Source: Spiribacter salilacus | GTDB lineage: Bacteria; Pseudomonadota; Gammaproteobacteria; Nitrococcales; Nitrococcaceae | DNA length: 64,000 nucleotides | Direction of reading: 5' to 3' | Assembly: GCF_009649225.1 (NCBI RefSeq) | Contig: NZ_WJPP01000001.1 | Coordinates: 1-64,000 of the forward strand | Shown here: positions 1 to 64,000 of the stretch, in pieces | How positions within the stretch are numbered: the stretch's first letter is position 1 | Layout: each line of letters starts with the position of its first letter | Program-made: the position numbers and the translations under genes | Notes under the pieces: model-generated | Database searches by the model: none | What the model saw: only the letters and a program-made list of their open reading frames with translations | Told to the model about the DNA's origin: nothing

Positions 1-66
1 ATTGCCGAAGGCAATTAGGACCCCGAGCGTGAGCGAGGGGCCCGGAGGGTGAGGGGCGAGAGCCCC
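1..66. repeat. GC-rich patch of small inverted repeats
   Basis: Three small hairpin-like units lie side by side: a 6-bp stem with a 3-nt loop at 1-15 (ATTGCC/GGCAAT), a CCCC/GGGG pairing at 21-40, and GGGGC/GCCCC with a 4-nt loop at 53-66. The patch is much richer in G and C than the AT-rich hip promoter that follows. It directly adjoins a tRNA 3' remnant, so it may be the edge of an element lying mostly left of the window. No reading frame is evident in it. Its family is not recognised. Confidence 0.45.
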
Positions 67-71
67 GAATC

Positions 72-91
72 AATCCCTCTCTCTCCGCCAG
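72..91 (+). other. displaced 3' tail of a tRNA-Ser gene (att-like remnant)
   Basis: These 20 bases match the 3' end of the intact tRNA-Ser at 4856-4875 at 19 of 20 positions, including the discriminator G and CCA. The sequence upstream of base 72 does not fold into a T-arm, so this is a fragment and not a tRNA gene. A tail on the plus strand is what remains downstream of an element inserted in a tRNA. The matching intact tRNA-Ser would therefore be expected to the left, outside the window. The tRNA at 4785 lies on the wrong side to be its partner. Confidence 0.6.
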
Positions 92-101
92 ATATGACTT
101 A

Positions 102-128
102 TTGACACCGAAGTAAATTGTATATAAA
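102..128 (+). promoter_or_regulatory. sigma-70-like promoter of hipBA
   Basis: A perfect -35 hexamer TTGACA (102-107) is followed after 15 bp by TATAAA (123-128), a 5/6 match to the -10 consensus. The spacer is short; TAAATT at 125-130 gives a 17-bp spacer but a weaker -10. The following operator-like repeats overlap the presumed start of transcription, as expected for an autoregulated toxin-antitoxin operon. Confidence 0.55.
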
Positions 129-130
129 TT

Positions 131-163
131 GCCAAATATGGCTAATTAATCGTTTTTAGCCAT
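131..163. promoter_or_regulatory. probable HipB operator repeats
   Basis: Two overlapping dyads stand between the promoter and hipB. One is GCCA-N4-TGGC at 131-142. The other is an 8-bp inverted repeat ATGGCTAA/TTAGCCAT at 138-145 and 156-163 with a 10-nt spacer. A further AGCC...GGCT half-site pair extends toward 184. Known HipB operators are short inverted repeats placed over the promoter, so autoregulation by the HipB/HipA pair is a reasonable inference. Binding itself cannot be seen from sequence. Confidence 0.5.
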
Positions 164-187
164 TTAATCGGTCAAAATAGGCTGGCT

Positions 188-538
188 ATGGATTTCACTA
201 AAGATCTTTCCGATGATGCGGTGCTAAAGGAGATCGGCAATCGCATCACCCAGTACCGTTTAAATCAGAATAAAACCCAAGTGGCGCTAGCTCAGGAAGC
301 TGGTGTTTCCAGTAGAACCATGGCTAGGATTGAACAAGGTGATTCAGTTCAGGCTTCGAGCATCATTCGGGTTTTGCGTGCACTGCAACTGGCAGAAAAT
401 CTTGACACTCTTATCCCAGAGCCAGCGGTGAGTCCGGTTCAGCAATTAAAAATGCAAGGCAAGCAGCGTCAAAGAGCCTCTTCGAAATCCGCGAAATCGA
501 AAAAGGAAGAGCCATGGTCGTGGGGAGATGAAGAGTGA
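188..538 (+). CDS. hipB: HipB-type antitoxin, XRE-family DNA-binding protein
   Basis: This 116-residue protein has a helix-turn-helix of the XRE/Cro type at roughly residues 15-72, with the typical run of 'TQVALAQEAGVSSRTMARIEQG'-like pattern, and a basic, Lys/Ser-rich tail (about 90-109) ending in an acidic patch. In the HipBA family the antitoxin dimer binds operator DNA and holds the HipA kinase inactive. The gene sits immediately upstream of hipA and overlaps it by 4 nt, which fixes the pairing. It is longer than the roughly 88-residue E. coli HipB because of the charged tail. Family assignment is secure; the target operator is inferred from the dyads upstream. Confidence 0.9.
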   Translation: MDFTKDLSDDAVLKEIGNRITQYRLNQNKTQVALAQEAGVSSRTMARIEQGDSVQASSIIRVLRALQLAENLDTLIPEPAVSPVQQLKMQGKQRQRASSKSAKSKKEEPWSWGDEE

Positions 539-1833
539 CTATTGCCGAGGTAAAGCTATGGGGCAAATCGATCGGAGCGGTTAGCTGGGATGCAGGTGCC
601 GGACTCGCCCATTTTGAGTATGAACCTGATTTTGTGCGCAGCGGGGTTGAGGTGGCGCCGCTGACGATGCCACTTTCAAAACGGATTTATTCATTCCCGG
701 CCTTGCCCCGAGAGACGTTTCATGGTCTGCCAGGGTTGCTTGCCGATTCATTGCCGGATGATTTTGGAAATGCACTGATTAATGTCTGGCTGGCTAATCA
801 GGGTAGAACACCTGAAACCTTTAACCCGGTTGAGCGTCTTTGCTATACCGGTATTCGTGGCATGGGCGCGTTGGAATATTTGCCAGCGCAGGGGTCCTTT
901 ACAGGCAAATCCGAACCCGTTGATGTGAAGGCGCTGGTTGATCTCGCTAGCAGGATCTTGACGAAACGAAATACGCTTCAGGGCTCTTTCAACCCTGAGC
1001 TTAGAGAAGACTCCTTACAGGATATTTTGCGTGTAGGTACCTCGGCAGGCGGAGCCAGAGCAAAGGCGATTATTGCCTGGAATCAGAAAACCAATGAGGT
1101 GCACTCTGGCCAGGTCAAGGCAGGGCAAGGTTTCTCTTACTGGTTGTTGAAGTTTGATGGTGTTTCCGGCAATAGGGATAAGGAGCTGGAAGATCCGGCA
1201 GGTTACGGACTCATCGAGCATGCGTACTACCATATGGCGAAGAAAGCCGGTATCGACATGGCAGAGTCACGACTGCTCAAAGAGAACGGCCGCAGTCACT
1301 TTATGACCAGACGTTTTGACCGGACAGATTCTGGCCAAAAGATACATATGCAATCCTTCTGCGCCATGGAGCACTTTGATTTCAAGAAGGCAGGAGCTCA
1401 CTCTTATGAGCAGGCACTGCGCACAATTCGCAAGTTGGGAATGCCGATGGCAACGATTGAAGAACAGTTCAGGCGAATGGCCTTCAATATTATTGGCCGT
1501 AACCAGGATGATCATGTCAAGAATATTGCTTTCCTGATGGATAGGTCAGGCAACTGGTCGCTATCTCCGGCCTTTGATATGACCTACAGCTATAACCCTC
1601 AAGGTGACTGGACCAGTCAGCACCAGATGTCACTCAATGGCAAGCGTGATGACTTCACGATTGAGGATTTTAAAGCCTGCGCGAAAAATGCATCCATGAA
1701 ACGTGGCCGAGCAGAAGAAATTGTTCAACAGGTGCAGGAGGCTGTATTGCAGTGGAAGCGTTTTGCTGGCAAATCGGGTGTGCCGCCAGAAGTTGCTGAT
1801 GGCATTGCCAAGACACACCGAACAGCAATTTAG
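535..1833 (+). CDS. hipA: HipA-type serine/threonine kinase toxin
   Basis: The 432-residue product is a full-length HipA-family kinase. An N-terminal HipA_N domain (about 1-115) is followed by the kinase fold. The glycine-rich loop 'GTSAGGARAKA' lies at 168-178 and contains the serine position that is autophosphorylated in E. coli HipA. The catalytic motif 'DDHVKN' is at 325-330 and the metal-binding 'FDM' at 347-349. Known HipA toxins phosphorylate aminoacyl-tRNA synthetases and induce dormancy; the substrate here is unknown. The start is GTG in a GTGA overlap with hipB, preceded by a GGGGAG ribosome site at about 7 nt, so translation is probably coupled. All kinase motifs are present, so the toxin is likely functional. 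Confidence 0.93.
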   Translation: MTIAEVKLWGKSIGAVSWDAGAGLAHFEYEPDFVRSGVEVAPLTMPLSKRIYSFPALPRETFHGLPGLLADSLPDDFGNALINVWLANQGRTPETFNPVERLCYTGIRGMGALEYLPAQGSFTGKSEPVDVKALVDLASRILTKRNTLQGSFNPELREDSLQDILRVGTSAGGARAKAIIAWNQKTNEVHSGQVKAGQGFSYWLLKFDGVSGNRDKELEDPAGYGLIEHAYYHMAKKAGIDMAESRLLKENGRSHFMTRRFDRTDSGQKIHMQSFCAMEHFDFKKAGAHSYEQALRTIRKLGMPMATIEEQFRRMAFNIIGRNQDDHVKNIAFLMDRSGNWSLSPAFDMTYSYNPQGDWTSQHQMSLNGKRDDFTIEDFKACAKNASMKRGRAEEIVQQVQEAVLQWKRFAGKSGVPPEVADGIAKTHRTAI

Positions 1834-1866
1834 CGTGTAAAGTATGTTCAAACCCTTGGTGACCCT

Positions 1867-2946
1867 ATGATCAATAAAAACAAAATGGCAGCGGTCGTGC
1901 TGACGCGTCATGGCGGGCTTGATGCATTGGAATATCGAACCGATGTTCCCGTACCTTCGCCTGGCCCTGGTGAGGTGTTAATTGAGGTGCATGCCTGCGG
2001 CATGAACAACACCGATGTTTGGGTGCGCGAGGGCGCGTACGGTAGCGAGACTGATCCCCAGGCGATATCAACATGGCGGCGAGGGCGTTCAACGCTCACA
2101 TTTCCGCGCATCCAAGGCACCGACAGTGTGGGGCGGGTGGTCGCAGTAGGTGCTAATGTGCCAGAAACACGCTTAGGCGAGCGCGTCATCATCGATTTTA
2201 GTCTCTATAACCGCGATGACGACAGCCTTGCCGATATCGATTACATCGGTCATGGGCGCGATGGTGGCTATGCAGAATATCAGTGCGTACCCGCAGAGAA
2301 TGCGCATGCGGTGGATACCGCACTGAGCGATGCCGAGTTGGCGACTTTTTGCTGCGCTTATTTGACCGGCGAGCATATGCTTGAGCGCGCGGCGGTGCAG
2401 CCGGGTGAGCGGGTGCTGGTGACTGGCGCCTCCGGCGGTGTGGGGTCAGGCATTGTGCAACTATGCCGGGCCCGTGGCGCCATTCCCTATGCGATGACAC
2501 GTGCTGATAAGGCCGATGCACTGATGGATATTGGTGCAGAGGCGGTGATTGACAGAGACAGCGCAGATTGGGTGGCAGCCGTGGATAAGGCAACAGGCGG
2601 CCAGCCCATCGATGTGGTGGCTGATTTAGTGGCAGGCCCACGCTTTAATGACTTGCTGCGCATTTTGCGCCCCGAGGGGCGATATACCACGGCCGGTGCC
2701 ATTGCCGGGCCGGTTGTTGAGCTGGATCTAAGAACCCTCTACCTCAAACAGCTTCAGCTACATGGCTCCTCGCAAGGGCGGCGCAGTGATTTTGCACGCC
2801 TGCTGGGTTACATCCTTGATGGCAAAATCAAACCGCTGCTGAGTGAGACTTATCGGCTGTCTGATTTTCATCAAGCTCAATCCGATTTTATGGCCAAAGA
2901 CTTCGTGGGCAAGTTGGTTGTGATTCCTGATCGGCATTATGGATAA
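1867..2946 (+). CDS. zinc-type MDR-family NADPH:quinone oxidoreductase-like protein
   Basis: This 359-residue protein has the GroES-like N-terminal domain (about 10-150) and a Rossmann domain with the NADPH loop 'GASGGVGSG' at 187-195. It belongs to the medium-chain dehydrogenase/reductase family. The structural GHE zinc motif of classical alcohol dehydrogenases is replaced by 'GTD' at 84-86, which points to the quinone-oxidoreductase branch. The substrate is not predictable. An internal Met at codon 7 is an alternative start. The gene overlaps the next one by 8 nt, so the two are probably co-translated. It resembles but is not convincingly the acryloyl-CoA reductase AcuI. Confidence 0.75.
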   Translation: MINKNKMAAVVLTRHGGLDALEYRTDVPVPSPGPGEVLIEVHACGMNNTDVWVREGAYGSETDPQAISTWRRGRSTLTFPRIQGTDSVGRVVAVGANVPETRLGERVIIDFSLYNRDDDSLADIDYIGHGRDGGYAEYQCVPAENAHAVDTALSDAELATFCCAYLTGEHMLERAAVQPGERVLVTGASGGVGSGIVQLCRARGAIPYAMTRADKADALMDIGAEAVIDRDSADWVAAVDKATGGQPIDVVADLVAGPRFNDLLRILRPEGRYTTAGAIAGPVVELDLRTLYLKQLQLHGSSQGRRSDFARLLGYILDGKIKPLLSETYRLSDFHQAQSDFMAKDFVGKLVVIPDRHYG

Positions 2947-3952
2947 GCTGATTGAACTAGAGTGGATTGATGTTGACATCGGTGGCGATATTCACCGGGT
3001 GTTGTTCAAGGGCCCGCCACTGGATGAATCACTTAGTGTTCGCGCTCGCATGGAGTGGCTGAGCGGCCCGGGCGATGGGCTTCGAAGGCTATTAATCGAG
3101 CCGCCGCACGGCCACCCGTCCTATTGCGTGGATATGATTACCCCGGCGCAGCATCCTGAGGCCCAGGCGGCGTTTATTATCATGGAAGTGATGGGCTATC
3201 CCTTTTTCTCAGGCTCCAACACCATGGCAACGGCGGCTGCCTTGCTGGAAAGCGGGTTTGTCTCGCTGGAAACAACCGATGGCGAGCAATGCGTGCGTTT
3301 AGAAACGCCAGGGGGGCGCGTTGATGCCTTCGCGACGCTTGTGGATGGCCACGTAACTCAAGTAGCCATCCAGGGCGATGAAGCCTTTGTGCAACAGGCC
3401 GATGCGCAGGTCAATGTGCCGGGGTTGGGTAAGATTGGCTACGATCTTGTTTGGAGTGGTGGGCATTACCTGCTTATCGATGCAGAGCAAGTCAGCCTAA
3501 CGCCTGAAGAGGCGGGGCAGCCAGCTGGGTTAGCCATTGCGGCTCAGATTATTGAGGCCGTTCAGGCTGATTTTAATTGGCAGCATCCCTGGTTAGGAGA
3601 TGTCGGCCTACCACGTTTTCTGCATTGGCTTTGGCCGGCTAATGAGGTGGCGCCGGACCGTTGGGAGTCAATTGGCGGCACTTATGGCCACCCAGGCGTG
3701 CTATGGGGTTGCCCAACTGGCACGGGCACAATCGCCCGAATGGCGTTATTGGGGCATCGCGGGCTCGCTGCTCCCGGCGCGGTGCTGCGCAATACTAGCC
3801 CCTCGGGAACCGCGTTTGAGGCAACGTGGTTAACGGCAGGTCAAGTAGGGGAATGGCCAAGTGTGAGGGCTAGAGTGCACGGCCAGCCAACGATTGTTGG
3901 GCAATTTAGCCTGTCGGTACCAATGAATAAGGTGCTACCAACCACGCGGTAG
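2939..3952 (+). CDS. proline racemase-family protein, Ser/Thr variant
   Basis: The 337-residue length and fold motifs match the proline racemase / 4-hydroxyproline epimerase / trans-3-hydroxyproline dehydratase superfamily. The two catalytic loops can be located. The first, normally MCGHGT, reads 'FSGSNT' with Ser91 in place of cysteine. The second, normally SPCGTGT, reads 'CPTGTGT' with Thr260 in place of cysteine; the only nearby Cys (258) is two residues off. Racemases and epimerases need both cysteines, while dehydratases tolerate one substitution. Lack of both argues for a dehydratase-like or other chemistry. It overlaps the MDR oxidoreductase gene, so a two-enzyme pathway step is likely. 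An LDH2-family enzyme at 8720 could be a downstream imine reductase. Confidence 0.8.
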   Translation: MDKLIELEWIDVDIGGDIHRVLFKGPPLDESLSVRARMEWLSGPGDGLRRLLIEPPHGHPSYCVDMITPAQHPEAQAAFIIMEVMGYPFFSGSNTMATAAALLESGFVSLETTDGEQCVRLETPGGRVDAFATLVDGHVTQVAIQGDEAFVQQADAQVNVPGLGKIGYDLVWSGGHYLLIDAEQVSLTPEEAGQPAGLAIAAQIIEAVQADFNWQHPWLGDVGLPRFLHWLWPANEVAPDRWESIGGTYGHPGVLWGCPTGTGTIARMALLGHRGLAAPGAVLRNTSPSGTAFEATWLTAGQVGEWPSVRARVHGQPTIVGQFSLSVPMNKVLPTTR

Positions 3953-4011
3953 TAGTAAACTAGCGGTTCAGCATCCGCAACGGCGATGCAAATTAATAAT
4001 CAGGAGTTCTA

Positions 4012-4752
4012 ATGTTTAAAAAGCTGGTCCCGTTGAATCGGGAAGCCCACGCCAAATTGAAGGTAAAACCCATTGATACGTTTGGTTTTGCTAGCGGTTT
4101 TCATATTGCCTCTTTAATGGTGCACGAGTTTGCTCGCGCTGCCTCGGCTTACCCCATTGTTTTTCTTGAAGATAAAGAAAAAGATGAGTTTCGCCCGGTG
4201 GTACTGCTTGGATTAGAAGCAGGAGAAAACCTATTTTTGAATGACGAGGGGAGCTGGAAAGCTTCTTATGTGCCAGCAATTATTCGGCGCTATCCCTTTG
4301 CGCTGGCGCGGCTTGGTGAAGACGCTGATCAATTTACCGTTTGCCTAGATGAAGAATCAGACTTCATTAATGAAGAAACGGGTGAGGCGTTATTTGCTGA
4401 AGACGGTGAGCCAACCGAAGTTGTCGAAAACGTAAAGCGCTACCTTGGTGAAATGCAGCAAATGGAAGGGTTTACCCAGCAATTCTGTCATTTCCTCTCA
4501 GAGCACAATTTATTTAATCCGCTCAACATGCGTGTACGCTATGGCAGCGCCATGCGTAATGTCACCGGTTGTTACGTGATTAACGAAGAGCGGCTATATA
4601 ACCTCTCTGACAAGCTCTTTTTAGAGATTCGCGATAAGCGTTATTTAGCGCCTATGTTTTCGCATTTAACCTCGCTAAGCCAGATTGAGCGTTTAGCGCG
4701 GTTCAAAGAAGATTCGGGTGACAACACGCCGCCACCCGCAGCGGATGTCTGA
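4012..4752 (+). CDS. SapC family protein
   Basis: This 246-residue protein is recognised as a SapC-family member, named after an S-layer locus protein of Campylobacter. The family's function in gammaproteobacteria is not established. It has no signal peptide or membrane segment and carries an acidic, proline-rich C-terminal tail. A good ribosome site (AGGAG, 6 nt before ATG) fixes the start. The gene stands alone between the racemase-like gene and tRNA-Ser; a weak GCATC/GATGC hairpin lies about 20 nt upstream of its ribosome site. Confidence 0.75.
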   Translation: MFKKLVPLNREAHAKLKVKPIDTFGFASGFHIASLMVHEFARAASAYPIVFLEDKEKDEFRPVVLLGLEAGENLFLNDEGSWKASYVPAIIRRYPFALARLGEDADQFTVCLDEESDFINEETGEALFAEDGEPTEVVENVKRYLGEMQQMEGFTQQFCHFLSEHNLFNPLNMRVRYGSAMRNVTGCYVINEERLYNLSDKLFLEIRDKRYLAPMFSHLTSLSQIERLARFKEDSGDNTPPPAADV

Positions 4753-4784
4753 TCTGACGTAATGCTGTAGAATCGCGACGCGAA

Positions 4785-4874
4785 GGAGAGGTGGCTGAGT
4801 GGTTGAAAGCGCCGCACTCGAAATGCGGTAGGTCTTAACGGGCCTCGGGGGTTCGAATCCCTCCCTCTCCGCCA
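4785..4874 (+). tRNA. tRNA-Ser(CGA)
   Basis: The 90-nt sequence folds as a class II tRNA. It has acceptor GGAGAGG/CCTCTCC, anticodon loop CTCGAAA with anticodon CGA, a long variable arm (about 4829-4849), a TTCGAAT T-loop and an encoded CCA at 4872-4874. A TAGAAT -10-like element at 4768-4773 with a GC-rich discriminator lies just upstream; the -35 is poor. A strong hairpin with a T-run follows immediately. The acceptor end is repeated at 72-91. Confidence 0.97.
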
Positions 4875-4912
4875 GGCATAAAAAGACCCCCGTTGGGGGT
4901 TTTTTTATGCCT
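4875..4912. terminator. bidirectional rho-independent terminator
   Basis: A long inverted repeat with an ACCCCC/GGGGGT core, a GTT loop and flanking A-run and T-run arms (GGCATAAAAA/TTTTTTTATGCC) starts at the base after the tRNA CCA. It can terminate the tRNA-Ser transcript on the plus strand. It can equally stop the DUF1007-NicO-DUF411 operon arriving on the minus strand, whose last gene ends at 4936. Confidence 0.93.
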
Positions 4913-4935
4913 GATGAAAGTGTGTTCGAACCCCA

Positions 4936-5400
4936 CTACTGGTTATGAGCACTAAACACTTCAGTCTGGTTGTTGTCTTTTACCAAAAGAGTTTCAAATG
5001 GATCACGCTGATCGCCCATTTCCATGCCAGGAGAGCCGATGGGCATGCCCGGTACGGTTAGGCCGCGTGCGCCATCAGGGCGTTCCTTTAATAGACGGGC
5101 AATATCGCTGGCAGGCACATGCCCTTCAATGAAATACCCATCCACCATCGCGGTATGACAGGACACTAACGCAGGATCAATATTGAGATCACGCTTTACT
5201 CCATTGAGCGCCTCATGCGTCATGTCATAGGGCACCACGTCAAAGCCCGCCTGTTCTAAATGTTCAATCCAGGCGGTACAGCAACCGCAGCTGGGCGTTT
5301 TGGCAACGGTAACGCTGCCGGCGTCAACCGCATTGGCATTTTGGAGAAATAAAGCGGTGGCTAAAATTAGGGTAATTGCACTTGTGATGAGAAGACGCAT
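4936..5400 (-). CDS. DUF411 periplasmic metal-binding protein
   Basis: The 154-residue product begins with a signal peptide (about 1-24, cut near 'NANA') and carries the family hallmark 'CGCC' at 38-41 plus a later 'SCHTA' motif. DUF411 proteins are small periplasmic metal-binding proteins often found beside copper or nickel resistance genes. I chose the ATG at 5400, 27 nt inside the longest frame, because an AGGA ribosome site precedes it and the signal peptide starts there. It is the last gene of a three-gene reverse-strand operon after a NicO exporter. The metal bound is not evident. Confidence 0.85.
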   Translation of the reverse strand: MRLLITSAITLILATALFLQNANAVDAGSVTVAKTPSCGCCTAWIEHLEQAGFDVVPYDMTHEALNGVKRDLNIDPALVSCHTAMVDGYFIEGHVPASDIARLLKERPDGARGLTVPGMPIGSPGMEMGDQRDPFETLLVKDNNQTEVFSAHNQ

Positions 5401-5416
5401 AATTGAAATTCCTAGT

Positions 5417-6307
5417 TTAAAGCCCACGAAGTGGGGGTGTGTTCAACAAGGGGCTGGTGACGGGTTGGCTGCCGCTGGCAAGCAGTAATGACACGCCCAA
5501 GAGCATAATGATTACCCCACCAATTAGCGCAATCCATCCACCCAGTTGATGTGACTTGCCATCTGGAGAGACGGCCCAGCGCTGTGCCCAGTCGCGCGCG
5601 TAAACACTCAAAATGGCAAGCACAGATACGGTGAGCGCCGTGCCTAAGGACATCACTAATACCGCCGCAACCCCAAGCATAAATTTGCCCAATAACAACG
5701 CTGCACCCAACATGAGCACTGCGCCGGTACATGGTCGTATGCCAACACTTACGATCACGCCAAATGCGGACCGCCAATCGGTGGGTACCTGCTCATTATC
5801 ATGCGAGCTACAACAATGGTGAGTGTCTGGTTTTCGTAAGCGCTTAGTGGCGCGCAAACACAACCAACCACCAAGTAGTGTGACCATGGCAAAGCTTACT
5901 TGTTCAACCCAATAAACACTGCCCATGGCTTGGCGTGTTACCCAGCCTAGGCCAACAACAAGCACGGTTACGACGATGATGGCGGTAAGCCCTTGCACTA
6001 GCGCTGAGGCGGCGGACATCCAAACAGCAGTTCGTCTCGTTGTATTGTCGTGCGAGGCTAAATACGTGGTGATGACGGCTTTGCCATGCCCAGGCCCGGC
6101 GGCATGAAATACGCCGTAAGCAAAACTAATGCTGAGCAGGGCAACCCAGTCTGAAATGGCCAAGGTGAGGGCACGATGAAGTTCTCTCTGCCATAAAACA
6201 ATTTGCAGGCTGAGCGATTGAAATGCCGGTTGTAAAAAATAGGCCGCCAGCCCCAGGGCCACTATGGCGCCCATGGCAATGAGGCGTCGGCGAAGCGCTA
6301 CTGACAA
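5417..6307 (-). CDS. NicO/RcnA-family nickel-cobalt (heavy-metal) transporter
   Basis: This 296-residue membrane protein has six or more hydrophobic segments. It carries the two NicO-family metal motifs: 'HAAGPGHGKA' (68-77) in an early helix and 'GIRPCTGA' (189-196) in a later one. A cytoplasmic or periplasmic loop at 161-172 is rich in His and Cys ('THHCCSSHD'), suitable for metal capture. RcnA-like members export Ni and Co. The gene overlaps the preceding DUF1007 gene by 10 nt and is followed 16 nt later by the DUF411 gene, so the three are a unit. Confidence 0.88.
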   Translation of the reverse strand: MSVALRRRLIAMGAIVALGLAAYFLQPAFQSLSLQIVLWQRELHRALTLAISDWVALLSISFAYGVFHAAGPGHGKAVITTYLASHDNTTRRTAVWMSAASALVQGLTAIIVVTVLVVGLGWVTRQAMGSVYWVEQVSFAMVTLLGGWLCLRATKRLRKPDTHHCCSSHDNEQVPTDWRSAFGVIVSVGIRPCTGAVLMLGAALLLGKFMLGVAAVLVMSLGTALTVSVLAILSVYARDWAQRWAVSPDGKSHQLGGWIALIGGVIIMLLGVSLLLASGSQPVTSPLLNTPPLRGL

Positions 6308-6942
6308 ACCACCTCTCCGGTATCAGCAAAGTAACGCCCTAGGCCATATTCACCTTGCTCATCAATGCCAAGCTCAGCAGCTTCCATCACCAACTCGGGG
6401 TCTGGGTCGGCCGCGACGATGCGGGTTTGGCATTGCAATGGCCCCTGCACGGTAAGCGCATCGGGAATGGGTTGGTTGCGATCCGCTTCGTGCAACATCT
6501 CTAAGAAGTAGGTGGGCTCAAAGATCTGATATTGCAATGTTGCGCCTTGCATGGGGGTTGGCTGTTCAATAGGTAGCGTAAACGCAAACACGATGTGCTG
6601 ATCGATGTCGACTAATTCGTAAGTTTTGACGGTGCCAAATTCAAGACGCTGACCGTTAATTTCGGCCTGTGTGTTGTATTGGTCTGCGGTTAAGTTCTGC
6701 TGAATTTCATCTGCCATCAGATCAAGCGCTTCAGTTTTGCCGGTTGCACCGAGCCGGTTAAGTTCCTCAAGCAGCGCAAGACTGTAGAAGGGGTCCATCT
6801 TCCAGCGCTGCTCGAGTGCCACAAGCTGGCCTTTGTCATCGAGCACCACATTTACCCGAATATCGATCCAGCCGTGAGGGTGAGCATTGACCCATTGCGG
6901 CAGAGCAATCAACACTAGAAAAATCCATGCAAAGCCTTTCAT
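6298..6942 (-). CDS. DUF1007 periplasmic protein, first gene of metal operon
   Basis: The 214-residue product has a signal peptide ('FAWIFLVLIALPQWVNA') followed by the 'HPHGWID' start characteristic of DUF1007. These proteins are commonly adjacent to, or fused with, NicO transporters and are thought to present metal to them from the periplasm. The His-rich mature N-terminus would lie at the metal entrance. The open frame extends upstream to 7053 but would run into tRNA-Arg, so the Met at 6942 next to the signal peptide is the real start. Confidence 0.88.
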   Translation of the reverse strand: MKGFAWIFLVLIALPQWVNAHPHGWIDIRVNVVLDDKGQLVALEQRWKMDPFYSLALLEELNRLGATGKTEALDLMADEIQQNLTADQYNTQAEINGQRLEFGTVKTYELVDIDQHIVFAFTLPIEQPTPMQGATLQYQIFEPTYFLEMLHEADRNQPIPDALTVQGPLQCQTRIVAADPDPELVMEAAELGIDEQGEYGLGRYFADTGEVVCQ

Positions 6943-6978
6943 GGGTATAGCGTAGCATTCATTCGTTGGCTGCGTCGC

Positions 6979-7007
6979 TTGACCATTTGGCCGATAACCA
7001 ACATACT
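6979..7007 (+). promoter_or_regulatory. promoter of tRNA-Arg
   Basis: TTGACC (6979-6984) and CATACT (7002-7007) are separated by 17 bp and followed by a GC-containing discriminator. The predicted start, near 7014, is about a dozen bases before the tRNA. The -10 matches the consensus at only 4 of 6 positions. Confidence 0.5.
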
Positions 7008-7025
7008 TACGCTCGCTTTTCTTAA

Positions 7026-7102
7026 GCGCCCGTGGCTCAACTGGATAGAGCACCTGACTACGGATCAGGAGGTTGGGGGTTCGAATCCTCCCGGGCGCGC
7101 CA
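7026..7102 (+). tRNA. tRNA-Arg(ACG)
   Basis: The 77-nt gene folds as a standard tRNA. It has acceptor GCGCCCG/CGGGCGC, anticodon loop CTACGGA with anticodon ACG, T-loop TTCGAAT and an encoded CCA at 7100-7102. Its last bases are duplicated at 7732-7747 on the other side of a small islet, so the 3' end has served as an integration or recombination site while the tRNA stayed intact. Confidence 0.97.
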
Positions 7103-7104
7103 TC
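7089..7104 (+). repeat. left direct repeat at the tRNA-Arg 3' end
   Basis: The 16-mer TCCCGGGCGCGCCATC spans the T-stem/acceptor end and CCA of tRNA-Arg plus two bases. An identical copy lies at 7732-7747. The flanking bases diverge on both sides. Confidence 0.9.
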
Positions 7105-7181
7105 CTATCTTGTCAGTAACTCCTGTAAAAATTTTTTTGCATTTCTGTGCTTATCAAATGATTGTCAAAAAAAGTCAAAAA

Positions 7182-7199
7182 GCATATTGTATGATATGC
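7182..7199. promoter_or_regulatory. dyad operator upstream of mmpA
   Basis: A perfect inverted repeat GCATAT-N6-ATATGC lies 33 nt before the mmpA start. It overlaps a promoter-like pair: TTGTCA at 7162-7167 and TATTGT at 7185-7190, 17 bp apart. Because MmpA is an XRE-type DNA-binding protein, autoregulation at this dyad is a natural inference. Confidence 0.5.
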
Positions 7200-7232
7200 A
7201 AATAGACAATTTTGCCTATTAAAGGATTTGCA

Positions 7233-7697
7233 ATGAATGTAAAAGAGGCAGTCAGGAAGCAGCACGTACGAATCGTGGATCGAGCCGCACAGCAGCTTGC
7301 GTCAGTGCAAACGCCATCTAACGGTTGGCTGACTTCATTGCGCAAGGCTCTTGGTATGTCCGGCGCAGAAGTTGCTGCCCGCATGGGTATTAGTCGCAAT
7401 GCTATCTATCAGGCCGAGCGTAATGAGCGTGAGGGAGCAATTACCTTAAATCAGATGCAAAAAATTGCTGATGGGATGGGGGGGAGGTTTGTTTATGCGA
7501 TTATTCCTGAGGGCAGTGTTGATGAGATGATCCGTGCTCAGGCAGTTAACAAAGCAGAAGCCCTTATCCGACGTTCAAGTGCACAAATGGCGCTGGAAAA
7601 ACAATCGTTGCCAACTGCACAGACAAAGCAGCGAATTCAGGAACTGGCGGATGAGTTGATACGCGACATGCCAGCTGGCTTCTGGGCCATTAAATGA
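7233..7697 (+). CDS. mmpA: mobile mystery protein A (XRE-family regulator)
   Basis: The 154-residue protein matches the 'mobile mystery protein A' family. It has an N-terminal 'VRIVDRAAQQLA' segment, an XRE helix-turn-helix at about 36-85 ('MSGAEVAARMGISRNAIYQAE') and a C-terminal segment ending 'LADELIRDMP.GFW'. In that family MmpA is normally encoded just before MmpB, a Fic-domain protein, as an antitoxin-toxin-like pair in mobile contexts. The ATG at 7233 is chosen because AAAGGA lies 6 nt upstream; an upstream in-frame TTG lacks such a site. The stop codon overlaps the ATG of an mmpB remnant (ATGA). Confidence 0.88.
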   Translation: MNVKEAVRKQHVRIVDRAAQQLASVQTPSNGWLTSLRKALGMSGAEVAARMGISRNAIYQAERNEREGAITLNQMQKIADGMGGRFVYAIIPEGSVDEMIRAQAVNKAEALIRRSSAQMALEKQSLPTAQTKQRIQELADELIRDMPAGFWAIK

Positions 7698-7774
7698 GCC
7701 TTGAAGAACCAGAGGGGGCAACGCCGCTCGATCCCGGGCGCGCCATCAACTCAAACTCGCTGATTTACCGGTAA
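7694..7774 (+). pseudogene. mmpB: truncated mmpB (Fic-domain mobile mystery protein B), 5' remnant
   Basis: A frame starts in the ATGA overlap with mmpA and reads M-S-L-E-E-P-E-G-A-T-P-L-D-P, which matches the conserved start of mobile mystery protein B ('EGATPLDPDE' in my memory of the family). After codon 14 the frame enters the displaced tRNA-Arg tail and stops at codon 27. All of the Fic domain is missing. The loss leaves the putative antitoxin gene alone. Confidence 0.75.
7732..7747 (+). repeat. right direct repeat, displaced tRNA-Arg tail
   Basis: This is a perfect copy of the 16-mer at 7089-7104, including the CCA. It sits inside the broken mmpB frame and marks the right boundary of the islet. 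Confidence 0.9.
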
Positions 7775-7820
7775 TTATTTTTACGGGCGATTTCTGGTGT
7801 TTTTCGGTATGGTATCGGGT

Positions 7821-8699
7821 ATGGGGTACCGAAAAGTCGTTGGTTTTTTTCTTATCGCTATCTTTGCGACAACAGTGCTCGCGCGCAACGCGTACGCGGT
7901 AGATTTAGCGCCACTAGATGGCGTTGCGCCGCCGCCAGGCGTGAAGGGCGCCAGCATTGCGCTGGGTTACCGGTCATTTGATGAGGCCTATGTTGCTGGT
8001 GTTAAGCAGCCTACCGAAGTCTCTTTACGAGCGCGCACGGCGGCATTGCGTGTGGGCACTTACGTGCCGGTTGGCAGGCTGCCAGGTTATTTTTACGCTG
8101 ACTTTCCCTACGTTGAGTTAGACGGCAACGATGGAGTAGGAGATGTAGCCCTAGCCGGCGCTGTTTGGCCCTATGCAAACAAGGAGTCAGGCACTTACTT
8201 TGGCATTGCGGGGTATCTGGTGCTCCCAACGGGTGATTACGACGTTGAAAACACGCTTGGCCTGAACCGGAACCCCAGTGGCAATAGAGCGGTGGGAGCG
8301 TTGCAAACGGGTCTTAATCAGCGCCTCTACAACCGGTTTAACCTGCAGGTAGCAGTCGATGTGGCCGTCTTTGAAGATAACGACGAATACTTCGGCTCAT
8401 CACTGCAAATCGGCACGTTTGAGCAACGCTCTTTGGTCAGCTGGCAGGCGGCTTTAAGCTATCAATGGTCACGCGCCTTCGCTACCGGTGTGAGCTACTT
8501 CAATAATTCCGGGGGTGAAGTCAGAACTCATGGTGGCCCCTGGAGTGGCGAGGTCCAAAACGAGCGCGTGGGCCTTTGGGTTCGGGCCGCATTATCACCG
8601 CGGATGACCGTCGCGCTAAACTATAAACAAGCAATTGATATTCAAAATGGGCTGAGCGAGGCCGATAACATTCAGTTTAGGATTGCTCGCTACTTTTGA
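7821..8699 (+). CDS. outer-membrane protein, MetA-pathway/transporter-like beta-barrel
   Basis: The roughly 292-residue product has a signal peptide ('VVGFFLIAIFATTVLARNAYA') and then alternating amphipathic strands ending in the aromatic C-terminus 'ARYF', typical of an outer-membrane barrel. The pattern ('ALRVGTYVPVGRLPGYFYADFPYV', 'GDVALAG') fits the Phenol_MetA_deg family of small-molecule transporters, members of which are found with aromatic or solvent catabolism genes. The cargo is unknown. ATG at 7821 or 7809 could start it; neither has a good ribosome site. The downstream dehydrogenase gene follows after 20 nt, hinting at a joint transcript. Confidence 0.7.
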   Translation: MGYRKVVGFFLIAIFATTVLARNAYAVDLAPLDGVAPPPGVKGASIALGYRSFDEAYVAGVKQPTEVSLRARTAALRVGTYVPVGRLPGYFYADFPYVELDGNDGVGDVALAGAVWPYANKESGTYFGIAGYLVLPTGDYDVENTLGLNRNPSGNRAVGALQTGLNQRLYNRFNLQVAVDVAVFEDNDEYFGSSLQIGTFEQRSLVSWQAALSYQWSRAFATGVSYFNNSGGEVRTHGGPWSGEVQNERVGLWVRAALSPRMTVALNYKQAIDIQNGLSEADNIQFRIARYF

Positions 8700-8719
8700 T
8701 TGATACCGGAGGCGCAGCC

Positions 8720-9736
8720 ATGTCACGTCGGCCCATTTCCCCAATAGCACTCAACACCCTCGTTCAGCGTGCGTTGCAGGCGAGTGGCGCCAGCGCCACT
8801 GCGGCAGAAGCAATGGCCAAGGCCGTGGTTGCCGCGGAAATGGATGGTATTCCCAGCCATGGCGTAGCCTACGCGCCAATTTACTGTGAGCATGTTGAAT
8901 GCGGCAAAGTCAATGGTAAAGCAGAGCCAGTCGTGCAACAGCAGCGGGCCGGTACGTTAAGTGTTGATGCGGGCCATGGTTTTGCGCATCCGGCCATCGA
9001 TGCCGGTTTGCCAGCGCTAGTGAAAGCGGCGCAGGCCAATGGAGTGGCTGCGATGACGATTTCACGCTCTTATAATTGCGGGGTGCTGGGTCATCATACC
9101 GAGCGGCTGGCAGCAGCCGGGTTGATTGGGCTTGGCTTTACCAACGCGCCCGCATCCATTGCACCGGTTGGGGCAAAAAAACCCGTGGTGGGCACCAACC
9201 CATTTTCACTTGCGGTGCCAAATATCAGCGATGGCACGGCGGCAATCTTAATTGACCAATCAGCAAGCGTTGTCGCTAAAAGCGAAGTTACGGCGCATAA
9301 ACGTCGAGGAGAAGCTCTGCCAGCGGGGTGGGCTTTAGATGCTGAAGGTCAGCCAACCACAGACCCTGATGCCGCATTAGCTGGAACGATGATGCCCGCC
9401 GGCGGGGCAAAAGGCTTCAACACGGGGCTAATGACCGAGTTATTTGCAGCTGTGCTTGCTGGCGCGCATCTGGGTGTGGAAGCAAGTCCGTTTTCTGGCA
9501 CCGCAGGTGGGCCTCCTGGCACGGGCCAGTGCTTTATTGCGGTTGATCCGGGTGGTTTTGGTAATAATGACTATGCTGGCGGGTTGTCGCGGTTGATTGC
9601 GGCTATTCAGCAGGAGCCTGACGTTCGCCTGCCAGGCGCCCGGCGGCAAAGCAATCGGTTGCGGCACCAAAAAGAGGGTCTGCAGGTTGATGAAAGTCTG
9701 CTGTCTCGAGTCGAGGCAATCGCCTCAGCTAGTTAG
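8720..9736 (+). CDS. LDH2/malate dehydrogenase-family NAD(P)-dependent oxidoreductase
   Basis: This 338-residue protein belongs to the LDH2 family (malate/L-lactate dehydrogenase, ureidoglycolate dehydrogenase, sulfolactate dehydrogenase, delta1-pyrroline-2-carboxylate reductase). Visible hallmarks are 'EMDGIPSHGV' with the catalytic histidine near residue 46, 'SYNCGVLGHH', and 'PFSLAVP'. The C-terminal 'RLPGARR..NR' signature is also present. Which 2-keto or imino acid it reduces is open. The proline-racemase-family gene at 2939 makes the pyrroline-2-carboxylate reductase role attractive but unproven. The ATG at 8720 is preceded by GGAGG, which decides the start against an upstream TTG. Confidence 0.85.
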   Translation: MSRRPISPIALNTLVQRALQASGASATAAEAMAKAVVAAEMDGIPSHGVAYAPIYCEHVECGKVNGKAEPVVQQQRAGTLSVDAGHGFAHPAIDAGLPALVKAAQANGVAAMTISRSYNCGVLGHHTERLAAAGLIGLGFTNAPASIAPVGAKKPVVGTNPFSLAVPNISDGTAAILIDQSASVVAKSEVTAHKRRGEALPAGWALDAEGQPTTDPDAALAGTMMPAGGAKGFNTGLMTELFAAVLAGAHLGVEASPFSGTAGGPPGTGQCFIAVDPGGFGNNDYAGGLSRLIAAIQQEPDVRLPGARRQSNRLRHQKEGLQVDESLLSRVEAIASAS

Positions 9737-9740
9737 CGCT

Positions 9741-10085
9741 TTAAGGTGGCCAGGCGAGTGGTCTGCCGCCGAGTAAGTGTAAATGAATGTGCCAGACCTC
9801 TTGGCCTCCGTCGCGCCCGCAATTAAAGATGGTGCGATAGCCTGACTCAGCCACTCCATATTCTTCAGCCAGCTGTTTTGCTACCCAGTGCATGCGGCCA
9901 AACAACGTGCTGTGGGATTCGAGCATGTCTTGATGGCTGGGAATGTGCTCTCGCGGGATGACCAGCAAATGCACTGGGGCGCGAGGATGAATGTCTTTAA
10001 AAGCCACAATATCGTCGTCTGAATACACAATATCGGCGTCCATTCGGCCGGCGGAAATTTCACAAAATATGCAGGGTTTGTTCAT
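9741..10085 (-). CDS. hinT: HIT-family purine nucleotide phosphoramidase, HinT-like
   Basis: The 114-residue protein has the zinc-less HIT fold: 'CIFCEISAG' at the N-terminus, 'VHLLVIPREHI' in the middle and the catalytic histidine triad 'HIHLHLLGG' near the C-terminus. HinT enzymes hydrolyse AMP-phosphoramidates such as aminoacyl-AMP adducts. Its ATG overlaps the end of the LysR gene by 4 nt, so the two form a reverse-strand operon. Its 3' end converges on the LDH2 gene with only 4 bp between stops. Confidence 0.92.
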   Translation of the reverse strand: MNKPCIFCEISAGRMDADIVYSDDDIVAFKDIHPRAPVHLLVIPREHIPSHQDMLESHSTLFGRMHWVAKQLAEEYGVAESGYRTIFNCGRDGGQEVWHIHLHLLGGRPLAWPP

Positions 10086-11011
10086 GGTTCTAAAGGGTAA
10101 GCCTGCGCTACCTGCTTGGCAAGCCGTGCAGCCTCCGCTCTAACACCTTCTGTGAGTAATCGTGCAAATCGATTGAGTCGATTGACCTGGCGGTCATCAA
10201 CATGCCGAATTAAATAAAACGTTCGCTGTAAGCTAATCTCTTGCCGCAGTACGGGCATGAGCTCGGGAGCGAAGGGCAATGCGAAGTCATGCACGATTGC
10301 TGGCCCTGCCCCTTGGCGTGCCCAATTAAGCTGGACCACAACTGAATTAGACGAGAGGCGGGGCGGGTTGATGCCAATCTCGCTGAGATAGTCGAGCTCG
10401 CTGTCAAAAATCATATCGGGGATGTACCCCACAAATCGATGAGGCTTTAGATCCTCAAGGCTAAGCGGTTCGCCATGCTTAGCAATCCATGTTTTCGCCA
10501 CGGCAATGGATAATTGATAATCAGTGAGGGGTTGAACGATCAGCCGGCCCGTTTGGGGTCGAGACACCGCAATCGCCATGTCTGCCTCGCGTTTAGACAG
10601 GTTAAAGATACGGGGCAGAGAGACAATTTGGACTTCTAGTTCGGGATTATCTTGGCAAATCTGCTCAACCACTTGGGGGAGTAAGAAGCTAGCGCAACCA
10701 TCTGGCGCACCAATCCGAATAGAGCCACGCAGCTGATCAGGCGAGTCGGCCACGGCTTGCTCAGCGTTAATAAAGGACTGCTCCATGGCATCTGCATGCT
10801 GCAGTAGGCGTTGCCCGGGTTCTGTGAGCAGATAGCCTTGGGGGGATCGGTTAAAAAGGCGTACCCCAAGGTTTTGTTCAAGTCGTTGCATGCGCCGACT
10901 AATGGTGGCGGGGTCTTTTTTAAGGACATGACCTGCTGTAGAGAGGCTTTCTGCGCGCGCTAGCGCGAGGAAAATTCGAAGATCATCCCAATGCGGTGAT
11001 GCGTCTGTCAT
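10082..11011 (-). CDS. LysR-family transcriptional regulator
   Basis: The 309-residue protein has an N-terminal winged helix-turn-helix (about 8-66, 'LSTAGHVLKKDPATISRRMQRLE') and a LysR substrate-binding domain (about 95-300). It is divergent from the mmsA-like gene with a 105-bp intergenic region holding a repeated motif, the classical arrangement for a LysR protein controlling its neighbour. The inducer is unknown. In Halomonas DMSP loci a LysR regulator (DddR) accompanies a similar dehydrogenase; that parallel is only suggestive. Confidence 0.9.
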   Translation of the reverse strand: MTDASPHWDDLRIFLALARAESLSTAGHVLKKDPATISRRMQRLEQNLGVRLFNRSPQGYLLTEPGQRLLQHADAMEQSFINAEQAVADSPDQLRGSIRIGAPDGCASFLLPQVVEQICQDNPELEVQIVSLPRIFNLSKREADMAIAVSRPQTGRLIVQPLTDYQLSIAVAKTWIAKHGEPLSLEDLKPHRFVGYIPDMIFDSELDYLSEIGINPPRLSSNSVVVQLNWARQGAGPAIVHDFALPFAPELMPVLRQEISLQRTFYLIRHVDDRQVNRLNRFARLLTEGVRAEAARLAKQVAQAYPLEP

Positions 11012-11023
11012 CGGTAATCCTGC

Positions 11024-11075
11024 ATTTTTGCAAAATGAATTTGATATTTTGTCTGTTTAAAAGATATTTTTGCAA
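11024..11075. promoter_or_regulatory. paired ATTTTTGCAA repeats between lysR and mmsA
   Basis: The decamer ATTTTTGCAA occurs at 11024-11033 and again at 11066-11075. The two are exactly 42 bp apart, about four helical turns, so on the same DNA face. The first copy is part of the palindrome TTTTGCAAAA (11026-11035). This is consistent with recognition and activation sites for a tetrameric LysR regulator acting on mmsA. No confident -35/-10 pair was found. Confidence 0.5.
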
Positions 11076-11116
11076 GGATAAGCTAGTAAGCAATCAAAAT
11101 TAAGGAGTCAAAAACC

Positions 11117-12616
11117 ATGGAAGAGCTGTCTCATTGGATTGATGGAAAGAAAGTGGCCGGCACCTCAGGGCGCTTTGCTGATGTTTATAACCCAGCTACC
11201 GGCGCTGTACAGGCGCGCTTGCCGTTGGCCTCTACCGCAGAGCTTAATGAGGCGGTTAACCGTGCTGTTATTGCGCAAAGAGCATGGGGCGCCACCAATC
11301 CGCAGCGTCGCGCTCGAGTTTTAGCTGAATTTGTTCGGCTGATTAACCGCGATATGGATAAGTTGGCCGAGGTACTGTCGCGCGAGCACGGTAAGACAAT
11401 GCCCGATGCACGCGGTGATATTCAGCGCGGCCTTGAGGTGATTGAGTTTTGTACCGGCGCACCGCATTTGATGAAGGGGGAATTCACCGATAGCGCGGGC
11501 ACCGGTATCGATGTGTACTCAATGCGCCAGCCGCTCGGTGTGGTTGCGGGGATCACGCCGTTTAATTTTCCCGCCATGATTCCATTGTGGAAGATTGGCC
11601 CGGCGCTTGCCTGTGGTAATGCCTTTATTTTGAAGCCCAGCGAGCGCGATCCGAGTGTGCCGGTCATGCTTGCTGAGTTACTGCAGGAAGCTGGATTGCC
11701 AGATGGTGTTCTGCAAGTTGTGCATGGCGATAAGGAATCGGTTGATGCGATTTTAGATAATCCCGATATTGCCGCAATTGGATTTGTGGGCTCCACGCCA
11801 ATCGCCGAGTATATCTATGGCCGAGGTTGTGCCAATGGTAAGCGGGTTCAAGCTTTTGGGGGTGCAAAAAACCACATGGTGGTGTTGCCGGATGCCGATA
11901 TGGATCAGGCCGCTGATGCACTGGTTGGTGCGGGGTATGGCGCAGCGGGTGAACGCTGTATGGCTATCTCGGTAGCGGTTCCAGTGGGCGAGGGCACAGC
12001 GGATCGGCTGGTCGAAAAGCTTATCCCGCGTATTAATGCTTTGCGTGTAGGGCCTTATACCGAAGGCGACAACGTCGATTACGGCCCGTTGGTTACCGCT
12101 GAGGCTAAAGCACGGGTGTTGGGCCTGATTGAAGAGGGCGTAAAGGCCGGAGCAGAGCTGGTTGTCGATGGCCGAGAGCATGCAATTAAAGGCGATGAGG
12201 CAGGCTTTTACGTGGGGCCGCATTTGTTTGATCGCGTTACCCCAGAGATGTCGATTTATCGTGAAGAAATCTTTGGGCCAGTGCTTTGCCAGGTGCGCGT
12301 TCCCAATTATGCGGCGGCCGTTGAGTTGATTAAGAACAATCCGTACGGCAATGGCGTAGCCATATTTACCCGTGATGGAGATGCCGCGCGTGATTTTGCT
12401 AGCCGTATTGATGTGGGCATGGTTGGCATTAATGTACCTATTCCTGTGCCGCTGGCTTACTACACCTTTGGTGGGTGGAAAAAATCAGGCTTTGGTGATT
12501 TGAACCAGCATGGCCCAGATGCGTTCCGTTTCTACACTCGCACCAAAACGGTAACGGCCCGCTGGCCCTCAGGCCTTAAGGAAGGTGGAGAGTTCCACTT
12601 TAAGCAAGTCGACTAG
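11117..12616 (+). CDS. mmsA: CoA-acylating methylmalonate/malonate semialdehyde dehydrogenase
   Basis: The 499-residue enzyme has the MmsA signature. The catalytic cysteine is C281 in 'GERCMA', the conserved Asn is in 'TPFNFP' (about 148-153), and 'QAFGGAKNH' (245-253) replaces the glutamate-containing motif of hydrolytic aldehyde dehydrogenases, as expected for a CoA-dependent member. It converts malonate or methylmalonate semialdehyde to acetyl- or propionyl-CoA with CO2 release. No valine or inositol genes are nearby. DddC, the corresponding enzyme in DMSP/3-hydroxypropionate catabolism, is from this family and could be its role here. AAGGAG lies 10 nt before the ATG. Confidence 0.92.
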   Translation: MEELSHWIDGKKVAGTSGRFADVYNPATGAVQARLPLASTAELNEAVNRAVIAQRAWGATNPQRRARVLAEFVRLINRDMDKLAEVLSREHGKTMPDARGDIQRGLEVIEFCTGAPHLMKGEFTDSAGTGIDVYSMRQPLGVVAGITPFNFPAMIPLWKIGPALACGNAFILKPSERDPSVPVMLAELLQEAGLPDGVLQVVHGDKESVDAILDNPDIAAIGFVGSTPIAEYIYGRGCANGKRVQAFGGAKNHMVVLPDADMDQAADALVGAGYGAAGERCMAISVAVPVGEGTADRLVEKLIPRINALRVGPYTEGDNVDYGPLVTAEAKARVLGLIEEGVKAGAELVVDGREHAIKGDEAGFYVGPHLFDRVTPEMSIYREEIFGPVLCQVRVPNYAAAVELIKNNPYGNGVAIFTRDGDAARDFASRIDVGMVGINVPIPVPLAYYTFGGWKKSGFGDLNQHGPDAFRFYTRTKTVTARWPSGLKEGGEFHFKQVD

Positions 12617-12627
12617 CCCCCTTTGTT

Positions 12628-12658
12628 GTGGCCGTGCAACAACCTGTTGCGCGGTCAC
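12628..12658 (+). terminator. 14-bp hairpin after mmsA, no T-run
   Basis: Arms at 12628-12641 and 12645-12658 pair along all 14 positions, counting two G-U pairs, around a 3-nt loop, beginning 12 nt after the mmsA stop. It lacks a following T-run, so it may act as a 3' end stabiliser or a rho-assisted terminator more than as a classical intrinsic terminator. Confidence 0.55.
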
Positions 12659-12794
12659 GATAACATCATCAAAACGTCATCTTTTCGTCACACTTTTCTT
12701 TCACTCTGGCGATGCTCAGTCGTTGTCGGAGAAAAGGCATGCGCAAAAACCTACGCTTTGGTTGTTGTCATTTCCTGCTATACTTCGATACGCG

Positions 12795-12813
12795 AATGAG
12801 AATTATTCGCATT
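12795..12813. promoter_or_regulatory. Fur-box-like palindrome upstream of porin
   Basis: The 19-mer AATGAGAATTATTCGCATT is near-palindromic. Its core at 12797-12811 matches the 7-1-7 Fur consensus TGATAATNATTATCA at 12 of 14 defined positions. It lies about 11 nt downstream of a TATACT -10-like element (12779-12784) and 46 nt before the porin ATG, a position suited to repression. Iron control of the porin is inferred. Confidence 0.6.
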
Positions 12814-12859
12814 ATAGAAAGATTCTCTATGGTACTTTTCTCACAGGAGTGAATGACTC

Positions 12860-13828
12860 ATGAAAAATATGTCTAAACTGGCATTGGTAGTTGCCGCTGG
12901 CATGGCCGCTTCTAGCGCCCAAGCTATCGATATGGAAGTTGGCGAGAACACGGTTCTGTCCGTCTATGGTGAAGTTCTGCCACGTTTTACGATTGAAGAA
13001 GGTGCCGACGGTAATGATACCGACGAGTTCACCGATGATGGATCGATTGTTGGTTTTGCCGCGGAGCGTGAGCTTGGCAACGGCCTGACTGCTTACACCT
13101 ACATCGAATTTGCCTATAACTTCTTTGGCGAAGATAGCGACGTAGAGCGTGATGCTAGCGCCTTCGGTCTGTATGGCGATTTTGGTGAAGTTGCTCTTGG
13201 TGATATTGATAACGTTTTTGAAGATCTGATCACTGACGCTACTGATCCCTTCGAGAATGCTTCGTTGGATGGTGAGAGCCTGACCTCTGAAGACAAAATG
13301 ATCACCTACTATAGCCCAGATTTTGGTGGCTTTGCTTATCGGGTGCAGACGCGCATTACCGATGAAACCGATAGTGATCAGGACGATCTAGAGTTGAGCC
13401 TGATGGCAGGTATCGAGTACAGCTTCGACAACATTTCTTTGCACGCGGCTTATGATAACCGTGGTTCTGAGAATGCGCTTGATAGCGGATTTGATTCAGA
13501 GGATCCAGTTGTTGGTGTGGCCGCTGTTATCGATTTAGATGTAGTTGAGCTCGGTGCACGTTATGCCATGCAGGGCAATGCCGATGGCAACGACATTGAT
13601 TATGCCGGTGTGTCTGCGGTATTCGACTATGGCAACGGTGATCTTTACGCCGCTTTCCAGGAAGTGTCGAAAGATGTGGGTGAAGACCAGAGCCAGTTCG
13701 CTTTCGGTGCCAATTTTGATTTGGCTGATGGCTTCTACATGTACGCTGAGTACGGAAGCTACGATCTAGTGACTGGCGATGACGGCACCGATACGATCAC
13801 TGAAGTTGGTCTCGTTTACGAGTACTAA
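12860..13828 (+). CDS. general porin, Gram-negative outer membrane
   Basis: The 322-residue product has a signal peptide cut after 'ASSAQA', then a strongly acidic beta-barrel of the 16-stranded porin type ('VLSVYGEVLPRF', 'AFGLYGDFGEVALGDIDN' and so on) ending 'EVGLVYEY', with the terminal aromatic required for BAM-dependent assembly. Acidic residues are enriched compared with the inner-membrane neighbours, as in halophile or marine porins. It is monocistronic, preceded by a Fur-like box and followed by a strong terminator. It probably forms a trimeric diffusion channel; selectivity is unknown. Confidence 0.9.
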   Translation: MKNMSKLALVVAAGMAASSAQAIDMEVGENTVLSVYGEVLPRFTIEEGADGNDTDEFTDDGSIVGFAAERELGNGLTAYTYIEFAYNFFGEDSDVERDASAFGLYGDFGEVALGDIDNVFEDLITDATDPFENASLDGESLTSEDKMITYYSPDFGGFAYRVQTRITDETDSDQDDLELSLMAGIEYSFDNISLHAAYDNRGSENALDSGFDSEDPVVGVAAVIDLDVVELGARYAMQGNADGNDIDYAGVSAVFDYGNGDLYAAFQEVSKDVGEDQSQFAFGANFDLADGFYMYAEYGSYDLVTGDDGTDTITEVGLVYEY

Positions 13829-13850
13829 TTAAAACGGTTGGTTGAAAGTA

Positions 13851-13883
13851 ATGCCCGCGGGGGAATCCTCGCGGGCATTTTTT
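13851..13883 (+). terminator. rho-independent terminator of porin gene
   Basis: ATGCCCGCG and CGCGGGCAT form a 9-bp stem around a short loop, followed by a run of six T residues. It lies 22 nt after the porin stop and 6 nt from the 3' end of proV, so it may also affect proV transcription from the other side. Confidence 0.9.
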
Positions 13884-13889
13884 ATGGGG

Positions 13890-14948
13890 TTACTGCTTAC
13901 CCCGTACGCCATCTTCGGCAGCACCGGTTGGGACTAATGCCCGCACCAGCTCTTGCATGTGCAACACACCGAGTAGTTGGTCATCTTTAACCACCCGATA
14001 ACTTAGATTGGTATCGCCATTCGATAACGCGATGAGCGATTCTAAGTTGGCATCCGCGTCTACCTCGGCAACACAAGCGTCTGCATCGGAGGTATCACGG
14101 TCCATCACAGAGCGTACACGCAGAACTCTTGCCCGGTTGATATCGCTAATAAAGTCGATGATATACGGGTCATTCGGGTTAAGTAGAATTTCCTGCGGCT
14201 CTCCCTGCTGAACAATGTAGCCATCTTTTAGTATCACCAAATGATCAGCCAGCTTTAGTGCTTCGTCTAAGTCATGGGTGATAAAAACGATGGTTTTATT
14301 CAGTTCGGTTTGCAGTTCTAATAAAAGATCTTGCATGTCAGTCCGAATCAGCGGATCGAGCGCCGAGAAGGCTTCATCCATCAGCATAATATCGGAATTG
14401 GAGGTGAGCGCACGGGCAATACCCACGCGCTGTTGCATGCCACCGGATAACTGATGGGGGTGCTGATTATGATTGCCCTGCAGGCCAACACGATCAAGCC
14501 ACTTACGCCCCTCCTCTAGGGCTTCCTGCCGATTAAACCCACGCACCAGTAACGGTGTGGCGGCATTCTCCAAAACAGTGCGATGCGGAAGCAACGCAAA
14601 TTTTTGAAACACCATCGACATTCTTTCTCGCCTTAGCTTGCGCAAAGCTTCTGGGCCGAACGACATCACATCATCACCATCCACCATAATCTGACCCGCG
14701 GTGGGTTCGATTAATCGATTAAGGTGACGAATGAGCGTTGATTTGCCAGAACCCGATAAGCCCATAATGACGGTGATTTCACCATCGGCCATCTCAACGT
14801 TGATGTCTTGTAAGCCTAGTACATGATTGGTTTGATCGAGCAGTTCAGTCTTGCCCATGCCACCTTTAACTTGCTCAAGTGCAGTTTGGGGGTCATCACC
14901 AAAGATCTTGTATAAGTGCTGGATAGAAACTTTAATTTGTTTACTCAT
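13890..14948 (-). CDS. proV: glycine betaine/proline ABC transporter ATPase ProV
   Basis: The 352-residue ATPase has Walker A 'GLSGSGKST' (about 64-72), Q-loop 'FQKFALLPH', signature 'LSGGMQQR' and Walker B 'IMLMDEAFSALD'. A C-terminal CBS-like region of the QAT (quaternary amine transporter) family follows. It energises uptake of betaine-type osmolytes, potentially including DMSP. It is the last gene of a reverse-strand proX-proW-proV operon, 14 nt after proW. The order places the binding protein first, unlike the classical proVWX. Confidence 0.93.
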   Translation of the reverse strand: MSKQIKVSIQHLYKIFGDDPQTALEQVKGGMGKTELLDQTNHVLGLQDINVEMADGEITVIMGLSGSGKSTLIRHLNRLIEPTAGQIMVDGDDVMSFGPEALRKLRRERMSMVFQKFALLPHRTVLENAATPLLVRGFNRQEALEEGRKWLDRVGLQGNHNQHPHQLSGGMQQRVGIARALTSNSDIMLMDEAFSALDPLIRTDMQDLLLELQTELNKTIVFITHDLDEALKLADHLVILKDGYIVQQGEPQEILLNPNDPYIIDFISDINRARVLRVRSVMDRDTSDADACVAEVDADANLESLIALSNGDTNLSYRVVKDDQLLGVLHMQELVRALVPTGAAEDGVRGKQ

Positions 14949-14962
14949 GATACGGCTCGCCC

Positions 14963-15988
14963 TTACTGCTGCTGCGATGTGTTGACACGGGCGAGGGCCG
15001 CTTTAGTCACACGATCAAGAATAATTGCTAGTAAGACGATACCTAAGCCGGCAACCAGTCCCACGCCTAGCTCAAGGTTTCGAATACCACGCAGAACCAG
15101 CACTCCAAGCCCTGGTGCAGACACCAAAGATGCGATAACAACCATGGCAAGGCTCATCATGATCGTTTGGTTGACACCCGCCATAATGTTAGGCAGCGCC
15201 AGTGGGATTTGGACCTTGTAGAGCTTTTGCCGATCGGTCATGCCAAAGGCATCAGCGGCCTCGATCACGTCTTTATCGACCAAACGAATGCCTAAATCGG
15301 TTAAGCGAATCACCGGTACGATGGCATAGAGAATAATGGCGATGCCGTAGAGCTTGGGCTCTGTGACCGAGAATAAAAATATCAGCGGAATTAAATACAC
15401 AAACGGCGGTAAGGTTTGCAGCATATCTAATACCGGGATGATGCCGCGCTGCAGCGCATTACTCCGCGACATGGCAATTCCTATGGGTACGCCTAATAAA
15501 ACGCATAAGACCGAGCAGACAAATATAATCGCCAACGTCTGCATCGAGTAATCGTAGTGGTCAATAAAGGCGAGAAACAAAATAAATGATCCGACGAGCG
15601 CCACAAGCTTCCATGACTTCGACGCCACGAAAACCACGGCAAGCATCAGTGGGATCATGATAAACCAGGGTACGGTTTGAAATAATTCCAGTGCCCCATT
15701 TAGAAACCAGCTCAGTGGTTGGGTAATGGGGTCAACCACCACTCTTAAAGAATCTCTAATTCCTAGGAAGCCATCTTCCAGCCCGCTGGTGAGGCCTCTC
15801 GTTTGCATGATCGCCGGACAGGCGTCATTGAGGTTGTCTAATGAGGGAAAGGGAAGTTCCCAAATTGAAGGTTCTGCCGCGCCTTTTCGTTGCGCTAACA
15901 GATCGCTCATGCTCATTGTTGTTTTTGTGTCTTCCCCGCACCACTGTCTGAGGCCGAGGCCATCAAAAATAAAATCGTAGGTCGCCAT
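14963..15988 (-). CDS. proW: glycine betaine/proline ABC transporter permease ProW
   Basis: This 341-residue membrane protein has an amphipathic N-terminal extension of about 90 residues, as in ProW. It is followed by six or seven hydrophobic segments and the permease loop ('EAADAFGMTDRQKLYKVQIPLALPNIMAGVNQ') that contacts ProV. It forms the inner-membrane channel of a compatible-solute importer with its neighbours proX and proV. Confidence 0.94.
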   Translation of the reverse strand: MATYDFIFDGLGLRQWCGEDTKTTMSMSDLLAQRKGAAEPSIWELPFPSLDNLNDACPAIMQTRGLTSGLEDGFLGIRDSLRVVVDPITQPLSWFLNGALELFQTVPWFIMIPLMLAVVFVASKSWKLVALVGSFILFLAFIDHYDYSMQTLAIIFVCSVLCVLLGVPIGIAMSRSNALQRGIIPVLDMLQTLPPFVYLIPLIFLFSVTEPKLYGIAIILYAIVPVIRLTDLGIRLVDKDVIEAADAFGMTDRQKLYKVQIPLALPNIMAGVNQTIMMSLAMVVIASLVSAPGLGVLVLRGIRNLELGVGLVAGLGIVLLAIILDRVTKAALARVNTSQQQ

Positions 15989-16058
15989 AGCCCGTGTCCT
16001 TAGATCAAAAAAAGCGGGCGTCGAGTAGATCGAGCGCCCGCCTGCCTCTCTTTAATGA

Positions 16059-17024
16059 TTAATTAAAGAGCCCCTCAAGGTTGGCGCGTGCATCGTCGCT
16101 GACCCAGCTCATCCACTGATCCTGATTGTTTTGCAGGAAGTAAACGACCGCTTCATCGACGCTAGCCTCGTTATCGCCATGCCACGCGAGCAGTTCGCTC
16201 ATTTGCGCGTTAGGGAAGCTGATGTTTTGAATGACTTCAAACGCCTCTGGCTCGCGATCAGCAAAATCGGTAGTCACTACGTTAAACACTGATGCGGCAG
16301 GGAAGGCGGATACGCCAACCTCGTTGCAGTCTGTGTCTTGGTTGCAGTTATGCACCTCTTCGTTGTACGGGCCAAGGTCAACATCGACAAAGCCGTATTT
16401 GCCCAGTGGTGCCGTTGGACCCCAGTAGTAGCCAAAGTAAGGCTCACGTGCCTCATAAGCCGAGGCCATAGCGGCAGGCATGGTTTCGCCCGAGCCGTGG
16501 TTAAAGACTTCAATGCCGTTGCCTTCAAGATCGAGTGCTTCAACCAAGGAGTCGTTAACAATTCGGCAGCCCCAGCCGTCTGGGCAGTTGTTAAACCGAC
16601 CACCCACTAGGTCTGGGTTGTCTAAAATGCCTTCAATGGTTGCGAGCTCTGGATGCTCTTCAACCATATAATCCGGCACAAGCCAGTGCTCAGTGCCACC
16701 GTCAGCGAAAGAATCTGAGGCTTTTACCACCCGACCTTCTTCTTCCAGCTGGAAGTACACGGGGGCAGAGTTTACCCACAGCTCAGGCACAACATCTGGC
16801 TCATTGTTTTCGGCCAGTGAGGTAATGGCGGTAGTGGTTGCGGATGGAACGACGGTGACGTCGCAGCCGTATCCTTGTTCCAGCAAAAAGGCCGTTACGC
16901 CGGTGATGATGCCGCCAGAGGTCCAGTTCATCTCGGCAATCGAGACCTCGCCGCAATCGGCATTAGCAGCCATGGGTAAAAGAGCGCCCGAAAGGGCAAC
17001 AGCGTATAAAGATCGCTTCATCAT
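16059..17024 (-). CDS. proX: glycine betaine-type substrate-binding protein ProX
   Basis: The roughly 321-residue protein has a signal peptide cut after 'MAANA' and an OpuAC-type binding fold. Aromatic residues suited to a cation-pi cage around quaternary amines are present ('MNWTSG', 'WVNSAPVYF', 'FGYYWGP'). Paired cysteines at 'NCPDGWGC' and 'NCNQDTDC' suggest disulfides. The start at 17024 is favoured by a GGAGAG site immediately upstream; the open frame extends 46 codons further but without signal-like sequence. Being first in the operon, it is probably the most highly expressed component. Confidence 0.92.
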   Translation of the reverse strand: MMKRSLYAVALSGALLPMAANADCGEVSIAEMNWTSGGIITGVTAFLLEQGYGCDVTVVPSATTTAITSLAENNEPDVVPELWVNSAPVYFQLEEEGRVVKASDSFADGGTEHWLVPDYMVEEHPELATIEGILDNPDLVGGRFNNCPDGWGCRIVNDSLVEALDLEGNGIEVFNHGSGETMPAAMASAYEAREPYFGYYWGPTAPLGKYGFVDVDLGPYNEEVHNCNQDTDCNEVGVSAFPAASVFNVVTTDFADREPEAFEVIQNISFPNAQMSELLAWHGDNEASVDEAVVYFLQNNQDQWMSWVSDDARANLEGLFN

Positions 17025-17287
17025 ATTCTCTCCGTTTCTTAAACAAGAAGACTTCAAATTGATATCGGAGGATGGTGCTGCCGCAGGTCTTGTCTTGCAG
17101 AGAACCTGCAATGAGGGCAGCAACGAAAGAGTTAGAACCGGTACTGTCTTGATTTGAATCAATGGACTGTTTAACCGCCTCGGTTATCTTCGAGGCCTCC
17201 GTGTTCAACTTAGTTGTCACTATAGATCAACTTTTCTGATCTGCCAAATCCCTCAAAGCGGCATACCTTGTCTCGTAAACGACAGAT

Positions 17288-18172
17288 TTATGACGCCTCA
17301 TCGACTAATCGACGCCAATTTTTAAGCCGTTCGTGCGCAATTTCGCCCGTCTCGAGAGCCTGCCGAATGGCGCAGTCTGGCTCACTGAGGTGACGGCAAT
17401 CACGAAAGCGGCAACGGCCCATTTTGTCGGCAATTTCAGGAAAACCGGCGGTAATTTCGGCTGGGGTTAAATGTGCTAAGCGCAGCGTACGTACCCCGGG
17501 TGAATCAATCAGCGCACCGCCGTTGGGGGTGTTGAATAGGGTAGTTTCTGTGGTGGTGTGACGGCCTTGGCCTGATGCTTCAGAGACTGCGCCAATGCGC
17601 AGCGCAAGGTCGGGTACGAGTTTTTGGGTGAGTGACGATTTGCCGACGCCTGATTGCCCTACCAAAATAGCGGTGCCTGCCCCCAGTGTGGTTTGAAGCG
17701 TGTTAATACCGTGGCTTTGCAGTGTGCTCCCGCTTTGCCAGGGAACGCCAAGTTTGGCGTAGCGCTTTGAAAGCGCTCCTGTGGCTAGCGGATTGTTAGG
17801 GTCGTCAATATCGGCTTTATTAATCCAAATCAGTGGTGAAATACCGGCGGCGCTAGCCAATACTAAAAAACGATCGAGCAGCAAGGTATCCGGCGCAGGA
17901 AGGGGTGCTAGCACAATCACTAGGTAATCAATATTAGCCGCTAGGGCGCGTGGATTGCCGCGAAAATCACCCCGTTCAATCACATTGCGCCGTGGGATAA
18001 CTGATTCGATAAAAGCCCCTGGCCCGTGGCGTAACCAATTGACTTGATCTCCCGCAACCGGACGTGGTTTTAGATGGCGAGCAAGCTTGGCCAGAATTAA
18101 CTCAGGTTCGTTTGCATCAATAACGCAGTGATTGCCGCTACTAACAACAACTCGCCCGATTCTCTGCGTCAT
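17288..18172 (-). CDS. rsgA: ribosome small-subunit-dependent GTPase RsgA
   Basis: The 294-residue protein is a circularly permuted GTPase with an N-terminal OB fold. The motifs occur in the order G4 'NKAD' (118-121), G1 'GQSGVGKSS' (172-180) and G3 'DSPG' (223-226). The C-terminal zinc site is C254, C259, H261 and C267. It helps late 30S subunit maturation. It is divergent from orn with 23 bp between start codons, a pairing common in gammaproteobacteria. Confidence 0.96.
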   Translation of the reverse strand: MTQRIGRVVVSSGNHCVIDANEPELILAKLARHLKPRPVAGDQVNWLRHGPGAFIESVIPRRNVIERGDFRGNPRALAANIDYLVIVLAPLPAPDTLLLDRFLVLASAAGISPLIWINKADIDDPNNPLATGALSKRYAKLGVPWQSGSTLQSHGINTLQTTLGAGTAILVGQSGVGKSSLTQKLVPDLALRIGAVSEASGQGRHTTTETTLFNTPNGGALIDSPGVRTLRLAHLTPAEITAGFPEIADKMGRCRFRDCRHLSEPDCAIRQALETGEIAHERLKNWRRLVDEAS

Positions 18173-18195
18173 GAGATTTGGTACACTCGTGGGTT

Positions 18196-18759
18196 ATGAG
18201 TGTTTCTAGCAATAATTTGATTTGGATTGATTTGGAGATGACCGGGCTTGACGTGGATCAGGACCGTATCATCGAAATTGCCACGATTGTGACCGATAGC
18301 GAGCTGAACGTGCTGGCTACGGGGCCGGTGCTGGCCATCCATCAGTCTGAGGCAGTGTTGGCTGGCATGGATGCGTGGAATCAATCCCAGCATGGCCAGT
18401 CGGGGTTGATTGCTCGGGTTCGGGAAAGCCAGGTGACTGAAGCGGAGGCAGAGCGGGCCACGTTGGAGTTTCTGGCCCAATGGGTGCCGGCGGGTGTTTC
18501 GCCAATGTGTGGCAATAGTATTTGCCAAGATCGACGCTTTTTGCACCGCTGCATGCCTGAATTGCTTCGCTACTTTCATTATCGACATATCGATGTCAGT
18601 ACACTCAAAGAGCTGGCCCAGCGATGGGCACCCTCAGTTGCTTCTGGCTTTGGTAAGCGGTCATCGCATTTGGCCTTGGATGATATTCAAGACTCGATTG
18701 CTGAGTTGCGCCATTATCGCGGCCAATTTCTGGCTACGGTTGCTCAGCCGAAGCAATAG
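18196..18759 (+). CDS. orn: oligoribonuclease Orn
   Basis: The 187-residue 3'-5' exonuclease has the DEDDh motifs: '[10 protein letters not shown]' near the N-terminus, '[11 protein letters not shown]' in the middle, and '[11 protein letters not shown]' with the His and Asp near the C-terminus. It degrades nano-RNA and pGpG. The ATG at 18196 is chosen to match the family start ('[12 protein letters not shown]'). Its 3' end overlaps the convergent sulfurtransferase gene by 26 bp. Confidence 0.96.
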
Positions 18760-19570
18760 GCGCATCTGGATGGTTGCCCCATTCGGCCCATGATCCTGCA
18801 TAGGCACTAACATGCGGATAGCCAAGCGCCCTGAGCACCACATAGCTTAACGCCGAGCGATGATGGGTTTGGCAATGGACTACCACCTGTTTGTCTGGCT
18901 CGATACCGCGCGACTCATGCAAATGCCGCAATGCTTCAAGGGGTTTTAGGCGGCAGGCATTTTGTGGATCCCAGAGCATCGTCCAATCTAAATTAATGGC
19001 CCCGGGGATGTGGCCACCGCGCGCGGCGCGAATATCTGCGCCTGCATGTTCAGCGGCGGTGCGCGCATCTAAAACTTGCAGCTGATCATCATCCAGGCGA
19101 TTGATGAGCTCGGCAAAATCAATCAGTACACGAGGATTTTGTAGCGTTGCGGGATAGGGCTCAGCGGGGTGGGGGAGTTGGTAGCTGCCTGAAGCAACCG
19201 GCAGCCCTTCATCAACCCACGCCGGTAAGCCCCCATTTAGTAACGAGCTACCCGTATGGCCCAAGCAATCGAGCGTCCAAATCAGCCGCGCAGCGCGGCC
19301 ATTACCGCTATCGTCGTAGGCGACGACGTGATGAGCGGGGGTGATACCGGCCTGGCCTAGCACCGCGGAAAGCTGCTTCATGCTCGGCAGTAGCCCGCCG
19401 GGCGGGCCTTCTCGCAACAGTGCCTCGTACTCAATCTGCGTTGCACCCGGAAGGTGAGCAGAGGTGTAAGTTTCCAGCGGGCCCACATAGACGCGAATGA
19501 TCGATGGATCATCTTGTGTGGCATGAACCGTTTGGGGCGTTACTAATAACGGCAGTTTTTGTGTACTCAT
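18734..19570 (-). CDS. sulfurtransferase, SseA/thiosulfate sulfurtransferase-like (two rhodanese domains)
   Basis: The 278-residue cytoplasmic protein has two tandem rhodanese domains (about 5-130 and 145-270). The first is inactive, lacking the loop cysteine. The second has active Cys233 in 'CQTHHRSA'. The loop differs from the CG[S/T]GVTA of typical mercaptopyruvate sulfurtransferases, so thiosulfate or another sulfur donor is possible. It is divergent from the fumarase gene. Confidence 0.88.
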
Positions 19571-19617
19571 GTCCGTATAATATCAGGAGAAGACCAAAAA
19601 GACGGGAGCCTGTATCG

Positions 19618-21141
19618 ATGACCACCACAATTCGCCAAGATGACGTGATTCAAAGCGTAGCCGATGCGCTGCAGTTTATTTCTTGCTATCACCCTAAAGA
19701 TTTTCTTGATGCGATGCATGAAGCATGGGAGCGAGAAGAAAGCCCTGCTGCCAAAGATGCGATGGCACAGATTCTGGTTAACAGTCGGCTTTGTGCGGAG
19801 GGTCGTCGGCCCATCTGTCAAGACACCGGGATTGTGACGGTTTTTGTCGACGTGGGCATGGATGTTCAATGGGATGCCGACATGGGCCTTGAGAACATGA
19901 TTAATGCCGGTGTGGCTAAGGCCTACTCAGATCCCGGCAATCCCTTGCGGGCATCCGTATTGCGTGACCCGGCAGGTCTGCGGCAGAACACGGGTGATAA
20001 CACGCCGGCGGTTATTCATGTGCGAGTGGTGCCGGGTAATGAGGTTCATTTTAAAGTAGCCGCCAAGGGCGGTGGGTCTGAGGCAAAATCACGATTTGCC
20101 ATGCTCAACCCGTCTGATGATATTGCCGAATGGGTAATCTCTCAGCTGCCCACCATGGGTGCGGGTTGGTGTCCACCCGGCGTAATCGGCATTGGTGTTG
20201 GGGGTACCGCAGAGCGCTCGATGCAGTTAGCCAAAGAGGCGTGCATGGAGTCAATCGATATCCACGAGTTGCAGGCAAGAGGCGCACAAACCGCCCTTGA
20301 AGCGCTACGGCTTGATCTTTTTGAGCGCATTAATCAGCTAGGCATTGGTGCCCAAGGGTTAGGTGGGCTGACAACGGTATTAGACGTCAAAATTCGAGAT
20401 TACCCAACGCATGCAGCTAATAAGCCAGTCGCGTTAATCCCCAATTGTGCGGCCAATCGGCACGTTCATTTCAGCTTGGATGGCTCTGGTGTGGCTGAGC
20501 TGCCTGTGCCACGTCTTGAAGACTGGCCGGCAGTTACCTGGGAGGTGGGTGAGAATACCCGTCGCGTTAATCTCGATACGATTACGCACGAAGAAATTGC
20601 GCAATGGCAGCCTGGAGAGACCCTATTGCTCTCTGGCACGCTCTTAACAGGGCGTGATGCCGCCCATGCGCGCATACGGCAGTATCTGGCAGAGGGTAAG
20701 CCGTTGCCCGTCGATTTTCGTGGCAAATTTATTTACTACGTTGGGCCAGTGGATCCGGTGCGGGATGAAAAGGTGGGGCCAGCCGGGCCTACCACTGCCA
20801 CGCGCATGGATAAGTTCACTGACCTCATGCTGAGTGAAACCGGCATTGCCGGCATGATTGGCAAAGCGGAGCGTTCAGCCGACACGGTAGAGGTGATTCG
20901 GCAGCATGGCTCGGTTTATCTGATTGCAGTGGGTGGGGCTGCTTATTTGGTATCTCGCGCCATTCGCCAAGCCCGTGTGGTGGGCTTTGAAGATTTAGGC
21001 ATGGAGGCCATTCATGAGTTTGTGGTGGAAGATATGCCCGTGACCGTTGCCGTGAGCAGCGACGGGCAATCGGTGCATAAGCAAGGGCCTGAGAAGTGGC
21101 AGGCCCATATTGCGGGTATTCCGATTACGGTTGATGCTTAG
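19618..21141 (+). CDS. fumA: class I (Fe-S) fumarate hydratase
   Basis: The roughly 507-residue enzyme is a fused alpha-beta class I fumarase with 4Fe-4S cluster ligands visible around 'CQDTGIV' and 'PNCAANRHVHF', plus the C-terminal swivel domain ('GPTTATRMDKFTDLML'). It interconverts fumarate and malate in the TCA cycle and is oxygen-sensitive, unlike FumC. The ATG at 19618 matches the usual family start; the frame extends 38 codons upstream over the promoter region. Its end overlaps glcF by 17 bp. Confidence 0.94.
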   Translation: MTTTIRQDDVIQSVADALQFISCYHPKDFLDAMHEAWEREESPAAKDAMAQILVNSRLCAEGRRPICQDTGIVTVFVDVGMDVQWDADMGLENMINAGVAKAYSDPGNPLRASVLRDPAGLRQNTGDNTPAVIHVRVVPGNEVHFKVAAKGGGSEAKSRFAMLNPSDDIAEWVISQLPTMGAGWCPPGVIGIGVGGTAERSMQLAKEACMESIDIHELQARGAQTALEALRLDLFERINQLGIGAQGLGGLTTVLDVKIRDYPTHAANKPVALIPNCAANRHVHFSLDGSGVAELPVPRLEDWPAVTWEVGENTRRVNLDTITHEEIAQWQPGETLLLSGTLLTGRDAAHARIRQYLAEGKPLPVDFRGKFIYYVGPVDPVRDEKVGPAGPTTATRMDKFTDLMLSETGIAGMIGKAERSADTVEVIRQHGSVYLIAVGGAAYLVSRAIRQARVVGFEDLGMEAIHEFVVEDMPVTVAVSSDGQSVHKQGPEKWQAHIAGIPITVDA

Positions 21142-22348
21142 CGTCGATCAGCTCCAACCAATGGCGCACCGGAATGTCAGATGCCTCATCTAAGTGGGTG
21201 AGGCAGCCAATATTGGCGGTGGCAATGAGCTCTGGGTTGCCAGTGTTCAAGCTGGCGAGCTTTTGATCTCTTAGCTCGGTGGCAAGCTCGGGTTGTAAAA
21301 CTGAATACGTGCCTGCTGAGCCGCAACAAATGTGGCTATTGGGCACGGGTGTGAGCTCAAAGCCAATTTGTGCCAATAGCCTATCGACCCGACCGTTCAG
21401 CTTTTGGGCATGCTGCAGGGTGCAGGGCGTTTGAAAAGCGATGCGCCGTGGCGCATTTTCAGCCGGTTTGAGTTGGTCTGCGTTCTTTTCAAGTAACTCA
21501 ATCGGGTCAACCGCTAGCTCACTGATTTTGTTTGCTTTTTCAGCGTAATTTTTGTCGTTAGCAAGCAGGTGGCCGTAGTCTTTAACTTGCGCGCCGCAGC
21601 CGCTGGCATTAACCACAATGGCCTCTGCGCCTTGTTCAACCAGGGGCCACCAAGCGTCAATATTGCGGCGAATTTGATCGGCTGCTTTCTCTGGCGCACC
21701 TAAATGCTGATCGATCGCCCCACAGCAAGTCACCGCGGGTGTGCGATGCACCCCAATACCCAGCCTATCTAGAATATTTGCCGTTTGTGGATTGATCGGC
21801 GGCTCAAGCGTTGGTTGCACACAGCCTTCCAGCATCAATACAAAGCGATTGGTCTGGGTATTGACTGGCCATGCCGGTGCGGGGCGCTTTTTGCGAATCT
21901 TTTTCCGTAATGGATTGGGCACTAAAGGGCGCGCAATGCGGCCTAGCGTCATTAAACTGGAGAAAAGCCGAGGGCGTGGCAGTACGCTTCTTAGGGCCAG
22001 CCGCAGCCAACGCTGCGTGGGCGCACGGGGCACCTGCTGCTCAACAATCTCGCGGCCTAGGTCGGCCAAACGGCCATATTCTACGCCTGAAGGGCAGGTT
22101 GTTTCGCAGGCCCGGCAGGTTAAACACCGATCTAAGTGAAGCTGAATGCTTTCGGTAGCCGGCTCACCTTCGAGTACTTGTTTGATTTGGTAAATCCGCC
22201 CGCGGGGGCTATCGAGCTCGTCGCCAAGAATGCGGTAGGTAGGGCAATTGGCAAGGCAAAAGCCACAATGGGTGCATTTGCGCAAAATCTCATCAGCTTC
22301 CTGCCCGGCCGCGGTGTCTTTTATAAAGTCTGCAAGGTTGGTTTGCAT
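21125..22348 (-). CDS. glcF: glycolate oxidase iron-sulfur subunit GlcF
   Basis: The 407-residue subunit has two ferredoxin-type cluster motifs near the N-terminus ('CTHCGFCLANCP' and 'CLTCRACETTCPSG') and two CCG-like domains with 'VTCCGAIDQHLG' and 'SHICCGSAGTYS'. It passes electrons from the GlcD/GlcE flavoproteins to the quinone pool during glycolate oxidation to glyoxylate. It is the last gene of glcDEF, 3 nt after glcE. Confidence 0.95.
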   Translation of the reverse strand: MQTNLADFIKDTAAGQEADEILRKCTHCGFCLANCPTYRILGDELDSPRGRIYQIKQVLEGEPATESIQLHLDRCLTCRACETTCPSGVEYGRLADLGREIVEQQVPRAPTQRWLRLALRSVLPRPRLFSSLMTLGRIARPLVPNPLRKKIRKKRPAPAWPVNTQTNRFVLMLEGCVQPTLEPPINPQTANILDRLGIGVHRTPAVTCCGAIDQHLGAPEKAADQIRRNIDAWWPLVEQGAEAIVVNASGCGAQVKDYGHLLANDKNYAEKANKISELAVDPIELLEKNADQLKPAENAPRRIAFQTPCTLQHAQKLNGRVDRLLAQIGFELTPVPNSHICCGSAGTYSVLQPELATELRDQKLASLNTGNPELIATANIGCLTHLDEASDIPVRHWLELIDAKHQP

Positions 22349-22351
22349 GGC

Positions 22352-23440
22352 TTAGGCCGCCTCCATCTCACGGTACAGTCGCGTCGGGTTAAGGATGTGC
22401 TCTGGATCAAATGACTGCTTAATCCGTTGATGTAACCGGGTTTGAACCGCATCCAAGGGCTGAAACGCATCGCAGTCGTCTAAATGCCCACGAAATAAAG
22501 TAGCGCTACCGCCGTGTTCTTGGGCTAGCGCACGAAGGGCTGTGGCGCTCATATCGCTCTTTAGCCATAACTGCTGGCCTGCCCAGTCCACTAAACACTC
22601 ACCGGTAAACCCGGTAAGGGGTGCTTTCGGTGGCAAACTAACCCGCCATAACGGAGCTTGAGTGTCTGCATAAAATGGATGTGATTGATCGCGAATGCTC
22701 GTCCAAAATGCACGACTCTCAGTTGCGCTCATCTGCTCACCGCCAAGCGCCTGGCAGGCTGCCTCCACGGCCGACTCGGTGCCAGCAAGGCGCAAATAGA
22801 TGCGATTATCCCAGTGGATGAGCCCGGTTACCGGCCGACCGGCACGCAGTAGCTGCTCGCTGAGTGCGTGCAGATCCACGTCTGAGTCTGGCGTCTGAAC
22901 CAGAGTTGCCTCGCTAACAGCGGAGGGCAGTACCTTTACAGATGCTTCGGTAATAACACCGAGTGTGCCGAGCGCACCCACCATGAGTCGAGAAACATCA
23001 TAGCCCGCCACATTTTTCATGACCTCTCCACCAAAGCGCATGAGCTCGGCTTGGCCATTGAGGATTTTTACGCCAAGGATCATATCGCGAACGCCGCCAA
23101 GCCAAGGTCGGCCAGGGCCCGCAAGACCGCTTGCAATAGCGCCGCCGAGGGTGCCACGGCCGCCAAATTGCGGCGGGTCAAAGGCCAGGCTTTGACCTTC
23201 TGCCGCTAATGTTTTTTCGATGTCGGCAAGCGATGTGCCGGCGCGCGCCGTTAAAACAAGCTCAGTGGGTTCGTAATTAATAATGCCGGTGTGTTCAGCC
23301 AGCGAAAGCGGTGTACCCACCTGAGCATTGCCATAAAAGGATTTAGACTGCTGGCCAACAATGCAGACGGGTTCTGCTTGGCTGCGAGCCTCTGCCAGGC
23401 GGCTTTTGAGCAGCTCAGTTTGATCCTGATCACTCATCAC
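22352..23440 (-). CDS. glcE: glycolate oxidase FAD-binding subunit GlcE
   Basis: The 362-residue subunit has a truncated PCMH-type FAD domain ('GTLGGAIASGLAGPGRPWLGGVRD' region at about 100-125, 'MKNVAGYDVSRLMVGALGTLGVI') characteristic of GlcE. It pairs with GlcD in glycolate oxidase. Its ATG overlaps the glcD stop by 4 nt, which indicates translational coupling. Confidence 0.95.
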   Translation of the reverse strand: MMSDQDQTELLKSRLAEARSQAEPVCIVGQQSKSFYGNAQVGTPLSLAEHTGIINYEPTELVLTARAGTSLADIEKTLAAEGQSLAFDPPQFGGRGTLGGAIASGLAGPGRPWLGGVRDMILGVKILNGQAELMRFGGEVMKNVAGYDVSRLMVGALGTLGVITEASVKVLPSAVSEATLVQTPDSDVDLHALSEQLLRAGRPVTGLIHWDNRIYLRLAGTESAVEAACQALGGEQMSATESRAFWTSIRDQSHPFYADTQAPLWRVSLPPKAPLTGFTGECLVDWAGQQLWLKSDMSATALRALAQEHGGSATLFRGHLDDCDAFQPLDAVQTRLHQRIKQSFDPEHILNPTRLYREMEAA

Positions 23441-24936
23441 AGGCGCTCCAATTCGGGGTGAGGTAGCTCACCGTTATGCACATGTAGCCGCCCAAATTCA
23501 GCGCAGCGATTAAGCGTAGGGATGGCTTTGCCGGGATTAAGCAGGCCCCGCTCATCGAATGCCGCTTTAATCGCGTGAAACTGATTGATTTCAGCCGTGG
23601 CAAACTGCACGCACATTTCGTTGATCTTCTCTAGGCCAACCCCGTGTTCACCGGTGACGGTGCCGCCCACTTCAACGCAGAGCTGTAGAATTGCGCTGCC
23701 TACTGCCTCTGCCGCTTCAAGCTGACCGGGTTGGTTGCCATCAAATAAAATCAGTGGATGTAAGTTGCCATCACCGGCATGAAACACATTGACGGTTTCT
23801 AGGTTATGAGTGGCGCTGATTTCGCTAATCCGCTTGAGCACATAGGCAAGCTGTTTGCGCGGAATGGTGCCATCCATACAGTAGTAATCAGGTGATATAC
23901 GCCCAACTGCCGGAAAAGCCGCTTTGCGGCCGGCCCAAAACCGAGCGCGCTCATTGTCATCTTGCGCCACCTGAATGCGGGAGGCGCCATGGTCACGCAG
24001 ACAGGCCTCCACCGCTTTTTGCTGATCGGCCACCTCAGCATCACTTCCATCGAGTTCACAAATTAAGATGGCGGCCGCAGCCGTGTCATACCCGGCTTTA
24101 ACGAAGTCTTCGGCGGCTTGAATAGCCGCGCCATCCATCATCTCCAAACCGGCAGGGATAATACCGCGAGCAATAATGGCGGCAACGGCATGCCCGCCTT
24201 GTTCGACATCATTGAACGACGCCATTAAAACCTGTTTGGTCAGGGGGTTAGGCAATAGCTTTAGGGTAACTTCCACCACCACACCGAGCATGCCTTCTGA
24301 TCCATGCATCAAGGCAAGCAAATCGAGGCCTGGGCTATCGAGGGCTTCGCTACCGATGGTGGTGAGCTCGCCTTCCATGGTGAGTACTTTGACCGCAAGG
24401 ACGTTATTAACGGTGAGGCCATACTTAAGACAATGCACGCCCCCGGCGTTTTCCCCCACATTACCGCCGATCGAGCAGGCAATTTGCGAGGAGGGGTCGG
24501 GCGCGTAGTACAGCCCATGCGGCGCTGCAGCCTCAGTAATCGCTAGATTACGCACCCCAGGCTGTACGCGTGCAATTCGTCGCTCTGCATCGATCTCGAT
24601 AATCTTGTTGAATTTGCCTAGGGCAAGTAACAGCCCTTGTGGGTGGGGTAGGGAGCCGCCAGACAGGCTGGTGCCAGAACCCCGGGTAACCACCGGCACA
24701 CCCGCCTCATGGCAGCATTTAAGCACCCCTTGAATTTGCTCTACCGTCTCGGGTATTGCCACCAGCAAGGGGAGCTGTTTGTAAGCTGCCAAGCCGTCGC
24801 ATTCATAGGCCCTGCGGCCTGCCTCATGAACCACTAACCCTTCATCGGGCAGGATTTTTTCTAGTGCAGCAATAACGGGGTCAACATCCACATCAAAGCG
24901 AATATCTTCCTCACGAAACAGGGCATGAGCCGGCAT
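23437..24936 (-). CDS. glcD: glycolate oxidase catalytic subunit GlcD
   Basis: The 499-residue FAD-linked oxidase has the FAD-binding core 'VTRGSGTSLSGG', 'SQIACSIGGNVGENAGG' and the C-terminal 'HAGDGNLHP' and 'VTGEHGVG' motifs of the GlcD/D-LDH family. It oxidises glycolate, a major phytoplankton exudate, which fits a marine lifestyle. A strong ribosome site (GGAGGAGG) lies upstream, and an ATTGGTC-N-GACCAAAT dyad lies 20-37 nt before the start. It is 57 nt downstream of ppsA. Confidence 0.95.
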   Translation of the reverse strand: MPAHALFREEDIRFDVDVDPVIAALEKILPDEGLVVHEAGRRAYECDGLAAYKQLPLLVAIPETVEQIQGVLKCCHEAGVPVVTRGSGTSLSGGSLPHPQGLLLALGKFNKIIEIDAERRIARVQPGVRNLAITEAAAPHGLYYAPDPSSQIACSIGGNVGENAGGVHCLKYGLTVNNVLAVKVLTMEGELTTIGSEALDSPGLDLLALMHGSEGMLGVVVEVTLKLLPNPLTKQVLMASFNDVEQGGHAVAAIIARGIIPAGLEMMDGAAIQAAEDFVKAGYDTAAAAILICELDGSDAEVADQQKAVEACLRDHGASRIQVAQDDNERARFWAGRKAAFPAVGRISPDYYCMDGTIPRKQLAYVLKRISEISATHNLETVNVFHAGDGNLHPLILFDGNQPGQLEAAEAVGSAILQLCVEVGGTVTGEHGVGLEKINEMCVQFATAEINQFHAIKAAFDERGLLNPGKAIPTLNRCAEFGRLHVHNGELPHPELERL

Positions 24937-24955
24937 GATAGAGCACCTCCTCCAA

Positions 24956-24973
24956 AATTGGTCTGACCAAATT
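24956..24973. promoter_or_regulatory. GntR/FadR-type operator upstream of glcDEF
   Basis: AATTGGTCTGACCAAATT in the ppsA-glcD gap closely matches the AATTGGTnnnACCAATT pattern recognised by PdhR/LldR/GlcC-type GntR regulators. Its place just upstream of glcD suggests glycolate-responsive control by a GlcC-like protein not encoded in this window. Confidence 0.55.
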
Positions 24974-24993
24974 ACCGAAGTTGGCGCTTCAAC

Positions 24994-27378
24994 TCAAGCG
25001 TTGCCGATTTCCTCGTTCGCCAGATAAAGCCAGGTCTCTACCACGCTATCGGGATTTAGCGAGACGCTATCAATGCCTTCTTCCATCAGCCAACGTGCAA
25101 GATCAGGATGATCTGAAGGCCCTTGTCCGCAGATGCCCACGTATTTATCGGCCTTGCGAGCCGCCTGAATGGCTAGATGTAATAGCGCCTTTACGGCTTC
25201 ATCGCGTTCATCAAAAAGATGTGCGATCAGGCCGGAGTCTCGGTCTAGCCCCAAGGTTAGCTGGGTGAGATCGTTGGAGCCGATGGAGTAGCCATCAAAA
25301 ATCTCCAAAAATTGATCTGCTAAAACCGCATTAGACGGCAACTCGCACATCATAATGACTTTTAGCCCGTTCTCGCCTTTGCGCAGGCCATTTTCAGCAA
25401 GTAGCTCGACCACCTGACGGCCTTCCTCAACCGTGCGAACAAAGGGAATCATGATCCAGACATTCTTGAAGCCCATGGTGTCTCGCACGTTGCGCAGGGC
25501 CTGGCATTCCAGCTCAAAACAAGGTCGGAAGTCTTCTGAAATATAACGCGAAGCGCCGCGAAACCCGATCATCGGGTTTTCTTCTTCTGGCTCATAGGCT
25601 TTGCCGCCAATCAGGTTTGCGTACTCGTTGGATTTAAAATCCGACATGCGCACAATCACTGGCTTATCAGGAAAGCTGGCGGCGAGGGTGGATATGCCTT
25701 CAGTCAGTTTTTGAACATAAAACCCAACGGGGTCATCATAGCCCGCAATTTGATTGCGAATGACTGATTGGAGTTCGGCTGGCTGCTGGTCAAACTCCAA
25801 CAGTGCCCGCGGATGAATGCCGATCATACGGTTAATAATGAACTCCAACCGAGCCAAGCCAACACCCGCGTTGGGTAGTTGAGCAAAATCAAAGGCCCGG
25901 TCGGGGTTGCCAACATTCATCATAATTTTGAAGGGAAGCTCAGGCATGCTGCCAAGGCTTACCTCACGAATCTCAAAGTTTTTAATGCCCTGGTAGATGT
26001 AGCCTGTGTCGCCTTCTGCGCAAGAGACCGTCACATCGCTACCTTCGGTAATTTTGCGAGTGGCATCGCCGCAGCCAACAACCGCAGGAATGCCCAGTTC
26101 ACGGGCAATAATTGCCGCATGACAGGTGCGCCCGCCACGATTGGTAACGATTGCCGCGGCCCGTTTCATGATGGGCTCCCAGTCTGGGTCGGTCATGTCG
26201 GTAACGAGCACATCGCCAGGTTCAACCTGATACATATCTTCGATGTCGGCCACCACACGGGCTTTGCCGGCACCAATCCGCTGGCCGATTGCGCGACCTT
26301 CGACGATGATTTCACCGCGTTCATGCAGGTGGTAGCGCTGCAGGCTTTGCGCGCCATCACGGCTTTTAACGGTTTCGGGCCGGGCTTGGAGGATGTAAAG
26401 CCGGCCGGTTTCGCCATCTTTACCCCATTCAATATCCATGGGCCGTGCGTAATGTTTCTCAATGATCATTGCCTGCCGAGCCAGCGCTTCAACGTCTTCA
26501 TCGCTTAAGCAAAACTGCATTTGCTCTGCTTCGGTAGTTTCTACAATCTCAACGGTGCTCTTGGCCGTTGGGTCTGAGGCGTAGATCATTTTGATGGCTT
26601 TTTCACCCAGCGTTCGGCGCAAAACAGCCGGCCGGCCGGCTTCTAACGTGGCTTTGTGGGCATAGAACTCATCTGGGTTAACCGAGCCCTGAACCACGGT
26701 TTCGCCTAAGCCGTAAGAGGCGGTAATAAACACCACGTCACGAAAGCCTGATTCGGTATCCATGGTGAACATAACGCCCGAGGCGCCGGTATCGGAGCGC
26801 ACCATTTCTTGAATGCCCGCAGACAGAGCCACTTCTTCATGCGCAAAGCCATGGTGAACGCGGTAAGAAATGGCACGATCGTTAAATAACGAGGCGAATA
26901 CGTCGCGAATGGCATGTAAAACGTTATCTAGGCCTCGTACATTCAAAAACGTTTCTTGTTGGCCAGCAAAAGACGCATCGGGCAGGTCTTCTGCCGTAGC
27001 TGAGGAGCGAACAGCCACAGAAAGATCGGTTTTGCCGGTGCGTGCGAGTAACTGCTCGTAAGCGCCCACAATTTGCTCATGCAGTGCGGGTGGGAATGGG
27101 GTATCGATGATCATTTGCCGGATTTCTGCACCGGTTTTGGCTAACGCCCGAACATCTTCAACGTCTAGCCCGGTTAGCGCCTGTTCAATACGTGCGCGCA
27201 GGCCGCTACCGTCAAGGAAATCCCAGTAAGCTGCCGCAGTTGTAGCAAAGCCGCCGGGCACCTGCACGCCGGCATCAGCCAGGTTGCTGATCATCTCTCC
27301 GAGTGAGGCATTTTTGCCGCCAACTCGTTCTACATCGTTCATTCCTAGAGATTCAAACCAAACTACGTACTCGCTCAC
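24994..27378 (-). CDS. ppsA: phosphoenolpyruvate synthase
   Basis: The 794-residue enzyme has the three-domain architecture. The N-terminal ATP-grasp domain contains '[19 protein letters not shown]', the swivelling domain holds the phosphorylated histidine in '[13 protein letters not shown]', and the C-terminal TIM barrel ends with '[12 protein letters not shown]'. It makes PEP from pyruvate and ATP for gluconeogenesis. It is divergent from its regulatory kinase gene with 50 bp between starts, and upstream of glcDEF on the same strand. Confidence 0.97.
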
Positions 27379-27428
27379 TTGCGATCTCCCTTAAACTATC
27401 CATATGTACCACTACAGGTGATTTTCTC

Positions 27429-28247
27429 ATGCCCGAAGCGCGGAGTGTGTTTTTTGTTTCAGACGGCACTGGAATTACGGCAGAAACCTTGGGCCATAGC
27501 CTATTAACCCAGTTTGATTTGCCAGCAAATCCGGTGAGTTTACCCTTTACCAACAGTCCAGAGGCAGTGGATGCTGCCATTGAGCGAATAGAACAAGCTA
27601 GCACATCAGGGCTTCGGCCTATCGTGTTTAGCACCATAATCGATGCAGGTTTGCGTAATCGGCTACGCCGGGTAAACGCCGTGATTTTCGATTTTTTCGA
27701 CACGTTCATTGCACCGCTTGAGAGTGAACTCGGGATGGAGTCTAGCCATACCATCGGCCGGAGTCACGGGATTGCTGATCCGCGTGCCTATGGCTTGCGA
27801 ATTGATGCGATGAACTATGCACTTTCTCATGATGATGGTGCGACAGTTAGGCATTACGCCAAAGCCGATGTGATTTTGGTGGGCGTATCGCGTTCGGGTA
27901 AAACGCCAACGTGTCTTTATTTGGCCTTGCACTATGGGATTTTTGCGGCCAACTATCCGTTAACCGACGATGATTTGCTCAGCGGGCGGCTACCTGAGGT
28001 GCTACGCCCGCATCGGCAGAAGCTTTATGCATTGAATATTCGCCCAGAGCGGCTTGCGCAAATTCGCGCAGAGCGACGTCCGGGTAGTCGTTATGCGGCC
28101 TTGCGGCAATGCCAGTATGAAACGACACGCGCCGAGGGGTTATTTCATCAGGAAAAGCTGCCGCATTCTGATACCACCACCATGTCTATTGAAGAGTTAG
28201 CTGCAACGATTATTCAAACGTGCGCGTTACCGCGGCGACTCTATTAG
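27429..28247 (+). CDS. ppsR: PEP synthase regulatory protein (PSRP, bifunctional kinase/pyrophosphorylase)
   Basis: The 272-residue protein is of the DUF299 family with the P-loop 'GVSRSGKTPTCLYLA' and N-terminal 'FFVSDGTGITAETLGHSLL'. It inactivates PpsA by ADP-dependent threonine phosphorylation next to the catalytic histidine and reverses this with phosphate. Divergence from ppsA is the standard arrangement. The start at 27429 is the first Met fitting the family N-terminus. Confidence 0.95.
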   Translation: MPEARSVFFVSDGTGITAETLGHSLLTQFDLPANPVSLPFTNSPEAVDAAIERIEQASTSGLRPIVFSTIIDAGLRNRLRRVNAVIFDFFDTFIAPLESELGMESSHTIGRSHGIADPRAYGLRIDAMNYALSHDDGATVRHYAKADVILVGVSRSGKTPTCLYLALHYGIFAANYPLTDDDLLSGRLPEVLRPHRQKLYALNIRPERLAQIRAERRPGSRYAALRQCQYETTRAEGLFHQEKLPHSDTTTMSIEELAATIIQTCALPRRLY

Positions 28248-28270
28248 ATGGCCTGTGCTATCCTTTTTGG

Positions 28271-28774
28271 ATGGTGTCACAGCTTGTTATTAGAGACAGC
28301 GAGTCTCCTACCGGCTGCAGCTTTGCCGGTCTCATGGAACTCTATGAAAACAATTACATCTTTCTGCGACGGCTGATTCCTCAGCTCGATCATGGAGATG
28401 ATGTGATGGTGTCTTCAATTTCCCATGGCCCCGATCTTCATCTTGAGATCGAAGAGCGCTGTGCGTACACCACAACACTCGCGTTAACGCACCAATTTGC
28501 AGATCCGGTTGCGCTGGAGACGCTGCCTAATCTTCGCGTGCGTATTTATCATGATGCGCGCGTTGCTGAGGTCATGATGCATTCTGCGCCCCACGGTTTT
28601 GCCGGCGGCTGCGTTCGCACGCCCTCAACAAAAGGAACGCTTGCTTGGCGATGGCAGGTTAATCGTTTTCTGCAGCGCTGGCTTCGTTATTGTCTTGGCG
28701 AAGGCTATGGATTTCCGGTGGAGTTTGATGATCGGGTCACGTTACGACCACCTGCCCGGCGTTGGGCAGTTTAA
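28271..28774 (+). CDS. yqiB: DUF1249 family protein, YqiB-like
   Basis: The roughly 167-residue protein is similar to E. coli YqiB: 'LMELYENNYIFLRRLIP', 'VRIYHDARVAEVM' and the C-terminal 'QVNRFLQRWLRYCLGEGYGFPVEF' pattern. No signal or membrane segment is present. The function is unknown. The Met at 28271 is chosen, placing the start 23 nt after ppsR; the longer frame would overlap ppsR. Confidence 0.85.
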   Translation: MVSQLVIRDSESPTGCSFAGLMELYENNYIFLRRLIPQLDHGDDVMVSSISHGPDLHLEIEERCAYTTTLALTHQFADPVALETLPNLRVRIYHDARVAEVMMHSAPHGFAGGCVRTPSTKGTLAWRWQVNRFLQRWLRYCLGEGYGFPVEFDDRVTLRPPARRWAV

Positions 28775-28789
28775 AATCGGGCGGATATC

Positions 28790-29176
28790 ATGAAGCTGTC
28801 TACAAAAGGCCGATATGCCGTTACGGCGGTAATGGACTTAGTTCTTCATCAACAACAGCATCCAGTCACGTTATCCGATATTTCTCGGCGACAGGGAATT
28901 TCTCTGTCGTACTTAGAGCAGTTGTTTTCCCATTTACGGCGCGCTGGCCTAGTACAGGGAATGCGTGGCCCTGGCGGTGGGTATCGCTTGGCTCGGTCTG
29001 CGGAGGATGTCTCGGTGGCTGAGGTCATCACCGCAGTCGATGGGCCGATCGATATGGATGGAGACAGATGTCTGACGCATGACCTATGGGACGAGCTATC
29101 GGGGCAGTTGCATGAGCTGTTATCGGATATCTCGCTGGCTAGTTTAGCGGAGAGGGAAGCGCAGATTGAGCAATAA
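28790..29176 (+). CDS. Rrf2-family regulator, IscR relative missing two cluster cysteines
   Basis: The 128-residue protein follows IscR closely: 'MKLSTKGRYAVTAVMDL' and 'LSYLEQLFSHLRRAGLVQGMRGPGGGYRLAR' form the winged helix. The loop that carries Cys92, Cys98 and Cys104 in E. coli IscR is shortened by about a dozen residues, leaving only the last cysteine in 'DRCLTHDLW'. It therefore probably cannot hold a normal 2Fe-2S cluster and may act as a constitutive apo-type regulator. No isc genes follow; an ABC importer does, overlapping by 11 nt. Confidence 0.85.
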   Translation: MKLSTKGRYAVTAVMDLVLHQQQHPVTLSDISRRQGISLSYLEQLFSHLRRAGLVQGMRGPGGGYRLARSAEDVSVAEVITAVDGPIDMDGDRCLTHDLWDELSGQLHELLSDISLASLAEREAQIEQ

Positions 29177-30701
29177 GCCTTCTGAGTACCGACTAAGCAC
29201 CCAGGGGCTTACTAAGCATTACCCCGGCACAATCGCGTGCCAAGATATTGATTTGACGATTCAACCGGGCGAAATTCATGCCCTGCTTGGTGAAAATGGG
29301 GCCGGAAAGTCCACGCTGGTTAAAATGATTTATGGGGTGACCGCGCCCACACGAGGTCAGATTTTCTGGGAAGGGCGGCCTGTGGTGCTTCGCAGTCCTG
29401 CGATGGCACGAGAGCTCGGTATCGGCATGGTGTTTCAGGACTTTGCACTGTTTGAAAGTCTGCGTGTTGTCGAAAATGTGGCGTTGGCCCTACCAAAGCG
29501 CGAACCTCATCGCGTGCTGGCCAAGCGGATTCAAACGGTTTCTGAGCGTTATGGGTTGCCCATCGACCCAGAAAAGCCCGTGGGATCATTGTCGGTGGGT
29601 GAGCGACAGCGGGTTGAGATTGTTCGCAGTCTGCTGCAAACCCCGCGGCTTTTAATTATGGATGAACCCACCTCGGTACTAGCCCCTCAGGCTGTGGAGC
29701 GCTTGTTCGAAACCCTGCGTCAAATTGCTGCGGAAGGGTGCTCGGTGCTCTATATCAGCCACAAATTGCATGAAATACGAGCGCTTTGTGATCGTGCAAC
29801 CGTGTTGCGGCAGGGTCGGGTAACAGGTACTTGCACGCCGGCCGATGAGACGGCGGGTAACCTAGCCCGCATGATGATTGGTCAGGCGCTACCGGTTGTG
29901 AATCGCCCACCATCGAAGGTTGCTGATGTCGCTTTAGCGGTGAATACCCCGCGCATCAGCTCGGGTGATGAGCATGAGGTGGGCCTTGAAGCGCTGTCTT
30001 TTTCGGTCTCTCGTGGTGAGATTTTGGGTATTGCCGGTATTTCCGGTAATGGGCAGGGTGAGTTACTTCGGTTGCTCTCAGGTGAGCGGCTTGCACCGAG
30101 TGCTGATGCCATTCGGATTAATGGTGAACCGGTGGGGCAATATGGCGTTGCCAAGCGCCGCGAGCGCGGGATGGCCTATATTCCGGAAGATCGTCGCGGA
30201 CAGGCAACGGTAGCAGATTTGCCGTTAACCGATAACGCTACGCTAACCGCCATCAATACTCAGCCAATCACGCAATATGGGCTTATGCGACATGCGGCCA
30301 TTCAGGCGTTCACCCAACGTTGCATTGAAATCTATCAGGTGGTTTGCAGCGGTTCGCAAGCGCCTGCGCGGTCTTTATCTGGCGGTAATTTACAGAAGTT
30401 TGTGGTTGGCCGAGAGCTATTACAGATGCCGCAGTTATTGGTCTGCGCGCAGCCAACTTGGGGCGTAGACGTGGGGGCTGCCGCGTTCATCCGCCAAAAG
30501 CTGCTTGATCTGCGCTCAGAGCAAACCGCCATTGTGGTGATTTCTGAAGAAATTGAAGAGCTATTTGAAATATCAGACCGCATTGCGGTGATCGCAGACG
30601 GGCGACTGAGCCCTATTCGCTCCGTAGCAGATAGCTCTTATGAGCAAGTGGGGCTGTGGATGAGTGGGTTATGGGATTCGGAAGGGGCGCTCAATGCTTG
30701 A
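29166..30701 (+). CDS. BMP-type (nucleoside-type) ABC importer ATPase, double-domain
   Basis: The 511-residue protein has two ABC domains. The first has Walker A 'GENGAGKST', signature 'LSVGERQR' and Walker B 'LLIMDEPTSVLAP'. The second is degenerate, with 'GISGNGQGE' in the Walker A position and 'LSGGNLQK' as signature. This duplicated form is typical of nucleoside/purine importers of the BMP family. Translation starts at TTG (29166), supported by AGGGA 8 nt upstream and by the 11-nt overlap with the regulator gene; the next Met is far inside Walker A. Confidence 0.9.
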   Translation: MSNKPSEYRLSTQGLTKHYPGTIACQDIDLTIQPGEIHALLGENGAGKSTLVKMIYGVTAPTRGQIFWEGRPVVLRSPAMARELGIGMVFQDFALFESLRVVENVALALPKREPHRVLAKRIQTVSERYGLPIDPEKPVGSLSVGERQRVEIVRSLLQTPRLLIMDEPTSVLAPQAVERLFETLRQIAAEGCSVLYISHKLHEIRALCDRATVLRQGRVTGTCTPADETAGNLARMMIGQALPVVNRPPSKVADVALAVNTPRISSGDEHEVGLEALSFSVSRGEILGIAGISGNGQGELLRLLSGERLAPSADAIRINGEPVGQYGVAKRRERGMAYIPEDRRGQATVADLPLTDNATLTAINTQPITQYGLMRHAAIQAFTQRCIEIYQVVCSGSQAPARSLSGGNLQKFVVGRELLQMPQLLVCAQPTWGVDVGAAAFIRQKLLDLRSEQTAIVVISEEIEELFEISDRIAVIADGRLSPIRSVADSSYEQVGLWMSGLWDSEGALNA

Positions 30702-31761
30702 TTGGCCTATTCGAATTGTACGTCGTGATCGGCCGTTGGCCCGTATGCGCTATCTCAGCCCGCTGATGGCGATCGTGTTAATGATGTTAACCGGTATGCT
30801 TATTTTCCTGGCGCTAGGGCGTGATCCGGCAGAGGGGTTTTATACATTTTTTATAAGGCCTATCAGTAGTTTGTATGGGTTTGGTGAGTTATTACTCAAA
30901 GCCACACCATTGATGCTTTGCGGCATTGGGCTTGCCATTGGTTTTCGGGCCAACGTTTGGAATATCGGTGCTGAGGGGCAGTTTATGCTTGGCGCCGCTG
31001 GGGCAACAGGGGTGGCATTAACCTTTCCTAACTTACCCGCGTTCTTGCTGCTTCCGCTTATGGTGGTGAGTGGCGCGCTGGCCGGCATGGCATGGGGTGC
31101 CATTCCGGCCTGGTTGAAAACACGTTTTAACGCCAATGAGATCTTAGTTTCCTTAATGCTGGTGTATGTGGCGGGGTTTTTGGTGTCTTGGTTAGTCTTT
31201 TCGCCATGGCGTGACCCCATGGGCTTTGGCTTCCCGCAAACCGAGATGTTGAGTTCTGCGGCTTTGCTCCCCCGCATTTTACCGGGTACACGGCTGAATA
31301 TTGCGATCTTTTTGGCGATTGCGCTTGTCGCAATCACCTGGATTGTGTTGCAACATACGGCAATTGGTTTTCGTTTGCGGGTCACGGGTCGCTCAAGGTC
31401 CGCTGCCGGATACGCGGGGTTTTCGATTCAGCGAGCCGTCTGGATTGGTTTGCTTTGCGGTGGGGGCGCGGCGGGCATTGCCGGCATGACTGAGGTGGCC
31501 GGCCCCATGGGGCAGTTGACCGACAAAATTGCGCTCGGCTATGGGTTTGCTGCGATTATTGTGGCGTTCCTTGGCCGGTTACACCCCCTGGGCGTTCTAC
31601 TCGCGAGTCTATTAATGGCGCTTTTATTTTTAGGCGGTGAGCAAGTTCAACAGCATATGAATTTGCCTAAGTCGATATCGATGGTGTTTCAAGGGTTATT
31701 GCTTTTTTACCTGCTGGGCGCAGATTTACTGGTTAACTATCGGTTGAAGTGGAATGGATAG
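30694..31761 (+). CDS. BMP-type ABC importer permease 1
   Basis: The roughly 355-residue membrane protein of the BPD_transp_2 family has about nine hydrophobic segments and the conserved 'FRANVWNIGAEGQFMLGA' near residue 84. It overlaps the ATPase gene by 8 nt and the next permease by 8 nt. The start at 30694 (ATG) fits 'MLDWPIRIVRRDRPL'. It forms a heterodimeric channel with the following gene product. Confidence 0.9.
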   Translation: MLDWPIRIVRRDRPLARMRYLSPLMAIVLMMLTGMLIFLALGRDPAEGFYTFFIRPISSLYGFGELLLKATPLMLCGIGLAIGFRANVWNIGAEGQFMLGAAGATGVALTFPNLPAFLLLPLMVVSGALAGMAWGAIPAWLKTRFNANEILVSLMLVYVAGFLVSWLVFSPWRDPMGFGFPQTEMLSSAALLPRILPGTRLNIAIFLAIALVAITWIVLQHTAIGFRLRVTGRSRSAAGYAGFSIQRAVWIGLLCGGGAAGIAGMTEVAGPMGQLTDKIALGYGFAAIIVAFLGRLHPLGVLLASLLMALLFLGGEQVQQHMNLPKSISMVFQGLLLFYLLGADLLVNYRLKWNG

Positions 31762-32686
31762 CGGGTTGATTCAAGAAGTGGTCTCAGCCACGCTCCTTGC
31801 GGGCACGCCACTAATTATTGCGGCGTTGGGGCTGTTGATGAATGAACGCGCCGGGGTGCTCAATTTGGGCGCCGAGGGCATGATGTCGCTGGGTGCGGTT
31901 TATGGGTTCATCGCAGCGCTATCGTTTTCCTCCCCAGTTCTTGGCCTAGCGGCAGGTTTAATGGCGGGCGCATTGGTGGCAGGTGGGTTCGCCTTGCTAA
32001 CCATCACGCTCCAGGCCAATCAGGTGGCATCAGGGCTTGCGTTGGCAATATTTGGGGTGGGTTTAGCCGGCTTTGTCGGCAAACCCTACGAGTCACAGTC
32101 ATTAAAGGCGGTGGGTGAGTGGTCAATCCCGCTACTCGTCGATATCCCGTGGCTGGGGCCCATTTTCTTTCAACAGCAACCCATGGTTTATCTGTCTTGG
32201 GTCCTATTTGGCGCGGTGTGGTGGTTTTTATATCGCTCGCGTAGTGGGCTTTTATTAAGAGCGGTGGGTGAAGATCCAGCGGCGGCGCATGCCATTGGTC
32301 GATCAGTGGTGGGAGTCCGTTATCTAGCTGTGATTTTTGGTGGTGCGCTGTGTGGCCTGGGTGGGGCGTGTCTGTCCATTTTTTATGCACCGATGTGGGT
32401 GGAAGGGCTGATTGCGGGGCGTGGTTGGATTGCGCTTGCGCTGGTGGTTTTTGCGACTTGGCGGCCGTTTCGTGTTTTGCTTGGGGCATATCTGTTTGGT
32501 GGTGTGCTGATCGCGCAATTGTTTTTGCAAGGGTCTGGGGTAAAAATCTCAGTGCCCTCCCAACTGTTATCTTCGCTACCTTATTTGGCAACCATTATCG
32601 TTTTAGTGCTCATCTCGCGTGATTCAAGACGAATCCGGCAGCATTCACCGGCTTCGCTCGGGCGCGCTTTTCGGGCAGACGAATAA
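31754..32686 (+). CDS. BMP-type ABC importer permease 2
   Basis: The 310-residue membrane protein of the same family carries the matching 'ERAGVLNLGAEGMMSLGA' signature at about 31-48. It has seven or eight hydrophobic helices. It partners with permease 1 and precedes the binding-protein gene by 50 nt. Confidence 0.9.
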   Translation: MDSGLIQEVVSATLLAGTPLIIAALGLLMNERAGVLNLGAEGMMSLGAVYGFIAALSFSSPVLGLAAGLMAGALVAGGFALLTITLQANQVASGLALAIFGVGLAGFVGKPYESQSLKAVGEWSIPLLVDIPWLGPIFFQQQPMVYLSWVLFGAVWWFLYRSRSGLLLRAVGEDPAAAHAIGRSVVGVRYLAVIFGGALCGLGGACLSIFYAPMWVEGLIAGRGWIALALVVFATWRPFRVLLGAYLFGGVLIAQLFLQGSGVKISVPSQLLSSLPYLATIIVLVLISRDSRRIRQHSPASLGRAFRADE

Positions 32687-32736
32687 GAATTGCCTGCTAT
32701 GCTTTATGTTGATCCATTACAAAAGGAGCTCCTTCG

Positions 32737-33822
32737 ATGAAGCTTGGAATGAGACGGGCTGCTATTGCAGCCATTGCGGTTTTAGGATTTGGGGGAATGG
32801 CGGCGCATGCCCAGCCAGACGTTAAAGTTGGTTTTGTCTACGTTAGCCCGCTGGGGGAGGCCGGTTGGTCGTACCAGCATGAACTGGGGCGGCAGGCATT
32901 AGAAGCGGCCCTCGGTGATCAGGTAGAGACACGTTATGTCGATAACGTATCTGAGGGCGCAGATGCTGAGCGAGTGATTCGTGAATTTGCCTCTAGTGGT
33001 CATGATTTGGTAATTGCCACCAGCTTTGGCTATATGAACTACGTAGAGCGCGTTTCTCAGGAATTTCCTGATGTGCAGTTTTTGCATGCCACCGGCTATA
33101 AAGATGGGGCAAATTTTGCCAACTACAATGCACGCTTTTATGAAGGCCGTTACCTGACTGGCGTGATTGCAGGGCACATGTCTGAGACGGAGACTCTAGG
33201 CTATGTGGCGGCAGTGCCGATTCCTGAAGTGGTGCAGGGCATTAACGCGTTTACCCGTGGGGCACGCAGCGTTAATCCAGACATTGAAGTGCGGGTTATT
33301 TGGACAAATAGTTGGTATGACCCCGGTCGTGAGCGCGAAGCAGCAAACACCTTGCTGGCTCAGGGTGCCGATGTTTTAACGCACCATACCGATTCCACCG
33401 CCGTTGTTCAGGCCGTTGAAGATTCTGATCGCACCGCATGGGGCGTTGGGTACCACTCTGATATGAGCGAGTTTGGCCCTGAAACGCATTTAACCGCCAC
33501 CACGCATCATTGGGGTGATTACTACATTGATGTTGTGGAATCGGTTATTGAAGGCACTTATGCGCCCAGTAACCTATGGGGTGGTCATGCCGAGGGTATG
33601 ATTGATATTGCACCATTGAATGATGCGGTGCCAGCGGATGTGGCGGCCGAAATTGAAGATCTGCAGGCATCGATGCGAGATGGCGAATTCCATCCTTTTA
33701 CTGGCCCTGTGGTTAATCAAGCGGGCGAAGTTCTGCTTGAGGAAGGGGCTGTGATGTCCGATTCAGATCTCAATCAAATGAATTATTTTGTGGAAGGCGT
33801 TGCCAGCGAATTCCCAAATTAA
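32737..33822 (+). CDS. BMP-family periplasmic substrate-binding protein
   Basis: The 361-residue protein has a signal peptide cut after 'AAHA' without a lipobox cysteine, so it is soluble in the periplasm. The fold of the basic-membrane-protein family is shown by 'VGFVYVSPLGEAGWSYQHELG', 'FASSGHDLVIATSFGY' and 'LTGVIAGHMSET'. Family members bind nucleosides or purine derivatives. The ribosome site AGGAG sits in the perfect palindrome AAGGAGCTCCTT (32723-32734). It converges on the LuxR-type gene with the stop codons directly adjacent. Confidence 0.9.
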   Translation: MKLGMRRAAIAAIAVLGFGGMAAHAQPDVKVGFVYVSPLGEAGWSYQHELGRQALEAALGDQVETRYVDNVSEGADAERVIREFASSGHDLVIATSFGYMNYVERVSQEFPDVQFLHATGYKDGANFANYNARFYEGRYLTGVIAGHMSETETLGYVAAVPIPEVVQGINAFTRGARSVNPDIEVRVIWTNSWYDPGREREAANTLLAQGADVLTHHTDSTAVVQAVEDSDRTAWGVGYHSDMSEFGPETHLTATTHHWGDYYIDVVESVIEGTYAPSNLWGGHAEGMIDIAPLNDAVPADVAAEIEDLQASMRDGEFHPFTGPVVNQAGEVLLEEGAVMSDSDLNQMNYFVEGVASEFPN

Positions 33823-34530
33823 TTAAGGCAGCATTGATGTGGGGCTTGGTTCACCGTTAATCGTCTGAACAAGCCCCATGTTAACTGCGGCTAGCGTGGC
33901 TTCTGCCCGACTGCGTACGTTAAGTTTAAGGTAAATAGACTTTACATGACCCGCTACGGTTGATGCGCGTATCGCAAGGGCCTCTCCTACCTGATGCCGA
34001 TCCATTCCTCGCGCCAAAAGGGCAAGCACTTCTAGCTCGCGCTGCGTTAATCCTGCGTCATTCGGGTCTTTTAATCGCACTGCTGAGGATTGATGGGGTG
34101 GTTGCGCTTGCTTGAGCTTCAGCAACGTGATCATCAGGCGTGCAATTTCGGGGGATAGCGCTGGTTCTCCACGAAAGATGCTGCGCAGCAGCTGCCGAAG
34201 GCTTTGGTCGTTTTCTTTTTTTAATAAAAACCCGTCTACCCCAATGCGAAAAGCCTGCATGACGTGATCTTCGTCGGAATTATTAGAGAATATAAGCCGT
34301 GGTGCTTTCGGTTGCAGCCCACGGACTTGCTCTAGCAACTGCAAACCAGAACCATCACTCAGATAAAAGTCGGTGATTAAAATTCCTGGCATTCTTTGCT
34401 TTATTCGCTTCCTTGCGTTGGCCAAGGTGGCCTCGGCACAAACGATTAAACTGGGTCGAAGTGAAATGAGCGCATTAAGAAGCCTGTTTCGTGCGATTGG
34501 GTCCGCATCTACGATCAGGGCATGGCGCAT
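33823..34530 (-). CDS. orphan LuxR/NarL-type response regulator
   Basis: The 235-residue protein has a receiver domain (about 1-120) and a C-terminal LuxR helix-turn-helix (about 165-225, 'LTQRELEVLALLARGMDRHQVGEAL'). The phospho-acceptor aspartate is present ('LITDFYLSDGSG') along with the Ser and Lys switch residues. The N-terminal acidic pair, usually DD, reads 'VDADP', so metal binding may be altered. No histidine kinase is nearby. It lies 8 nt after aapP and is likely transcribed with the amino-acid importer. Confidence 0.88.
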   Translation of the reverse strand: MRHALIVDADPIARNRLLNALISLRPSLIVCAEATLANARKRIKQRMPGILITDFYLSDGSGLQLLEQVRGLQPKAPRLIFSNNSDEDHVMQAFRIGVDGFLLKKENDQSLRQLLRSIFRGEPALSPEIARLMITLLKLKQAQPPHQSSAVRLKDPNDAGLTQRELEVLALLARGMDRHQVGEALAIRASTVAGHVKSIYLKLNVRSRAEATLAAVNMGLVQTINGEPSPTSMLP

Positions 34531-34538
34531 TCTCTCTC

Positions 34539-35324
34539 CTAATGTTGCAGTATTTGATCCAAAAACTCTCTCGTTCGGGGTTGTTGCGGATTATTGAAAA
34601 ATGACTGCGGAGGTCCTTCTTCCACGCATTCACCACCATCCATGAAAATGACTCGATCTGCTACTGTTTTAGCAAATCCCATTTCATGGGTAACACAAAG
34701 CATTGTCATCCCGCTACCTGCCAACTCAATCATGACGTCGAGTACTTCTTTGATCATCTCAGGATCGAGCGCTGAAGTGGGCTCGTCGAATAGCATGATC
34801 TTTGGTTTCATACACAGCGATCTTGCAATGGCAACCCGTTGTTGTTGCCCACCCGACAACTGCCCCGGGTACTTATGGGCTTGTTCTGGAATTTTAACGC
34901 GCTCCAGATATTCCATTGCAATTTCGATGGCTTCTTTGCGAGGCGTTTTTCTCACCCAAATAGGGGCAAGTAGACAATTCTCTAACACGCTCAGGTGAGG
35001 AAAGAGATTGAAGTGTTGGAATACCATGCCCACTTCACGCCGGATTGCCTCGATGTTTTTAAGGTCCTCATTAAGCACAACACCGTCGACAATAATCTCG
35101 CCGCGCTGATGGGCCTCAAGATGGTTAATGCACCGAATGAACGTAGATTTGCCTGAGCCAGAAGGCCCGCAAATGACGATTCGCTCCCCTTTTTTAACGT
35201 TAAGGTTCAGCGACTTTAAGACATGAAATTGTCCAAACCACTTATTCAGGTCTCGAACAATAATTATGTCTTCATCCGCAGCCGCTGACTCTACTGGCGC
35301 TATGATGTGTTCTTCACTGTTCAT
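34539..35324 (-). CDS. aapP: general L-amino acid ABC transporter ATPase AapP
   Basis: The 261-residue ATPase has Walker A 'GPSGSGKST', signature 'LSGGQQQR', Walker B '[14 protein letters not shown]' and the polar-amino-acid-type '[16 protein letters not shown]'. An N-terminal tail of about 25 residues is longer than in GlnQ and typical of AapP. It overlaps aapM by 4 nt. Confidence 0.92.
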
Positions 35325-36418
35325 GTCTTATGCCCTGTATCGAGTTTTTTCTCTAGGTTGTGGCTATATCGCGACATGCCGAAGCAGAAGATCCAAAAGC
35401 ATAAGGCCACGAAAAGATAGCCCTCTGCTGCCACTGATCTCCAGGCCGGATCGCTAAGGGTTGAGCGGACCGCGCCGAGCAAATCGAACAAACCGATAAT
35501 CAGCACCAAAGTGGTGTCCTTAAATAGCGAAATGACCGTATTAGCAATACCCGGGATGACGATTTTCAGCGCCTGCGGCAAAATGATTAACCGCATACTG
35601 CGCCAATAACCAAACCCTAGTGCTTGTGCCGCCTCATATTGCCCTTTTGGGATAGCCTGCAAGCCGCCACGTACCACCTCGGCCATATAGGCAGATTGAA
35701 ATAGCGTGATGCCGATTAGCGCGCGCAGCAATTTGTCGAAGCTAACCCCTTGGGGCAGAAAAAGCGGCAGCATGACCGAGGCCATAAATAAAATGGTGAT
35801 CAGCGGAACGGCACGCCAGAATTCAATAAATGTGACACAGATGCCCCGAATGACGGGCATTTCTGAGCGACGGCCTAACGCTAACACGACCCCAATGGGT
35901 AGGGCGGCAATAATGCCCACATACGCAAGAATAAGGGTGAGCATCAGACCGCCCCAGCGCGACGTTGCCACTGGGTCTAGGCCAAAGAAGCCCCCGTTGA
36001 TAAGAACAAAGCCAAGCACGGGAAGCCCGGTGATGCCAAATAAAGCCAACCATTTTCGCCCGGGTGCGCGTGGAAAAAATTGTGGCACCACCGTAATAAG
36101 AAACAGGACAAAGACGATATTAGGCCGCCAGCGCAGCTCAGCGGGGTAAAACCCATAAAGGAAGAACCCGAGGCGTTGTTGGATAAAGATCCAACATGCT
36201 GCGCCCGGTCGGCAGTCATCGGTACCTTCACCCGTCCACACAGCGCTGATTAGGGCCCAGTTAATCACCGGACCAAGCCAAATGATCAGCAAATAGCCCA
36301 CCACCAGAGACGCGATGCTGTTATACCAGGTTGAGAATAAGTTTTGACGAAACCACCCCCACAACCCACGTTCGCTGGGTGGGGGTGGCAGGTCAGGCAA
36401 GGGTTGATGCACGGCCAT
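35321..36418 (-). CDS. aapM: general L-amino acid ABC transporter permease AapM
   Basis: The 365-residue permease has several N-terminal hydrophobic segments and a C-terminal HisM-type domain with '[22 protein letters not shown]' (about 250-272). The large extracytoplasmic loop containing '[10 protein letters not shown]' is a feature of AapM-type permeases. It is co-translated with aapP. Confidence 0.92.
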
Positions 36419-36423
36419 CGTGT

Positions 36424-37611
36424 CTATCGCTCCTTGAGGGCAACTGCCCGGTTGTAGATATTCATCAGCATAGAGATCGAAAGGCTAATCGTTAGATAAA
36501 CCGCCATCGTGATTGCAACAATTTCTACCGCTTGGCCAGTTTGGTTGAGTGTGGTGCCCATAAACACGTTGACCAAGTCGGGGTACCCAATAGCGGTTGC
36601 TAACGAAGAATTCTTCGTGAGGTTGAGATACTGACTCGTGAGTGGAGGAATAATCACCCTTAGCGCCTGCGGCACGATCACCAAACGAAGTACGCGGCGC
36701 GGTGGCAACCCCAATGCCGCGGCCGCTTCGGTTTGCCCGCGGCTGACCGATATAATGCCCGAGCGCACAATCTCTGCAATAAATGAAGCGGTATACAGCG
36801 TGAGCGCTAAAAGCAGAGCGCCGAGCTCAGGAATAACAGTAATCCCGCCGCGGAAATTAAACCCACTGAGCGCAGGCACATCCCAGCCAATGGGGGAGCC
36901 CAGCGCAAAATAGGCAATGATAGGGGCGCCGAGGATGAGCGCAGCGGATACGGGCAATACCGGAAAGAATTGCCCGGTTGCTGCTTGGCGCCGTTTGGCC
37001 CAGCGCGCTATGGCAAGGCTGATGATGATGGCGATAATCAGCACAATCCCTACGGCGCCCGAGCCTGCCTCAAAAATGGGCTTTGGAAGGACGATGCCGC
37101 GCAAGTTTAAAAAGGCAACCTCGCCGATGCTTACACTTTGTCGTGGTGAGGGCAGTGTGCCCAAAACGGCGAAGTACCAGAAAAAAATCTGTAGCAACAA
37201 CGGAATGTTGCGGAATATCTCGATGTACGCGAGCGCGAGGCGCGCAATCAGCCAATTGTTTGATAGTCGCAGCACGCCAACGATAAATCCTACAATCGTG
37301 GCGAAAATAATCCCTAAGCCCGAGACGAGTAATGTGTTGGCAAGGCCAACAAAAAAAGTTCGCCCGTAACTCATGGATTCGTTGTATTCAATCAGACTCA
37401 TGACAATGCCAAAACCGGCGGATGAGTCTAAAAAGCCAAAGCCCGTGCTAATACCACGGCTGGCCATGTTGGTTAATGTGTTTTGAAACAGTGAGTAGCC
37501 AACCCATGCAACCGCTAGGATGGCTAAAATTTGAAATACCGCGGAACGAACCCGGGGATCATTCCAGGGTTTGACGCTAGATTTTGGCGGAAGTGACGGG
37601 TCGCTGTTCAT
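36424..37611 (-). CDS. aapQ: general L-amino acid ABC transporter permease AapQ
   Basis: The roughly 395-residue permease is of the HisM type with the loop 'EIVRSGIISVSRGQTEAAAALG' and the long inserted periplasmic domain characteristic of AapQ. The Met at 37611 is favoured because GGGGATAGG lies directly upstream; a start nine codons earlier lacks a site. It is separated from aapM by 5 nt. Confidence 0.92.
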   Translation of the reverse strand: MNSDPSLPPKSSVKPWNDPRVRSAVFQILAILAVAWVGYSLFQNTLTNMASRGISTGFGFLDSSAGFGIVMSLIEYNESMSYGRTFFVGLANTLLVSGLGIIFATIVGFIVGVLRLSNNWLIARLALAYIEIFRNIPLLLQIFFWYFAVLGTLPSPRQSVSIGEVAFLNLRGIVLPKPIFEAGSGAVGIVLIIAIIISLAIARWAKRRQAATGQFFPVLPVSAALILGAPIIAYFALGSPIGWDVPALSGFNFRGGITVIPELGALLLALTLYTASFIAEIVRSGIISVSRGQTEAAAALGLPPRRVLRLVIVPQALRVIIPPLTSQYLNLTKNSSLATAIGYPDLVNVFMGTTLNQTGQAVEIVAITMAVYLTISLSISMLMNIYNRAVALKER

Positions 37612-37694
37612 CCTATCCCCAGCAAAATCCGGTGACACCGGCCGCAGTATAACTGCCGTACCTGTGCCACCGGTTACCTAATGGTTACCCTTGC

Positions 37695-38714
37695 TTAGCG
37701 AACCGGTGGGGCGTAGAGAATGCCACCATCTGTCCACAATGCATTGACGCCACGGCTCAGGCCGATTGGGGTATCAGGGCCCACGTTCCGCTCAAACATC
37801 TCGCCATAGTTGCCGACCTGGCTGATGACTTGATAGCCAAAATCAGCGGGCAGGTTCAACAAGTCGCCCATGTCTCCGGCCGTGCCAACGATACGTTGAA
37901 CATTCGGATTATCAGACGACAGCATGTCATCCACATTATCCATGCTCACGCCATATTCTTCGGCGTTGATTTGCAGGAATAACACCCACTTGACGACATT
38001 AAACCACTCGTCATCACCCTGACGGACAACAGGCCCTAAGGGCTCTTTGGAGATGATCTCAGGCAGAACCACCGCGCTGGATGGGTCGCTGAGCTGAGTC
38101 CGCAACGCGGCGAGCTGTGAAGTATCTGAGGTCAGAATGTCACACCGGTTGTTGTCAAATCCAGAAACAGACTGCTCAGAGGTATCGAACACGATGGCTT
38201 CATATTCCATACCATTGGCACGGAAATAATCGGCTAAGTTCAACTCTGTGGTGGTGCCAGCCTGAATACAGACGGAAGCGCCATCGAGCTGAGTTGCACT
38301 ATCAACGCCGAGTTCGGATTTCACTAGGAAGCCCTGACCATCGTAGTAGTTGGTGCCGGTAAAGTTAAGACCGAGCGACGCATCGCGAACGGTCGTCCAC
38401 GTGGTGTTGCGGGAGAGCATGTCGATCTCACCGGACTGCAAGGCGGTAAAACGCTCTGCCGCGGTTAATGGAACAAACTCAACGGCGTCTGCGTTACCAA
38501 GGACAGCAGCGGCAACGGCGCGGCAGGTATCGACGTCGATACCCCGCCAAGTGCCATCACTGTCAGGTTGAGAAAAACCGGGAAGACCGGTGCTAACACC
38601 ACAACGCAGTTCACCTGCGCTTTGAACATCTTCTAAGGTAGCCGCTTGGGCTTGCATGCCCAGTGTAAGCAACCCAGCGGTTGCGAGACTGATTGAAGCA
38701 AGTGTCTTTTTCAT
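37695..38714 (-). CDS. aapJ: general L-amino acid ABC transporter binding protein AapJ
   Basis: The 339-residue periplasmic protein has a signal peptide cut after 'MQAQA'. An SBP_bac_3 fold is seen ('LRCGVSTGLPGFSQPDSDGTWRGIDVDTCRAVAAA'), with the paired cysteine positions of the AapJ/BztA family ('RCG', 'TCR', 'SVCIQAG', 'RCDILTSD'). It is first in the aapJQMP operon and preceded by AGGGA. It binds a broad range of L-amino acids in characterised relatives. Confidence 0.92.
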   Translation of the reverse strand: MKKTLASISLATAGLLTLGMQAQAATLEDVQSAGELRCGVSTGLPGFSQPDSDGTWRGIDVDTCRAVAAAVLGNADAVEFVPLTAAERFTALQSGEIDMLSRNTTWTTVRDASLGLNFTGTNYYDGQGFLVKSELGVDSATQLDGASVCIQAGTTTELNLADYFRANGMEYEAIVFDTSEQSVSGFDNNRCDILTSDTSQLAALRTQLSDPSSAVVLPEIISKEPLGPVVRQGDDEWFNVVKWVLFLQINAEEYGVSMDNVDDMLSSDNPNVQRIVGTAGDMGDLLNLPADFGYQVISQVGNYGEMFERNVGPDTPIGLSRGVNALWTDGGILYAPPVR

Positions 38715-38873
38715 GATTTACATATCCCTGTTGGTGAAAGTATCCACAGAATCGAAAGCAATAAGCATGCCATTACCCTTTTTCTTGTCCTTAACGGGCA
38801 TTTCCACCTCTGTGTAGTTTCTTTTATGGCATATCTGCACCATATTGAACAAATCGTTTTTTAGGTGCACCAA

Positions 38874-40019
38874 ATGGAAGCAAGTTTTTTTCAGCTCAAT
38901 TTATCACCACAAACCCAATGGGGGCGCGGGTCTGCAAGTTTTTCAGTAACTAAAATCAGTCAGTGGGGGCGCCGTGTATTTTTGGTGCATGGCAGTGCGT
39001 TTGAGCGTATTGAGTGGTTTTACAATGCGCTTATCGCAGAGGGACTTCAGATTGAGCGGTTTACATGCGCACAAGAGCCCACACTCGACTTAGTGGAGCG
39101 GGGTAGTAGAATTGCGCGGGAATTTTCAGCGGAAGTTATTGTGGCAATTGGCGGTGGGGCAGTTATTGACTGCGCAAAAGGCATTGCGGGGCTTGCACCC
39201 GCCTCAGGCGCTCTTTTGGACTATCTTGAGGTGGTCGGTAGCGGTAAAACGCTGGAGACGCAGCCTTTGCCATTGATTGCATTGCCAACCACGGCCGGCA
39301 CTGGCGCAGAAGCAACGGCCAATGCGGTGATAGACGTGCCTGCGGCCGCCCGGAAAGTTTCACTGCGAGATAGGCGGTTACTGCCGCAGTTAGCCGTGAT
39401 TGATCCGGGCTTAACGGATGGCTGCCCAGCTCAGGTCACGCTGGCCAGTGGGCTTGATGCCATCACTCAAGTGATTGAGCCGTATGTCAGCGGTAAGGCT
39501 AATCGGTTTTCTGATGCGCTTTGTCGCGCGGCCATACCGCTGGGGTTAAGCGCATTGCAAAGGCTCATGACACAAGACAGCCGCAACGCACGTGATGACA
39601 TGGCATGGTGCAGTTATTGTGGTGGTGTGGCTTTAGCCAATGCAGGGTTAGGGGCGGTGCACGGCCTGGCAGGCCCGCTTGGTGGCGTTATGCATGGCCC
39701 GCATGGCGCAATTGCCGGCCGGCTGTTGCCGGCGGTGCTAGCAGAAAACAGCCGCCAGGCAGTTGGCCTAGCGCAAGACCGGCTACGTGAGGTTCAGCAG
39801 TGGTTGGGTGATGCGTTTGATGTGTCTGGATCAGACGCAATTAAGGCGCTTGAGGCATGGATTGATCGATGTGGACTCCCAAGGCTGGGAGAAATGGGCT
39901 TAAAAGACGAGCAAATTGTCTCCGTTGCTGAAGCAGCAGCAGAGTCATCATCAATGCGCGGTAATCCCGTGCCGTTAACAAAAGCGCAATTAATCAATAT
40001 TTTGCAATGCAGTATTTAG
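38874..40019 (+). CDS. iron-type alcohol dehydrogenase
   Basis: The 381-residue enzyme is a group III (Fe-dependent) alcohol dehydrogenase. The NAD-binding 'AIGGGAVIDCAKGIA' lies at about 92-106, 'LPTTAGTGAEATANAV' follows, and the metal-site stretch includes 'GLDAITQVIEPY', 'GAVHGLAGPLGG' and 'MHGPHGAIAGRLLP'. The substrate could be a hydroxy-acid alcohol; DddB of DMSP loci is of this family. An in-frame GTG three codons earlier is possible. Its 3' end overlaps dctQ by 13 nt, so the oxidoreductase and TRAP subunits are co-transcribed. Confidence 0.9.
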   Translation: MEASFFQLNLSPQTQWGRGSASFSVTKISQWGRRVFLVHGSAFERIEWFYNALIAEGLQIERFTCAQEPTLDLVERGSRIAREFSAEVIVAIGGGAVIDCAKGIAGLAPASGALLDYLEVVGSGKTLETQPLPLIALPTTAGTGAEATANAVIDVPAAARKVSLRDRRLLPQLAVIDPGLTDGCPAQVTLASGLDAITQVIEPYVSGKANRFSDALCRAAIPLGLSALQRLMTQDSRNARDDMAWCSYCGGVALANAGLGAVHGLAGPLGGVMHGPHGAIAGRLLPAVLAENSRQAVGLAQDRLREVQQWLGDAFDVSGSDAIKALEAWIDRCGLPRLGEMGLKDEQIVSVAEAAAESSSMRGNPVPLTKAQLINILQCSI

Positions 40020-40531
40020 TAGTTTTGAGCCGAACAATTGATCGTGCCAATTGGCTGGTGGGGCAGGGGCTACGGTGGATTGCCCTTGTTTTGGTTGTCT
40101 TGGGCGTGGTCAATGTGGTGGGGCGGTATTTAGGGGCGCAGCTGGGCATGCAGCTAAGCTCAAATAGCCTTTTAGAAGCGCAGATTCAGGCGTTTAATGT
40201 GATGTTTTTGCTAGGTGGGGCCTATCTGCTTTTAGAAAACGGGCATATTCGGGTTGATGTGTTGCATAGCAAATTCAGCGCGCACACCAAGGCTTGGATT
40301 GATTTTTTGGGTTCCGTTTTACTACTGATCCCATTTTGCCTGCTGATGCTGGGGTATTCTTTTGATTACGTTCTTAGGGCATGGCAGCGGTTAGAAGTAA
40401 GCCCAAACCCGGGCGGTTTGCCGCTCTATCCGATCAAAACCGTCTTGCTCATTGGCTTTACGTTATTGCTTTTACAGGGGGTCAGCCAGGCCATTAAAGC
40501 GGCGGCGGTGATTCGTCAGGGGCGGCAATGA
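40007..40531 (+). CDS. dctQ: TRAP transporter small membrane subunit DctQ
   Basis: The 174-residue protein has four hydrophobic helices and the DctQ-type 'ENGHIRVDVLHSKFSAHTKAWIDFLGS' loop. It supports the large subunit and binding protein of a sodium-driven tripartite transporter. It overlaps both neighbours (13 nt with the dehydrogenase, 4 nt with dctM). Confidence 0.92.
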   Translation: MQYLVVLSRTIDRANWLVGQGLRWIALVLVVLGVVNVVGRYLGAQLGMQLSSNSLLEAQIQAFNVMFLLGGAYLLLENGHIRVDVLHSKFSAHTKAWIDFLGSVLLLIPFCLLMLGYSFDYVLRAWQRLEVSPNPGGLPLYPIKTVLLIGFTLLLLQGVSQAIKAAAVIRQGRQ

Positions 40532-41895
40532 TGGAGTTTTTGCCGCTGGGCATGTTTGTTGTTTTGCTGCTGTTTTTACTCAGTGGCTATCCGGTGGCAT
40601 TTGGACTGGCAGGCACTTCTTTAGTCTTTATCCTGATTGGTAGTGACTGGCTACCCTCGTTAGGCCTAGCGCTGCCCTGGGAGCCGAGTTTTCGGCTAGC
40701 CCGCTTGAATGTGCTGCCGCAGCGTGTGTATGGCTCGATCATGGATAATTACACGCTGGTAGCCGTGCCATTTTTCGTGTTTATGGGCACCATGCTCCAG
40801 CGCTCTGGCCTTGCTGAGGATCTGCTTCAAACCATGGGCCGGCTATTTGGGCCGATGCGCGGCGGGCTGGCGATATCAGTGGTCATTGTTGGCGTGCTGC
40901 TAGCGGCGGCAACCGGTGTGGTTGGCGCATCGGTGGTTACGATGGGCGTTTTGGCTCTGCCAATTATGCTGAAGAATCGCTACGACCATCGGTTAGCCAC
41001 GGGCACGATTGCCGCCAGCGGCACATTAGGACAAATCATTCCACCTTCTATTGTGCTGATCATACTCGGTGATCAGATGGGCGTTAATGTGGGCGATTTG
41101 TTTCTAGGGGCAATGATTCCTGGGGTCATGTTGGGGGTGTGTTACATCCTTTGGATTATTTGGATTGCATGGCTTAAACCCGATCAAGCCCCAGCGCTAC
41201 AAGCACCGGTTGACGGAACCACTCAAGAGCACTTAGCCCTTGCCGTGCTGCGCTGTTTGATTCCGCCATTAGGTTTGGTAGCCGCGGTATTAGGAACGAT
41301 ATTCTTTGGTATTGCCACGCCAACAGAAGCCGGTGCAATGGGGGCTTTGGGGGCCACATTGTTAGCGCTAGCTTATCGAAAACTCAATCGTGAAAACCTC
41401 TTGGCAGTGGCAGATACCACGGTGCGCCTGACGACGATGGTGTTCATTATTTTAGTCGGTGCAACGGTATTTGCCGCCGTGTTTAGTGCGATGGGCGGCA
41501 AATGGATTATCGAAGACTTTCTGCTGAGTCTGCCCGGTGGTGAGCTGAGCTTTATTTTGTTTGTCATGCTCACGATCTTTATCCTAGGTTTTTTCCTCGA
41601 TTTTATAGAGATCACCTTTATTGTGGTGCCTTTAATTGCCCCAATCGCAATGAACTTTGGCCTTGATCCGATTTGGTTTGGGGTGCTCATTGCGATGAAC
41701 TTGCAGGCATCCTTTTTGACGCCGCCGTTTGGCTTTTCACTCTTTTATTTGCGGGGCGTAACGCCACCAGCGGTGGCAACTGGATCTATTTACCGCGGAA
41801 TTATCCCCTTTATTGGGATACAGCTATTTATGTTGGTGGTTATCGTGATTTGGCCAGAAATAGTGACCTGGTTGCCGAGTATTTCAAAAGGATAG
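40528..41895 (+). CDS. dctM: TRAP transporter large membrane subunit DctM
   Basis: The 455-residue protein has 11 or 12 hydrophobic segments and the family signatures 'SVVTMGVLALPIML..GYDHRLATGTIAASGTLGQIIPPSI' and 'GFFLDFIEITFIVVPLIAPI'. It is the transport subunit. The partner periplasmic protein is encoded convergently 37 nt away rather than in the same operon. Confidence 0.94.
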   Translation: MMEFLPLGMFVVLLLFLLSGYPVAFGLAGTSLVFILIGSDWLPSLGLALPWEPSFRLARLNVLPQRVYGSIMDNYTLVAVPFFVFMGTMLQRSGLAEDLLQTMGRLFGPMRGGLAISVVIVGVLLAAATGVVGASVVTMGVLALPIMLKNRYDHRLATGTIAASGTLGQIIPPSIVLIILGDQMGVNVGDLFLGAMIPGVMLGVCYILWIIWIAWLKPDQAPALQAPVDGTTQEHLALAVLRCLIPPLGLVAAVLGTIFFGIATPTEAGAMGALGATLLALAYRKLNRENLLAVADTTVRLTTMVFIILVGATVFAAVFSAMGGKWIIEDFLLSLPGGELSFILFVMLTIFILGFFLDFIEITFIVVPLIAPIAMNFGLDPIWFGVLIAMNLQASFLTPPFGFSLFYLRGVTPPAVATGSIYRGIIPFIGIQLFMLVVIVIWPEIVTWLPSISKG

Positions 41896-41921
41896 CGGAG
41901 GCCAAGTTTATGACCTCCGCT
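41894..41921. terminator. inverted repeat between convergent dctM and takP
   Basis: AGCGGAGG and CCTCCGCT form a perfect 8-bp stem with a 12-nt loop right at the dctM stop. No T-run follows on either side, so efficient intrinsic termination is uncertain. It is the only structured element in this short convergent gap. Confidence 0.4.
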
Positions 41922-41932
41922 GCTGCGGCTTA

Positions 41933-43015
41933 TTAGCCTTGGTTGCGATAGATAAAGGACTGGTAGCGATGGCTGTTTTGTCCGTTCCAACCACGAACTC
42001 GAGCCAAGAAAGCAGACCACTCACCGTGGATGCGGGCATAGTCGGCGTTGCTCATGTCTTCTTCATGCACGGCTTGAGCACCTTCCTCAAACGCGGTTAA
42101 TACCGAATCAGGGAAATACCGAATCTCAACCCCTTGTGCTTGCAGCTCATCCAGCGCAACGGGATTGAGCGATAAGTAACGAGCAGCCATCCAAGTATTG
42201 GCCTCAGCACAGCAAGCCTGGATTTGCGCTTTAATATCCGCAGGGAATTCATTCCAGACATCTAAGTTGAAGTAAAAGCCCAGCATGGCACTTGGCTCTG
42301 CCCAGCTTGGCAAATAGTAGTATTGCGCAACATTTTGCATACCTAAGATCTGATCGTCGTAGGGGCCAACCCATTCCGCAGCATCTAATGCGCCGCGCTC
42401 CATGGCGGTAAATACCTCACCACCAGGCAGCTGTTGAATGCTAACGCCCGCTTTGGCCATCACGCGCCCACCCTGGCCAGGAAAGCGCATACGAAGGCCC
42501 TCAAGATCAGCAGGGCTGTTAATTTCGGTGTTAAACCAGCCGCCACATTGAGCACTGGTATTTCCGCCAGGGAATGCAATCATGTTGTCGCGAGCATTGA
42601 GCTCGTTCCAAAGCTCTTGGCCGCCGCCGGCGTACATCCAGGCATTTTGCTCATCAAGCGTCATCCCAAAAGGGATGGCGGTAAAAAAGCCATGCGCGGG
42701 GTTTTTGCCGATAAAGTAATACGGCGCGGTATGACAGCACTCAAACGCACCGCTAGAAACGGCATCATAAACCTCCAGAGGACCTACCTCAGCACCACCG
42801 GGTGAAGTTCTGACCTGAACATCTCCATCCGTCATCACTGCGATGCGCTCGGCAAAATATTCCGCCGTGCCATAGAGATTGTCTAGGGCAGCAGGCCAAG
42901 ACGTTGGCATGTTCAGCTGAAAGCGAGTGGGTTGTGCAATAACGGCCGGTGCGTTGATTGCACCTGCGGCGACAAGGCCGGTACCGGCCCCCTTTAGAAA
43001 ACCACGACGATCCAT
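41933..43015 (-). CDS. TRAP transporter substrate-binding protein, TakP-like (2-oxo/hydroxy acids)
   Basis: The 360-residue protein starts with a twin-arginine signal ('MDRRGFLKGAGTG'). It is closely similar to the TakP group, which binds 2-oxoacids or lactate with a cation: 'SSGAFECCHTAPYYFIGKNP', 'FPGGNTSAQCGGWF' and 'WVGPYDDQILG' are all present. The Met at 43015 is fixed by GGAGGAG upstream. It reads toward dctQM, so expression is separate from the membrane subunits even though they most likely work together. Confidence 0.9.
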   Translation of the reverse strand: MDRRGFLKGAGTGLVAAGAINAPAVIAQPTRFQLNMPTSWPAALDNLYGTAEYFAERIAVMTDGDVQVRTSPGGAEVGPLEVYDAVSSGAFECCHTAPYYFIGKNPAHGFFTAIPFGMTLDEQNAWMYAGGGQELWNELNARDNMIAFPGGNTSAQCGGWFNTEINSPADLEGLRMRFPGQGGRVMAKAGVSIQQLPGGEVFTAMERGALDAAEWVGPYDDQILGMQNVAQYYYLPSWAEPSAMLGFYFNLDVWNEFPADIKAQIQACCAEANTWMAARYLSLNPVALDELQAQGVEIRYFPDSVLTAFEEGAQAVHEEDMSNADYARIHGEWSAFLARVRGWNGQNSHRYQSFIYRNQG

Positions 43016-43157
43016 AAGGATTCTCCTCCATGACGTTTTAATGACATGCGAAGCGTACACGCGAGTAGCGCGTTAAGGAAAGCGAGTGGTTGATATAGGA
43101 AAGTATTGTGTGAGCGGGCATGATTAATTTGAGGACAATTTGGAAAGAGGGTGTCGC

Positions 43158-43907
43158 ATGAAAATACTGGTGACCGTCAAACGCGCAGTGGATTATACCG
43201 TGAGAGTTCGGCCGCTTACGGATGGCTCGGGTGTAGACATTGCCAATGCGAAAATGTCGATGAATCCGTTTGATGAAATTGCGCTTGAGCAAGCGGTGCA
43301 GCTTAAAGAGGCGGGGGTTGCAGACGAGATTGTCGCGGTCAGCATTGGCAATTCAGGCAGTCAAGATGTGCTGCGCTCGGCGCTGGCCTTTGGCGCAGAT
43401 CGAGCGCTATTGGTGCAAACGGATGCGGTGCTCGAGCCCGTGGCGGTATCGCGTATTCTGGCTAAAATTACCGCAGATGAGGCGCCGCAGTTGGTGCTGA
43501 TGGGTAAACAGGCCATTGACGATGATGCGAGTCAGACACCGCAGATGTTGGCAGCACGGATGGGCTGGGCGCAGGGGACCTTTGCCTGTGGGCTGACAAT
43601 GGGTGACGCAGAGGTCACGGTGGTACGCGAGGTTGACGGCGGCACCCAAACGCTGGCGCTACCGCTACCTGCCGTTGTGAGTGTCGATTTGCGGTTGAAT
43701 GAACCCCGGTATCTTAAATTACCCGACATCATGAAAGCCAAGCGTAAACCTCTAGAAGTTCAACCCTTAGAAGAAATGGGCGTTGATGTTGGCACAAAGA
43801 CTCGTATTACCCACTACGCGGAGCCGCCCGAGCGAAAGCCCGGTGTGCGGGTTCAGTCTGTCAGCGAGTTGATCGATCGATTAGTTAACGAAGCAAAGGT
43901 GCTCTGA
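43158..43907 (+). CDS. etfB: electron transfer flavoprotein beta subunit
   Basis: The 249-residue protein is a standard EtfB: 'MKILVTVKRAVDY', AMP-binding 'LVLMGKQAIDDDASQTPQMLAARMGW' and the recognition-loop region 'ALPLPAVVSVDLRLNEPRYLKLPDIMKAKRK'. The ATG at 43158 follows GAGGGTG and fits the family start better than an upstream TTG. It is followed after 1 nt by etfA. Confidence 0.96.
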   Translation: MKILVTVKRAVDYTVRVRPLTDGSGVDIANAKMSMNPFDEIALEQAVQLKEAGVADEIVAVSIGNSGSQDVLRSALAFGADRALLVQTDAVLEPVAVSRILAKITADEAPQLVLMGKQAIDDDASQTPQMLAARMGWAQGTFACGLTMGDAEVTVVREVDGGTQTLALPLPAVVSVDLRLNEPRYLKLPDIMKAKRKPLEVQPLEEMGVDVGTKTRITHYAEPPERKPGVRVQSVSELIDRLVNEAKVL

Positions 43908-43908
43908 T

Positions 43909-44853
43909 ATGGCCGTATTAGTAGTAGCAGATCACAGTGGTGGAACCCTGGCCGATGGAACAGCGCGCACAATTACCGCAGCGCTTGAGCTGGATGCAAC
44001 GGTTGATGTGCTGGTGGCGGGCGAGCATGCGCAGTCGGTAGCCGAGCAGGCCGCGGCATTAAACGGCGTTAACCGCGTTCGTATTTGTGAGGATGCGGCC
44101 TATGCACATCAGCTAGCAGAGCCGATGGCTACATTGATTTTATCGATCATCGATGAATATTCGGCTGTGATGGCGCCGGGTAGTACTCAGGGGCGTGATG
44201 TATTGCCAAGAGTAGCTGCGGTTTTGGATGTGGCGCAGTTATCAGAGATTACTCGCGTAATTGATAAAAACACCTTTGAGCGCCCCATCTACGCGGGTAA
44301 TGTCATGGCAACGGTGGCTTGTGATGAATCAACCCAAGTTATCACGGTACGAACCACCGCTTTTGAGCCTGCAGCGTCTGGGCAAAGTGCGTTGATTGAG
44401 GCGGTGCCTGCCCCAGAGACGCCGGTTGCTGCGCGGTTTGTAGAAGAATCGGTGGTGCGCTCTGAGCGACCAGAGTTAGGGTCGGCTAAAGTTGTAATTT
44501 CTGGCGGGCGTGGCGTTGGGAGTGCAGAAGGGTTTAAGCTGTTGGAAAAGGTCGCCGATGAACTCAATGCAGCCATTGGGGCATCGAGGGCCGCTGTCGA
44601 TGCCGGATATGTGCCTAACGACTACCAAGTTGGGCAAACGGGCAAGGCGGTAGCCCCCGATCTCTACATCGCGGTTGGGATTTCAGGCGCAATACAACAC
44701 TGGGCAGGAATGAAGGACAGTAAAGTGGTTGTGGCAATTAACCGCGACGAAGACTGTCCGATGATACAAACAGCCGACTATGCATTAGTGGCGGATTTGT
44801 TTGATGCACTGCCTGAACTGGAGGAGGGCCTTGCGCAGCTGAAGGCCCAGTAA
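43909..44853 (+). CDS. etfA: electron transfer flavoprotein alpha subunit
   Basis: The 314-residue protein has the C-terminal FAD domain with 'VISGGRGVGSAEGFKLLEKVADELNAAIGASRAAVDAGY', 'QVGQTGKAVAPDLYIAVGISGAIQHWAGM' and 'INRDEDCPMIQTADY'. With EtfB it shuttles electrons from acyl-CoA or related dehydrogenases to ETF:quinone oxidoreductase. No dehydrogenase or ETF-QO gene is present in the window. Confidence 0.96.
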   Translation: MAVLVVADHSGGTLADGTARTITAALELDATVDVLVAGEHAQSVAEQAAALNGVNRVRICEDAAYAHQLAEPMATLILSIIDEYSAVMAPGSTQGRDVLPRVAAVLDVAQLSEITRVIDKNTFERPIYAGNVMATVACDESTQVITVRTTAFEPAASGQSALIEAVPAPETPVAARFVEESVVRSERPELGSAKVVISGGRGVGSAEGFKLLEKVADELNAAIGASRAAVDAGYVPNDYQVGQTGKAVAPDLYIAVGISGAIQHWAGMKDSKVVVAINRDEDCPMIQTADYALVADLFDALPELEEGLAQLKAQ

Positions 44854-44862
44854 GGAGGGGCC

Positions 44863-45810
44863 ATGCCAGAGCGCAAGGTCGCAGACCGTTTGGCGCTAAT
44901 CGCCGAAGGGCTGTACCGATTTGACACCGGATATCTTCGAGCCGGGCATACCGCTTGTTATATCGTCGTTAATAACGGCCACGCGGCGATTGTCGACTGT
45001 GGCGTTACCGCTACCGCTGAGCCTTTGTTAGGCGCGTTAGAGCAAACTGGCATCAGTCTTGATTCAATCGAGTGGGTGGTCCCAACGCATGTGCATTTAG
45101 ATCATGCAGGCGGTGCCGGTGCGCTCATGAAAATGCTGCCGCATGCAAAACTGGGGGTTCACCCGTCTGGTAAAGACCATCTAGTGGACCCATCACGCCT
45201 AGAAACCGGCGTGCGGGCTTTGTATGGGGATGCGTTTTTTGAGCGTGAATATGCGCCTGTGACACCAGTGTCTGAAGACCGCATCGTCACGTTTGACGAT
45301 AACACCAGTCTGACCCTCGGTAGCTTGGCGCTGCCCATCATGCACACGCCTGGTCACGCCTGGCATCAATTGGGCGTGATTGATCCGCGCAGTCAGACAT
45401 TGATGGCTGGCGATGCTTTTGGGGCGGGTTATCCCGAGCTGGCAAAAACTGACCAACCGATGCTGGTGCCGGTAACGCCACCGCCACAATTCAATCCAGA
45501 AGCCTATCGAAAAACCCTTGATCGCATTGTTCGTGAGGGCATTCAACAGGTGGCGCCTGGGCATTTTCCTTTAATTCGTGATGTGCCCGCCGCGGCGGCG
45601 CGGCTTGAAGCGATGATGGACGAGGGGTTGGAAGCAGCGCTGCAAGCGGATTCTTGTGAGGCATTAGAGCAGGCACTTCTGGATCGATGGTCAAAATGGT
45701 TGGCAGACCCAGAGCAGCGCGCCCTTTTTGAACAGCTCTACGGAAAGGATATCTGGCTAACCGCTGAGGGTGTTTGGCGGTGGCGTTGTAAGCAGAAGGA
45801 GGCATCATGA
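44863..45810 (+). CDS. metallo-beta-lactamase-fold hydrolase
   Basis: The 315-residue protein has the MBL metal motif 'THVHLDHAGG' (about 71-80), a downstream His in 'HTPGHAWHQLG', an Asp in 'AGDAFG' and a C-terminal His in 'APGHFPL', a full set for a binuclear site. A C-terminal helical extension of about 80 residues follows. It lies between etfA and an acyl-CoA synthetase, 9 nt after the former and overlapping the latter by 4 nt, with a strong AAGGAGG site. A thioesterase-like or lactone hydrolase role in the same pathway is plausible but unproven. Confidence 0.85.
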   Translation: MPERKVADRLALIAEGLYRFDTGYLRAGHTACYIVVNNGHAAIVDCGVTATAEPLLGALEQTGISLDSIEWVVPTHVHLDHAGGAGALMKMLPHAKLGVHPSGKDHLVDPSRLETGVRALYGDAFFEREYAPVTPVSEDRIVTFDDNTSLTLGSLALPIMHTPGHAWHQLGVIDPRSQTLMAGDAFGAGYPELAKTDQPMLVPVTPPPQFNPEAYRKTLDRIVREGIQQVAPGHFPLIRDVPAAAARLEAMMDEGLEAALQADSCEALEQALLDRWSKWLADPEQRALFEQLYGKDIWLTAEGVWRWRCKQKEAS

Positions 45811-47699
45811 GTCAGGCAGTTACTGATCCGGTCAAGTTTTGGGCTGAGCAGGCAGAAGCGATTGTCTGGGATAAGCCCTGGGACACGGTGTTAGATGAGA
45901 GTGATGCTCCGTTTTATCGATGGTTTACCGGTGGGCGATTAAACACCTGCTATAACGCGCTGGATCGGCATGTGGAGGCTGGGCGCGGCCAACAGCCTGC
46001 GCTGATTTGGGACAGTCCAGTCAGTGGGCAAACCGCTACCTACACCTATGCGGAGCTAACTGATGCAGTGGCTCGGCTGGCTGGAGCGCTGCGCGCAGCC
46101 GGTGTAGAGCAGGGTGATCGAGTGGTCATTTATATGCCTATGGTGCCTGAGGCCGCCATGGCTATGCTTGCCTGCGCGCGCATCGGTGCCATTCACTCCG
46201 TGGTGTTTGGTGGCTTTGCCGCTCCTGAGTTGGCAAAGCGCATTGATGATGCTGAGCCTGCGCTTATTCTCTCCGCGTCTTGCGGTATCGAGCCCTCGGG
46301 CGTTGTGGATTACAAAGGATTGCTGGATCGCGCTCTATCGCTTGCCACTCACCCAGTCAAAAAGTGTTTAATCCTGCAGCGTGAAAAGCAGCGTTGCGCG
46401 CTCGACCCAGAAAAAGATCAAGATTGGGTAGAGGCCGTAGCCGCGGCAGAGCCCGTGGATTGCGTGCCGGTTGACGCCACGCATCCGCTTTATATTCTTT
46501 ATACCTCAGGCACAACGGGTCGGCCCAAGGGCATTGTGCGCGATCATGGCGGACATGCGGTGGCCCTGCAGTGGACGATGCGCAATATCTACAACGTTGA
46601 GCCAGGTGAGGTGATGTTTACTGCCTCTGATATTGGTTGGGTAGTCGGGCATTCGTATATCGTTTACGGCCCGCTGATCAACGGCTCAACCACGGTGATG
46701 TATGAAGGCAAGCCGGTAGGAACACCCGATGCCAGTGCCTTTTGGCGAGTGATATCACAGTACAAGGCGAAAGCATTTTTTACGGCCCCCACGGCGCTGC
46801 GGGCCATCCGTAAAGACGACTCAGACGGGCAGTGGATTGGGCATTACGACTTAAGCTCGCTTAAGGCCTTCTTCTTGGCTGGGGAGCGCTCCGATCCAGA
46901 CAGCGTACGGTGGGCAGAGCGCCTACTCGGCGTGCCGGTTTACGATCACTGGTGGCAAACAGAAACCGGTTGGGCCATTTCAGGTTACTCGGCCGGCATC
47001 GAAGCGTTACCCGTCAAAATTGGGAGTGCGGGCAAGCCAATGCCGGGGTACGACGTTCAGGCACTTGATGAAGACGGCACTCCGCTGCCGGCTGGCGAGC
47101 TTGGCAACATCGCCATTAAGTTGCCTCTGCCACCTGGCACGATGGCTGCGTTGTGGCGAGATCGGGAACGACATCGCGAGAGCTATTTAACCCAGTATCC
47201 CGGGTATTACTTATCGGGCGACTCCGGAATCGTCGATCAGGATGGCTATGTTCATATTATGAGCCGCATTGATGATGTGATTAATGTTGCGGGTCATCGT
47301 TTATCAACCGGTGGTATGGAAGAGGTGCTCAGCGATCACCCCGACGTTGCCGAAGCAGCGGTATTTGGTGTGCGTGATGCAACCAAGGGTCAATTACCAA
47401 TGGGGCTTATTGTGACAAACTCATCATTTAATGGTGATGAGCAGGCCTTGGTTAAAGAACTTATCCAACGCGTGCGTGATCAGATTGGCCCCGTTGCTGC
47501 GTTCAAGCAATGTGTTGTTGTGCCGAGGCTACCGAAAACACGCTCGGGTAAAACCCTACGTGGCACGCTGCGTAGCATGGCTAATCAGGATGAATGGACG
47601 ATGCCGGCAACAATCGATGATCCGACTATTCTTGAGGAGATTGCCGCTGTATTTGACCGACTGAACCCTCGCGCCGCGGATCAGCCGCCCCACGCATAG
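45807..47699 (+). CDS. prpE: propionyl-CoA synthetase-like acyl-CoA ligase
   Basis: The 630-residue enzyme is of the AMP-forming acetyl/propionyl-CoA synthetase family. The P-loop 'YTSGTTGRPKGIVRDHGGH' followed by 'AVALQWTMRNIY' is typical of PrpE/ACSS3. Other motifs are 'DHWWQTETGWAI', 'YLSGDSGIVDQDGYVHIMSRIDDVINVAGHRLSTG' and the acetylation-site motif 'PKTRSGKTLRG' with its catalytic lysine. It would activate propionate or a related short acid such as 3-hydroxypropionate or acrylate. Its 3' end overlaps ggt by 74 bp. Confidence 0.9.
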   Translation: MSQAVTDPVKFWAEQAEAIVWDKPWDTVLDESDAPFYRWFTGGRLNTCYNALDRHVEAGRGQQPALIWDSPVSGQTATYTYAELTDAVARLAGALRAAGVEQGDRVVIYMPMVPEAAMAMLACARIGAIHSVVFGGFAAPELAKRIDDAEPALILSASCGIEPSGVVDYKGLLDRALSLATHPVKKCLILQREKQRCALDPEKDQDWVEAVAAAEPVDCVPVDATHPLYILYTSGTTGRPKGIVRDHGGHAVALQWTMRNIYNVEPGEVMFTASDIGWVVGHSYIVYGPLINGSTTVMYEGKPVGTPDASAFWRVISQYKAKAFFTAPTALRAIRKDDSDGQWIGHYDLSSLKAFFLAGERSDPDSVRWAERLLGVPVYDHWWQTETGWAISGYSAGIEALPVKIGSAGKPMPGYDVQALDEDGTPLPAGELGNIAIKLPLPPGTMAALWRDRERHRESYLTQYPGYYLSGDSGIVDQDGYVHIMSRIDDVINVAGHRLSTGGMEEVLSDHPDVAEAAVFGVRDATKGQLPMGLIVTNSSFNGDEQALVKELIQRVRDQIGPVAAFKQCVVVPRLPKTRSGKTLRGTLRSMANQDEWTMPATIDDPTILEEIAAVFDRLNPRAADQPPHA

Positions 47700-49305
47700 T
47701 GCCATCGGAAAGGCGTTCAATACCGTGCAAGCCGCTGGTTAGCGGTTGCACGGTTATTTCATGGCCTAACTCTTCGAGAGCCCCGGCCAGTTCGGCAGCG
47801 GTTGTATCTGCTTCAAGCTCCGTTTTTCCATTGCGATTAACAAAGCTGCCAGTCTGAATAGCGGCTTCTATTGGCTGATTATGAATGAGGATGGACGCAA
47901 CGCGCTGCGCAACAAACCCGATGATTCGGGTGCCACCCGGCGAGCCAATGACTAACTCAGGCAAGCCCTCTGAATTTAAAGCGATAACCGGTGACATGGA
48001 AGATAAGGGCCGCTTACCCGGTTGAACTCGGTTAGGGTGCGGCTGCCCATTGGCTGCTAACGGATCAAAGCGAAAATCCGTTAACTGGTTATTCAATAAA
48101 AATCCACCCACCATTAGGCGCGAGCCAAAGGGCATCTCAATAGATGAGGTCATAGACACCGCGTTGTTTGACGAATCAATCACGCTGAAATGGCTAGTTG
48201 AATGATTAATCAGCTTGCTACCGCTTGCACGCGCTTGATCTGCGTTAAGGCCAGGCCTTGCGATTCCTAGAGATTTATCGGCTGAGATCAGGTTGGCGCG
48301 TTGTTTAAGGTAGTTCTCACTGAGTAACGTGTTAACCGGCACCTCAACAAAATCGGTATCGCCTAAATATTCATTACGGTCTGCAAATGCCAGACGTGAT
48401 GCCTCGAGCATCAAATGTGCTTGCAGCATTGGCGTAGGGTTGGGGGTTACTGAGCTCGCCATTTCGAATAGGCGCAAGATTTGCAAAACGCTCATCCCGC
48501 CGCTACTGGGTAATGGCATGCTGCAGACATTGCTGCCGGCCACTTCGCGGCAAATGGCAGGGCGCTCTATGGCTTGATACGTGGCCATATCGTCAAGCGT
48601 CAATAGGCCACCATTCCGTTGCACAGTCTCAACAATAGCCCGGGCAAGTTCTCCTTCATAAAAGGCATCGGCACCATCGGTGGCAATTTGCGTTAGCGTT
48701 TTTGCCAGCGTGGGATTTTTAATTTGCGTGCCAGCAGTGATGGGCTCTCCGTTGGGAAAGAAGTAGCCGGCCATTGGCTCAAAGGCATCAAGCGGAAGAT
48801 CTAAGCGCAGCATTTCTGCAAGGCGCGGAGTTGCCGTAAAGCCATTATTTGCAAGTCGGATTGCCGGCTCAAATAGCGTATGCCACGGCAAGGCCCCATG
48901 CTCAGCATGCGCCATTTCTAGCATTCGAAGAACGCCGGGCACACCAACCGAGCGGCCACCAGGCACGGCGTCAAGAAACTTAAGGGGTTGACCGGTTGTA
49001 TCGAGAAAATGCGTTTCTTGTACCGCTTGCGGGGCGGTTTCTCGCCCGTCAAAAGCCTGTATGCGGCCCTCTTTTGAGCCGTAATGTAGCAAAAATGCGC
49101 CACCACCAATGCCACTAGATTGGGGCTCGACCAACGTTAGCACCGCTTGAATTGCAATGGCCGCATCGATTGCTGAGCCGCCTGCTTCAAGAATCTCGAC
49201 CCCCGCTTCAGTCGCAAGCGGGTGCGCAGCAGTGACCATACTATGCGCGGGTAGCGCGGGTATGAAAAGAATCAGCAGAAAAGCCAGTTTTCGTAGTTTT
49301 GTCAT
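47626..49305 (-). CDS. ggt: gamma-glutamyltransferase
   Basis: The roughly 559-residue precursor has a short signal peptide ('LAFLLILFIPALPAHS'). The large subunit has 'GVEILEAGGSAIDAAIAIQAVLTLVEPQSSGIGGGAF' and the autoprocessing site has the nucleophilic Thr of 'TSHFSV'. The C-terminal 'GSPGGTRII' and 'GAADPRREGS' motifs are also present. In the periplasm it cleaves glutathione and other gamma-glutamyl amides. The Met at 49305 is chosen because it overlaps the yeeE stop by 4 nt and begins the signal peptide. The C-terminal motif lies inside the overlap with prpE, so the overlap is real. Confidence 0.92.
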   Translation of the reverse strand: MTKLRKLAFLLILFIPALPAHSMVTAAHPLATEAGVEILEAGGSAIDAAIAIQAVLTLVEPQSSGIGGGAFLLHYGSKEGRIQAFDGRETAPQAVQETHFLDTTGQPLKFLDAVPGGRSVGVPGVLRMLEMAHAEHGALPWHTLFEPAIRLANNGFTATPRLAEMLRLDLPLDAFEPMAGYFFPNGEPITAGTQIKNPTLAKTLTQIATDGADAFYEGELARAIVETVQRNGGLLTLDDMATYQAIERPAICREVAGSNVCSMPLPSSGGMSVLQILRLFEMASSVTPNPTPMLQAHLMLEASRLAFADRNEYLGDTDFVEVPVNTLLSENYLKQRANLISADKSLGIARPGLNADQARASGSKLINHSTSHFSVIDSSNNAVSMTSSIEMPFGSRLMVGGFLLNNQLTDFRFDPLAANGQPHPNRVQPGKRPLSSMSPVIALNSEGLPELVIGSPGGTRIIGFVAQRVASILIHNQPIEAAIQTGSFVNRNGKTELEADTTAAELAGALEELGHEITVQPLTSGLHGIERLSDGTMRGAADPRREGSVGQIQRQSPQE

Positions 49306-50462
49306 GAATGGGTTCGCTGCAGTAGTTTCCAGGTACCGATAACGCCAATTAAGCAGAATACCGCAAAAATCCAACCCGACAAGGCAGCCGCCATGATGCC
49401 GGATAGGAGTGTTCCGACGGTGCATCCGATTGCCGTCATCGCTCCCCACCCCAGCATTGTGCCGCCAAGAAAGTTGCGGGCCGATTCTGACAGGCTTGGC
49501 AGACGTGGCTTAAAATCACCGGCCGGCAGAGCCGCTGCAAAAGCCATGCTGACCATGCCAATCACAAATGCGCCATTAGGGGAGAGCAGGGTTTCCTTAA
49601 CCGCGGTGGCACAACCGGCCAACGTGTCTAATCCTTGCAAGCGAGACGGGATGAGCCCGAGTTGATCACCAGCGGTGCGCGATAGGCTGCCTAGCTCGGC
49701 GGTTACCCCGAGCGGTGCCACGCGCAGGTAAACAATGACAGCGAGAAACCCAATCGCAAGCCCGGCAATTGGCGCTGACCATCGCTGCTGGAAGAGCGTG
49801 GCGATTGGCCCAAGCGTTGGTTTTGTGGCGCTGGGCATTTGGTGTTTACGCAGCAAGACCAGCGCAATGGCACCTAAGACAGCAATTTGTAATAACGCGG
49901 ATCCAGCATAGCCAAGGTAACTAGGTAGCCACACAACTGGCCCTTGCTGAATGGCAGCTAAATAGAGCGTGTTCCACGTCGCAAAGCCAATTCCAAAGCC
50001 GAGCAACGCCCCTAGTAAGGCGGGGATGGAGCCAATTGAACCTTCGCCTAGGCGGTACAAATGCGCACTAATGCATGATCGCGAGAGTGCCATGCCAATG
50101 CCAAAGACTAATGCAGCCAGCGCAAGAACCCAGCTTATTGGGCCAATATGGGCATCGGGAGGTAGACGCCCAACACTCGGGTCAGGCAGAAACAAACCAA
50201 AAACGGCGTGATACCCCAGCGTGCCCACTAAAAGAGCGATGACCAGTGCAAGTAGCCCGCTCGAATCGCGTTGTTCTAAAAAATCTCGAGTAATACAGAA
50301 AAAACAGAACCGGGCACGCTGCAGGATGTAGCCGAATAGACCACCGGCAACCAGAGAGAAAGCAATTGCCTGACTGTCTCTGCTGTCACCATTGATCAGC
50401 CAAGCGGTAAAAAGCAGCGACGCCAAAATGGCGCCGCTGATAGAGAGTCGCTGAATATTCAA
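49302..50462 (-). CDS. YeeE/YedE-family sulfur (thiosulfate) transporter
   Basis: The 386-residue membrane protein has about ten hydrophobic segments and the conserved cysteine-containing motifs of the family: 'GLFGYILQRARFCF', 'GIGMALSRSCISAHLYRLGEGS', 'LAGCATAVKETLLSPNGAF' and 'GWGAMTAIGCTVGTLLSGI'. E. coli YeeE (TsuA) takes up thiosulfate by relaying it along such cysteines. The start is TTG at 50462 with AAGGAA 8 nt upstream. The neighbours, a periplasmic rhodanese and GGT, support a sulfur-acquisition role. Confidence 0.9.
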   Translation of the reverse strand: MNIQRLSISGAILASLLFTAWLINGDSRDSQAIAFSLVAGGLFGYILQRARFCFFCITRDFLEQRDSSGLLALVIALLVGTLGYHAVFGLFLPDPSVGRLPPDAHIGPISWVLALAALVFGIGMALSRSCISAHLYRLGEGSIGSIPALLGALLGFGIGFATWNTLYLAAIQQGPVVWLPSYLGYAGSALLQIAVLGAIALVLLRKHQMPSATKPTLGPIATLFQQRWSAPIAGLAIGFLAVIVYLRVAPLGVTAELGSLSRTAGDQLGLIPSRLQGLDTLAGCATAVKETLLSPNGAFVIGMVSMAFAAALPAGDFKPRLPSLSESARNFLGGTMLGWGAMTAIGCTVGTLLSGIMAAALSGWIFAVFCLIGVIGTWKLLQRTHS

Positions 50463-50478
50463 CGGTTTTATTCCTTAA

Positions 50479-51405
50479 TTACTGACCACCCCAAACGGTA
50501 CCGGCAAGGTTGGTGACAGGGACACCGACTGAATTACCGTACTCAGTCCAAGATCCATCATAGTTTTTAACATCAAAGCCCAGAATTTTGCTCAGCGCAA
50601 ACCAGGTGTGGCTGGATCGCTCGCCAATTCTGCAATAGGTAATGATAGGGTTTGAACCATCTACACCTGCGGCTGCATAAATCTCACGCAACTCATCGGC
50701 AGATTTAAAGGTACCATCTTCGGCAACGGCCTCGCCCCAGCTTACGTTGACAGCGCTGGGAATGTGTCCTGCGCGAACGGCAAGCTCATTTACGCCCTCT
50801 GGTGCGATGACTCGCCCTTCGTATTCAGCGGCGGAACGAATGTCAACGAGGTCTACCTCGGGATTCTCAGATCGTGCCACCTCAACCACTTCGGGCAGGA
50901 ATGCGCGTAGTTCGAGATTGGGTTCCCCAATTTCAATGTTGCCAGCCGTGTAATTGCTTGGGCGTACACTTAAAGGCCGCCCCTCGGCTTCCCATTTGCT
51001 TCTGCCCCCGTCGAGCAAGCGCACATTTTCAACGCCATAAATGTCGAAAATCCATGCTCCCCACGCAGCAAACCAATTATTGGTGTCGCCGTAAAGCACA
51101 ATTTCGGTGTCATCTGAAATGCCGGCGTCTTGTAATAGGCCTTGGAAATCATCGCCAGCAATAATGTCGCGACTCACCGTATCCACTAAATCGGTGTGCC
51201 AGCGAAAATTAACTGCGCCGGGAATATGGCCGCGCTCAAACACGCCCGGGTTTACGCTCACTTCGATAACCCGTAAATCCTGTCGATCAAGGTTTTCTTC
51301 TAGCCAGTCAGTTGAAACCAGATATTCAGAGGCCTGAGCCAGGCTGCCGATCGCTAGCACCGCTGCGCCAGCAGCCGTAATTAGCGATTGTTTTAGGTTA
51401 AGCAT
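50479..51405 (-). CDS. periplasmic two-domain rhodanese (thiosulfate sulfurtransferase)
   Basis: The 308-residue protein has a signal peptide (cut after 'GSLAQA', about residue 26) and two rhodanese domains. The active one is C-terminal, with Cys258 in 'CRIGERSSHTW', and the N-terminal one has Gly in that place. The CRxGxRSS loop is that of thiosulfate:cyanide sulfurtransferases. The ATG at 51405 is supported by GGAG 7 nt upstream. It is the first gene of an operon with a YeeE-type carrier and GGT. Confidence 0.9.
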   Translation of the reverse strand: MLNLKQSLITAAGAAVLAIGSLAQASEYLVSTDWLEENLDRQDLRVIEVSVNPGVFERGHIPGAVNFRWHTDLVDTVSRDIIAGDDFQGLLQDAGISDDTEIVLYGDTNNWFAAWGAWIFDIYGVENVRLLDGGRSKWEAEGRPLSVRPSNYTAGNIEIGEPNLELRAFLPEVVEVARSENPEVDLVDIRSAAEYEGRVIAPEGVNELAVRAGHIPSAVNVSWGEAVAEDGTFKSADELREIYAAAGVDGSNPIITYCRIGERSSHTWFALSKILGFDVKNYDGSWTEYGNSVGVPVTNLAGTVWGGQ

Positions 51406-51502
51406 TTTAATCTCCATCGTTGTTAATGCCTACGAAAGGTGAGTAGGTTAGAACCAGTGATGGGGCAGAGGGAAAGAACATTTTCCGATATGCTTATTCC
51501 AA

Positions 51503-52093
51503 ATGAATAATTCTAAGCCACTTGTCAGACAAGCAGCGGTGCTTGTGGGTCTTGTTGAAAGGCCGGGCGGCGATCGCTTGATTCTTACGCGGCGCAGCTT
51601 GGCATTGCCTGATCATGCGGGGCAGATTTGTTTTCCAGGTGGGGTGGTTGAGCCGCAGGATCGTCATCATACGGCCGCGGCGTTGCGCGAGGCGCAAGAA
51701 GAGGTGGGGTTAGATTCCCGTTTTGTTCAGGTTACGCATCAGTTGCCGAGGTATCTAACAGGCACGGGATTTGAAGTAACGCCGGTGGTTGGGCGCATTG
51801 ATCCGGCGGCGCTCCTGTTGCCATGTTTAGCTGAGGTGGTTGAGATTTTTGAAATACCGGTAGCAGCCGTTTTGCAGCGCGCCGCCTATCGGCCTTTTCG
51901 TTACCCCTATCGAGGACGAAAGCGGCTTTTATGGGCTTTGCCGTACGGGCCTTACTATATTTGGGGTGCAACGGCTGCAATTTTGGTGCGCTTTCGATGG
52001 CAGATGCTACGTCAATCGGGTAGGTACATGTTGCCCCAAGATTCACTCGCGATGCCTTCTGCAAGCAGGGTGTCGATTCGGGATTCATCTTGA
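51503..52093 (+). CDS. NUDIX hydrolase, CoA pyrophosphatase-like
   Basis: The 196-residue protein has the NUDIX box 'GGVVEPQDRHHTAAALREAQEEVGL' (about 46-70), preceded by the CoA-pyrophosphatase signature 'LTRRSLALPDHAGQICFPGG'. NudL-type enzymes split CoA and its derivatives to 4'-phosphopantetheine and 3',5'-ADP. The last 27 codons overlap the 3' end of the CoA-transferase gene on the opposite strand by 82 bp; part of this tail may be unneeded extension. Confidence 0.88.
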   Translation: MNNSKPLVRQAAVLVGLVERPGGDRLILTRRSLALPDHAGQICFPGGVVEPQDRHHTAAALREAQEEVGLDSRFVQVTHQLPRYLTGTGFEVTPVVGRIDPAALLLPCLAEVVEIFEIPVAAVLQRAAYRPFRYPYRGRKRLLWALPYGPYYIWGATAAILVRFRWQMLRQSGRYMLPQDSLAMPSASRVSIRDSS

Positions 52094-54513
52094 TTAGCCT
52101 CGCGTAGGATGGCCCGAGTTGATTGGCCGTATTTTTGACCAGGCCGCGGAGTGGCGATGATGCTTTCAGTCACCCGAACTGCATGAGGGTCGGCCTGAGT
52201 AATCACATGACCACTGGGGTGATCTTCATAGCGTGTGAAGGAAAATGTACCCTGTGGGGAGTAAGTGTCGGTTTCAAAGGGTGGGTGGCTGTTGTAGGCG
52301 CGAATTGTTTCGAGCGTTTCACAAACAGCTGCACCAATGTCGGCAGTCTGTAGCCAGTTGACCCAATCCTCTGCTCTTGCTGTTGCAAAGATGGTGGCTA
52401 AGAATGCTGCCCGATTATCTACCGGGCAATCGTCTAGGCCGGCAAACTCCTCTAGCGCTGCTAACCGCGGCAAATCTTTCTCGTAAGCGCAGAGCAGTAC
52501 GTAACCATCCGATGCTTGATAAAACCGCGTCAGATCATTTAGCCCAGGTGTTTCAGGACCCGATGGTTCATCAAACAAACCGCGGCGGGGGTAGTCGTAG
52601 CAGTAGGGTAGTTGCAGCAGTCCGCTTAATGCCGCCAAAGAGGTTCTTGGCCGATACGCATGCCCGGTATGAGTGCGAGCAAATAGCGCAGTGGCAATGC
52701 CCATTGCTGCAGCAAAACCACACATCACATCGATCGTGCCAACATGCGCATGTTCTTCAGGCGTATCCATCCCCCCACCAAAGCGCAGCATTACGCCAGT
52801 GGTTGCCTGTACCAAATCGTCGTAACCTGGGTAATTGCTGCGCGGTCCTGTGCGTATTCCTCCAAAGCAATCGAGTTGACAGAAGATTGCCTGCGGGTTG
52901 ATCGCTTTTAAGCTGGCGGCGTCAAAGCCAAATCGTTGGACTTGTTCATCCGTTGCGTTCCATACCACCACATCGGCACTGCGAATAAGTTGGTTTAATG
53001 CTTCTCTGCCGGCTGGTGGCCGAAAATCAAGCAGACAAGAGCGCTTGGAGCGCATGTGAGTGAGTCCATAAATGACTGTGTTTGTTGGGTCGTATTGTGG
53101 GCTTGCAGGATCAATCTTAATGACCTCGGCTCCAAATCGGGCTAAAAAAGCGGTGGAGTGGGGGCCTGCGATGACGTTGCAGAGATCAACTATGCGTATA
53201 CCGTCTAGCCAGCCTTTACCTTGCAGCTGGGTACGCCGCCGCGGAAGCCGGGTTGGTAGTGAACGCATTTCATTCAGTGCCTGATCAAAGCTGATCCACC
53301 AGCGCGGATTTGGCTTTAGCATGGCCTCTCCGCATTCTTGCATCCAAACCAGAGGCGCAGGTTGCGTCATGACGCCATAGACCGGGTCGTTAACTTCAAC
53401 CATCAACCCCGCCGTTTCGGCGTGATCATCGTTAATCCATTCTTGAAGCCAGCGCTGTGGGCTGCCCGGGAAACGGCCGCGCCCGAAGATTCTCTCCCAC
53501 TCCTTAGTCGTTCGAGTTAGGAAAACCGCTTTCATTCGCTCAGCAATATGGTCAGCCCACTCGCGGGGTAGTGGGTATAGCCCTAGGCTGACGTCATGTG
53601 GCCAGTCTTGGCTTGATGTGTAGACATCGAGTTGATCCGCAAATCCTTCGGCAACGAGTTCGTCATACAGGCCGAGCGTTTCCAAGCAGCGGCGCACATG
53701 CCCTCGATGGCTTGGGCATACGACGTAAAACATTCGGCCATCTTTACATTTGTAGTTTCTAAAGAACGGATCAAGAAACTCTTGGAGGGTTTCGTAGCTA
53801 ACATTCATTGGGAGCCCTTCAATGCGCCGGCGTTCAATTTCCTGCTGGCGAAGCGTTTTATAGCGCTCTGGGCCATTTTCAATATGTAATGAGTTATATC
53901 CCAGCCCCTCCATTAGCGCACTGGCAAGCGGCACCTCAATTTGATCGCCAATACCGGTTTTTGCTCGCGAAAAAAGCGCTGAAATAACGGAGGCGGCTGC
54001 AATGACGGTGGCGTAGGCCGAACCCAAGGGGAGGGGGGAGAAGGAAGGATTAACACCCATTAAAATACGGTTTAACCCCATGTCAGAAAATACCCCAGAG
54101 CTAGCTGAGATCACACTCTCAAACGCGCGCCAGTCCCGGCGTAGCTCGTCGTCACTCGCAAATCCGGGCATCGATAGCGTAATGAGGTCGGGTTGGGCTT
54201 GCCTGAGCGCTGTAAAATCAACCCCCAGCCTTTGCATAACGCCGGGTCTAAACCCTTCAATAACGATGTCGGCTTCTTCAATGAGGGTAAGTGCGGCCTC
54301 TTGGCCTTCGGCGGTTTTTAGATCGAGATTTACAATCTGTTTGTTGCGCTGAAGAGTCGCATTAGCGGGGGTATCCCATAGAGGGCCGCTAGGCGGGTCA
54401 ATGTGAATAACCAAAGCGCCGAGGTCAGCTAGCATCATCGCAACAGCGGGTGCGGCCATATACTGACCAAAATCCACCACTTTCACACCCCGAAGGGGCT
54501 TATCAATCACCAT
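52012..54513 (-). CDS. dddD: fused class III CoA-transferase, DddD-like (DMSP CoA-transferase/lyase)
   Basis: The 833-residue protein contains two CaiB/BaiF CoA-transferase domains, about 7-410 and 433-830. The catalytic aspartate of the family is present only in the second domain, Asp595 in 'GTIDVMCG'; the first has 'LPLGSAYAT' at the same place. DddD, which makes DMS and 3-hydroxypropionyl-CoA from DMSP, is also a fusion of about this length with its active Asp in the second half (602 in Marinomonas, from memory). Other fused CoA-transferases exist, so DMSP specificity is inferred. It is last in an operon after DUF2237, overlapping it by 11 nt. Confidence 0.72.
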   Translation of the reverse strand: MVIDKPLRGVKVVDFGQYMAAPAVAMMLADLGALVIHIDPPSGPLWDTPANATLQRNKQIVNLDLKTAEGQEAALTLIEEADIVIEGFRPGVMQRLGVDFTALRQAQPDLITLSMPGFASDDELRRDWRAFESVISASSGVFSDMGLNRILMGVNPSFSPLPLGSAYATVIAAASVISALFSRAKTGIGDQIEVPLASALMEGLGYNSLHIENGPERYKTLRQQEIERRRIEGLPMNVSYETLQEFLDPFFRNYKCKDGRMFYVVCPSHRGHVRRCLETLGLYDELVAEGFADQLDVYTSSQDWPHDVSLGLYPLPREWADHIAERMKAVFLTRTTKEWERIFGRGRFPGSPQRWLQEWINDDHAETAGLMVEVNDPVYGVMTQPAPLVWMQECGEAMLKPNPRWWISFDQALNEMRSLPTRLPRRRTQLQGKGWLDGIRIVDLCNVIAGPHSTAFLARFGAEVIKIDPASPQYDPTNTVIYGLTHMRSKRSCLLDFRPPAGREALNQLIRSADVVVWNATDEQVQRFGFDAASLKAINPQAIFCQLDCFGGIRTGPRSNYPGYDDLVQATTGVMLRFGGGMDTPEEHAHVGTIDVMCGFAAAMGIATALFARTHTGHAYRPRTSLAALSGLLQLPYCYDYPRRGLFDEPSGPETPGLNDLTRFYQASDGYVLLCAYEKDLPRLAALEEFAGLDDCPVDNRAAFLATIFATARAEDWVNWLQTADIGAAVCETLETIRAYNSHPPFETDTYSPQGTFSFTRYEDHPSGHVITQADPHAVRVTESIIATPRPGQKYGQSTRAILREANQDESRIDTLLAEGIASESWGNMYLPD

Positions 54514-54889
54514 CCACCGCGTATTGCTTAAGGACTTCTAAGTCAACCACGGCTAGTGTTTCTTCGTGCGTGGCAGACAGTTTGACTTGAGGCGCTACGC
54601 CGGCGCGATAGGCTTCCACCCAGCGAGAAGCGCAGAGACACCATTGATCGCCTGGCAGTAAACCGCGAAAACCAAATTGTGGAAGGGGCGTGCTGAGATC
54701 ATTGCCTTTTTCGAGGCTAAAGGCCAAAAAGGCCTCCGTCATAACCGCGCAGACTGTGTGCATGCCGCGATCAGAGTGCCCTGTGTTGCAACAACCATCG
54801 CGATAAAAACCCGTAATTGGGTCGACGCTGCAGCGTTCTAACGGCGTGCCTAGTACACTGGTCGAGTTAAATTTATCCATATTTGGCAT
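54503..54889 (-). CDS. DUF2237 family protein
   Basis: The roughly 128-residue protein matches DUF2237 with its conserved cysteines: 'NSTSVLGTPLERCSVDPITGFYRDGCCNTG' then 'HTVCAVMTEAFLAFS' and 'LLPGDQWCLCASRW'. No function is established. The Cys and His pattern might bind metal. The Met at 54889 or 54880 could be the start; neither has a clear ribosome site, and coupling to the MFS stop 19 nt earlier is likely. The stop overlaps the start of the DddD-like gene, so these two are expressed together. Confidence 0.85.
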   Translation of the reverse strand: MPNMDKFNSTSVLGTPLERCSVDPITGFYRDGCCNTGHSDRGMHTVCAVMTEAFLAFSLEKGNDLSTPLPQFGFRGLLPGDQWCLCASRWVEAYRAGVAPQVKLSATHEETLAVVDLEVLKQYAVDGD

Positions 54890-54908
54890 TCTAACGCCGT
54901 TTTTTAGG

Positions 54909-56210
54909 CTAATCGACGTGTTTTTGCCGGCCATACGTCTCGCGCGTAAGCGCGAGTAAAATGGTGGCAATTACCGTCCAGATGAGCATGGCGTTAAAGG
55001 CAAATTGGTAACTGGCCAAATCATAAACCGGTGAGCCATCAATGCGCTCACCCGTCCAGCGTTTTTCTAATAACCAGCCAACGGCAGGTTGTAGCGACAT
55101 GGGCCCTAGCATTACCCCCATGTTGATAAGGCCAGATGAGGTGCCAGCAAGATGCGCCGGTACCGATTCTTTGCCGAATGCGAATGAGATGACCATTGCC
55201 CCAGACCCAAGCCCGATAATGAATAAGAGCAGCGCAAGCACCACCAGTGGAAGGGCAGGCACTTGAATTAGGACGATCCATGCTAATAGAAACATCGTAA
55301 TACCGGCTAAGTACACCGATTTCCGCCGTTGCAAACGATCGGTAAGCCATCCAAACAAGGGGCCGCCCAGCGCCCAAGCCACCAAAGTTAAGGAGGTGTA
55401 GAAAGCCGCCTCTTTATCCGTCATTCCATAATGGGTGGTTAGAAATGGCACACCCCAAAGACCAGAGAAGGTGAGCAATGGCCCAACAATTCCGGCTGGA
55501 ATGAAAACGAGTAATAGCGCATTGCGATGTTGTAAGACATGAATAATGCCGCTGAGCATGCCTTGTTTCGGTGTTGTCTGCCCGTCATCAACGGCATAAC
55601 CCTGGTACCCATAGCTACTCGGGTCAGTCCTTACAAAGTAAAAAATCAGGGCGCTGATAACCAACGTGGCCCCACCGATAATCAGCATGGTGTTACGCCA
55701 CCCAATTCCATCGACGCTGATGCGCAGAGGCACCCCCGCGGCGATGGCACCCAACATACCAATTGAAAGCGCGATACCGCTGGCTAATGCAAACCGTTTG
55801 GCGTCCATCCAGTGTGCTGAGATCTTAAGCATCGACACAAAGGCAACGGCAACCGAGGCGCCGATGAGCGCGCGCCCTGTTGCGGCAATAGCAAAATTTG
55901 GTGCGAGGGCAAAAAGAATAGCGCCCAGCGCTGCCATGAGCGCGCCAAAACCGAGTAGTAACCGAGGGCCAAAACGATCGGCTAGCACCCCGGTGGGAAC
56001 CTGCATGGCCACGTAGGTGTAAAAGTAAAAAGCAGATAGGCTGCCAAGCCCAGCCGCACCGAGGTTGAAGTCAAACATCAACTCATCGGTAATCACCCCT
56101 GGGGCTACGCGATGGAAAAAGGCGATGAGATAAAAGGCGGCTCCAAGCCCCCAAATAAACCACGCTAATCGCTGTGGCGGATACGGCTTAGAGGCGGAGG
56201 AGGACACCAA
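54909..56210 (-). CDS. major facilitator superfamily transporter
   Basis: The 433-residue protein has 12 hydrophobic segments and MFS signatures ('GVLADRFGPRLLLGFGALMAALGAILFALAP' in the 2-3 loop, 'GWLTDRLQRRKSVYLAG' in the 8-9 loop). The family resembles anion:cation or sugar-phosphate-like symporters, but no substrate is recognisable. The start is TTG (56210) or GTG (56207) behind an AAGGA site. It overlaps the beta-barrel gene by 23 nt and precedes DUF2237, so it could move the substrate or product of the CoA-transferase. Confidence 0.85.
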   Translation of the reverse strand: MVSSSASKPYPPQRLAWFIWGLGAAFYLIAFFHRVAPGVITDELMFDFNLGAAGLGSLSAFYFYTYVAMQVPTGVLADRFGPRLLLGFGALMAALGAILFALAPNFAIAATGRALIGASVAVAFVSMLKISAHWMDAKRFALASGIALSIGMLGAIAAGVPLRISVDGIGWRNTMLIIGGATLVISALIFYFVRTDPSSYGYQGYAVDDGQTTPKQGMLSGIIHVLQHRNALLLVFIPAGIVGPLLTFSGLWGVPFLTTHYGMTDKEAAFYTSLTLVAWALGGPLFGWLTDRLQRRKSVYLAGITMFLLAWIVLIQVPALPLVVLALLLFIIGLGSGAMVISFAFGKESVPAHLAGTSSGLINMGVMLGPMSLQPAVGWLLEKRWTGERIDGSPVYDLASYQFAFNAMLIWTVIATILLALTRETYGRQKHVD

Positions 56211-56730
56211 GTGTCAGTCCTTCTGAGGAATAGTCGTCCTTATCAAAATGCCGCATGGTTTCGATAAATGCATGAATGCGCGGCGTGATTGCGATTTCAC
56301 CACCGGCGCCCCAGGACAGTCCCGCGGCATCACCGGTTTCCTTTAGAGTGCCATAGGTGGCTTCAGCCCGTGCATAGGTGGCACCCGCAATACCGTATAG
56401 CGCAAGGCGAGGGGTGATTTGACCTCGAGCAACACCATAGAAGCCAGCCATTGTTTCGACTTCGAAATCGCCTGTGATTCCCTCAATGGTTTCGGTTTCA
56501 GTACTCGTGCCCGTACCAAAGCGGCCTTCCAGAGAAAAACCACCAATTACGGTGTGACCAATGCGAAGCGTACCTACCGTTGGCTCAAGCGATAGCGCGC
56601 CCTCGTAGTCCACATCCATTTGAATTTGACCTGCACCAATATAAAAACCCGCCAGAGCAGAGTGGCTTAGGCCAAAGATCGATGCACCAAAAAGAAAAGC
56701 CAGTACAATGCGTAGGTGTTTTTTATTCAT
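56188..56730 (-). CDS. small outer-membrane beta-barrel protein
   Basis: The 180-residue protein has a signal peptide cut after 'SHSALA' and about eight amphipathic strands in an OmpA/OmpX-like barrel ending 'EGLTLGVLLRL'. The function is unknown. It is the first gene of the reverse-strand operon leading to the DddD-like enzyme and is divergent from mgtE with 38 bp between starts. Confidence 0.8.
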   Translation of the reverse strand: MNKKHLRIVLAFLFGASIFGLSHSALAGFYIGAGQIQMDVDYEGALSLEPTVGTLRIGHTVIGGFSLEGRFGTGTSTETETIEGITGDFEVETMAGFYGVARGQITPRLALYGIAGATYARAEATYGTLKETGDAAGLSWGAGGEIAITPRIHAFIETMRHFDKDDYSSEGLTLGVLLRL

Positions 56731-56768
56731 AACCTTTAATTGTACACCACTGCCAGCGGATTGGGCCT

Positions 56769-58166
56769 ATGGCGCAGCGTTTTCTCATAGAACTTCTTTC
56801 AGAATTGAAAGCAGAAAAGGGCGAGGCCGCACTCGAGCGGATTGCTGAGGAAATTGTGCGTCTGCTGGCAGAGGACGAGCAAACAGAGGTTCGGCGGTTC
56901 TTAGAGTCACTTGAGCTGGCTGATGTAGCCTCGGTGATTGAAGAGCTGCCACAGGGTGATGATCTAACGGCCATTCGCTTGCTCTCTCTACACGACCAAG
57001 CTGAGCTCATTGGGCATTTTCGCGCGTCTGCTCAGGTGAGCGTTGCTGAGCGGTTAGGAAAGTGGGAGCTCGTCTCGCTGATGGGTGCCATGAGCCACGA
57101 TGAGCGGGCTGATTTATTTAAACAGCTCGATGAGACCGCTCAAGAAATGTTGTTGCCGGCTCTGTCCAAAGCCGAGCGCGAAGATTTGCGGCGCTTGTCT
57201 GCGCATGAGGAGTGGACGGTTGGTTCGGTAATGACCTCTGATTATGCGGTTTTAGCCCCAGAGCTGACCTCAACCGATGCGATTACCGCGTTGCGGCGGC
57301 AAGCGCTTGATGCGGAAACCATCTACTACGCCTATATCATTGGCGAGTCACGTGAGCTTTTGGGCGTTGTGAGTTTACGTGACTTGCTAACGGCACCACC
57401 GCGGCAACGAGTGGCCGATATCATGGACACCGAGCCGGTGTTAGTGCATGTGAATGACCCGCAGGAGGCTGCCGCGCGCCGCGTGGCACGGTATGACTTG
57501 TTAGCGCTGCCGGTGCTCGATGAGGATGATCGGCTGGTTGGCATTGTGACTGCCGATGATGCAATGGATGTGTCTGAAGAAGAGGTAACCGAAGACTTCC
57601 ATAAAGGCTCCACCATCCAGCGGTTTGATATGTCCGTGGCCGATGCCACGATCACCAAACTGTATCGCGCGCGAATCTTTTGGCTCGTCTTATTAGTGTT
57701 TGGCAATATTTTCTCGGGTGCGGGTATCGCGTACTTTGAAGAAACCATCGCGGCACATTTGTCGCTTTTATTCTTCCTGCCTTTGCTGATCGCCTCAGGA
57801 GGCAATGCGGGTACACAGTCAGCCACGCTGATGGTGCGAGCGCTTGCCACCGGCGATGTGCGGTTACGCGATTTTGGTCGCTTGTTAAGTCGTGAAGTGG
57901 CCATTGCCGTGGCGCTTGGTGTCACGATGGCTGCCGCTGTATGGCTGATTGGGATTTGGCGCGGTGGCATTGAAGTGGCCATTGTGGTGGCAATAGCGAT
58001 GATTACGATCGTGCTACTTGGTGCGTTAATCGGTATGTCTTTGCCGTTTATTTTCGCGATTTTAGAAAAAGACCCTGCCGCTGCTTCTGGCCCCTTAGTG
58101 ACCTCGCTGGCCGACGTGTTAGGCGTGATTATCTATTTTACGATTGCGTCTGTATTGCTGATTTAA
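56769..58166 (+). CDS. mgtE: magnesium transporter MgtE
   Basis: The 465-residue protein has the cytoplasmic N domain (about 20-125), a pair of CBS domains (about 140-260) and a five-helix membrane domain (about 290-465) with 'LPLLIASGGNAGTQSATLMVRALATG', the Mg2+ channel signature. It regulates Mg2+ entry by metal binding to the CBS region. Its 3' end overlaps the inositol monophosphatase gene by 29 bp. Confidence 0.96.
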   Translation: MAQRFLIELLSELKAEKGEAALERIAEEIVRLLAEDEQTEVRRFLESLELADVASVIEELPQGDDLTAIRLLSLHDQAELIGHFRASAQVSVAERLGKWELVSLMGAMSHDERADLFKQLDETAQEMLLPALSKAEREDLRRLSAHEEWTVGSVMTSDYAVLAPELTSTDAITALRRQALDAETIYYAYIIGESRELLGVVSLRDLLTAPPRQRVADIMDTEPVLVHVNDPQEAAARRVARYDLLALPVLDEDDRLVGIVTADDAMDVSEEEVTEDFHKGSTIQRFDMSVADATITKLYRARIFWLVLLVFGNIFSGAGIAYFEETIAAHLSLLFFLPLLIASGGNAGTQSATLMVRALATGDVRLRDFGRLLSREVAIAVALGVTMAAAVWLIGIWRGGIEVAIVVAIAMITIVLLGALIGMSLPFIFAILEKDPAAASGPLVTSLADVLGVIIYFTIASVLLI

Positions 58167-58956
58167 TAATTGTTTCTAATGGCGTAAACGCTGCTGGCGT
58201 TGCCGCCAATACCTCATGTCCATCGCTCATAAGTTGCTTGTTATCAATTGGCGCAATCACACCGCCGGCTTCTTCAACCATGAGTAATCCACCTAAGCAA
58301 TCCCACGCCTTCATGTGCGGTTCGTAATAACCCGCAAGGTGGCCTGCGGCAACTTCCGCGAGCATTAGGGCACCTGATCCATTGCGATAGTGCAGGCTGC
58401 CCGCTTCTAATACGCTTTGAATGCAGTGGCCCAGAACAGATGGATCTGCCCAAGGACTTGCGCCGATGGCCGTCATGTTGCCAACCAGTGGGCGGTTTGT
58501 GATGGCTGGTTGTAAATGATGATTGACCCAAAACCCGGCCCCGCGGGCGGCGGCGTAATGTTGGCCAGAAACGGGGGCTAGTGTGACGGCAGCAACCGTC
58601 GTTTCCGCCTCCATCAGTGCGATCGCGATACACCAGTGGGGCAGCCCACTAACAAACGGTAATGTGCCATCGATGGGGTCAATAACCCAGGTGTAGTCGG
58701 ATTGCCCTGGACTGATACCGCCCTCTTCGCCAATGACGCTGTCATCCGGGAAAATCGCTTTGAGTTGTTGGCGCAGCGCGCTCTCCACTTCTCGGTCTGC
58801 TTGGCTAACTACATCCATCGGGGCAACTTTGGATTCTTTAACCAAGCTGTCTTGCTCATTGAAGTAAGTCAGAGCACTCCGCGCTGCAGATTCAATCAGT
58901 TCAAGTGCGGCTTCGTAACGGTCTACCGTTTCAATTTTTAGGGGTGATGAGTTCAT
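58138..58956 (-). CDS. inositol monophosphatase-family phosphatase
   Basis: The 272-residue enzyme has the metal-binding motifs 'GEEGG' (E of loop 1), 'WVIDPIDGTLPFVSG' and the C-terminal 'WDCLGGLLMVEEAGG'. It hydrolyses small phosphate monoesters. SuhB, CysQ-like and histidinol-phosphatase roles are all within the family. The Met at 58956 follows the BCCT stop by one base, so it is in a PEBP-BCCT-phosphatase operon; a link to an osmolyte phosphate precursor is conceivable. Confidence 0.9.
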   Translation of the reverse strand: MNSSPLKIETVDRYEAALELIESAARSALTYFNEQDSLVKESKVAPMDVVSQADREVESALRQQLKAIFPDDSVIGEEGGISPGQSDYTWVIDPIDGTLPFVSGLPHWCIAIALMEAETTVAAVTLAPVSGQHYAAARGAGFWVNHHLQPAITNRPLVGNMTAIGASPWADPSVLGHCIQSVLEAGSLHYRNGSGALMLAEVAAGHLAGYYEPHMKAWDCLGGLLMVEEAGGVIAPIDNKQLMSDGHEVLAATPAAFTPLETIIKSAIQTQS

Positions 58957-58957
58957 G

Positions 58958-60505
58958 TTATGCCCAATCGGGATGCACACCCGGCACTTTATATTCATTG
59001 CGTAAAGCCTTGACTAAGCTAAAGCAACAAACTGACAAAATGATGGCAACGGGGAAACCTGCGGTTAGTGCGCCGGTTTGCAGACTGTCTAGTGCTTGTT
59101 CTCCACCAACAATGAGTAAGGTGGCCGCAACGGTGCCTTCGGTGAGACCCCAAATAACGCGCTGACGCTTAGGTGAGTGTTTAGCCCCGCGAGAGATTAA
59201 AGAATCAATCACATAGGTGCCGGAATCTGAGGAGGTGATGAAATACGTCACGATCAGAAGCGTTGCGGTAATTGAGGCAAAGGTGCTCAGTGGCAGCGCA
59301 TCAAGCAGGGCATATAGCGCAATGGTGGTATCGGTAGCCACCGCAGAGGCAATTTCTGGGTTGTCACTAAATAGCTCTATATGCAGTGCCGTGCCGCCAA
59401 AGACGGACATCCAGACAAAGACAAATAGCGTAGGAAGCCCCAATACACCAACAATAAATTCGCGAATCGTCCTTCCTCTTGAAATACGGGCAATAAAAAT
59501 GCCAACGAAAGGTGACCATGCGATCCACCAGGCCCAGTAAAACATGGTCCAGTCTTTTTGCCATGCAGATCCAGTAATGGCGTTGGTTTGCAGGCTCATC
59601 TGAATTAATTGCTGAAAATAACCGCCAATCGACTCTAGTAAAAAACGGATGATAAACAGGGTTGGGCCAACCAGCAGAACAAAGGTCATAAAACTCAGAG
59701 CCAAACCAAGGTTAAAGAGGCTCAGCCATTTTAATCCGCGGTCTAAGCCAGAAATGACTGAGAAAACTGCGATGGTGGTGATAAAGCTGATGATACCAAC
59801 CTGCCACCAGTGAGAAATGGGCATCCCCACGAGTAAGTTGAGGCCCGTATTGATTTGCATTGCACCAAAACCCAGTGAGGTAGCCAGTCCAAATAAAGTG
59901 CCAAAGATGGCCAAAATATCGATCAGATGACCGATCGGCCCATAGATTCGATCACCAATCAGTGGGTAGAAAATTGAGCGAATGGTAAGAGGCAGACGAT
60001 GACGGAAGCTAAAATAAGCAACCGATAGCCCTAACACCACATAAACGGCCCATGCGTGTAGGCCCCAATGAAAAAAGGTGTACACCATGGCGTTGCGGGC
60101 AGCCTCTGCGGTTTCTCCTGGGCCGGTAGGCGGGTTCTGGTAATGCAAAATAGGCTCGGCAACGCTCCAGAAAACAAGCCCAATACCCATTCCAGCGCTA
60201 AAGAGCATGGCAAACCAGGCAAGAAAGCTAAACTGCGGTGTATCTTCGGGCTGGCCTAGTTTGATGCTGCCGTAGCGGCTTAAGGCTAACCAAAAGAGAA
60301 AGCCGACAAAAAAAGTAACAGCAACCAGATAAGTCCAGCCGAGGTATTCGGTGATAAAGGTGTTTAACGCATCAAAAGTTGTAGCGGCCCGTTCGGGCAG
60401 CAGCACGCCAAAACCCACAAAGCCTAGAACCATCGCGGCAGCCACAACAAAAACGGTGGGGTTGACCGTAGAAAAAAACGCATTGGCCCGATAATGCTTT
60501 TTCAT
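58958..60505 (-). CDS. BCCT-family betaine/choline/DMSP transporter
   Basis: The 515-residue membrane protein has 12 hydrophobic segments and the BCCT signatures 'FSAGMGIGLVFWSVAEPI' (glycine stretch of helix 3) and 'MFYWAWWIAWSPFVGIFIARISRGRTIREF' (the Trp-rich helix 8). It takes up quaternary amines or DMSP. It lacks the long C-terminal osmosensing tail of BetP. It overlaps the PEBP gene by 4 nt. DddT of DMSP loci belongs to this family, but so do glycine betaine and choline carriers. Confidence 0.94.
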   Translation of the reverse strand: MKKHYRANAFFSTVNPTVFVVAAAMVLGFVGFGVLLPERAATTFDALNTFITEYLGWTYLVAVTFFVGFLFWLALSRYGSIKLGQPEDTPQFSFLAWFAMLFSAGMGIGLVFWSVAEPILHYQNPPTGPGETAEAARNAMVYTFFHWGLHAWAVYVVLGLSVAYFSFRHRLPLTIRSIFYPLIGDRIYGPIGHLIDILAIFGTLFGLATSLGFGAMQINTGLNLLVGMPISHWWQVGIISFITTIAVFSVISGLDRGLKWLSLFNLGLALSFMTFVLLVGPTLFIIRFLLESIGGYFQQLIQMSLQTNAITGSAWQKDWTMFYWAWWIAWSPFVGIFIARISRGRTIREFIVGVLGLPTLFVFVWMSVFGGTALHIELFSDNPEIASAVATDTTIALYALLDALPLSTFASITATLLIVTYFITSSDSGTYVIDSLISRGAKHSPKRQRVIWGLTEGTVAATLLIVGGEQALDSLQTGALTAGFPVAIILSVCCFSLVKALRNEYKVPGVHPDWA

Positions 60506-61020
60506 GCTCGTTGCAATATGCCGCGCAGCTCAGCGCGATCAATAATGTGCCCGGCCACTGCGGCATCAAACGCCGAGCGTGGCGCACCTGAGGGCAAAGA
60601 CAGTTCACAGTCTAGGGCGTGCACAATGAAACGATAGGTATGAGTGCCCTCAGGGGGAATAGGCCCCATATAGCCAATCTTGCCAAAGGTACTGATTCCA
60701 ACGATGGCCTCTTTAGGGAAGTGTAGGGCATCAATATGCGTGATTTGCGGCGGGAGGTTCCAAGCGAGCCAATGCGTGACGATGCCCAAGGGAGAGCTCA
60801 AATCTTCCAGCACTAGGGTTAGGCTGACGGTGGCTTCTGGGGTGTCGTGGATATTCAGTGTTGGCAGGCGGTTTTCGTTGGCCGCCGACACGCTCCACGG
60901 CATTTCGGTGCCATCCGCAAATTCTGGGCTGGTTAGTCGCAAAGACAACCTCCCGTGTTTGTCAGTGATAGCCTTCGCACTAAAATCATCATGCCCTTTA
61001 TAATTGAGCTTGTCAGCCAT
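60502..61020 (-). CDS. PEBP/YbhB-family protein
   Basis: The 172-residue protein belongs to the phosphatidylethanolamine-binding/Raf-kinase-inhibitor-like family (YbhB/YbcL in E. coli). Its conserved anion pocket is marked by 'SPLGIVTHWLAWNLPP' and 'GYMGPIPPEGTHTYRFIVHALD'. No signal peptide is present. The bacterial function is unclear. Being the first gene before a BCCT carrier is unusual and repeated linkage would be informative. It is divergent from the hydrolase gene. Confidence 0.9.
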   Translation of the reverse strand: MADKLNYKGHDDFSAKAITDKHGRLSLRLTSPEFADGTEMPWSVSAANENRLPTLNIHDTPEATVSLTLVLEDLSSPLGIVTHWLAWNLPPQITHIDALHFPKEAIVGISTFGKIGYMGPIPPEGTHTYRFIVHALDCELSLPSGAPRSAFDAAVAGHIIDRAELRGILQRA

Positions 61021-61037
61021 TGTTGGAGCCTTCGGCG

Positions 61038-62093
61038 GTGTTAAAAAAATTTTCTACGCTTGCTTTAGGTTTATGCGTGTTGTTTTCTGCGGCAACATCA
61101 GAGGCAGCGGGCATTAGTCTTGATCAACCGCAATTGCTCAGCGAACGCCCATTGCCGGATGCTCAAGTCACTGAATACGGCCTCACCCACCATCGAATCG
61201 TAATGGCTGATGGCATGGCTTTGCCACTAAGGCGATGGGGCCCAGCACCCGAACGTAAAGCGGTGCCAAACGCGGTTGTGCTGGGCGTGCATGGTTTTAA
61301 TGATCATGCGGGATCTTTTGTTTCCACCGCCGCCGCTCTCAATCAATACGGCATTGCTTTGTATGCTTGGGATCAGCGCGGGTTTGGTGCCAGTGCCACT
61401 CGCCCGGAATGGCCAGGCACGGACGAACTCGTCGATGATGCACGGTTTGCCTTAGCCGCTTTGCGCGCGCGCTATCCTGATCAACCGTTGTTTTTAATGG
61501 GGCTGAGTATGGGTGGGGCGATTGCTGCATTGATGCTGCAAGATGCTGACACCGTTGGGCGCATTGATGGTGTGATATTGGTCGGCCCCGCGGTGTGGGC
61601 TCGCTCGAAGATGCCTTGGTATCAGCAGGGTGCATTGTGGGTGGGGGAGAGAACCGCTCCTAACATGAAGCTTGCCAGACCAGCATTTGCAATCGATCCA
61701 ACCGATGATCCGGATGTTTTGGAGCAGATTACAAAAGATCCGCTTCGCATTAGTGACACACGGGTCGACTCAATTGGTGGAATCTCTAATTTGATGGGCC
61801 GGGCATTAACCGCAATGCAACAGCTGCCCAGTGTCCCCTCGCTAATCCTTTATGGTGGCGAAGATGAAATAATCCCGCCAGAAGCTGCGTGCGAAATGTT
61901 TCGCACGCTACCTGAGCATGGGCATTGGCGGGCGGTTTATTACCCGGATGGTTATCACATGCTTACGCGATACACGGGTTCACCCGTGGTGTTTAAAGAT
62001 ATGGCCGCTTTTATACAGGACTCAGAGGCGCAGGTCCCATCAGAACAAGAGGTCAGCCGTGAGCAAGCAATTAGCTTGCTTTGTCAGCAATGA
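61038..62093 (+). CDS. alpha/beta hydrolase, monoacylglycerol lipase-like
   Basis: The roughly 351-residue protein has a signal peptide ('VLKKFSTLALGLCVLFSAATSEA'). The alpha/beta hydrolase triad is nucleophile Ser in 'GLSMGGA', Asp in 'YGGEDEIIPPEA' and His in 'YPDGYHML'. The 'HGFNDHAGSF' oxyanion region fits the Hydrolase_4/monoglyceride lipase family. I prefer the GTG at 61038, since GGAG lies about 9 nt upstream and the signal peptide begins there; a TTG at 61020 overlaps the PEBP start. Export suggests a secreted or periplasmic lipid esterase. Confidence 0.85.
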   Translation: MLKKFSTLALGLCVLFSAATSEAAGISLDQPQLLSERPLPDAQVTEYGLTHHRIVMADGMALPLRRWGPAPERKAVPNAVVLGVHGFNDHAGSFVSTAAALNQYGIALYAWDQRGFGASATRPEWPGTDELVDDARFALAALRARYPDQPLFLMGLSMGGAIAALMLQDADTVGRIDGVILVGPAVWARSKMPWYQQGALWVGERTAPNMKLARPAFAIDPTDDPDVLEQITKDPLRISDTRVDSIGGISNLMGRALTAMQQLPSVPSLILYGGEDEIIPPEAACEMFRTLPEHGHWRAVYYPDGYHMLTRYTGSPVVFKDMAAFIQDSEAQVPSEQEVSREQAISLLCQQ

Positions 62094-63672
62094 TGATGTC
62101 GGCTGCTTTCTCGGCAACCATCATGACAGCGCCTTGCGTGTTGCCTGAGACCATAGATGGCATGACTGATGCGTCTGCAATTCGTAGCCCCGATAACCCA
62201 CGTACTTTCAAACGGCTGTTAACAACGGCCTGATCATCATCTTCACGTCCCATTCGGCAAGTGCCAATGGGGTGATAAATGGTTTGCCCAGTTTCGCGCG
62301 CCCACTCAATCAGGCTTTCGGAGTCGTTCACATCCATACCGGGGTTCATTTCTTCTACGAGTAATGAATTTAATGGTGATTGCGCAACGAGTTTCCTAGC
62401 CATTTGCATGCCTTCGGCCAGCGCATTGGCATCATCGCCGGCGCTGAGGAAATTCGGACGAATGGCAGGTGATGAGCCGATTTGGCTATCCACCGCGTGA
62501 ATGCTGCCCTTGGATTCTGGCTGCAGCTGTGTAACGCCAATTGTCATGCCGGGCGTTTTATCTAGCACCCGTTCGGCGGCATTGGCATAGCTTGCATCAA
62601 CAATAAAATACTGAATATCGGGGCCGTACTTAGCATAAGGCGTTGATACAAAGCCATAGACTAAGCCGGTGCCTAAGCTAAGAATCCCTCTGCGCTGTAG
62701 GGCATAGCGCATGAGCTCTTTTATCAGTCTTACTCCGCGTGAGCGCTCGTTAATGGTAACGGCATCTCGTACCTGCCAGTTCATGCGGGTGGCATAGTGG
62801 TCTTGGTAGTTTTCGCCAACGCCATTAAGCGCGTGAATGGGCTCAATGCCTAATGTTTTGATGTGCTCTGGCTGACCAATTCCTGAGAGTTCCAGTAATT
62901 GCGGGTTATGTATGCTACCGGCACATAGAATGACCTCGGAACTAGCGGCGGCATTCATCGGTCGTCCGGCTTTGAGGTAGCGCACGCCAGCGCAGTGATT
63001 GCCGTTAAAAATGAGTCTTTGCACTTGGGCATCCGTTTTAACGGTTAAGTTTGGCCGTGATAAAGCAGGCCGCAGGTAAGCGTCATATGCGCTCCAGCGG
63101 CGCCGGTTCTTTTGCAGTACCTGATAGTAACCAAACCCGGTCTGATCACCGCTATTATAATCTTTATTCATCGGCCATCCGGCTGCATGTGCCGCAGCGA
63201 GGGCCGCCTCACTGATTTTGCATCGCTCAGCAACCTCCTCAATATGCATAGGGCCCGCTTGCCCGCGTGTGCTATCCCCAAAGGCGCAGTGCTCAAATCG
63301 TTTAAAGTAGGGTTCAACGTTTCTCCAATCCCAGCCCTGTGCGCCTGCCTCAGCCCATCGGTCATAGTCTTGTTCTTGCCCACGCACATAGATCATGCCG
63401 TTAATGAGCGATGAACCGCCGAGCCCGCGCCCGCGGGGTATGGGTATGGCGCGGTTGGCGGTGGTGGGTTCTGGGGTTGATGTCAATCGCCAGTTGTAAC
63501 GTTGATTGACCAAGAGCTTGCTAAAGCCAGCGGGAATAGGAATCCAAGGACTACGTGGCGGGGAGCCAGCTTCGATAACCAGCACCCGATGTTTTTTGTT
63601 GGCAGATAATCTCTCGGCCAGTATACAGCCGGCTGTGCCACCCCCGACAATAATGTAGTCGTATGTCTCCAC
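62071..63672 (-). CDS. GMC-family FAD oxidoreductase (choline dehydrogenase-like)
   Basis: The roughly 533-residue enzyme has the N-terminal FAD motif 'DYIIVGGGTAGCILAERLS', the GMC signatures 'RGRGLGGSSLINGMIYVRG' and 'SEVILCAGSIHNPQLLELSG', and the C-terminal active site 'HPIGTCRMG'. It oxidises a primary alcohol. DddA, the 3-hydroxypropionate oxidiser of Halomonas DMSP loci, is of this family, but the substrate cannot be told from sequence. GTG at 63672, with GAGGAA 7 nt upstream, is the likely start, one base after the aroE-like stop. The 3' end overlaps the hydrolase gene by 23 bp. Confidence 0.9.
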   Translation of the reverse strand: METYDYIIVGGGTAGCILAERLSANKKHRVLVIEAGSPPRSPWIPIPAGFSKLLVNQRYNWRLTSTPEPTTANRAIPIPRGRGLGGSSLINGMIYVRGQEQDYDRWAEAGAQGWDWRNVEPYFKRFEHCAFGDSTRGQAGPMHIEEVAERCKISEAALAAAHAAGWPMNKDYNSGDQTGFGYYQVLQKNRRRWSAYDAYLRPALSRPNLTVKTDAQVQRLIFNGNHCAGVRYLKAGRPMNAAASSEVILCAGSIHNPQLLELSGIGQPEHIKTLGIEPIHALNGVGENYQDHYATRMNWQVRDAVTINERSRGVRLIKELMRYALQRRGILSLGTGLVYGFVSTPYAKYGPDIQYFIVDASYANAAERVLDKTPGMTIGVTQLQPESKGSIHAVDSQIGSSPAIRPNFLSAGDDANALAEGMQMARKLVAQSPLNSLLVEEMNPGMDVNDSESLIEWARETGQTIYHPIGTCRMGREDDDQAVVNSRLKVRGLSGLRIADASVMPSMVSGNTQGAVMMVAEKAADIIIADKAS

Positions 63673-63673
63673 C

Positions 63674-64000
63674 TTATTCTTCCTCAATAAAGGCTAGGAT
63701 TTTTGTCATTAAGGCCAATTGATTTTGCAGCATTGGCAGCCCCGGGTGGACCTGGCAGCCTTTGGATTTAGCCGCCGCTAAAAGCGCGGTTTCTGCCGGC
63801 TGCATGATAATCTCAGCCACGGTTTGATCGGGTGTCAGCGGCTCGGTATCAAGGGGCAAGGCATCTTCTGTACGTAGACCCAGGGAGGTAGCATTAACCA
63901 CCAGGTTATGACCCGACGGGTCGCGGCTGCCTAATTGATACTGACACTTGGGGTAAGCTTTGGAGACCCGATCAATTAAATCTTCAGCTTTCTCCGCCGT
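63674..64000 (-). CDS. aroE: shikimate dehydrogenase-family protein AroE, C-terminal part
   Basis: The frame is open to the window edge, so only the last 108 residues are visible. They include the hallmark 'VVNATSLGL' and 'LPLDTEPLTPDQTVAEIIMQPAETALLAAAKSKGC', followed by 'GLPMLQNQLALMTKILA', the C-terminal pattern of AroE-family enzymes. Sequence before the hallmark ('AEDLIDRVSKAYP') matches the second half of the NADP domain. 'VAEIIMQPAETALL' deviates from the usual '..DxVYxPxxTxLL', so a quinate/shikimate-like paralogue is possible. It is followed by the GMC gene after one base. Confidence 0.8.
   Translation of the reverse strand, partial: TAEKAEDLIDRVSKAYPKCQYQLGSRDPSGHNLVVNATSLGLRTEDALPLDTEPLTPDQTVAEIIMQPAETALLAAAKSKGCQVHPGLPMLQNQLALMTKILAFIEEE

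Follow-up and report, generated by a model that had tools for sequence, protein, structure and literature searches.

The 3' end of a tRNA-Arg gene of Spiribacter salilacus is repeated 643 bp further on, behind a gene for a helix-turn-helix protein and just where the beginning of a second gene breaks off. How did this arrangement arise, and what has been lost from it? The locus lies in a stretch of 64,000 nt (assembly GCF_009649225.1, contig NZ_WJPP01000001.1, positions 1-64,000, forward strand), the whole of which is referred to here as the window. We propose that it is quite likely a decayed, CIME-like and non-autonomous islet at tRNA-Arg, whose mmpB gene would have been lost by a deletion into the distal tail copy.

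The tRNA-Arg locus

The repeat, TCCCGGGCGCGCCATC, comprises the 3' end of tRNA-Arg and the two bases that follow it, and the second copy is perfect (Table 1). A reading made from the sequence only had described this pair of repeats; both are confirmed, and no further copy exists in the window even if three mismatches are allowed. In the whole 2.24-Mb genome, one additional site is found with up to one mismatch, and it carries that mismatch. Five of the 16 bases of the right copy (TCCCG) belong to mmpB as well, which leaves 11 bases that are tail only. Between the repeats, mmpA is the sole complete open reading frame longer than 74 aa, and neither an integrase nor a transfer gene is present inside, as the sequence-only reading had stated for the integrase. 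Neither an arm nor an integrase fragment was seen in the islet; among the collected loci, the left arm (7105-7232) matched just L075 and L079, weakly and over short stretches. About 5 kb upstream of the islet, at 188-1833, the window also holds a HipB-like/HipA-like pair that scores under the curated family cut-offs; no tRNA was found alongside it in the window.

Table 1. Coordinates of the tRNA-Arg locus in the window, and mmpAB loci with tRNA tail copies elsewhere
Locus	Feature	Position	Strand	Remark
Window	tRNA-Arg(acg), intact, presumed insertion target	7026-7102	+	ARAGORN
Window	left copy of the 16-bp repeat (tRNA tail, attL-like)	7089-7104	+	repeat search
Window	islet, 643 bp (one repeat phase)	7105-7747	+	missing in nearest relative G008
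Window	operator/promoter dyad GCATATTGTATGATATGC	7182-7199	+	kept upstream of close mmpA relatives
Window	mmpA, intact, HTH protein, 154 aa	7233-7697	+	TIGR02612
Window	mmpB remnant, codons 1-14	7694-7735	+	start overlaps mmpA stop
Window	26-aa chimeric frame: mmpB(1-14), tail, flank	7694-7774	+
Window	right copy of the 16-bp repeat	7732-7747	+	first 5 nt (TCCCG) common to mmpB, putative deletion junction
Window	downstream chromosomal gene (PF13557)	7797-8699	+	same neighbour at empty site of relative
L066/L114 (gammaproteobacterial MAG)	tRNA-Met; mmpAB alone			49-bp copy, spacing 1531 bp (1.53 kb)
L164	tRNA-Phe; hipBA-like pair and mmpAB			50-bp copy
L144	tRNA-Phe; mmpAB plus a 437-aa protein that has no Pfam match			33-39 bp copy
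L150 (deltaproteobacterial MAG)	tRNA-Lys, then several tail copies; mmpAB unit			unit closed by 12-bp copy
L097	partial tRNA at contig end, tRNA-Thr by reading			20 bp at 90%
L174	tRNA-Arg-like tail			14-bp copy, weak
L170	array of four tRNA-Arg-like tail copies; cargo Fic, AbiEii, ParE with mmpAB	2326-10401	+ (mmpA)

Empty site and origin of mmpA

The flank 6300-7104 was searched in 59 genomes. In the nearest relative, a member of the same genus (G008, locus L005), the flank as far as the tRNA is 79% identical, and the sequence starting at window position 7889 is 75% identical; this genome has a single tRNA tail and the same next gene and is devoid of the islet. The sequence TTCGGTATG follows 26 bases past the 16-bp position of the single tail in G008 and 55 bases beyond the right repeat copy in the window, and no mmpA was found at the empty site of G008. 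The earlier proposal that the unit was gained at the tRNA 3' end is upheld by this relative.

TIGR02612 exceeds its cut-off in one of 54 genomes of the order, namely that of S. salilacus itself, in 26 of 369 genomes of the class (again including it) and in 27 of 385 genomes of a class around Marinicauda. Among the best 80 of 179 relatives, the closest MmpA proteins are those of Pelagibacterium (75%) and Sinisalibacter (72%). A tree with 30 hand-picked mmpA loci places the window sequence (100/98) together with alphaproteobacterial and Idiomarinaceae MmpA. This placement and the patchy distribution suggest that mmpA was gained horizontally. One scan of viral contigs with MmpA alone yielded no relative.

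Second tail copies in the genus

Thirteen tRNA-Arg loci of the same genus are free of the islet, and seven of these (L007, L009, L014, L017, L019, L020 and L022) carry the tail a second time on the strand of the tRNA. L005, L006 and L012 have a single tail, L013 and L015 are cut by a contig end, and L033 was not recognised by the pattern. It has to be noted that orthology with the window locus could be recognised only in L005 and, as far as the DNA upstream of the tRNA goes, in L009. In L007 and L009, two or three exact copies of the 16-mer occur. In these congeners the tail belongs to a unit of about 90-155 bp made up of a terminator, a T-arm-like segment in inverted orientation and a tRNA-tail copy in direct orientation; in L009, a unit of about 150 bp is present about three times in tandem.

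Since seven of the 13 congener loci have a second tail without an islet, the right copy in the window might derive from such a unit, which would resemble RtT RNA (RF00391). The right tail would then be a host unit tail older than the islet, mmpAB would have come between the tails by another route, and a deletion would have fused mmpB to the tail. The second tails of the congeners, about 90-155 bp apart, are in line with this, as are weak RtT matches along the full length in two (L020 and L017) of the five loci tested (30.5 and 26.5 bits; gathering score 45), and the strong fold of one congener unit (z -6.4). Like RtT repeats, the window has a tRNA 3' end repeated behind the tRNA gene; unlike them, it has 0.6 kb of foreign coding DNA between the copies, and an RtT search of 6900-8000 with E values up to 1 came out empty. 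Moreover, only a single tail is found in G008, the nearest relative, whose downstream gene is the same, and an older tail leaves unexplained why mmpAB stands between tails at other tRNAs. We consider this origin of the right copy unlikely.

The sequence-only reading had named the occurrence of its repeat at sites without the islet as an observation that would speak against it. The seven congeners, with the exact 16-mer in two, present this observation in part, whereas G008 does not; because the nearest relative has one tail only, the model survives in a weakened form. The islet reading is favoured by the same fact, as this relative shares the next gene, and also by the same cargo standing between tail copies at other tRNAs (see below).

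mmpA, its operator and the remnant of mmpB

The first gene of the islet is mmpA, which we take to be mobile mystery protein A, the name of TIGR02612. "Mobile mystery" denotes a pair that has repeatedly been met on mobile DNA. With 144 bits against a curated cut-off of 122.6, the protein belongs to this family; it has an HTH_3 domain, and PADLOC gives only weak HTH matches for it. Compared with eight relatives, dN of mmpA is 0.15-0.27 and dS is at least 2.6 or undefined.

Upstream of mmpA, GCATATTGTATGATATGC is the unique match in the window, with up to two mismatches allowed, to a dyad pattern that was composed after inspecting the upstream regions of relatives. In all 11 clade relatives tested, the dyad occurs with 0-3 mismatches no more than 150 bp ahead of mmpA, whereas 50 shuffles of each of these upstream regions always gave at least four. 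The promoter dyad ascribed to the unit by the sequence-only reading is corroborated by these relatives. It appears specific to this mmpA clade, because just 12 of the 121 loci with sufficient upstream sequence have it with three mismatches or fewer. The layout is that of a type II toxin-antitoxin (TA) system, i.e. an operon of two genes with a DNA-binding first protein and an operator, the second gene being a remnant here.

The start of mmpB overlaps the mmpA stop in ATGA, and its frame translates as MSLEEPEGATPLDP, then GRAINSNSLIYR, then a stop. The remnant retains the conserved PEGATPLDP, which reads PEGATPLDPDE in intact MmpB. Together with the TIGR02612 score, this conserved start substantiates the original naming of the two genes. 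The final 18 mmpB bases and one further G are identical to mmpB of Sinisalibacter (L075), which places the break inside the TCCCG that mmpB and the tail have in common. The earlier observation that mmpB homology stops at the repeat holds in the sense that the junction lies inside the tail copy. Codons 2-26 of the chimeric frame (25 aa) had no family match in profile scans, and the frame is probably not a functional protein.

In relatives, MmpB is a Fic protein according to Pfam, TIGR02613 and solved-structure matches, and two intact MmpB match candidate-Fic (PDC-S04) in PADLOC. No complete Fic-domain protein of TIGR02613 is present downstream of mmpA in the window; elsewhere in the genome, a search for mmpB gave three weak Fic matches, none exceeding the cut-off. 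The neighbourhood set comprised 135 mmpA loci, reduced to 122 once near-identical mmpA had been removed. Three had insufficient downstream sequence, and among the 119 scored the mmpB match is long in 96, partial in eight and absent in 15. Half of the partial matches (4 of 8) extend to the C-terminal part only or mainly, and in some of the partial and no-match loci mmpB may have diverged instead of being lost. In L090 (at tRNA-Ala), L142, L168 and L171, read by eye, an mmpB start breaks off early as in the window.

That mmpA without an mmpB match is not rare (the 15 loci above) would also be compatible with a repeat that arose by chance beside an ordinary, horizontally gained solo mmpA. However, the 16-mer is exact and unique in the window, coincides with the tRNA end on one side and the mmpB break on the other, and is accompanied by a relative with an empty site; 11 tail-only bases recurring within 700 bp are very unlikely as a coincidence. 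We regard a chance repeat as extremely improbable.

mmpAB between tail copies at other tRNAs

Intact mmpAB stands between tail copies at several other tRNAs (Table 1). The sequence-only reading had suggested looking for intact mmpB genes with the same tRNA tail behind them; intact mmpAB with the tail of its neighbouring tRNA behind it exists at other tRNAs (L066/L114), not at this tRNA-Arg. The tRNA-Lys and tRNA-Thr cases (L150, L097) are less secure than those at tRNA-Met and tRNA-Phe. The last copy in L150 is weak (E 0.08), though it provides the mmpB stop, and further units of this locus contain a Gp49-like and an Nmad2 protein. Among the open reading frames listed and the proteins scanned (some small frames fell outside the scan), no integrase was recognised inside the islets of L114, L164, L144 and L097 or the mmpAB unit of L150.

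L170 is an array of TA cassettes in which the CCA side of every tail copy bears like sequence. The longest of these stretches is a truncated integrase, a 3' fragment (PF00589, 50.8 bits); another has the same integrase C-terminal end, and the remaining two were judged by eye. Because no complete tRNA was found in the stretches of L170 or L174, their tRNA names are a reading of the tails. L221 has an additional tail copy on a single side only, L090 a tail match of just 12 bp beyond mmpAB, and no copy beyond mmpAB was found at L082, L092, L093, L131, L132, L147 and L236. At L093, beside tRNA-Ser, mmpA is duplicated in tandem (2248-3051), a truncated copy of 110 aa preceding the full one.

Within 500 bp, we counted 10 T-arm motifs (tRNAs or tail copies) with their 3' end facing mmpAB versus 1.57 expected (Poisson P 6e-6). 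The expectation was taken from the T-arm rate at 1.5-10 kb, the raw count was 11 before L103, judged accidental, was dropped post hoc, and the loci are not fully independent. Two T-arms within this distance face away from mmpAB, the second tail copy of L114 and a T-arm of L223. Exact tail copies of at least 14 nt accompany 6 of 16 near-facing tRNAs or tails versus 10 of 44 far ones, so tail copies by themselves discriminate poorly between the two. Four of the far cases come from the tRNA cluster of L169, one from the tandem tRNA-Gly genes of L090, three from the arrays of L150 and L170, and two from the L114 tRNA-Gln and L135.

Exchange of cargo and the search for a helper integrase

Comparisons among relatives are consistent with mobility of such units. 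In Marinicauda pacifica (L082), mmpAB lies behind tRNA-Thr and about 1.5 kb separate the tRNA from the next gene; in G831, a member of that family, only about 190 bp lie between the corresponding two genes. At the tRNA-Met of L114, the congener G184 lacks both mmpAB and a second tail copy, and its downstream genes differ too. Another congener (G816, L262) carries at this tRNA-Met an islet (1264-3556) with hipBA as cargo. Its right 193 bp, including the 49-bp tail, are 90.7% identical to those of L114, and a short like stretch exists at the left. As the ends are alike and the TA cargo is different, this one pair suggests end-specific recombination in trans. The claim that the tRNA tail served as attachment site stands insofar as the unit sits at the tRNA end; that mmpAB itself used it is less certain, with hipBA in place of mmpAB between like ends in one pair of congeners and integrase 3' fragments in L170.

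A search for a helper integrase via the right end of L114 returned this end in two of 369 genomes of the class, G296 and G816 themselves. The S. salilacus genome encodes four PF00589 proteins, and in this search of the PF00589 family none was found to be a helper. Two have the size of Xer proteins, a third belongs to a tRNA-Glu island, and the 14-kb stretch examined for the fourth contains no tRNA. In the L150 genome, a MAG, both PF00589 proteins are of Xer size. The island just mentioned (L271, 1471-8430; G000:C11:106000-120000) consists of tRNA-Glu(ctc) and a second tail about 6.9 kb on, the two flanking a tyrosine integrase gene.

An integrase-bearing island in the same genome would fit the idea that the window holds the remnant of a large island at tRNA-Arg, in which mmpAB was carried at the edge and a single deletion took out all DNA between mmpB codon 14 and attR; the integrase 3' fragment and like sequence beside the tails of L170 point in the same direction. 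Yet a compact two-tail islet containing mmpAB only is known (L114; also L150, with its weak last copy), so that a large ancestor is not needed, and we think this origin rather unlikely.

A model for the islet and its relation to known elements

For the islet reading, we infer the following order of events. A small islet with mmpA, coding for a putative HTH antitoxin and autorepressor, and mmpB, coding for a putative Fic toxin, would have inserted at the 3' end of tRNA-Arg, leaving one tail copy at each islet end. As the islet has no recombinase gene, the mover was likely a tyrosine integrase acting in trans on its ends. A later deletion via the 5-nt microhomology TCCCG would have fused mmpB codon 13/14 to the distal tail and removed the toxin, so that the tRNA and the operator-mmpA unit are still intact and 14 mmpB codons are left. 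What speaks against this course is that the right copy measures 16 bp versus 33-50 bp in the best islets, and that mmpB accounts for five of these bases.

The locus has the marks of a non-autonomous tRNA islet, i.e. target-derived direct repeats at both ends and a relative with an empty site, with the caveat of the second tails in congeners. CIMEs, in the excerpt of PMC5704250 considered here, are decayed ICEs or IMEs. They resemble the islet in that att-like repeats bound them on both sides and genes for integration or transfer are absent; stacking at tRNAs is a further parallel (compare L150 and, between tails, L170). In contrast, mmpAB units measure about 0.6-3.8 kb and contain little beyond TA pairs, and their mobility is here deduced from sequence alone. 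The window islet would be a variant of CIME-like elements, and as a single copy it is modest. It matches the mobile mystery pair (TIGR02612/TIGR02613) in an MmpA above cut-off, an overlapping mmpB start and a Fic partner in relatives, and differs in that mmpB is down to 14 codons.

Modules flanked by pdif sites with TA cargo are small units without their own recombinase that are moved in trans. The same holds for CALIN cassettes with small cargo, as outlined in the excerpt of PMC11389934. Integron cassettes of this kind and pdif modules end in attC or XerCD sites, whereas the units described here end in tRNA tails. In Shewanella, a TA pair on tRNA-integrated DNA is known from HipAB in tRNA-Trp (excerpt of PMC8978831); this is a composite island of 48 kb, in contrast to the compact TA unit here. 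Titles and abstract openings of the literature retrieved contain no description of mmpAB islets at tRNAs, and in the parts considered "mobile mystery protein" receives passing mentions.

What is of more interest is that TA units recur in which no integrase is recognised and the ends are alike, one case also showing an exchange of cargo. The complete look-alikes at other tRNAs suggest that TA pairs can be mobile in small units that encode no recombinase, and the like ends with exchanged TA cargo suggest how the pair might move, namely by an integrase acting in trans on the ends. More tentatively, and as a possibility about which we remain doubtful, these units of 1-4 kb could form a class, tRNA-tail TA cassettes, whose members insert, stack and swap cargo at tRNA 3' ends without an integrase of their own. 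Such a cassette would consist of one or two TA pairs, sometimes with an extra gene, short like ends and two tail copies, and the window would hold a toxin-deleted one. The TA pair would help to hold the cassette in place, and the S. salilacus locus is likely an end state in which the toxin was deleted and the antitoxin retained. If the class is real, its behaviour at tRNA 3' ends would be comparable to that of integron cassettes.
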